A DNA stretch of 22,721 nucleotides from a virus, in IMG/VR virus record IMGVR_UViG_3300010885_044726, positions 1-22,721 of that record. The stretch is one strand, 5' to 3'. Below the pieces are notes generated by a model. That model saw only the letters and a program-made list of their open reading frames with translations. It had not been told where the DNA came from and made no database searches. The position numbers and the translations under genes are program-made. Within the stretch, counting starts at the first letter, position 1. The number at the start of each line of letters is the position of its first letter. Of the stretch, positions 1 through 22,721 are shown piece by piece.

Positions 1-2
1 GA

Positions 3-929
3 AATAAAAAGAAAATGGAACTTGATGCAGATAAATCACAAAAGGAAAAAACCCTTCGTGCATTGTCTGGTAAACTCACAGAATGTCCATCTTGTAAAAG
101 ACCTTTCGATGATCATAACTCTGATGAAATAGAAAACGAAAAAAAGGGTTTAAAAGATAGTATAAATGAACTATCAGTTCAAATCGAAAAGTTCTCCAAA
201 GCTATTAATAAAGTTAACTCTGATGTTTCTGAAATAAAAACTAAAGTTCGTGAAATAACAAAAGATGTTCAAAATCTTCAAAACGATCAACAGAAGTTTC
301 TTAAAAGCGAGATGGAAATAAACAATCTGCTTCAACAACTAGAAACTGTTCAAAACAGTGAAAATCCTTTTGGAGAGAAAATTCAAAAAGCTAAAGAAAG
401 ACTCGATAAATGTAAAGATCAGTTAGATGTTTTTATCAAAGAATCTAAACTTGCTAACATTGTTAAAGAAGGTGCATCACCAACAGGAATTAAAGCCCTT
501 GTTATAAAGAAAGTTATTAACCAATTAAACAATCGTATCAACCATTATCTTGTTCGTTTACATTCACCTTTTCGTATTTACTTTGATGAATTTTTTGAAG
601 AGAATTTTAAAAGTGTAAATGGTGAAGAATATTGTTATGGTAGTTTGAGTGGAGGAGAAGCGAAGCGTGTAGATTTTGCTATGCTTTTTGCATTTCGTGA
701 TATTCGTCGATTACAAAGCAATGTTCATATCAACCTAACAGTTATGGATGAACTTTTCGACAGTGCATTAGATAGCACAGGAATGAATGACATTATGGAA
801 CTTTTAAAAGAGAGTAAAGACGAATGTTTTATGGTGGTTACGCACAGACCAGATAATATCGACAATTATGGTTGTAGCATTATAGATCTAATCAAAGAAA
901 ACGGAGTTACGCTCTTGAATAACTCATAA
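3..929 (+). CDS. 46: Recombination endonuclease/ATPase subunit gp46 (SbcC/Rad50-like), C-terminal part, cut by window edge
   Basis: This is the C-terminal part of a Rad50/SbcC-type ATPase, which in T4 works with nuclease gp47 to resect DNA ends for recombination-dependent replication. The frame is open to the window edge, so the N-terminal ATPase lobe is missing here; the ATG at 15 is internal. Numbering from that Met, a zinc-hook CPSC lies at 24-27, followed by a Lys/Glu-rich coiled coil to about residue 150. The ABC signature LSGGE is at 211-215, the Walker B Asp-Glu (MDEL) at 245-246 with a D-loop after it, and the switch His (VTHRP) at 277. This order of motifs is diagnostic of the second half of the family. 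The gene reads toward the glycosyltransferase and polymerase genes. gp47 would be expected upstream, outside the window. Confidence 0.9.
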   Translation, partial: NKKKMELDADKSQKEKTLRALSGKLTECPSCKRPFDDHNSDEIENEKKGLKDSINELSVQIEKFSKAINKVNSDVSEIKTKVREITKDVQNLQNDQQKFLKSEMEINNLLQQLETVQNSENPFGEKIQKAKERLDKCKDQLDVFIKESKLANIVKEGASPTGIKALVIKKVINQLNNRINHYLVRLHSPFRIYFDEFFEENFKSVNGEEYCYGSLSGGEAKRVDFAMLFAFRDIRRLQSNVHINLTVMDELFDSALDSTGMNDIMELLKESKDECFMVVTHRPDNIDNYGCSIIDLIKENGVTLLNNS

Positions 930-943
930 GGTAGTTTTAAATA
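915..943 (+). promoter_or_regulatory. Sigma70-like promoter abutting the glycosyltransferase start
   Basis: The -35 is TTGAAT (915-920), the spacer is 17 bases, and the -10 is TAAATA (938-943). Only 6 bases separate the -10 from the ATG at 950, so the transcript would start at about the start codon. The -35 lies inside the end of gene 46. The -10 also matches the core of the T4-late-type octamer, so it could be read in either phase. Confidence 0.5.
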
Positions 944-949
944 TCTGAA

Positions 950-2302
950 ATGCCTACAATCGTTTCAAATAATGAAGTTAAAAAAGTTCCTAATGTAAAA
1001 CCATTAAATAATGGTCCGTCTAATAAGGCTGAATTTTCTAATATAATATTTCCTTTTAGAAATACATTTGGTCCTAAAATTTTTGGAGAATTGTCTCAAA
1101 AATTATCTCACTACTCTCCAAATAATAATGGTATAAAAATTCCAGTGCCAGGAGAAGGTTTGCCTAGAGTTATTCATTATTGTGCAGACCAAAGTGGTTG
1201 TGCTTTCTGGCGAATGATTTGGCCAGGAGATGAGCTTCTTGCCAACAATAAGGCAGTAATCATGACTCTTTATCAAATGGTTACAATAGGTCAATTTTAC
1301 GGAGGTATTGATGCAGTTCGTTTACAACGTCAATGCACAGAACCTCAACTTGAGTTTATCAAGTTCTTACGTTCTATTTCAGATCAATTGAAAAAAGAAA
1401 CAGGAAAAGGTTTTCGTATTATTTGGGAAGTGGATGATATTGTTTGCCCTGCGGTTGATATTCCAGACTATAATGTTTGTAAAACTGCATTTGAAGGCGA
1501 CACAGTTCATAACAATGTTAAGGAAATGATGAAGTATGTTGACGAGGTTACTGTTGTTTCTGAGCATATGCGTCAGCACTACAAGAAACATTTAGGGTTT
1601 GATAAAATTACTGTTATTCCAAACTATGCACCGAAAAGTTGGATTGATCGTGGATTTGATGAAAAATCTATTCTTAAAAAATATCGTCGTAAAGGAAAGC
1701 CTCGCGTGCTTTATGCAGGAAGCGGAACACACTTTGATGTATCAAACAAGGTTAATCAAAAAGATGACTTTGGACATGTGGTTGATAAAATTATACAAGA
1801 TATTACAATTCATAAAAAGTATGAATGGGTTTTCTTTGGAGCACTACCACTTAAACTAAGACAGTTTATTGGTAAAGGTATTGAGTTTCATCAGTGGACT
1901 TCTATTCTTGATTATCCACAAAAACTTCAAGAACTTGATGTGGACTTAACAATTGCACCTCTTCAAGATAATGTATTCTCTCGTTCAAAGGCTAACATCA
2001 AATTAACAGAAGCAGGAGTTCAAGGAATTCCTTGTATTGCACAAAATATCGACTGTTATAATTCAGATGGTTGGAAACTTCTTTTTGATAATGCAGATGA
2101 ACTGTTCCGTAAGATTGATCAAGTTTTAAAAACCGAAAATTCATATATAGCAGAGTGTCGCTTTGCTCGACAATATTCAGAAAAGTTTTTCTTACAAAAT
2201 CATCTTGATCAATATGTTCTTTTATATACAACAGAATATGGTGATGAAAAAAGAAAAGAGTGTGAATCTTTTCTATACAATAACAAAGAGCAATTCTTAT
2301 AA
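950..2302 (+). CDS. GT-B fold glycosyltransferase (GT4-like)
   Basis: Predicted to transfer a sugar from a nucleotide-sugar donor to an acceptor that the sequence does not reveal. The 450-residue protein has the two-domain GT-B pattern. The N-terminal part includes the strand IIWEVDDI (157-164) and VVSEHMRQ (202-209) leading to VIPNY (222-226). The C-terminal domain opens with RVLYAGSGTH (252-261). The donor-site helix reads IAPLQDNVFSRSKANIKLTE with Glu354, followed by GIPCIA, close to the glutamate motif of GT4 enzymes. The gene sits between recombination and polymerase genes and ends just before a terminator. The acceptor could be modified DNA, a host surface glycan or a phage protein. No base-hydroxymethylating enzyme is in the window, so DNA modification remains only a possibility. 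Confidence 0.75.
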   Translation: MPTIVSNNEVKKVPNVKPLNNGPSNKAEFSNIIFPFRNTFGPKIFGELSQKLSHYSPNNNGIKIPVPGEGLPRVIHYCADQSGCAFWRMIWPGDELLANNKAVIMTLYQMVTIGQFYGGIDAVRLQRQCTEPQLEFIKFLRSISDQLKKETGKGFRIIWEVDDIVCPAVDIPDYNVCKTAFEGDTVHNNVKEMMKYVDEVTVVSEHMRQHYKKHLGFDKITVIPNYAPKSWIDRGFDEKSILKKYRRKGKPRVLYAGSGTHFDVSNKVNQKDDFGHVVDKIIQDITIHKKYEWVFFGALPLKLRQFIGKGIEFHQWTSILDYPQKLQELDVDLTIAPLQDNVFSRSKANIKLTEAGVQGIPCIAQNIDCYNSDGWKLLFDNADELFRKIDQVLKTENSYIAECRFARQYSEKFFLQNHLDQYVLLYTTEYGDEKRKECESFLYNNKEQFL

Positions 2303-2309
2303 TAAAAAT

Positions 2310-2335
2310 CCCAGTTTAAAAACTGGGCTTTTTTC
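2310..2335 (+). terminator. Rho-independent terminator after the glycosyltransferase gene
   Basis: An 8-bp perfect stem (cccagttt 2310-2317 with aaactggg 2320-2327) is followed by a T-rich run at 2329-2334. It starts 7 bases after the stop codon. The T run touches the -35 box of the polymerase promoter. Confidence 0.85.
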
Positions 2336-2363
2336 TTGCAATCGTAAGGCAGAGTGATATAGT
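2336..2363 (+). promoter_or_regulatory. Sigma70-like promoter for DNA polymerase
   Basis: The -35 is TTGCAA (2336-2341), the spacer is 16 bases and the -10 is TATAGT (2358-2363), 8 bases before the ATG at 2372. An alternative -10, TAGTAT at 2360-2365, gives an 18-base spacer. Either way the mRNA would have almost no leader. Confidence 0.6.
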
Positions 2364-2371
2364 ATTGGTGT

Positions 2372-4951
2372 ATGCTAAGAAACATTTATTACGACAAGAA
2401 GAAATCAACAATTCATCACTGGTTATACGAAGATAACGGTGAGCCTCTTCATAGAAAGATTCATTTCAAACCATACATTTATGTAAAAGCTGTTGATAAA
2501 AAAAGAGTTCATGGATTTGGTATTGATGGTGAGGAATTAACTAAAATGGAATTTTCTTCCGAATGGGATAGAAATGACTTTCTTAAAACTTATAGGGGTC
2601 AAGTATATTTCAATCTTCCTGCAACACAGCAATATCTGTTAGAAAACTACTATACAAAAGATATTCAAGAACTTACAAGCTTTCCATTAAGAACGTTCTA
2701 CTATGACATTGAGGTTGTAGCAGATGAGTTTCCTGATCCAAAAGATGCGAAGTTTCCTTTAACATCTATTACAATTTACGATAGCTTCTCAAAAAAATAT
2801 TATGTATGGGGCGTTAAACCATATGACAGTTATTCTTGTAAAGATCATTTAAAAGATATTGAACCAGAAGAAATTCGATACAGTTATTGTCCGACAGAAA
2901 AAGAATTACTTTCACAGTTCTTAAAGTTCTGGAGAAAAAACTTTCCTGATCTTGTTGTAGGATATAACTCTTATTCTTTCGACTTACCATACATTGTTCA
3001 TCGTATTGAAAAAATTTTTGGTGAAGGTGAATCAGCTAAACTATCTCCTATTGGCAATATTTATGGTCATGAGAAGGAAAACAAATTTGCACAAACATAC
3101 ACCGAATATACTATTGCAGGAGTTTCACACTTAGATTATCTGGTTCTTTACAAGACGTTTACTCCTGGCGAAAGAGAGAGTGATTCGTTAGGTTTTGTTT
3201 GCAAAGAAGAACTTGGTGTAGGAAAGCTTGATTATGGCGATACATCTCTTAAAGACTTGTCTGAAAGTGATTGGAATCGTTTTATTAATTATAACATTTG
3301 GGACGTTAAGATTATGGTTCTTCTTGAAGAAAAAAAGAAGTATTTGAGTATTGCTGTATTCTCTGCATTTAGTGGTTTTTGCAACATTGACAAAGCTCTT
3401 GGTAAAGTTGCAATTATTGAAGGTATTGTTGCAAAGCAAGGATTACTAAAAAACCAATTTATTACAACACAAGATAACGGTGAACACCAAAAGATTCCCG
3501 GTGGTTATGTTAAGAATCCTGAAATTGGAATGTATGAGAATGTTATAGTTATGGATTTAAATTCGCTTTATCCTAACACTATTATTACTTTGAATATTTC
3601 ACCAGAAACAAAGGTTGGTCGAATTGAAAACGAGGACGATAAGATTGTTGCAGTTTATCTTTATAAGAAAAAACAAATGGTTGATATTCCAAAAGAACGT
3701 TTTAAGGAAATTTTAAAAAGTAAAAATTGGTGTGTTAGTGCAGCAGGAATTATTTTTGATCAAAACAAAAAAGGTCTTTGTGCAGAGTTTGCAGATGATT
3801 TATATAAGAAGCGTAAATTTGTAAAAAATAAGATGCTTGCTATTGAAACTAAATTATCTGATATGGATAAAAGTAGTTCTGAATATATTTCACAAAAACG
3901 ACTAGCAGATCAATTAGATACAGAGCAATATCTCTACAAGATTTTATTAAATTCTACATATGGAGTTCTTGCTAATCGTTTCTTTGCTCTTTATGATTTA
4001 GATTGTGCAAAAAGTATTACACTTACAGGTCAAGCACTTATTCGTCAAAGTGAAAAAATAGCAAACGAATATATGCGGAAAGAATGGAATCTCTCTGAGA
4101 AAGATCGTGTTGTTGCAGAAGATACAGATTCTGCAATTCTTTCGATTGATGACATTCTTAAAACTATGAATGCAACAATCGTAGATGACAATGGAGACTT
4201 GACTAAAGAATTTATTGAAATCGAAAATAAGATTTCTGAAAATCTAAATAAAGGAGTTGTTCAATGGGCAATAGAAACACTTAATACAACTGACTGTCGA
4301 TTTGAATTTAAGCGTGAAAGTGCATGTCCTAAAGCAATTTGGGTTGCAAAAAAACATTATGTTATGCACATTCGAAATTCAGAAGGTGTAAAAATGGACA
4401 AGTTAAAATATAAAGGATTGTCTGTTGTTAAAAGCACTTATTCTGATAGTACAAAAGATATTACAAAGAATATCGTAAAAGGTATTTTTACTGCGGTAGA
4501 TAAAAAGAAAGCTGATGAAACATTTTTCAAGTCTTATGAAAAGTTTTTTGAGCTACCTACAAAAGACGTTTCTGTACGTTCGTCTATTAAAGTATTAAAC
4601 CAATATAAGAACGGTGGAGGCTTTAATACTGCAAAAGGATGCCCTGCACATGTAAAATATGCGATTTATTATAACGAATTGCTGAAAATACTTAATCTCT
4701 CTAATAAATATCCATTGATTACAGAAGGTTCGAAAATTAAATTAGTTGCGGTAGCACAAAACAAATATGGCATTGCAGGCATTGCATATCTTGATGAATT
4801 ACCAATCGAGTTTGGTTTAGTTCCTGATAAAATTAAAATGTTTGAAAAATGTGTTGTGAAATGTCTCACTCCGATTTTTGATGCATTAAAATGGAATGTA
4901 CCAGACCCTAAAAAACAACATGAAATTTCGTTGGAAGACCTTTTTGGATAA
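2372..4951 (+). CDS. 43: Family B DNA polymerase gp43
   Basis: Replicative DNA polymerase with 3'-5' proofreading, 859 residues against 898 in T4. The exonuclease motifs are YYDIEV (Asp112, Glu114), GYNSYSFDLP (Asn199, Asp204) and NIWDV (Asp311). The polymerase motifs are MDLNSLYP (Asp395), KILLNSTYG (Lys523, Asn527) and DTDS (Asp584, Asp586), followed by AKKHYV. Motif C is preceded by AlaGlu where T4 has Gly before the Asp. The C-terminus SLEDLFG resembles the short clamp-binding tail of T4 gp43 and should dock on the sliding clamp, which may be the product of 11255-11995. No intein or intron interrupts it. The start is the ATG just downstream of the promoter and gives a T4-like N-terminus. 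The next gene begins inside its 3' end. Confidence 0.97.
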   Translation: MLRNIYYDKKKSTIHHWLYEDNGEPLHRKIHFKPYIYVKAVDKKRVHGFGIDGEELTKMEFSSEWDRNDFLKTYRGQVYFNLPATQQYLLENYYTKDIQELTSFPLRTFYYDIEVVADEFPDPKDAKFPLTSITIYDSFSKKYYVWGVKPYDSYSCKDHLKDIEPEEIRYSYCPTEKELLSQFLKFWRKNFPDLVVGYNSYSFDLPYIVHRIEKIFGEGESAKLSPIGNIYGHEKENKFAQTYTEYTIAGVSHLDYLVLYKTFTPGERESDSLGFVCKEELGVGKLDYGDTSLKDLSESDWNRFINYNIWDVKIMVLLEEKKKYLSIAVFSAFSGFCNIDKALGKVAIIEGIVAKQGLLKNQFITTQDNGEHQKIPGGYVKNPEIGMYENVIVMDLNSLYPNTIITLNISPETKVGRIENEDDKIVAVYLYKKKQMVDIPKERFKEILKSKNWCVSAAGIIFDQNKKGLCAEFADDLYKKRKFVKNKMLAIETKLSDMDKSSSEYISQKRLADQLDTEQYLYKILLNSTYGVLANRFFALYDLDCAKSITLTGQALIRQSEKIANEYMRKEWNLSEKDRVVAEDTDSAILSIDDILKTMNATIVDDNGDLTKEFIEIENKISENLNKGVVQWAIETLNTTDCRFEFKRESACPKAIWVAKKHYVMHIRNSEGVKMDKLKYKGLSVVKSTYSDSTKDITKNIVKGIFTAVDKKKADETFFKSYEKFFELPTKDVSVRSSIKVLNQYKNGGGFNTAKGCPAHVKYAIYYNELLKILNLSNKYPLITEGSKIKLVAVAQNKYGIAGIAYLDELPIEFGLVPDKIKMFEKCVVKCLTPIFDALKWNVPDPKKQHEISLEDLFG

Positions 4952-5201
4952 AACTAAAAGGTTTTATAACATCATATTTAATCAAAGAGCTATAGAGGAA
5001 ATACGAAAAGATTATTTCGGTGGTCTTTGGATTTCTAAAGAAGAATTAGTTCGTTTACTAGAATACGAAGAGAAACAATTTATACAGAATTATTCAAATC
5101 TTCAAAGAGAATATAATGATATGTTGTCATATTTTAATATGAATGCATTATCAAATTATACACTTTTAGAAAGAAAATATCAAGGAACTTTAAAAAAGTA
5201 A
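4920..5201 (+). CDS. Small hypothetical protein overlapping the end of gene 43
   Basis: I do not recognise this family. The frame starts inside the polymerase gene: the ATG at 4920 gives 93 residues and a 32-base overlap, and an earlier in-frame ATG at 4896 would give 101. No Shine-Dalgarno sequence is visible, so translation is probably coupled to the polymerase. The protein is basic at its N-terminus (MKFRWKTFLDKTKR). It then looks like a small helical protein (EEIRKDY, SKEELVRLLEYEEKQ) and ends in Lys-Lys. A short promoter region for the next gene follows it. Confidence 0.6.
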   Translation: MKFRWKTFLDKTKRFYNIIFNQRAIEEIRKDYFGGLWISKEELVRLLEYEEKQFIQNYSNLQREYNDMLSYFNMNALSNYTLLERKYQGTLKK

Positions 5202-5210
5202 GATTTTCTC

Positions 5211-5239
5211 TTGAAATCCTTGAGTTATTTCAGTTAATA
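5211..5239 (+). promoter_or_regulatory. Sigma70-like promoter before the 5245 gene
   Basis: The -35 is TTGAAA (5211-5216), the spacer is 17 bases and the -10 is TTAATA (5234-5239). Only 5 bases lie between the -10 and the ATG at 5245, so a leaderless transcript is expected. Confidence 0.55.
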
Positions 5240-5244
5240 CTTTC

Positions 5245-5628
5245 ATGGAAGAAAAAGTAATAGGTATCCTTAAAAATGTCAGTGAACTAATTGTTGCTAC
5301 TCTTGTCGAAGAAACCGACAGTGTAATAAAAGTCAAAAATCCTGCCTTTTTAGGCATTAGTGGTCAAAATAATCAAATCAATATCAATTTCATTCCTCTT
5401 GAAATGTTGAGTCTTCAGCCTAGCGTTAATGTTAGGAATCTACTCGCAAATCAAACGGAAGAATTAATTTACACTTTTGATAAAAATTCAGTGCTTCATA
5501 GCGGTTTGGATCTTGCTCAAAATGTAATTGATAATTATAAAAATTTAACAAATGGTAAAAGCGATGCACCGTCTCAAACACCAGTTAGTAACAAAAGTGC
5601 AGAAGATAACATTATAAAACTATTTTAA
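5245..5628 (+). CDS. Conserved-looking small protein, possible Sm-like fold, with a flexible C-terminal tail
   Basis: This is a 127-residue protein. The first 80 or so residues read as a small beta barrel: strands around VIGILKNVSELIVATLVEE, then IKVKNPAFLGI, then ININFIPLEML. This layout reminds me of small Sm-like proteins of unknown role found near replication genes in other T4-like phages, but I cannot confirm it. A helix (LAQNVIDNYKNL) follows, then a Ser/Pro/Asn-rich linker ending in the hydrophobic tip NIIKLF. That tip could be a peptide for docking on a partner, in the way T4 clamp-binding proteins end in short hydrophobic motifs. It has its own promoter and is followed after 3 bases by the next gene. 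Confidence 0.6.
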   Translation: MEEKVIGILKNVSELIVATLVEETDSVIKVKNPAFLGISGQNNQININFIPLEMLSLQPSVNVRNLLANQTEELIYTFDKNSVLHSGLDLAQNVIDNYKNLTNGKSDAPSQTPVSNKSAEDNIIKLF

Positions 5629-5631
5629 TAT

Positions 5632-5886
5632 ATGAGTGAAGATAAACAAAAATCAGAATCAAAAATTTTAGAATATAATCTTTTTACATCAATTGTTGGA
5701 AATTATAATGGTTTTCCAGTTCAATTTTGCCTAAAGGAATTTTTAGGTTGGGATGATTCTAAGATTAAAACTTTTTTGAAAGAATATAAAAAATCAAAAA
5801 AAGCAAGAGATAAAGAATACCTTAGAAGTTCAATATCTTGCACAGCATCTAATTGTTGTGGCAGTGATTCAGTAACCCAAGGTTAA
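5632..5886 (+). CDS. Small hypothetical protein with a C-terminal cysteine cluster
   Basis: An 84-residue protein that I do not recognise. It is highly charged: the N-terminus MSEDKQKSESK is followed by a hydrophobic middle (NLFTSIVGNYNGFPVQFCLKEF), a Lys-rich helix (KTFLKEYKKSKKARDKE) and a tail with three cysteines in CTASNCC. The start follows the previous stop by only 3 bases (TAA-TAT-ATG), and there is no convincing promoter or Shine-Dalgarno sequence, so it is probably translated from the same mRNA by coupling. A strong terminator lies 25 bases downstream, making it the last gene of the block that includes the 5245 gene. Confidence 0.6.
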   Translation: MSEDKQKSESKILEYNLFTSIVGNYNGFPVQFCLKEFLGWDDSKIKTFLKEYKKSKKARDKEYLRSSISCTASNCCGSDSVTQG

Positions 5887-5910
5887 TTTTTTGTAAAAGA
5901 GTGTATTTAA

Positions 5911-5946
5911 AAACGAGAAGGAAAGTTCCTTCTCGTTTTTTTTTTT
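5911..5946 (+). terminator. Strong rho-independent terminator before uvsX
   Basis: A perfect 13-bp stem (aaacgagaaggaa 5911-5923 with its complement at 5926-5938) has a run of 11 T from 5936 to 5946. It ends the block of small genes after gene 43. The T run nearly touches the -35 of the uvsX promoter. Confidence 0.93.
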
Positions 5947-5947
5947 C

Positions 5948-5976
5948 TTGAAAAAGGCATACAAGTATGGTATATT
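5948..5976 (+). promoter_or_regulatory. Sigma70-like promoter for uvsX
   Basis: The -35 is TTGAAA (5948-5953), the spacer is exactly 17 bases and the -10 is TATATT (5971-5976). The -10 ends 7 bases before the ATG at 5984, so the expected start site falls at or next to the start codon. Confidence 0.7.
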
Positions 5977-5983
5977 GTAATGT

Positions 5984-6991
5984 ATGTCAGACTTACTTAA
6001 AAAACTCAGAAAAAATACAATCCTAAAACCAGAAACATTAAAGAATAGCAGATATTTTACAGACGAAAAGTTTATCAGAACAAATGTTCCTCTTTTAAAT
6101 CTTGCATTATCAGGTAAATTAGATGGTGGATTACCTAAAGGTATTGTTCAAATTGCTGCACCACCAAAGCACTTTAAAACTAATTTCATGATTGAAATTA
6201 TGAAAGGCTTTCAAAAAGAAAATGAAGGACATGACTATATTATAGTTCTTTATGATAGTGAGCTTGGAAGTACACCAGCTTATTTTGAAAAGGCAGGGGT
6301 AGATACAGAACGTATTGATCATCGTCCAATTCGCTCTGTTGAAGATTTAAAAGCAGACGTTGCAAATCTTATGGAAGATATTTCCGAAGGTGATCGAGTA
6401 TTGATTTGTGTTGACTCTATTGGTATGCTTCGTTCTTTAAAAGAAACCGAAGATGCAAAAGACAACAAACAAGTTGCTGATATGACAAGAGCAAAACAGC
6501 TTAAATCATTTTTCCGTATTATTACAGGAGAAGCAGCAATTAAGCAGATTCCGATGATTATTGTAAATCACTCTTATCAAACACAAGAAATGTATTCGAA
6601 AGAAGTTGCAGCAGGTGGACGAGGCGCACAATATGCAGCACATACTCTTCTCTTTATTACAAAAGCACAAGAGAAAGAAAAGATAGAAGGTAAAGACTCT
6701 CTTGCAGGCTTTCAATTTACCCTTGTGGCTGGATTGTCGCGATACGTGCGTGAGAACGCTAAATTCCCTGTTTCTGTGCGATTTGGAGAGGGTGTAGATC
6801 GTTACTCTGGCATCTTTGATCTTGCAGTTGAACTAAACTTTATTGACAATCCTAAACAGGGTTGGTACACGATTAAAGGTGAAGAAAAACAACGTCGTCG
6901 TGCAGACATTGAAGAAGATGATGAACTTATGGAATCGTTTATAAGCAATAAAGATTTTTGCAGTGCAGTAGAAAAGAAATATACTCTCTAG
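5984..6991 (+). CDS. uvsX: RecA-like recombination protein UvsX
   Basis: A strand-exchange ATPase that forms filaments on single-stranded DNA and drives recombination-dependent replication together with gp32 and a mediator. It is 335 residues. The P-loop is APPKHFKT (59-66); the family already departs from the standard GxxxxGKT by having Phe-Lys near its end, and here the first Gly is also Ala. YDSELGS (catalytic Glu93) and the Walker B LICVDSIG (Asp144) follow. IVNHSYQTQEMYSKEVAAGG is the region of the DNA-binding L2 loop. The acidic run IEEDDELMES lies near the C-terminus. The start is the ATG directly after the promoter, and it is the first gene after a strong terminator. Confidence 0.93.
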   Translation: MSDLLKKLRKNTILKPETLKNSRYFTDEKFIRTNVPLLNLALSGKLDGGLPKGIVQIAAPPKHFKTNFMIEIMKGFQKENEGHDYIIVLYDSELGSTPAYFEKAGVDTERIDHRPIRSVEDLKADVANLMEDISEGDRVLICVDSIGMLRSLKETEDAKDNKQVADMTRAKQLKSFFRIITGEAAIKQIPMIIVNHSYQTQEMYSKEVAAGGRGAQYAAHTLLFITKAQEKEKIEGKDSLAGFQFTLVAGLSRYVRENAKFPVSVRFGEGVDRYSGIFDLAVELNFIDNPKQGWYTIKGEEKQRRRADIEEDDELMESFISNKDFCSAVEKKYTL

Positions 6992-6997
6992 TAAATA
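6969..6997 (+). promoter_or_regulatory. Weak promoter candidate before the 7003 gene
   Basis: TAGAAA (6969-6974) lies 17 bases before TAAATA (6992-6997), which ends 5 bases before the ATG at 7003. The -35 is poor. The octamer AGTAAATA (6990-6997) is identical to the late-type box before the gene at 16541-17584, so late control is an alternative. Confidence 0.4.
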
Positions 6998-7002
6998 GAG
7001 AC

Positions 7003-7290
7003 ATGATTGAAGCAGTTATTAAATCAAGCGGAACTATTATAGGTAAACCTGTAATTAACAGAGTTATCATCGAAAATGAAGGTGATGTAGCTGTTCGTCG
7101 TAAAGATGATGAAACAGGTAAGATTGAACAGTTTACTATTGGTGAACTGTTCAATTCTTATAATAAGAAATCATCATATCGTAAAAATGAACCAGATCCT
7201 TCTTTGTTTGAAGAATGGTTTAGCAACAAATTTTTAAAAGGAAGAAACTTGGAAAGTCGAGTTATAAGCATACAGTTTTATAAAACTTAA
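7003..7290 (+). CDS. Small hypothetical protein between uvsX and gene 41
   Basis: A 95-residue protein that I do not recognise from sequence. The ATG at 7003 is chosen over a TTG further upstream because it lies 5 bases after a TAAATA box, as in the neighbours, and does not overlap uvsX. The first half looks like beta strands (TIIGKPVINRVIIENEGDVAVRRKDD). The second half has helical parts (FTIGELFNSY, SLFEEWFSNKFL) and is basic. In T4 the gene between uvsX and 41 is gene 40, a head-vertex assembly factor of similar size. Shared position is the only link, and I see no clear sequence match. Confidence 0.6.
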   Translation: MIEAVIKSSGTIIGKPVINRVIIENEGDVAVRRKDDETGKIEQFTIGELFNSYNKKSSYRKNEPDPSLFEEWFSNKFLKGRNLESRVISIQFYKT

Positions 7291-7297
7291 CTATAAC

Positions 7298-7326
7298 TTG
7301 ACTTATCCTTTTAAATATAGGATAAT
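7298..7326 (+). promoter_or_regulatory. Sigma70-like promoter for the gp41 helicase
   Basis: The -35 is TTGACT (7298-7303), the spacer is 17 bases and the -10 is GATAAT (7321-7326), one of the best matches in the window. Only 5 bases follow before the ATG at 7332, so +1 should fall on the start codon. Confidence 0.72.
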
Positions 7327-7331
7327 CATAC

Positions 7332-8684
7332 ATGGCAAAAATAGACCTTGATTTTTTTGAGAAGATTATTATTCAACATTGTCTCAAAAAAGATTCCACA
7401 TACATCGCAAGTATCATAGATTATCTTGATAAAGATTTATTTAAAGATAGTAACATTGCAGAGATTATTAACATTATTAAAAGTTTTTATATTGAGCGAA
7501 ATTCTATTCCAACTTTAACTGAATTAAAATCAAGAGTAAATACTTTAACTTTAAAAGAATCACTTAAAAAAGTTGTTGGTTATATTCGTGAATTGGATTC
7601 TGAATACAATGAAAGTGAGTTGGTTAATAACACAGAATATTTTATTAAGCAAAGAAAATATTCTCTGCTTATGGAAAATGCTATTGATAACAAAGCATCT
7701 AATAAAGAGTTTAATCTTGAGGAGATTCAAAAAGAAAGCGAAAAGATTCACCAAATAACACTAATTGATAATTTCGGTTTAGACTATTTTGGAGAAAATG
7801 AAAGAGTTGTAAATTATCTACAACAAAAAGATAATTTTATATCCACAGGATACCGAACATTAGATGAAGCTTTTGGTGGAGGCTTTCAAAAAGAAGGCAA
7901 ATCAATTTATGATATTGGTGGTGAAACTAATGTTGGTAAAAGTATCTTTTTAGCAAACATTGCATTAAATGTAATTTTACAAAATAAGAACGTTGTTATC
8001 ATCTCGCCAGAAATGAGCGAAATGAGATATGCAAAACGTATATCTGGTATGTTAACTGGAATTGCAATTAGTTTGCTTGGAGATAATATAGAAAAATATA
8101 AAAAGGATATTGAGAATTTTAAAAACAAGTATTCTTCAAAATTTATTATTAAAGAGGTTCCTACAAAAGGTGTTTCTGCAAAAAATATTTATGCGTATCT
8201 TAAAAAACTAAGTGATAAAAAAGGCATTAAACCTGAGTTACTTTGTATTGATGGACATGCACTTCTTAAACCATCGGTAACACAAAATTCCAAACATGCA
8301 GAATTACAATTTATTGTTCAAGAATGTCGAGGTATTTCATATCAAATTGAAGCACCGATTTTAACTGTTGCACAACTTAATCGTAGTAGTCATAAAGCGA
8401 ATAATCCTGGCTTGGATAATATGGCAGGTTCTTGGGATCAACTAGCTGATTTTGATGCACATGTAAACATTTGGCAAACTGATGAAGATCGTGAGGCAAG
8501 CATTATCAGATTTGGCGGAAAGAAAGTTAGAGACGGTTCTAAAGGCGGAGAAGGATACCTTAGCATAGATTATGACACTTTACGACTTTTTGAAGAAGGA
8601 GAAATACCTGATTCAAAAGATTTATCTAATAAACTAGACCTTTCTAGTATTTTAGACTTTGATTCTTTAATGAATGCGCATTAA
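7332..8684 (+). CDS. 41: DnaB-like replicative helicase gp41
   Basis: Hexameric helicase that unwinds DNA at the fork and works with primase. It has 450 residues against 475 in T4. The N-terminal domain (about 1-140) is helical. The RecA-like domain has Walker A GETNVGKS (197-204), SPEMSE with the likely catalytic Glu227, Walker B LLCIDGH (Asp307), and VAQLNRSS with Gln348 as the sensor region. NMAGSWDQLADFDAHVNI and FGGKKVRDGSKGG, toward the C-terminus, are typical of this family. After the core comes an acidic tail (LDLSSILDFDSLMNAH). The gene begins right after a strong promoter. The next gene, in the position of T4 33, starts 8 bases after its stop. Confidence 0.93.
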   Translation: MAKIDLDFFEKIIIQHCLKKDSTYIASIIDYLDKDLFKDSNIAEIINIIKSFYIERNSIPTLTELKSRVNTLTLKESLKKVVGYIRELDSEYNESELVNNTEYFIKQRKYSLLMENAIDNKASNKEFNLEEIQKESEKIHQITLIDNFGLDYFGENERVVNYLQQKDNFISTGYRTLDEAFGGGFQKEGKSIYDIGGETNVGKSIFLANIALNVILQNKNVVIISPEMSEMRYAKRISGMLTGIAISLLGDNIEKYKKDIENFKNKYSSKFIIKEVPTKGVSAKNIYAYLKKLSDKKGIKPELLCIDGHALLKPSVTQNSKHAELQFIVQECRGISYQIEAPILTVAQLNRSSHKANNPGLDNMAGSWDQLADFDAHVNIWQTDEDREASIIRFGGKKVRDGSKGGEGYLSIDYDTLRLFEEGEIPDSKDLSNKLDLSSILDFDSLMNAH

Positions 8685-8687
8685 ATA
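8659..8687 (+). promoter_or_regulatory. Sigma70-like promoter before the 8693 gene
   Basis: The -35 is TTGATT (8659-8664), the spacer is 17 bases and the -10 is TAAATA (8682-8687), ending 5 bases before the ATG at 8693. It overlaps the end of gene 41. The octamer ATTAAATA also matches the late-type box before the 15080 start. Confidence 0.5.
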
Positions 8688-8692
8688 AATTA

Positions 8693-9010
8693 ATGTTCAA
8701 TGAAGATTTTATTTCACCGTGCGCTAATACTCAAATTATAAACCAAGAACTCGAAGAGTTAATAAACAAATTCGGTAGTCTAATAACTCTTATTACAAAC
8801 AAACCAGTTTCTTGTGTTACTATGTTTATTATAATACAGAAAAATCCTGAACTTAAAAAATTTATTGTTGAACTGTCTGAAACATCGTGGTATTCTATAG
8901 TTGAGAATATGGCACATCGCTATCCTGTACTTAACAAATCTAAAAAAATTAAAAATGAGTTTAACGGAAAATCAAAAACAAATTTACAATCTTTATCTAA
9001 GAGCATTTAG
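8693..9010 (+). CDS. Hypothetical protein in the position of late co-activator gp33
   Basis: A 105-residue protein, recognised only by position. In T4 the order 33-59-32 encodes proteins of 112, 217 and 301 residues; here three successive genes encode 105, 223 and 311. gp33 links the sliding clamp to RNA polymerase for late transcription. The protein looks helical (IINQELEELINKFGSLI, PELKKFIVELSE) with a basic, Ser/Lys-rich C-terminus. It lacks the short acidic-hydrophobic clamp-binding tail that ends T4 gp33, which argues against the equivalence or suggests a different mode of binding. The next gene overlaps its 3' end by 56 bases in another frame. Confidence 0.55.
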   Translation: MFNEDFISPCANTQIINQELEELINKFGSLITLITNKPVSCVTMFIIIQKNPELKKFIVELSETSWYSIVENMAHRYPVLNKSKKIKNEFNGKSKTNLQSLSKSI

Positions 9011-9626
9011 AATTAATAATAATCAACCTTTCCGAGCAAAAAAAGACTTTTCTGATATAGAAAAAGATGTTGAAAAATTAACAAGTCTATCAAAAATAGA
9101 AAAGGTATTTCAAAGATACCCAGCGTTTTTTAACAAGACGTTTTTTGATGCACCTTATAAAATATACAATGATGATAAAAAGTTTTTCTCATTAAAATTT
9201 TATGGTAGTCAAAAAGGAATCTCTACATGTATTGCATTTTACAAAACTCTTTTACAAAGTAATCCAGAAGAACAATTCGACTTTATAAAAGATTCTTATA
9301 AGTTTATTGCAAAATTTTGTGAAGATAAAAAGATTCCTCTTGAACGATATACAACACATTGTTCTGTTTCACAAAACGATTGTTTAATTCATTTAAAAGA
9401 ACATAAAATTTCTTGGTATTCGGTTTTTGGAATTCCTAGTTTTTTTGAACTTTTAAACAATTTACCAAAAGATGAATTTGAACTTTATTATGGTTCTGAT
9501 GTTGATTTAAACTATCTTTTAAACAAGTATCGGGGTAGTTTTAAAACACAGGAATATTCCTCAGAACTAAAGAAAAAAATCTCAGCATATTTACAGAAAA
9601 AACTTGCAGAGAACAAGAATTTGTAG
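8955..9626 (+). CDS. 59: Probable gp59-like helicase loader
   Basis: Likely loads gp41 helicase onto gp32-covered single-stranded DNA. It has 223 residues (217 in T4) and sits directly upstream of gene 32, as in T4. By eye there is weak similarity to T4 gp59. The N-terminus QIYNLYLRA recalls the opening LYL helix. The middle FYKTLLQSNPEEQFDFIKDS recalls the FYREYIGRLKQIKF region, and LIHLKEHKISWYSVFGIPSF recalls FKLLQSNIISFETFILLDSF. The whole is Phe/Lys/Tyr-rich, which suits a helical DNA-binding protein. The ATG at 8955 is chosen because the only upstream start is a TTG (8901) lying deeper in the previous gene. There is no Shine-Dalgarno sequence, so it is probably coupled to the overlapped gene. 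Confidence 0.6.
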   Translation: MSLTENQKQIYNLYLRAFRINNNQPFRAKKDFSDIEKDVEKLTSLSKIEKVFQRYPAFFNKTFFDAPYKIYNDDKKFFSLKFYGSQKGISTCIAFYKTLLQSNPEEQFDFIKDSYKFIAKFCEDKKIPLERYTTHCSVSQNDCLIHLKEHKISWYSVFGIPSFFELLNNLPKDEFELYYGSDVDLNYLLNKYRGSFKTQEYSSELKKKISAYLQKKLAENKNL

Positions 9627-9632
9627 TATAAG
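9604..9632 (+). promoter_or_regulatory. Sigma70-like promoter for gene 32, set back from the start codon
   Basis: The -35 is TTGCAG (9604-9609), the spacer is 17 bases and the -10 is TATAAG (9627-9632). The expected start is about 9639-9640, which leaves a leader of some 56 bases. It is the one promoter here that does not abut its ATG. Confidence 0.6.
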
Positions 9633-9639
9633 TATAAAG

Positions 9640-9695
9640 AACTGACAGCGATAGCATCAAATCAGTTGAATAAGAAAATTAAGAAAATTAAAATT
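9640..9695 (+). promoter_or_regulatory. Candidate autogenous translational operator in the gene 32 leader
   Basis: The predicted leader begins with a hairpin: AACTGA (9640-9645) pairs with TCAGTT (9662-9667) around a 16-base loop. It then runs into two perfect copies of AAGAAAATT (9672-9680, 9681-9689) and a partial copy AAAATT (9690-9695) touching the ATG. In T4, gp32 represses its own mRNA by nucleating on a leader pseudoknot and spreading along unstructured A/U-rich RNA over the start codon. The layout here matches that logic, although I see a hairpin and cannot show a pseudoknot. Confidence 0.55.
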
Positions 9696-10631
9696 ATGTC
9701 ATTAAACCTAGAAGATATTATTAACCAAGTTAAAGCAGTTGAAGAAACTAAGATTCAAAAAGAAAAGGGAGGCTATAAAGGCGACCCAAGACTCTTGAAG
9801 TTTAAGAAAAACAATACATACGTGATTCGTCTCCTTCCTTATATTAAGGATGTAAACAACACCTTTGTAAGTTATAAAGAAGTCGGCTTTAAAAGCAGAG
9901 TAGACGGTGCTTACATTTATGGCGGACGTTCTCCACAAGATGCAGGTATTAAAGAAGATCCGTTCAAAGCAACACAATGGGAACATTATTCAAAGGCTAA
10001 AGAAGCTGGCGATGAAGTTGAGCAAAAAGCATCATATAAGCTTCTTGCACAAAGAAAACAAATTGTTAATGCATACCTTGTTTCTGTAGAAGGCGACGAC
10101 GCAGATGCAAAAGAAAAGATTGGCGAAGTTATTGCAATACCTTATCCTGCACAAATGGATCGTGAAGGTAATCCAATCAGCGACATTTACAAAAAGATTC
10201 ACTCTGCAATCTTTGGTGATATGTCTAAAAAGATTGGTGCAAAAGCACTTGATCTTTCTGAAAAAGGTCGTTCCTTGATTATCAAAGTTACTGAAAAGGC
10301 TGGATACAACAACTATTCAGAAACTACATTTGATGATGCAGAAGACATCGGATTAAACGAAAGTCAGATTCGTGAAGTTCTTAATAAGGCTCATGACTTG
10401 ACAGAATTTATTCCAGAAGTTAAAAGTAAGGAAGATATTCTTGCTATCTTGGATAAGCATTGGCACGGAACATCATCAACACCAGATGATGAGATGGAAG
10501 AAGAACCAGAGATTGAAACTCCTAAAAAGAAAATCAATCTAACAACTACTGCGGCAGATGATGAAATTCCTATGGGAAATTCTAAATCTGCTGAAGAAGA
10601 TGACTTAGATTCACTTCTCGAAGACGTTTAA
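9696..10631 (+). CDS. 32: Single-stranded-DNA-binding protein gp32
   Basis: Coats single-stranded DNA at the fork and organises polymerase, helicase loader and recombinase. The ATG at 9696 gives 311 residues (T4: 301); an in-frame TTG at 9666 lies in the predicted operator hairpin and is less likely. The core strand YVIRLLPYIKD corresponds to the T4 IRFLPSKND region, and the basic N-terminus would mediate cooperativity. The Ser/Glu-rich linker ends in EEDDLDSLLEDV, very like the acidic T4 tail that contacts partner proteins. There is no cysteine anywhere in the protein, so the zinc site of T4 gp32 (one His, three Cys) is absent; the corresponding segment is GGRSPQDAGIKEDPFKATQW. The gene has its own promoter and structured leader. 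Confidence 0.88.
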   Translation: MSLNLEDIINQVKAVEETKIQKEKGGYKGDPRLLKFKKNNTYVIRLLPYIKDVNNTFVSYKEVGFKSRVDGAYIYGGRSPQDAGIKEDPFKATQWEHYSKAKEAGDEVEQKASYKLLAQRKQIVNAYLVSVEGDDADAKEKIGEVIAIPYPAQMDREGNPISDIYKKIHSAIFGDMSKKIGAKALDLSEKGRSLIIKVTEKAGYNNYSETTFDDAEDIGLNESQIREVLNKAHDLTEFIPEVKSKEDILAILDKHWHGTSSTPDDEMEEEPEIETPKKKINLTTTAADDEIPMGNSKSAEEDDLDSLLEDV

Positions 10632-10634
10632 TCT

Positions 10635-10663
10635 TTGATTATTTCAAAAGTGGCGGCTAAATA
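10635..10663 (+). promoter_or_regulatory. Sigma70-like promoter before the 10669 gene
   Basis: The -35 is TTGATT (10635-10640), the spacer is 17 bases and the -10 is TAAATA (10658-10663), ending 5 bases before the ATG at 10669. Spacing and -10 are the same as at the 8693 gene. Confidence 0.5.
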
Positions 10664-10668
10664 ATGTT

Positions 10669-11277
10669 ATGGAAGATAATAGAGACATAGCATTTTTAGC
10701 CGCTTCTTGCGATAGAGAAATGAGACAAACACTTGCAGGTAGTGGACTGCGATATAATAGAACTGATTTTCGTAAATTTTTACAAAACGAAGGTAATAGT
10801 GGTTACGTACAACAACCTGATTTTAATCAGCAACAAGCATATCATCAGCCGCAATATCAGCCGCAATATCAACAACAAGCTCCTGCACAGATGCAGTATA
10901 ACAATGTTCCAGTAGAACCGAACATTCCTGCTGGTGTATTACCACCACCAAATGCGACATTTATTCCAATGCCAAATGGTTATAATACACAAACGCCACG
11001 GCAACAACCTTTAACAACAAATCTCGAATCTACAGGAGGATTTGAAATTCCAGATTACAATCGTGCTTCTAAAACATATTTGGAAGACGAAAAACAATTT
11101 CGTGATGCACTTATCACAGAAATTAAAGTTTTGAAAAATAATATCAAAGCTCAAAAAACTCAACTAAACAAGTTGACAAAAGCAGTAGAAACGCTTACTT
11201 TACTACTGTCAAAAGACACAACATTAGAACCCTCAACCGAAGAAGAAATTATAAATGATAATTCAGATCAATCCTAA
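10669..11277 (+). CDS. Q/P-rich protein with C-terminal coiled coil, unknown function
   Basis: A 202-residue protein that I do not recognise. The first 45 residues look folded and basic (REMRQTLAGSGLRYNRTDFRKFL). A low-complexity stretch rich in Gln, Tyr and Pro follows (about 48-77, including QPQYQPQY encoded by two copies of a 12-base repeat), then a Pro/Asn-rich linker to about 130. Residues 138-181 form a Lys/Leu/Thr heptad-like coil (ITEIKVLKNNIKAQKTQLNK), and the end is acidic. The layout suggests a tethering or oligomerising protein. It lies between SSB and the probable clamp and overlaps the clamp gene by 23 bases, so a replication or late-transcription role is possible but unproven. 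Confidence 0.65.
   Translation: MEDNRDIAFLAASCDREMRQTLAGSGLRYNRTDFRKFLQNEGNSGYVQQPDFNQQQAYHQPQYQPQYQQQAPAQMQYNNVPVEPNIPAGVLPPPNATFIPMPNGYNTQTPRQQPLTTNLESTGGFEIPDYNRASKTYLEDEKQFRDALITEIKVLKNNIKAQKTQLNKLTKAVETLTLLLSKDTTLEPSTEEEIINDNSDQS
10844..10867 (+). repeat. Two tandem copies of a 12-base repeat in the Q/P-rich gene
   Basis: The unit atcagccgcaat occurs at 10844-10855 and again at 10856-10867, encoding the repeated QPQY segment. It is a perfect duplication in the low-complexity region and could vary in copy number between relatives. Confidence 0.8.
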
Positions 11278-11995
11278 AGAGTTTTTAAACGACTTTATTA
11301 ATCCGATCAATGATTTGAATAGAGAAGGTAAGATTGCCTTATTTTGTGATGGCACAGAACTCTATTCAATATCAACAACAAAATCAAAAACTATTAATCT
11401 ATATAATACATATAGCCCATTGAATGTAGAAGACTCTATTCAACGATGTAGTTTAAATATTCAAAAACTTACTAAAGGTTTAAGTTGTATAATGAAAGAT
11501 GAAATGTTTGTATCATTAGATATTTCATTAGAAACGAATACATTAAATTTTTCTACAAAAGAAATTCGTTTCAATATTCGTCTTTTAGAAGACGCTCTAG
11601 TAGAAGTTCCTAAATTCAACATTGAAGTATTCAAACAATTTGCTATTCACCATGAAGTGAATATTAATTCAGACAAAGTTAATAATATTAAAAAAGCTTT
11701 GGAATTTTCAACAGAAACATCTAAGTTCTACATTGAACAAGAAGACGGAGACGTTTACTTTTACTTTGGTGAAAAGAACTCAACATCAAATCATACAGAT
11801 GATATTAAAATTCATGTTGCAGAAGGTGTTTCAACAAAAGTTCCTAATAAGATTTATGATATTGATATTCTAAAACTTGTTTTGAAATTTAAAAACGATT
11901 TTTCGATTAAATTAAATGATAATGGTGTCATGTACATTGAAGTCGAAAACCCAAACAGTAACCTAAAATATATAACCGCTCCACTAATTAAATAA
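11255..11995 (+). CDS. 45: Probable sliding clamp gp45
   Basis: Would form the ring that tethers gp43 to DNA and, in T4, activates late transcription with gp33 and gp55. The 246-residue protein (T4: 228) reads as two similar halves of beta strands with few helices, the pattern of a two-domain clamp. The N-half includes EFLNDFINPINDL, then GKIALFCDGTELYSIST. The C-half includes SDKVNNIKKALEFST, then SKFYIEQEDGDVYFYFGE, like the helix plus 'I.V.DG.I...' strands of gp45. Overall identity to T4 looks low, so the call rests on fold pattern, size and replication context. The start lies 23 bases inside the previous gene with no promoter, so it is probably translationally coupled. Confidence 0.55.
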   Translation: MIIQINPKEFLNDFINPINDLNREGKIALFCDGTELYSISTTKSKTINLYNTYSPLNVEDSIQRCSLNIQKLTKGLSCIMKDEMFVSLDISLETNTLNFSTKEIRFNIRLLEDALVEVPKFNIEVFKQFAIHHEVNINSDKVNNIKKALEFSTETSKFYIEQEDGDVYFYFGEKNSTSNHTDDIKIHVAEGVSTKVPNKIYDIDILKLVLKFKNDFSIKLNDNGVMYIEVENPNSNLKYITAPLIK

Positions 11996-11996
11996 C

Positions 11997-12323
11997 ATGG
12001 ACTATCACACATTCGCAGGAAAAGTAAAGAACTCTAATTGTTCTATAACAAGACTTGACCTAATCTATAATCAAACTGATTGCCGCTGTTGGTCTGCAAT
12101 CATAAACCAAGGTAAAGAAAATATCATTGTAACATACAGTGTTAATCGTTCTGAATTTGGTTCTAAAGAATTCGACATACTATCTTCAAATCGTATCTTA
12201 ACTGATATTGAACCAGATGATGTATGTGAAATTATTGAATACATGACTCAGAAACCTGTATTTACAGAATATCCAGAAGTAGCAGAACCCTTAACAGAAG
12301 AAACATTAACAGAAGAATCTTAA
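11997..12323 (+). CDS. Small hypothetical protein, first of a paralogous pair
   Basis: A 108-residue protein of unknown function. It begins one base after the previous stop (TAA-C-ATG), so translation is probably coupled to the probable clamp gene. Its core RLDLIYNQTDCRCWSAIINQ, then IIVTYSVN, lines up with KIDAIEYTLEDERKWSFIID, then VFVTCYKN, in the next gene. Both then continue to an acidic stretch and IxEY or LSEY near the end. The pattern is a small alpha/beta fold with a conserved Trp-Ser. It has an acidic, Thr/Glu-rich tail (PLTEETLTEES) that its sister lacks. Confidence 0.65.
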   Translation: MDYHTFAGKVKNSNCSITRLDLIYNQTDCRCWSAIINQGKENIIVTYSVNRSEFGSKEFDILSSNRILTDIEPDDVCEIIEYMTQKPVFTEYPEVAEPLTEETLTEES

Positions 12324-12326
12324 TTT

Positions 12327-12635
12327 ATGTCTAATAAAATATCAACAAAATCATACTGTATTAAGCGTTTACGTGATATGGGTTACACCGTAGATAAAAT
12401 TGACGCTATTGAATACACACTAGAAGATGAACGTAAATGGTCTTTTATCATAGATAATGGAGGAATGAGTGTTTTTGTAACATGTTACAAAAATAACACA
12501 ATTCATATCTATGACGGAGGAAGGTTTACAAATACTAATATGAAATTAGATACTGATAGTATCGAAGTTCTTTCGGAATACCTAAATTCGAGAGGTTTAA
12601 TTCATAAACATCCGAGATACGGTCAATATTCTTAA
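12327..12635 (+). CDS. Small hypothetical protein, second of a paralogous pair
   Basis: A 102-residue protein of unknown function, related to the preceding gene product by the shared pattern D-x-I/L-x-Y, R-x-W-S-x-I-I, V-T-C/Y and a helix with EY near the end. It starts 3 bases after the previous stop with no Shine-Dalgarno sequence, which points to coupling. Its N-terminal extension (STKSYCIKRLRDMGYTVDKI) is basic, and its C-terminus is basic and polar (HKHPRYGQYS), where the sister has an acidic tail. It is the last gene before a terminator and so closes the unit that includes gene 32 and the probable clamp. Confidence 0.65.
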   Translation: MSNKISTKSYCIKRLRDMGYTVDKIDAIEYTLEDERKWSFIIDNGGMSVFVTCYKNNTIHIYDGGRFTNTNMKLDTDSIEVLSEYLNSRGLIHKHPRYGQYS

Positions 12636-12640
12636 ACTTA

Positions 12641-12681
12641 TTTAGGGGAACATTGTTCCCCTAAATTTTATTCCTTTTTTG
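12641..12681 (+). terminator. Rho-independent terminator after the paralogous pair
   Basis: A perfect 11-bp stem (tttaggggaac 12641-12651 with gttcccctaaa 12655-12665) has a 3-base loop and is followed by T-rich sequence to 12680. It starts 5 bases after the stop codon. On the other strand no good T run follows the stem, so it is probably one-directional. Confidence 0.85.
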
Positions 12682-12687
12682 TAAATA
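12680..12687 (+). promoter_or_regulatory. T4-late-type promoter octamer before the 12693 gene
   Basis: TGTAAATA ends 5 bases before the ATG at 12693, with no recognisable -35 17 bases upstream (CCCTAA lies there). It therefore resembles the minus-strand late boxes more than the plus-strand sigma70-like promoters. Confidence 0.45.
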
Positions 12688-12692
12688 CATAT

Positions 12693-13049
12693 ATGGACAA
12701 TAACACCGATAATCCTTCAGAGTCCGATCTTAAAAAAATTGAAAAAGTTTTACAAGATATAAACAATAAAAAAACCCCAAAGGTTAGAAAAAAACCAAAG
12801 AAATTAACTGCTAAGGATAAAGAAAGACTAGGTGTTGCTATTGCAAACAGATTATCAGAACTTGTAGATAGTTATATTTTATTAGGTTATGATGTAAACG
12901 GCAACTCTTTAGTTCTTATAAATTCTCAAAGTGATTTAGAAAGTAGAGGAATATCTGATCTTTTAGAAGATTTTATGACATCAGGCGGTAGTGCTATGAA
13001 TGTCTCTCTTGATGAAGATGAAGATGACGGTTCAGACGAAGATTTTTAA
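12693..13049 (+). CDS. Small hypothetical protein with basic N-terminal and acidic C-terminal parts
   Basis: A 118-residue protein that I do not recognise. A Lys/Pro-rich basic stretch (about 27-45, KKTPKVRKKPKKLTAKDKER) precedes a compact core (VAIANRLSELVDSYILLGYD, then SLVLINSQSDLE, then ISDLLEDF). The end is strongly acidic (DEDEDDGSDEDF). The split charge suggests a nucleic-acid or protein-binding adaptor, but no function can be assigned. It stands alone after a terminator with a late-type box, and its stop codon touches the stop codon of the convergent baseplate gene. Confidence 0.7.
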   Translation: MDNNTDNPSESDLKKIEKVLQDINNKKTPKVRKKPKKLTAKDKERLGVAIANRLSELVDSYILLGYDVNGNSLVLINSQSDLESRGISDLLEDFMTSGGSAMNVSLDEDEDDGSDEDF

Positions 13050-15080
13050 TTAACAATTAGATTTAGCTAATTCATTTAGAGCCGATTTTATTTCAGCATA
13101 TTTGCTTTCTAATTCGGCTTCTAATCTTTTTACCTGTTGCTGAATATATACATCAGTATATTTTTGGGTTCTAACACCTTCACCACTTGGTAAAGAATCA
13201 CTTACAGATGATGTTTTATCCCAATCGGTTTTATCTATCTGTAAAGTTCCACAACCATTTCCGCCAAATTTATCGGTAACAGTGTATTGTGTTTTAGAGT
13301 TTTGAACAGGTTGTGAAAGAACAGGAGTTGGCCAATTATTTCTTGCACCAACCGCACGAACAGCATTATGCGGACTTGCACTACCTGAACCACCTGCTGA
13401 ACCCACATTAGCTTGAACACTACTACTTTTTTCAAAGAGTTTCATTGGTGCATTTTTAAAATAATGATAATGTTTATCAACAACAGCAAAGTTTGGACTG
13501 TTTAAAGAATAAACACTTAAGCAGTGGTCATTACCATTAGTATCTTTACCAACAGCAAGACCGATAAGAGCACCTGGTAAAAGAGTTGCATATGTTGGAC
13601 TCTTTGGTGCATCAGTTGTGCAATTCTGAGCATCCATTTCAATTTTAAATCCATTTGCACCAAAGCTACAAATACCAGGAGGCGGTGGTAAAACTATTGG
13701 TTCAAAGTTTTGATCGTATGTAAAGTCACTTTCAGTGATATGATACTCACAAGGAGCAGTAATATGTTGAAGTGATAATTCACCTTCAATGTGTGCGCCT
13801 CCACGAATAACCGCATTAAGACCAACATTTAAATTACCATCAATTAAAACTTGTTGTTCTTGTTCTGTAGTTCCACCAGTTTCTAATGTTCTTGAAAGTT
13901 TTTTTGGTCTTAAAGAAATTACACTACCAGTAATATCAACACGCTCACCATCAAATGCTAGTTCGCCTCTGCTACCAATCGAAACTTCTTCACCAACAAT
14001 ATTAACAACAGAACCGAATAAATTAAGAGGTCCACTAGTTTTAAAATCTATTCCATTTGAACCTACAGTTACAGTCCAACCGTCACAAACATTTAATTCA
14101 TAAGAACCACCAGGAAACTTATCAACATCCACATTTTCAATAAGAGAAGTGTCGCGATATTGTGTATAAATTGTTGTTCCAAGCGGATCAATTTTTACAC
14201 CGCAAGGCACAAGTTTACCGTGTGGATCTTTTCGGAAAGATTCAAAATCATTAAATACAAGACCAATATTTTGAATAAAATGTTTTGCAATTGTTTGAAT
14301 AGAAGAACCACCATTAGGACATTTATTTTGTCCTAATTGTTTTTCGTATTCATATACTCTTTTTTGAATTTCTTCGCGTTTTGCAGCAATAGTTTTCTTT
14401 TGAGTTTCTGTGGTCCAAGAACCGTCTTGAGATGATGGTGACAGCATCTTGCCCCAACAGGTTAAACAAAGTCCTCCACCGCTTCCTGAGACGTTATTAT
14501 AGCCTTCTTTACCATCTGTTACACTAATCACATCTCTACTATTCACTTTTCTTTTTGAAACTTTTGTAGTAGAAGAACTAACAAGCATTTTTGAAACATT
14601 GCTGTGGGATGTACACTTTGCAGGAATACCAGCTTTACTCTGAGAAGGTGCTTGATCTATTGAATTTTCTTTTTTTGTTCTTTTAACTTCAAAAAGTCTT
14701 TTAATATTATGAACTTCGCGATATGCATCTTTAATATTTTGCATTGGTTCTTGCCAACGTGCTACATCACCAACAGTATCAATAACATCTCCAAGAACAA
14801 CACGTTGAGAATTTTCGTCAACAAGCTCTGTTTTTGAACCGTTTATTGTTAGTAGAGAATCTCCTAAAATATGTTCTCTACTATCGCGTGTAATAGATTC
14901 ATCTTTACCAAATTTATCAAATTTTAAATGAGAACCACTTTTATGAGTAACTGTTACACTCTCTTCATCTTTTGTGTTTAAAAATTCAAGGTTTCCTGCG
15001 GGTTGGTTTAAAACAACTTTATCTTTACAAATCTCATCAGCTTGGTTTGGATCGTTACTGTATTTACCTGGGTAATGCAT
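13050..15080 (-). CDS. Baseplate spike/hub-like protein with beta-helical repeats (gp5 C-terminal-like)
   Basis: Probable central spike component at the tip of the tail. It has 676 residues. Near the N-terminus, VTVTHKSGSHLKF and DSLLTINGSKTELV have the short 'T-H-x-SGS-x-l-x-f' beta repeats seen in gp5 and VgrG C-terminal prisms. A second beta-rich region (about 330-440) includes VTVGSNGIDFKTSGPLNLFG, VNIVGEEVSIGSR and DGNLNVGLNAVIRGGAHIEG. The final 34 residues form a coiled coil (IQQQVKRLEAELESKYAEIK) ending in Cys. It contains no lysozyme signature and no OB fold, which sits in the upstream gene instead. It is the last gene of the late block, and I see no terminator after it. Confidence 0.65.
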   Translation of the reverse strand: MHYPGKYSNDPNQADEICKDKVVLNQPAGNLEFLNTKDEESVTVTHKSGSHLKFDKFGKDESITRDSREHILGDSLLTINGSKTELVDENSQRVVLGDVIDTVGDVARWQEPMQNIKDAYREVHNIKRLFEVKRTKKENSIDQAPSQSKAGIPAKCTSHSNVSKMLVSSSTTKVSKRKVNSRDVISVTDGKEGYNNVSGSGGGLCLTCWGKMLSPSSQDGSWTTETQKKTIAAKREEIQKRVYEYEKQLGQNKCPNGGSSIQTIAKHFIQNIGLVFNDFESFRKDPHGKLVPCGVKIDPLGTTIYTQYRDTSLIENVDVDKFPGGSYELNVCDGWTVTVGSNGIDFKTSGPLNLFGSVVNIVGEEVSIGSRGELAFDGERVDITGSVISLRPKKLSRTLETGGTTEQEQQVLIDGNLNVGLNAVIRGGAHIEGELSLQHITAPCEYHITESDFTYDQNFEPIVLPPPPGICSFGANGFKIEMDAQNCTTDAPKSPTYATLLPGALIGLAVGKDTNGNDHCLSVYSLNSPNFAVVDKHYHYFKNAPMKLFEKSSSVQANVGSAGGSGSASPHNAVRAVGARNNWPTPVLSQPVQNSKTQYTVTDKFGGNGCGTLQIDKTDWDKTSSVSDSLPSGEGVRTQKYTDVYIQQQVKRLEAELESKYAEIKSALNELAKSNC

Positions 15081-15086
15081 ATAGAT

Positions 15087-15094
15087 TATTTAAT
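15087..15094 (-). promoter_or_regulatory. T4-late-type promoter octamer before the spike-like gene
   Basis: On the minus strand the octamer reads ATTAAATA and ends 6 bases before the ATG at 15080. No -35 lies 17 bases further up (AGGAAT is there). It overlaps the stop codon of the upstream gene. Confidence 0.5.
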
Positions 15095-16539
15095 TATGCA
15101 GACTCGAAAATTCCTCTATAATCTGCTTTTGCAGCAAAAGAACCAAGAATAATAGGATAATTCAAATCTCCATTTTCAAAATAAATCCATACATGAGCAC
15201 CAACACCGGGTATAGAAACCATTCCTTTAAAGTCGTTATTATAATCTGGAGAACGCATTGGTCCACGATGCATTTGAGAAACATCACCAATTACGTTTGC
15301 ACCTTTTGTTTTATTAGGATCATTTGACGGTATACGACAACGATTAACCGTTGCTCTTGATTCGTTATTTGCGCCACCAAGATGCATATCTTTTCTTTGA
15401 TTTGTTGGTAATAATTTCGAGGAAACATTGTTAAATATTTCGCCTCCCCCGCCCCCGCGAGAAATCATTGTTTGACCATTTGTAACAGGACTGCGAGGCA
15501 TAATAGGTGCGCCTGAATTAGCTGTAAATGCCTTTTTTAACAGTGCTAACAGTGCAGTTATTTTATTCAAATCAAAAGGTTTTTTATTATGTTTAACATT
15601 TATCGAATTAATATTTTTTCGATTTGTTTTTACTTTAATAGAACCATCTTGAAAAATTATCTCATTATCATTAAATGAAGAAACTCTAAAATTACTAGGT
15701 AAACTTTTTTGTTCATTAATAATTAATCCAACAGGCAAATCAGTATAAGAAGATGTTGGTTCTTCGTCAGAGTCTTCAAACAATATAGGAGGTGAAAAGG
15801 TTAACATTCCAGTAGTGTCTATAGGAGTAAAACATTCTCTGTTATAAAGAGGATTATCTTCTGAAATAGGCTGATCATTTACTAGTATTATTGGATTTGT
15901 TATAGAAATATCAATTCCAATAATAGATCGGTTTTCGTTTGGTAAAGGAGGATCTAAATCTATAGTCTGCTCTATAAATTCTCTTGGAATCTCATTAATT
16001 ACTTCATCAAGGTCTGTGTTTGTTGGTCTAAGATTACTTTTAATCTTTTTATCTTTATCACATTTATCTGGAAGACAAAATGGTAAACCATTAATAGGAA
16101 AATTTAAATCTAAGGTTGTTCTTGGTTCTTGACCATAATTTGGAAGAGGTGACTTTTCTGGTCTATTTTTACTCTGCTGTTTATCTTGATCAAATGCAGC
16201 AGTTGTTTTATTACTCTCTTGTGATAGATAGTCTGAATCATTTCCAATATAAAAAGAATCTGATGGTGCATTATAAAACCCAGGACTACTCATTCCTATA
16301 ACAGGAAGCATAACTTCGGCCCATAAAAGTCTTTCTTTTTGACTATTTAAAACTTCAGGTTTTAGTGAAGAACCTGTATTTCCTCCCATAACCTTAAAGA
16401 ATTTATCTTCTTCTTTGGATTGATTCCAATTTTTAGATTGATTTAAGTTAATGCCGGGAATATAAACTTTTACACGACCACTTTGTTGCGGGTCATTATT
16501 TTGCACTACTATTCCTCTATATAATCCTTGTTGATTCAT
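15094..16539 (-). CDS. 5: gp5-like baseplate hub protein with OB fold and large insertion
   Basis: Likely the OB-fold hub protein that links the gp27 ring to the spike. Residues 1-32 (YRGIVVQNNDPQQSGRVKVY) and 440-470 (MVSIPGVGAHVWIYFENGD, then YPIILGS) are the first and last strands of the gp5/VgrG OB domain. They are separated by about 400 residues, much of it polar and Pro/Asn-rich, including five consecutive Gly encoded by an unusual GC-rich patch. No lysozyme domain like that of T4 gp5 is visible. The ATG at 16539 is chosen rather than the TTG at 16548, because it places the start one base after the upstream stop (TAA-T-ATG). Total length is 481 residues. Confidence 0.72.
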   Translation of the reverse strand: MNQQGLYRGIVVQNNDPQQSGRVKVYIPGINLNQSKNWNQSKEEDKFFKVMGGNTGSSLKPEVLNSQKERLLWAEVMLPVIGMSSPGFYNAPSDSFYIGNDSDYLSQESNKTTAAFDQDKQQSKNRPEKSPLPNYGQEPRTTLDLNFPINGLPFCLPDKCDKDKKIKSNLRPTNTDLDEVINEIPREFIEQTIDLDPPLPNENRSIIGIDISITNPIILVNDQPISEDNPLYNRECFTPIDTTGMLTFSPPILFEDSDEEPTSSYTDLPVGLIINEQKSLPSNFRVSSFNDNEIIFQDGSIKVKTNRKNINSINVKHNKKPFDLNKITALLALLKKAFTANSGAPIMPRSPVTNGQTMISRGGGGGEIFNNVSSKLLPTNQRKDMHLGGANNESRATVNRCRIPSNDPNKTKGANVIGDVSQMHRGPMRSPDYNNDFKGMVSIPGVGAHVWIYFENGDLNYPIILGSFAAKADYRGIFESA

Positions 16540-16540
16540 A

Positions 16541-17584
16541 TTAGTCAAATTCGTTTTTACATTCAGGCTTTGTGCCTACTACTTTATCGTTTGTTGGGTC
16601 TGTATTTTCAGTTGGTTCGCTAGTATCACTCATTGGTCGTCCTGTCATATCAACTATATATGTTACAGGTTCGCCGTTTGGTCCTTCGTTCATTGTTATT
16701 TCAAAGCCTTCAACTTCGTATTTTGCAAGCTCTTGAATACAGAAAAATTTATTTATAAGACGAAGCGTGTCGCCTGCAAGAGATAAGGTTGCTGCCATTG
16801 CACCTTCTAGTGCATCAACGTTTCTTTGGCCGTTAAAAACGTCCATTGTATAATTATGACCATGTGATATAGGAGCTTCATTAGAGTAACCAGTATGCAT
16901 AAAAGACATGTTATTTCCTTTTGGCATTGCTCTTAAAAATAAAGTATTTAATAGATTACTAGAAGTGTCCATTAAATTAAAAATAGAATTTGCTATTTTT
17001 AATTGTGTGTTTTTATTCATTCTTGAATTTGTATCTAAACAGTTTACACCATTTTGGTCTGGCCATTTCATAGGATCAACAGACGTTTTATTTTGTGCTA
17101 TGCTTGCAAAAGAACCAACATCTTCACTTGTTTGTTGAAAGTAAGGATATGTATCAATGTTATTTTGTATATAAGCATTAATCGCAGGATGCATCTTTTG
17201 TGATTGATTTAAAAACTCACGTAATAATGGCGTTGGCATAATTGCACAAGTTTGTGGATTAGATTTACCAACTGCTGATTTTGGCATTTGTCGAACAGCA
17301 CTGTTTACAGCTTTTGCACTATACAAGTTTTCCGATGTTTGATTTTTTGATTTTCCCCCATTACCAAGTTTTCCGCCAACAAAAGAAGAGAACTTAGTTA
17401 ATTCTGTTGAACTACCTGTCCACGGACCATGATATTCTGCAATCATTTGAACTGCACGATCAAGAGGTTTTTCTGATGTTTCTAAAGAATTTCTTAAATC
17501 ATCAAATATTGTTCCGTTTTTTCTTTTTCCTGTGGGAGAAGAATAAAGAGATTTACGAAAATTTTCGGTTACAACTTGAGACAT
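16541..17584 (-). CDS. Unknown protein of the baseplate hub block
   Basis: A 347-residue protein that I do not recognise. It lies between the gp27-like and gp5-like genes and shares the late block, so a hub or tail-tip role is likely from position alone. The sequence is rich in Asn, Ser and Met. It has a segment with several aromatic and His residues (SFMHTGYSNEAPISHGHNY), then an Ala/Leu-rich helix (ALEGAMAATLSLAGDTLRLI), a short beta hairpin with Gly-Pro-Asn-Gly, and an acidic, Thr/Pro-rich end (DTSEPTENTDPTNDK). No signal peptide or membrane segment is seen. A late-type box lies just before the start, and the next gene follows by a TAATATG junction. Confidence 0.7.
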   Translation of the reverse strand: MSQVVTENFRKSLYSSPTGKRKNGTIFDDLRNSLETSEKPLDRAVQMIAEYHGPWTGSSTELTKFSSFVGGKLGNGGKSKNQTSENLYSAKAVNSAVRQMPKSAVGKSNPQTCAIMPTPLLREFLNQSQKMHPAINAYIQNNIDTYPYFQQTSEDVGSFASIAQNKTSVDPMKWPDQNGVNCLDTNSRMNKNTQLKIANSIFNLMDTSSNLLNTLFLRAMPKGNNMSFMHTGYSNEAPISHGHNYTMDVFNGQRNVDALEGAMAATLSLAGDTLRLINKFFCIQELAKYEVEGFEITMNEGPNGEPVTYIVDMTGRPMSDTSEPTENTDPTNDKVVGTKPECKNEFD

Positions 17585-17590
17585 ATGTAG

Positions 17591-17598
17591 TATTTACT
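17591..17598 (-). promoter_or_regulatory. T4-late-type promoter octamer before the 17584 start
   Basis: On the minus strand the octamer reads AGTAAATA and ends 6 bases before the ATG at 17584. The position of a -35 holds AAAATA, so no sigma70 -35 is present. It lies in the 28-base gap after the gp27-like gene. Confidence 0.5.
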
Positions 17599-17612
17599 AA
17601 TAGGAATCCTTC

Positions 17613-19178
17613 TTATTTTATAATAAGAACATCATCAGATTCAAATTTTGTAATTTCTTGATATGTATGTGCCTTAACACCAATAATTTCTGTTGAATAA
17701 TTACGTGTTTTATTATTGAATACATGAATAACATTTGTTACAAAATACTGACCTTCTAATTTATGGTCATATTCTTTATCATTTAAATTTTGTTTAGATA
17801 ATCCGAAAAATCTTCCTGTTTGACGAAGAGTTAACCCTCTAGTGCTAAAAGTTATTGCTAAATTTGAAAATAAATAATAATTTAATAATTTATTACGACC
17901 TTCTGATAAACGAGTAACTTCATCTTTTGCAACAGTAACAATAGTGCGTGTATTAAGTGTGTCTTTTATAAAAGGTGTAAACACCAGACGATCCTCATTT
18001 TCTTTTGTAAGCACATTATTTCTAATAGATTTTTTAAAATAATCTTTATATTGTTCAGCAGAGTGTTTTTTATTCTCTTCACAAAATTGACCGCATGAAG
18101 AATTATAAGATACTACACGATAATTTGTTAGATTTTTAGAATAATCCTTTCCACTTAAATCAACAAGACGATAGTTATAAATAATATTATACTCGTCTGC
18201 TTTGATTTCATCTTTAGATTCTGCGCTTCCGAGTGGTGATTTTAAAAGAGGAGGAGTTTTTTCTTTATCAGAGTTTTCTTTTAAGAAAAAGTGTTCAATT
18301 TGATATTCCTTTGGAGTGTTTTGCTCTTTACCAGCTTTTTCAAAATATTTTGAAATTGGTTTTAAAGAAAACTGTTTTGGAGTCATGGTTTTTTCTGCAC
18401 GCTCAAATTTAAAAATACAAGGTTCATTATTATATACATCAGATGCTGTTGTATATCGTAACATATAATCCAAGTTATCTATAAATTTCGCATTTACAGG
18501 AGAAGAATAATTCATTGTATTAAGCTCACTTCCAGAGTCCCACTCTTCTTTATCATTTGTAAATTTAGAGTATTTTTGAAAATCAGGATCTTTTCTTAAT
18601 AATTCTGCAATTGCTTCTGAGCAAATTAAAGAACGTTCAGTATTATCAATTTGTGATATATTAGTTTTGTTTGAATTTTTACCAACAGTTGATGTAGAGA
18701 AATCAGAATCTTTTTCAGTCATCATTTGATAAACTTTTTCCCAAAAAAAGAGTTTTTTCTTTTTGTCTGTTATGTTATCACTAGATAAATCCTCTACATC
18801 AAACACAACTGCTTCGATTTCTAATAACCATTTTTTATCATCAAAAGTATATTCTGGTAAACCTTTTTTGTTAACAGATTTTGGTTTTATAGAAATAAAC
18901 AAAGTGTCTCTGCCATCATTTCGAAATTTATATATTAAATTTTCTTTTTTAGCTTTTACAGATTTAATAGTTTCTTCACTTTCTTTTTCAAGAGATTCGT
19001 ATGGACTGTTTATAACTATGCTACCTTTTATTTTCCAATCAAAAATATCTTCTTCTAGAATTAAAGAATCCCATGCGACATTGTTTAAATAAACGTCGTT
19101 AACTCCATTATAGAGTCTAACTACACAATCATAATCTTGTCCATTAAAAGAAAAATTACTATTATCTGATGTATTCAT
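17613..19178 (-). CDS. 27: gp27-like baseplate hub protein
   Basis: Probable ring-forming hub protein that connects tail tube and spike. It has 521 residues against 391 in T4. The best evidence is the C-terminal segment from residue 474, LEGQYFVTNVIHVF, then YSTEIIGVKAHTY. This matches the 'G-x-Y-x-V-T-x-V-x-H-x-F ... Y-x-x-x-I' pattern that ends gp27/VgrG-type hub proteins. The N-terminus includes WDSLILEEDIFDWKIKGSIV, a beta-rich opening typical of such proteins. The extra length lies in Lys/Glu/Asn-rich central stretches. It stands directly upstream of the unknown and gp5-like genes, as expected for a hub. Its start overlaps the previous stop by one base (TAATG). Confidence 0.65.
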   Translation of the reverse strand: MNTSDNSNFSFNGQDYDCVVRLYNGVNDVYLNNVAWDSLILEEDIFDWKIKGSIVINSPYESLEKESEETIKSVKAKKENLIYKFRNDGRDTLFISIKPKSVNKKGLPEYTFDDKKWLLEIEAVVFDVEDLSSDNITDKKKKLFFWEKVYQMMTEKDSDFSTSTVGKNSNKTNISQIDNTERSLICSEAIAELLRKDPDFQKYSKFTNDKEEWDSGSELNTMNYSSPVNAKFIDNLDYMLRYTTASDVYNNEPCIFKFERAEKTMTPKQFSLKPISKYFEKAGKEQNTPKEYQIEHFFLKENSDKEKTPPLLKSPLGSAESKDEIKADEYNIIYNYRLVDLSGKDYSKNLTNYRVVSYNSSCGQFCEENKKHSAEQYKDYFKKSIRNNVLTKENEDRLVFTPFIKDTLNTRTIVTVAKDEVTRLSEGRNKLLNYYLFSNLAITFSTRGLTLRQTGRFFGLSKQNLNDKEYDHKLEGQYFVTNVIHVFNNKTRNYSTEIIGVKAHTYQEITKFESDDVLIIK

Positions 19179-19501
19179 TAAGAATTATTTATCTGAGATA
19201 CTATCTGTGTGACAACTGATGTGTTTAATATTTTAACTCTTGTGCCTTCTTTTAAGTCAAAAGGATTTTTAATATTATTACCAATTAATATAATCCACCA
19301 AAGTCGAGGAGTGCCATAGTGTTTTCTAGAAAGTTCATAAACAGAACGAAAATCATAAGCAACGTCATATGAATATAACGAAGGATCTATCTCACCATCA
19401 ATGTTTATTGCATTTAACAAATTAAAAAATTCGTAACCTTCTTCAGTTGTATAAACAGAAAAGATGTTTGAGTAGTCGTATGTATTTAAATCTATAGCCA
19501 T
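19178..19501 (-). CDS. 53: gp53-like baseplate wedge protein with LysM-like domain
   Basis: Probable small baseplate component that joins wedge and hub. It has 107 residues, shorter than T4 gp53 (196). Residues 55-91 read YELSRKHYGTPRLWWIILIG, then NNIKNPFDLKEGTRVKIL. This is a LysM-type fold with the paired Trp and the Asn-x-Ile-x-Asn-Pro-Phe-Asp-Leu signature common in gp53-like and other contractile-tail baseplate proteins. It lies between the tube-cap gene and the hub gene. The start follows the upstream stop by one base (TAATATG), and no late-type box is seen at the usual distance, so translation is probably coupled. Confidence 0.75.
   Translation of the reverse strand: MAIDLNTYDYSNIFSVYTTEEGYEFFNLLNAINIDGEIDPSLYSYDVAYDFRSVYELSRKHYGTPRLWWIILIGNNIKNPFDLKEGTRVKILNTSVVTQIVSQINNS
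19186..19193 (-). promoter_or_regulatory. T4-late-type promoter octamer before the gp27-like gene
   Basis: On the minus strand the octamer reads GATAAATA and ends 7 bases before the ATG at 19178. It lies inside the end of the gp53-like gene. There is no -35 at 17 bases (GTCACA). Confidence 0.55.
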
Positions 19502-19502
19502 A

Positions 19503-20588
19503 TTAAGAGTTATTAAAAACTGGAATGTTTGAAACTGGATTATTTAGATTGTTTCGTAAATCTGAAATTGTTCTATCATTAAATGCTTTTGCGGCTTTTG
19601 GATTAGATATATCTTCGTTCGCAATAGTATCGGACGCTCTATTTAGTGATTCTTTAAAGGATGTTAAATCACTAATAGCTTCTACCTTTCTTCCCTTTTC
19701 TAATGCACGCATAATATTACGTGTAGGCATTAATAGTGATGTAAAAGTTATTTCTATTCTATATGCTTCTGGAATTGTTCTAGCAGATCCTCCTAAATCC
19801 ATTATTCTTGTATTTCCAAGATTTGTAATGGTTAATGCTGATATATAACATGCAGGAAATTGAACAACATCAGGAATAAATAGATTGTATATTACTGGTG
19901 GATCAACAATTGCAAAATTTCTTCTTGAAGGAGTATTTTGATAAGATAATAAATGACAGAAGCGACGATTACGATATACATCTTCTACAGAATCTGTATT
20001 AAAAAGATCAAATGTCACTTCAATTGTTTCTAATGAAGTACCTGTCCAAGACTGCGGACTTTCAAAATTTATTGCTCCTGGTAAAGAAGTATTTATTAAT
20101 CCTACACCTGCTCCAGCAACTTCTGCGGATTTTCCAAGTAGTGATAAAATACCTTTACCTCCAAACCCTGCGGCTTGGCTTCCAAATTTTAATAGACTTG
20201 CAAAAGGACTCTCTTCTGAACCAAAAGTATTTCCTCTTACCATTTTTTTAGGATTAAAATATGGTAAACGATAACGAAAACCTGTAGGTTCTGCAAAATA
20301 TTTATAGCGATAAACTTCTTCTGGATCATCAGGTTCAATAACTGTTTTTAAATTTGTAGAATTGACTTTATCAAAAACTCTAGCATAGTAAATAAGAGAT
20401 GCTATTAATTGACCAGTAGTTTGTTGATATTCAATCAATTCTATATAAGGAACATCTTTACGAGATGATTTAGGAGAAAGTGTCCATGGCATATCAGTAA
20501 CAACATCTATTAAACCATCGCCACCATCCATTGGTATGTAGAATTTACTATCTGCGTCTGATTTTGTATATTTAACTGTTGATGCCAT
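19503..20588 (-). CDS. gp48/gp54-like tail tube cap or initiator protein
   Basis: Probable baseplate protein on which the tail tube starts to grow. It has 361 residues (T4 gp48 364, gp54 320). The recognisable part is residues 259-292, NTRIMDLGGSARTIPEAYRI, then ITFTSLLMPTRNI, a 'IPEAY ... I-x-x-T-F-x-S-L' strand pair typical of this family. The middle holds a Gly/Ala-rich hydrophobic stretch (GSQAAGFGGKGILSLLGKSA). The gene directly follows the tape measure, as gp48 and gp54 follow gp29 in T4. I cannot tell gp48 from gp54, and only one such gene is present here. A late-type box abuts its start. Confidence 0.68.
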   Translation of the reverse strand: MASTVKYTKSDADSKFYIPMDGGDGLIDVVTDMPWTLSPKSSRKDVPYIELIEYQQTTGQLIASLIYYARVFDKVNSTNLKTVIEPDDPEEVYRYKYFAEPTGFRYRLPYFNPKKMVRGNTFGSEESPFASLLKFGSQAAGFGGKGILSLLGKSAEVAGAGVGLINTSLPGAINFESPQSWTGTSLETIEVTFDLFNTDSVEDVYRNRRFCHLLSYQNTPSRRNFAIVDPPVIYNLFIPDVVQFPACYISALTITNLGNTRIMDLGGSARTIPEAYRIEITFTSLLMPTRNIMRALEKGRKVEAISDLTSFKESLNRASDTIANEDISNPKAAKAFNDRTISDLRNNLNNPVSNIPVFNNS

Positions 20589-20593
20589 AAAAG

Positions 20594-20601
20594 TATTTAT
20601 C
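20594..20601 (-). promoter_or_regulatory. T4-late-type promoter octamer before the tube-cap gene
   Basis: On the minus strand the octamer reads GATAAATA and ends 5 bases before the ATG at 20588. It overlaps the stop codon of the tape measure gene. No -35 is present (AAAGAG). Confidence 0.6.
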
Positions 20602-22702
20602 CAACATATTTAGTAGCTCTTTCACGGAAATCTGCAATAGGATCACTACCTCCAATCATTACAGGAGTTTGTTTACCTCCTGTTGAAACAACAGCCTGTA
20701 CTACACTAGAACTACCTTGAATTGTAGAGTTAGCAATAATTTGTACGCCTTGTGCAAATACAACTGAAAGTTGTTCAAGTTTCTGATTCATTTCTCTAAA
20801 TGCCAGATCAAAAGGTCCACCATTTTTCGCCATAACAACGTCATCAGATGAAGATGGAACAATTCCTTTATTTTTATTTATTATACCGTCTTCATTTTTT
20901 TGCGGGTTATACCGATTTGTAGTACTTTTTTGTTCTGCTAGGGCTGGATTTGGTTGTGTTGGTTGGGGTTCTGGTTTTTTAGTATCTTTATCTAATTCTT
21001 TAGATAAGTCTTCTTTTTCTCCAGTCGCCCAATCCCAAATCTTTTTACCCCAACTTAAAGGATTTAACATATCAAGAACATCTTTAAAGAAACTGAATAT
21101 CGAAGTAACAGTATCCGCCATTTTAGAAGGTATATCTTTTATGAAATTTTTTATTTTAGAAACAGCAGAATTAGGATCTGCTGCTTTTCTATCTAAAAAC
21201 ATATTTAATACATCAAGACCGATAGATATTGCAGTTCCGATACCAGGGAAAAACGAAGCAATACCAGAACCTATACTAACAAGTCCTCCTATTAAGTCAC
21301 CGCCTTTTATACGATCATATGCATCTTTAAAAGAAATAAGCCCTCCAATAAAAGGAATTTTTTTTGCGATATTTTTAAACATTGTACCAAGAAGTTTAAA
21401 AATAGATCCTCCACTTAATTTTGCAATAGAACCTATTACTTTACCTATTCCTCCCCCTGCACCAAACCCCATATTAGAGAAGAATTTCATTATAGCTTTT
21501 GGAATTATACTCAATGATGAAAAAACATTTCCTATTTTTGATAATATACCTGTTCCCATAGAAGATGCTCTTGATATAAATTTAGTAGCAAGTTTTAAAG
21601 GTGCTACTATCTTAGACATTAGTTTATCACCTATTTCAGAAAATAGTTTTCCTAATGTAGTTGGTATAAAATCTATTACAGGTTTAATAAATTTCAGTAA
21701 TTTACTAAATCCACCAAAAGAAAATTTATTTAATACACCGACAAATACATTTTTAACACCATAGTATATTCCTTTTGTTAAAAGAACCGCAATTCCTTCA
21801 TTCTCTTTTCCTAGAATTTCTTTTAAACCAAAAAAGTTAAATGTCTGTTTTAAGAAATATTTAGGAAGTTCAAAAAATAAAACTTTTAATCCTTCGATAC
21901 TATAATCTATAATCTTTTTTAAGAAAGGTTTTAACATTTCTACAAACCTATCCGTTAAATCTCCCATAATGGCTTTTATATTTTTTCCTATGGGAGTATC
22001 TAAGAAACTTGAAAGCATTCCAATTCCTGCAACAAGTGCAATTGTTCCAAGAATACCTTTTAATATCTTTCCTATAAATGAACCTTCCTCTTTATCTTTG
22101 GGCTGTGGTCGGTTTATTGTAGTATTTTTGACATTTAATTTACTGAAAATTCTAGACAAAATATCTTCTGCATTTTTACTTATATCAACAAGTCTTACAT
22201 CAACTATTGTAGGAGTTCCAACAGCAGCTTCAGTTCCTAAAGATCCTATACCACCACTTAAAGATTTATTAATATTTTTCAGACTATCTCTAAAAGTTCT
22301 GACTTCTCGTAATGCACCTTTCATTGCAACATCAAAAGCATAAAAACCAGTAATGTTTAGATTATCTCGAAAATTTCTTACGTTTTTCAATGCACCTTCC
22401 ATTGCGATTTTAAAAGCAGAAAAACCAGTAATATCTAAATTATCTCGAAAATTTCTTACGTTTTTCAATGCACCTTCCATTGCACGATTAAATGCATAAA
22501 AATTTGGTAATTTGAAACTTTTAAATTTTTTACCAACATCATTAATATTATCTTTTAATTTTTCGACTAATTTACCATCAATATTAAATGGCGAATTTTT
22601 ATCATCGAATAGCTTGAAAATCTTATCAGCGATATAGTTTTTACCTGCACCGCTTTTTTTTAAGTATTCGTCAAAAACTGCTATTAAATCTGATGGATTC
22701 AT
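20597..22702 (-). CDS. 29: Tail tape measure protein (gp29-like)
   Basis: Likely sets tail length and sits inside the tail tube. It has 701 residues (T4 gp29 590). After a helical N-terminus come three tandem 26-residue repeats (68-145), the first reading AFNRAMEGALKNVRNFRDNL after its two leading residues. A hydrophobic segment (about 214-235, GILGTIALVAGIGMLSSF) and a long Gly/Ile/Phe-rich region (about 450-525) follow, typical of tape measures that can later contact the host membrane. A Pro/Gln-rich linker precedes a polar C-terminus. Its place just before the tube-cap gene supports the call. A perfect late octamer precedes the ATG. At about 1.5 angstroms per residue the helical length would be near 100 nm, similar to T4. 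Confidence 0.75.
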   Translation of the reverse strand: MNPSDLIAVFDEYLKKSGAGKNYIADKIFKLFDDKNSPFNIDGKLVEKLKDNINDVGKKFKSFKLPNFYAFNRAMEGALKNVRNFRDNLDITGFSAFKIAMEGALKNVRNFRDNLNITGFYAFDVAMKGALREVRTFRDSLKNINKSLSGGIGSLGTEAAVGTPTIVDVRLVDISKNAEDILSRIFSKLNVKNTTINRPQPKDKEEGSFIGKILKGILGTIALVAGIGMLSSFLDTPIGKNIKAIMGDLTDRFVEMLKPFLKKIIDYSIEGLKVLFFELPKYFLKQTFNFFGLKEILGKENEGIAVLLTKGIYYGVKNVFVGVLNKFSFGGFSKLLKFIKPVIDFIPTTLGKLFSEIGDKLMSKIVAPLKLATKFISRASSMGTGILSKIGNVFSSLSIIPKAIMKFFSNMGFGAGGGIGKVIGSIAKLSGGSIFKLLGTMFKNIAKKIPFIGGLISFKDAYDRIKGGDLIGGLVSIGSGIASFFPGIGTAISIGLDVLNMFLDRKAADPNSAVSKIKNFIKDIPSKMADTVTSIFSFFKDVLDMLNPLSWGKKIWDWATGEKEDLSKELDKDTKKPEPQPTQPNPALAEQKSTTNRYNPQKNEDGIINKNKGIVPSSSDDVVMAKNGGPFDLAFREMNQKLEQLSVVFAQGVQIIANSTIQGSSSVVQAVVSTGGKQTPVMIGGSDPIADFRERATKYVG
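22268..22501 (-). repeat. Three tandem 78-base repeats in the tape measure gene
   Basis: Copies lie at 22424-22501, 22346-22423 and 22268-22345. The first two are nearly identical over most of their length; the third is more diverged (AMKGALREVRTFRDS against AMEGALKNVRNFRDN). All stay in frame, each encoding 26 residues. Confidence 0.88.
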
Positions 22703-22710
22703 CTTACTTC

Positions 22711-22718
22711 TATTTATA
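22711..22718 (-). promoter_or_regulatory. Perfect T4-late promoter octamer TATAAATA before the tape measure gene
   Basis: On the minus strand the octamer reads TATAAATA, the consensus T4 late box read by the gp55 sigma factor with clamp and gp33. It ends 8 bases before the ATG at 22702. The position of a -35 lies outside the window. Confidence 0.75.
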
Positions 22719-22721
22719 ATA

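Follow-up and report, generated by a model that had tools for sequence, protein, structure and literature searches.

The question raised by this locus is whether octamers resembling the late promoters of phage T4, which a first-pass annotation placed 5–8 bases before five minus-strand start codons, are promoters pressed so closely against their genes that the resulting mRNAs would have almost no leader. The window analysed is the whole stretch of 22,721 bases, an uncultured phage contig of the IMG/VR type (G000) with a GC content of 31%. Its plus-strand genes include gp46, a glycosyltransferase, gp43, UvsX, gp41 and gp32, and its minus-strand genes include baseplate families. The best matches among cultured phages are all below 60% identity (44% for UvsX and 32% for gp43), which indicates that the searched phage collection holds no close cultured member of the clade. 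Clade relatives were fetched at 52–97% UvsX identity and longer contigs were also read, giving nine non-redundant contigs with 663 starts. A single mechanical gene caller was used throughout (ATG-first open reading frames of at least 60 amino acids, with the first ATG taken as the start), and the distance d is the number of bases between a box and the ATG. In the UvsX tree the clade forms one side of a branch with support of 93/98, so that its promoter architecture fits a single origin, with the root and the intermediate lineages thinly sampled. When species genomes of GTDB were scanned with UvsX and gp43 in search of a host, no match was obtained, and tRNAs, sought as a further clue to the host, were not found.

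The five minus-strand octamers and their spacings are exactly as annotated. The sequence TATAAATA (22711–22718) lies 8 nt before the ATG at 22702 of a 701-residue gene and is kept in eight of nine orthologues. Two copies of GATAAATA are present: one at 20594–20601, 5 nt before the ATG at 20588 and kept in all nine orthologues, and one at 19186–19193, 7 nt before the ATG at 19178 and kept in eight of nine. At the former, the stop codon TAA of the upstream gene doubles as the first half of TAAATA. The remaining two, AGTAAATA (17591–17598) and ATTAAATA (15087–15094), each lie 6 nt before their start codons, at 17584 and 15080, and are kept in 9/9 and 10/10 orthologues, respectively. Conservation of these boxes extends down to about 52% UvsX identity. 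It had also been stated that no −35 element occurs in the four cases that can be read, the start at 22702 being too close to the contig end. This is correct for 20588, 17584 and 15080, which have at most three of six matches to TTGACA at spacers of 15–19, but not for 19178, where TTGTCA occurs at a spacer of 18. This hexamer falls within the coding sequence of the upstream gene and is not conserved in the orthologues, and its presence is therefore probably fortuitous.

The plus strand contains five further boxes, before the starts at 950 (d = 6) and at 7003, 8693, 10669 and 12693 (all d = 5). The box at 6992–6997 precedes a gene of 95 residues beginning at 7003, and TAARTA is found at d = 5 at this position in five contigs; that at 12682–12687 precedes a gene of 118 residues beginning at 12693 and has no −35 element. 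In all, TAAATA is found at d = 5–8 before ten of the 21 starts in the window (chance about 6e-19 by a simple binomial) and before five of the seven minus-strand starts (about 3e-11 by the same calculation), from a total of 48 occurrences on both strands. The two late genes that lack a box each begin 1 nt past the upstream stop. These are a gene of the baseplate wedge family (19178–19501, minus strand), in which the box is absent from all nine orthologues, and one of the baseplate hub/lysozyme family (15094–16539, minus strand), in which it is absent from seven of nine.

When the motif search proposed for this genome was widened to the clade, the octamers were far from equally frequent elsewhere. 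TAA(A/G)TA is found at d = 5–8 before 186 of the 663 starts (28%) in the nine contigs, compared with 70 of 21,139 other ATGs (0.33%); among in-frame internal ATGs the figure is nine of 2,546. The distribution with distance is sharp. TAAATA occurs twice at d = 3 and never at d = 4, its counts at d = 5 to 9 are 61, 61, 27, 17 and 12, and beyond this they are near background. The 166 occurrences at d = 5–8 compare with no more than 76 for any permutation of the same letters, the runner-up being ATAAAT, which overlaps the box by a one-base shift. In the clade boxes there is no conservation of the TA that occupies positions −13 and −12 in T4, which suggests that box recognition differs in detail from that in T4; conservation at −13 is also reported to be weak in several T4-like phages (PMC1524935).

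The boxes are not distributed evenly with respect to gene function. Of the 29 virion genes recognized by homology (terminase, sheath, capsid, protease and others), 20 have a box, compared with none of the 61 recognized genes of replication or regulation (Fisher test, 2e-13), and 53 of 59 virion boxes have no TTG at a spacer of 16–18. The view that almost all late genes have a promoter of their own holds for five of the seven late genes of the window and for these 20 virion genes, but not for the rest, which mostly abut or overlap the gene before them.

Replication genes carry a different element, TTGAnn-N16/17-TATAnT, with the −10 hexamer at the same d = 5–8 as the late boxes. On the plus strand of the window, TTGCAA-N16-TATAGT (2336–2363) ends 8 nt before the ATG at 2372 of the gp43 DNA polymerase (PHROG 262, E 6e-194), TTGAAA-N17-TATATT (5948–5976) ends 7 nt before the ATG at 5984 of UvsX (PHROG 97, E 1e-71) and TTGACT-N17-GATAAT (7298–7326) ends 5 nt before the ATG at 7332 of the gp41 helicase (PHROG 19, E 1e-54). 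A fourth, TTGAAA-N17-TTAATA (5211–5239), ends 5 nt before the ATG at 5245, and its orthologues are alike. At the remaining genes of the clade, TTGA shows a peak ending 29–33 nt before the ATG (counts of 26, 44, 21, 20 and 14 compared with about five), and moving the σ70 pattern 5–20 nt upstream reduces the matches from 69 to 11–23. The peak of TTGA together with TATAnT at 5–8 nt supports the earlier proposal that two promoter classes share one distance to the start codon. As further support we had considered that late and σ70 elements never occur at one gene, but this argument was dropped, as the two elements fill the same bases and the statement is true by construction. A search for the Bacteroidota-type −7 element TAnnTTTG showed no peak at a distance that would fit a promoter.

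There is a third promoter class, a hybrid of the form TTGAnn-N16/17-TAAATA. Three examples are found on the plus strand of the window: TTGAAT-N17-TAAATA (915–943), 6 nt before the ATG at 950 of the glycosyltransferase, and two copies of TTGATT-N17-TAAATA (8659–8687 and 10635–10663), each 5 nt before its ATG (8693 and 10669, respectively). The layout of the first is repeated in six further contigs (G001, G005, G006, G007, G010 and G013). About one quarter of the TAARTA boxes in the clade have TTG at a spacer of 16 or 17 (24 and 28 cases compared with a background of about three). The existence of this class means that a TAAATA box alone does not imply that a gene is late only. The hybrids are probably dual promoters, which would be read early by σ70 and late by gp55.

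No Shine–Dalgarno signal accompanies these promoters. The profile of AGGA, GGAG and GAGG is flat over the 0–59 nt preceding the clade starts, while the same caller gives clear peaks in T4, KVP40, NCTC12673, phiM12, HTVC008M and an outgroup at 43–46% and also finds the signal in G009. The use of such sites might be changed by an S21 ribosomal protein of the phage, and none was found in 11 clade records. Same-strand genes without a recognized promoter (n = 338) follow the preceding gene at a median gap of 1 nt, with gaps of −4 in 53, −1 in 24 and +1 in 31. For these genes, most of which overlap or closely follow a stop codon, coupled translation or re-initiation is the probable mode. Both gp32 and a gene of about 668 residues keep A-rich leaders, so that leaderlessness is not universal among the genes.

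The annotation had called the octamers gp55-type and suggested a search for gp55 and gp33 genes. A gp55 homologue (PHROG 234, E 6e-17 and 3e-16) is encoded on six clade contigs, outside the 22.7 kb of the window. PHROG 98 was at one stage taken as the gp55 family; this was wrong and PHROG 234 is correct. The clade gene is located near gp47 in a neighbourhood that matches those of S-PM2 and HTVC008M, and its product seems to carry an inserted segment. Comparison of a structure model of this protein with solved structures gave no match to a sigma factor. The window itself encodes a gp45-type protein of 246 residues (11255–11995, plus strand). Its AlphaFold2 model (pLDDT 88.6) matches PCNA and beta clamps in Foldseek with E values of about 1e-12 and TM scores of up to 0.77, and by its predicted fold it is a sliding clamp. 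In T4, the gp45 clamp is the activator of late transcription. A scan of the incomplete contigs for C-terminal clamp motifs, made in search of gp33, returned mainly the tails of gp43 and gp32, and gp33 was not identified. The gp55 gene in the clade, the clamp in the window and the presence of boxes at virion but not replication genes together support the gp55-type assignment.

It could be argued that TAAATA before an ATG is a translation-initiation signal, or simply an A/T-rich unstructured context, and that transcripts begin further upstream; an AT-rich clade without Shine–Dalgarno sites does need some context for its starts. We consider this improbable. The box is missing from most closely spaced genes and from all of the recognized replication genes, its core is identical to that of the known gp55 box and far exceeds its own permutations in number, and in the hybrids it is locked 16–17 bp downstream of a TTG −35 element, which is the geometry of a promoter. 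That same geometry might instead suggest that the boxes are ordinary σ70 −10 elements, with TAAATA serving as a weak form of TATAAT and no separate late class. This is slightly less probable still, as the −35 trinucleotide is found mostly at non-virion boxes (52 of 140, compared with six of 59 virion boxes; p = 7.5e-5), the pure σ70 promoters of these genomes have TATAnT rather than TAAATA, and a gp55 homologue is encoded.

We also considered whether the pattern could arise by chance or from start annotation in an AT-rich genome, or from TAA stops beside starts creating the box. For 18 late genes, 8 nt separate the start from the upstream stop, a spacing at which the TAA of the box can be that stop, and ATG-first calling of starts could favour short spacings. 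However, the background at other ATGs is very low, no peak is seen with this caller in the T4-like phage NCTC12673, which is AT-rich (GC 26%), boxes are also present in divergent intergenic regions (52 genes) and the box is conserved across orthologues. These controls refute such an origin, for which we retain almost no expectation.

In our view, it is highly probable that the octamers are gp55-type late promoters of a T4-like phage and that both of its promoter systems have shifted to lie immediately before the open reading frames, with mRNAs that are leaderless or nearly so. The −10 hexamer of σ70 promoters lies at −12 to −7, a geometry that places the predicted start 0–3 nt before the AUG. 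The T4 late octamer spans −13 to −6 (PMC1524935; PMC2988020), and a box ending at d = 5–8 likewise predicts a start 0–3 nt before the A of the AUG. By this geometry, borrowed from T4, 5′ ends would be at the AUG or 1–3 nt before it. Host σ70-type promoters (TTGAnn-N16/17-TATAnT) would then drive the replication genes, with the virion genes served by gp55-type boxes (NNTAARTA, no −35); the mRNAs would be translated from a 5′-terminal AUG without a Shine–Dalgarno site, and genes lacking a promoter would be reached by coupling or re-initiation at the preceding stop codon. The annotation had gone further in arguing for selection on the 5′ end itself. As an inference this is well supported, since the spacing is kept in a divergent clade despite changes in the flanks, there is no Shine–Dalgarno signal and the boxes of T4 and cyanophages are mostly 9–40 nt from their starts.

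Comparison with known systems indicates both shared and distinct features. The late promoters of T4, which depend on gp55, gp33 and gp45 (PMC2988020; PMC1524935; PMC7892883), resemble those of the clade in the TAAATA core, the absence of a −35 element at virion genes, gp55 and the clamp. In T4, however, the box is 9–40 nt before the ATG and the interval of 5–8 nt is occupied by a Shine–Dalgarno peak, whereas in the clade this interval is occupied by the box itself. The clade further differs in its unconstrained −13/−12 positions and in its hybrid promoters with a −35 element. T4 and most of the T4-like phages compared retain leaders with Shine–Dalgarno sites. The cyanophages S-PM2, P-SSM2 and S-MbCM100 share T4-type replication genes and TAAATA-type boxes with the clade, and gp55 and gp45 are seen in S-PM2 and S-MbCM100, but the boxes of all three are mostly 12–40 nt upstream and show no leaderless peak. 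The cultured pelagiphage HTVC008M has nine TAAATA boxes exactly 5 nt before an ATG, as measured here. Unlike the clade, it retains Shine–Dalgarno sites at many of its other genes, and TTGA has little or no peak where the −35 element of a leaderless gene would lie, so that leaderlessness would extend to no more than a part of its late class. A published search in pelagimyophages gave no satisfactory middle or late promoters (PMC7029224). Leaderless genes in Deinococcus–Thermus (PMC12340547) and leaderless transcripts in mycobacteria (PMC4633059) resemble those of the clade in having a −10 element a few base pairs before the open reading frame and no ribosome-binding site. Those cases involve cellular sigma promoters alongside genes with Shine–Dalgarno sites, while in the clade a phage late sigma class has this geometry and no Shine–Dalgarno signal is present. 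Our searches of the open-access literature yielded no account of gp55 promoters in a leaderless arrangement.

T4-type late promoters in an arrangement shared with σ70 promoters and predicted to be leaderless, in a clade without a Shine–Dalgarno signal, are thus a real, conserved and well defined feature. We tentatively suggest that this may be a lineage nearly without 5′ untranslated regions, in which nearly all transcription units, early or late, would start at the first AUG, most other genes would be coupled stop to start and gp55 with the clamp would directly set the start of translation. Initiation dependent on Shine–Dalgarno sites would then be bypassed, and phage messages would possibly be favoured after a takeover of the ribosomes. 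The arrangement yields a rule by which gene starts and late promoters of uncultured phages can be called from sequence, it hints at the type of host, and the exact 5 nt spacing in the cultured HTVC008M makes the idea testable now. The late promoters of T4 are the textbook case, feeding mRNAs with leaders and Shine–Dalgarno sites. If our reading is correct, translation of genes in the clade would be quite unlike that in T4, and the entire programme of a complex phage would be able to run on leaderless and coupled translation.

In the window, the TAA stop codon of the gene upstream of the minus-strand late gene that starts at 20588 also forms the first half of that gene's TAAATA late box (20594-20601). 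A matching 8-nt gap to the upstream gene is found in 18 late genes of the clade. In the cultured pelagiphage HTVC008M (L041/L081), nine genes, head and tail genes among them, have a late-type box, mostly ATAAATAG, exactly 5 nt before the ATG, but many other genes of this phage use a Shine-Dalgarno sequence.

We note that only about 50 bp separate the genes of two divergent pairs, 69835 (minus) and 69890 (plus) in clade contig G005 and 27111 (minus) and 27164 (plus) in G007; in both, a late box on one strand overlaps a sigma70 promoter on the opposite strand. By eye, the N-terminal part of the minus-strand 701-aa gene (window approximately 22300-22481) also shows a direct repeat, imperfect and about 70 bp long (AATGGAAGGTGCATTGAAAAACGTAAGAAATTTTCGAGATAA...).

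The leader of the gp32 gene (window 9640-9695; gene start 9696) is A-rich, reading TTGAATAAGAAAATTAAGAAAATTAAAATT-ATG, and is similar across several clade contigs. The gp32 leaders of the clade are likewise A-rich and have neither a Shine-Dalgarno sequence nor a near promoter, and the A-rich leader is possibly a site of gp32 autoregulation. A similar motif lies upstream of an approximately 668-aa gene in G005 and G007.

The late sigma factor gp55 is encoded in clade contigs L020 (4504-5232) and L026 (8161-8892) and in four more, with a length of 243-254 residues. PHROG 234 matches these proteins in two separate stretches, between which the predicted model places β-strands (residues ~128-177), and this combination suggests that the gp55 of the clade carries an inserted segment.
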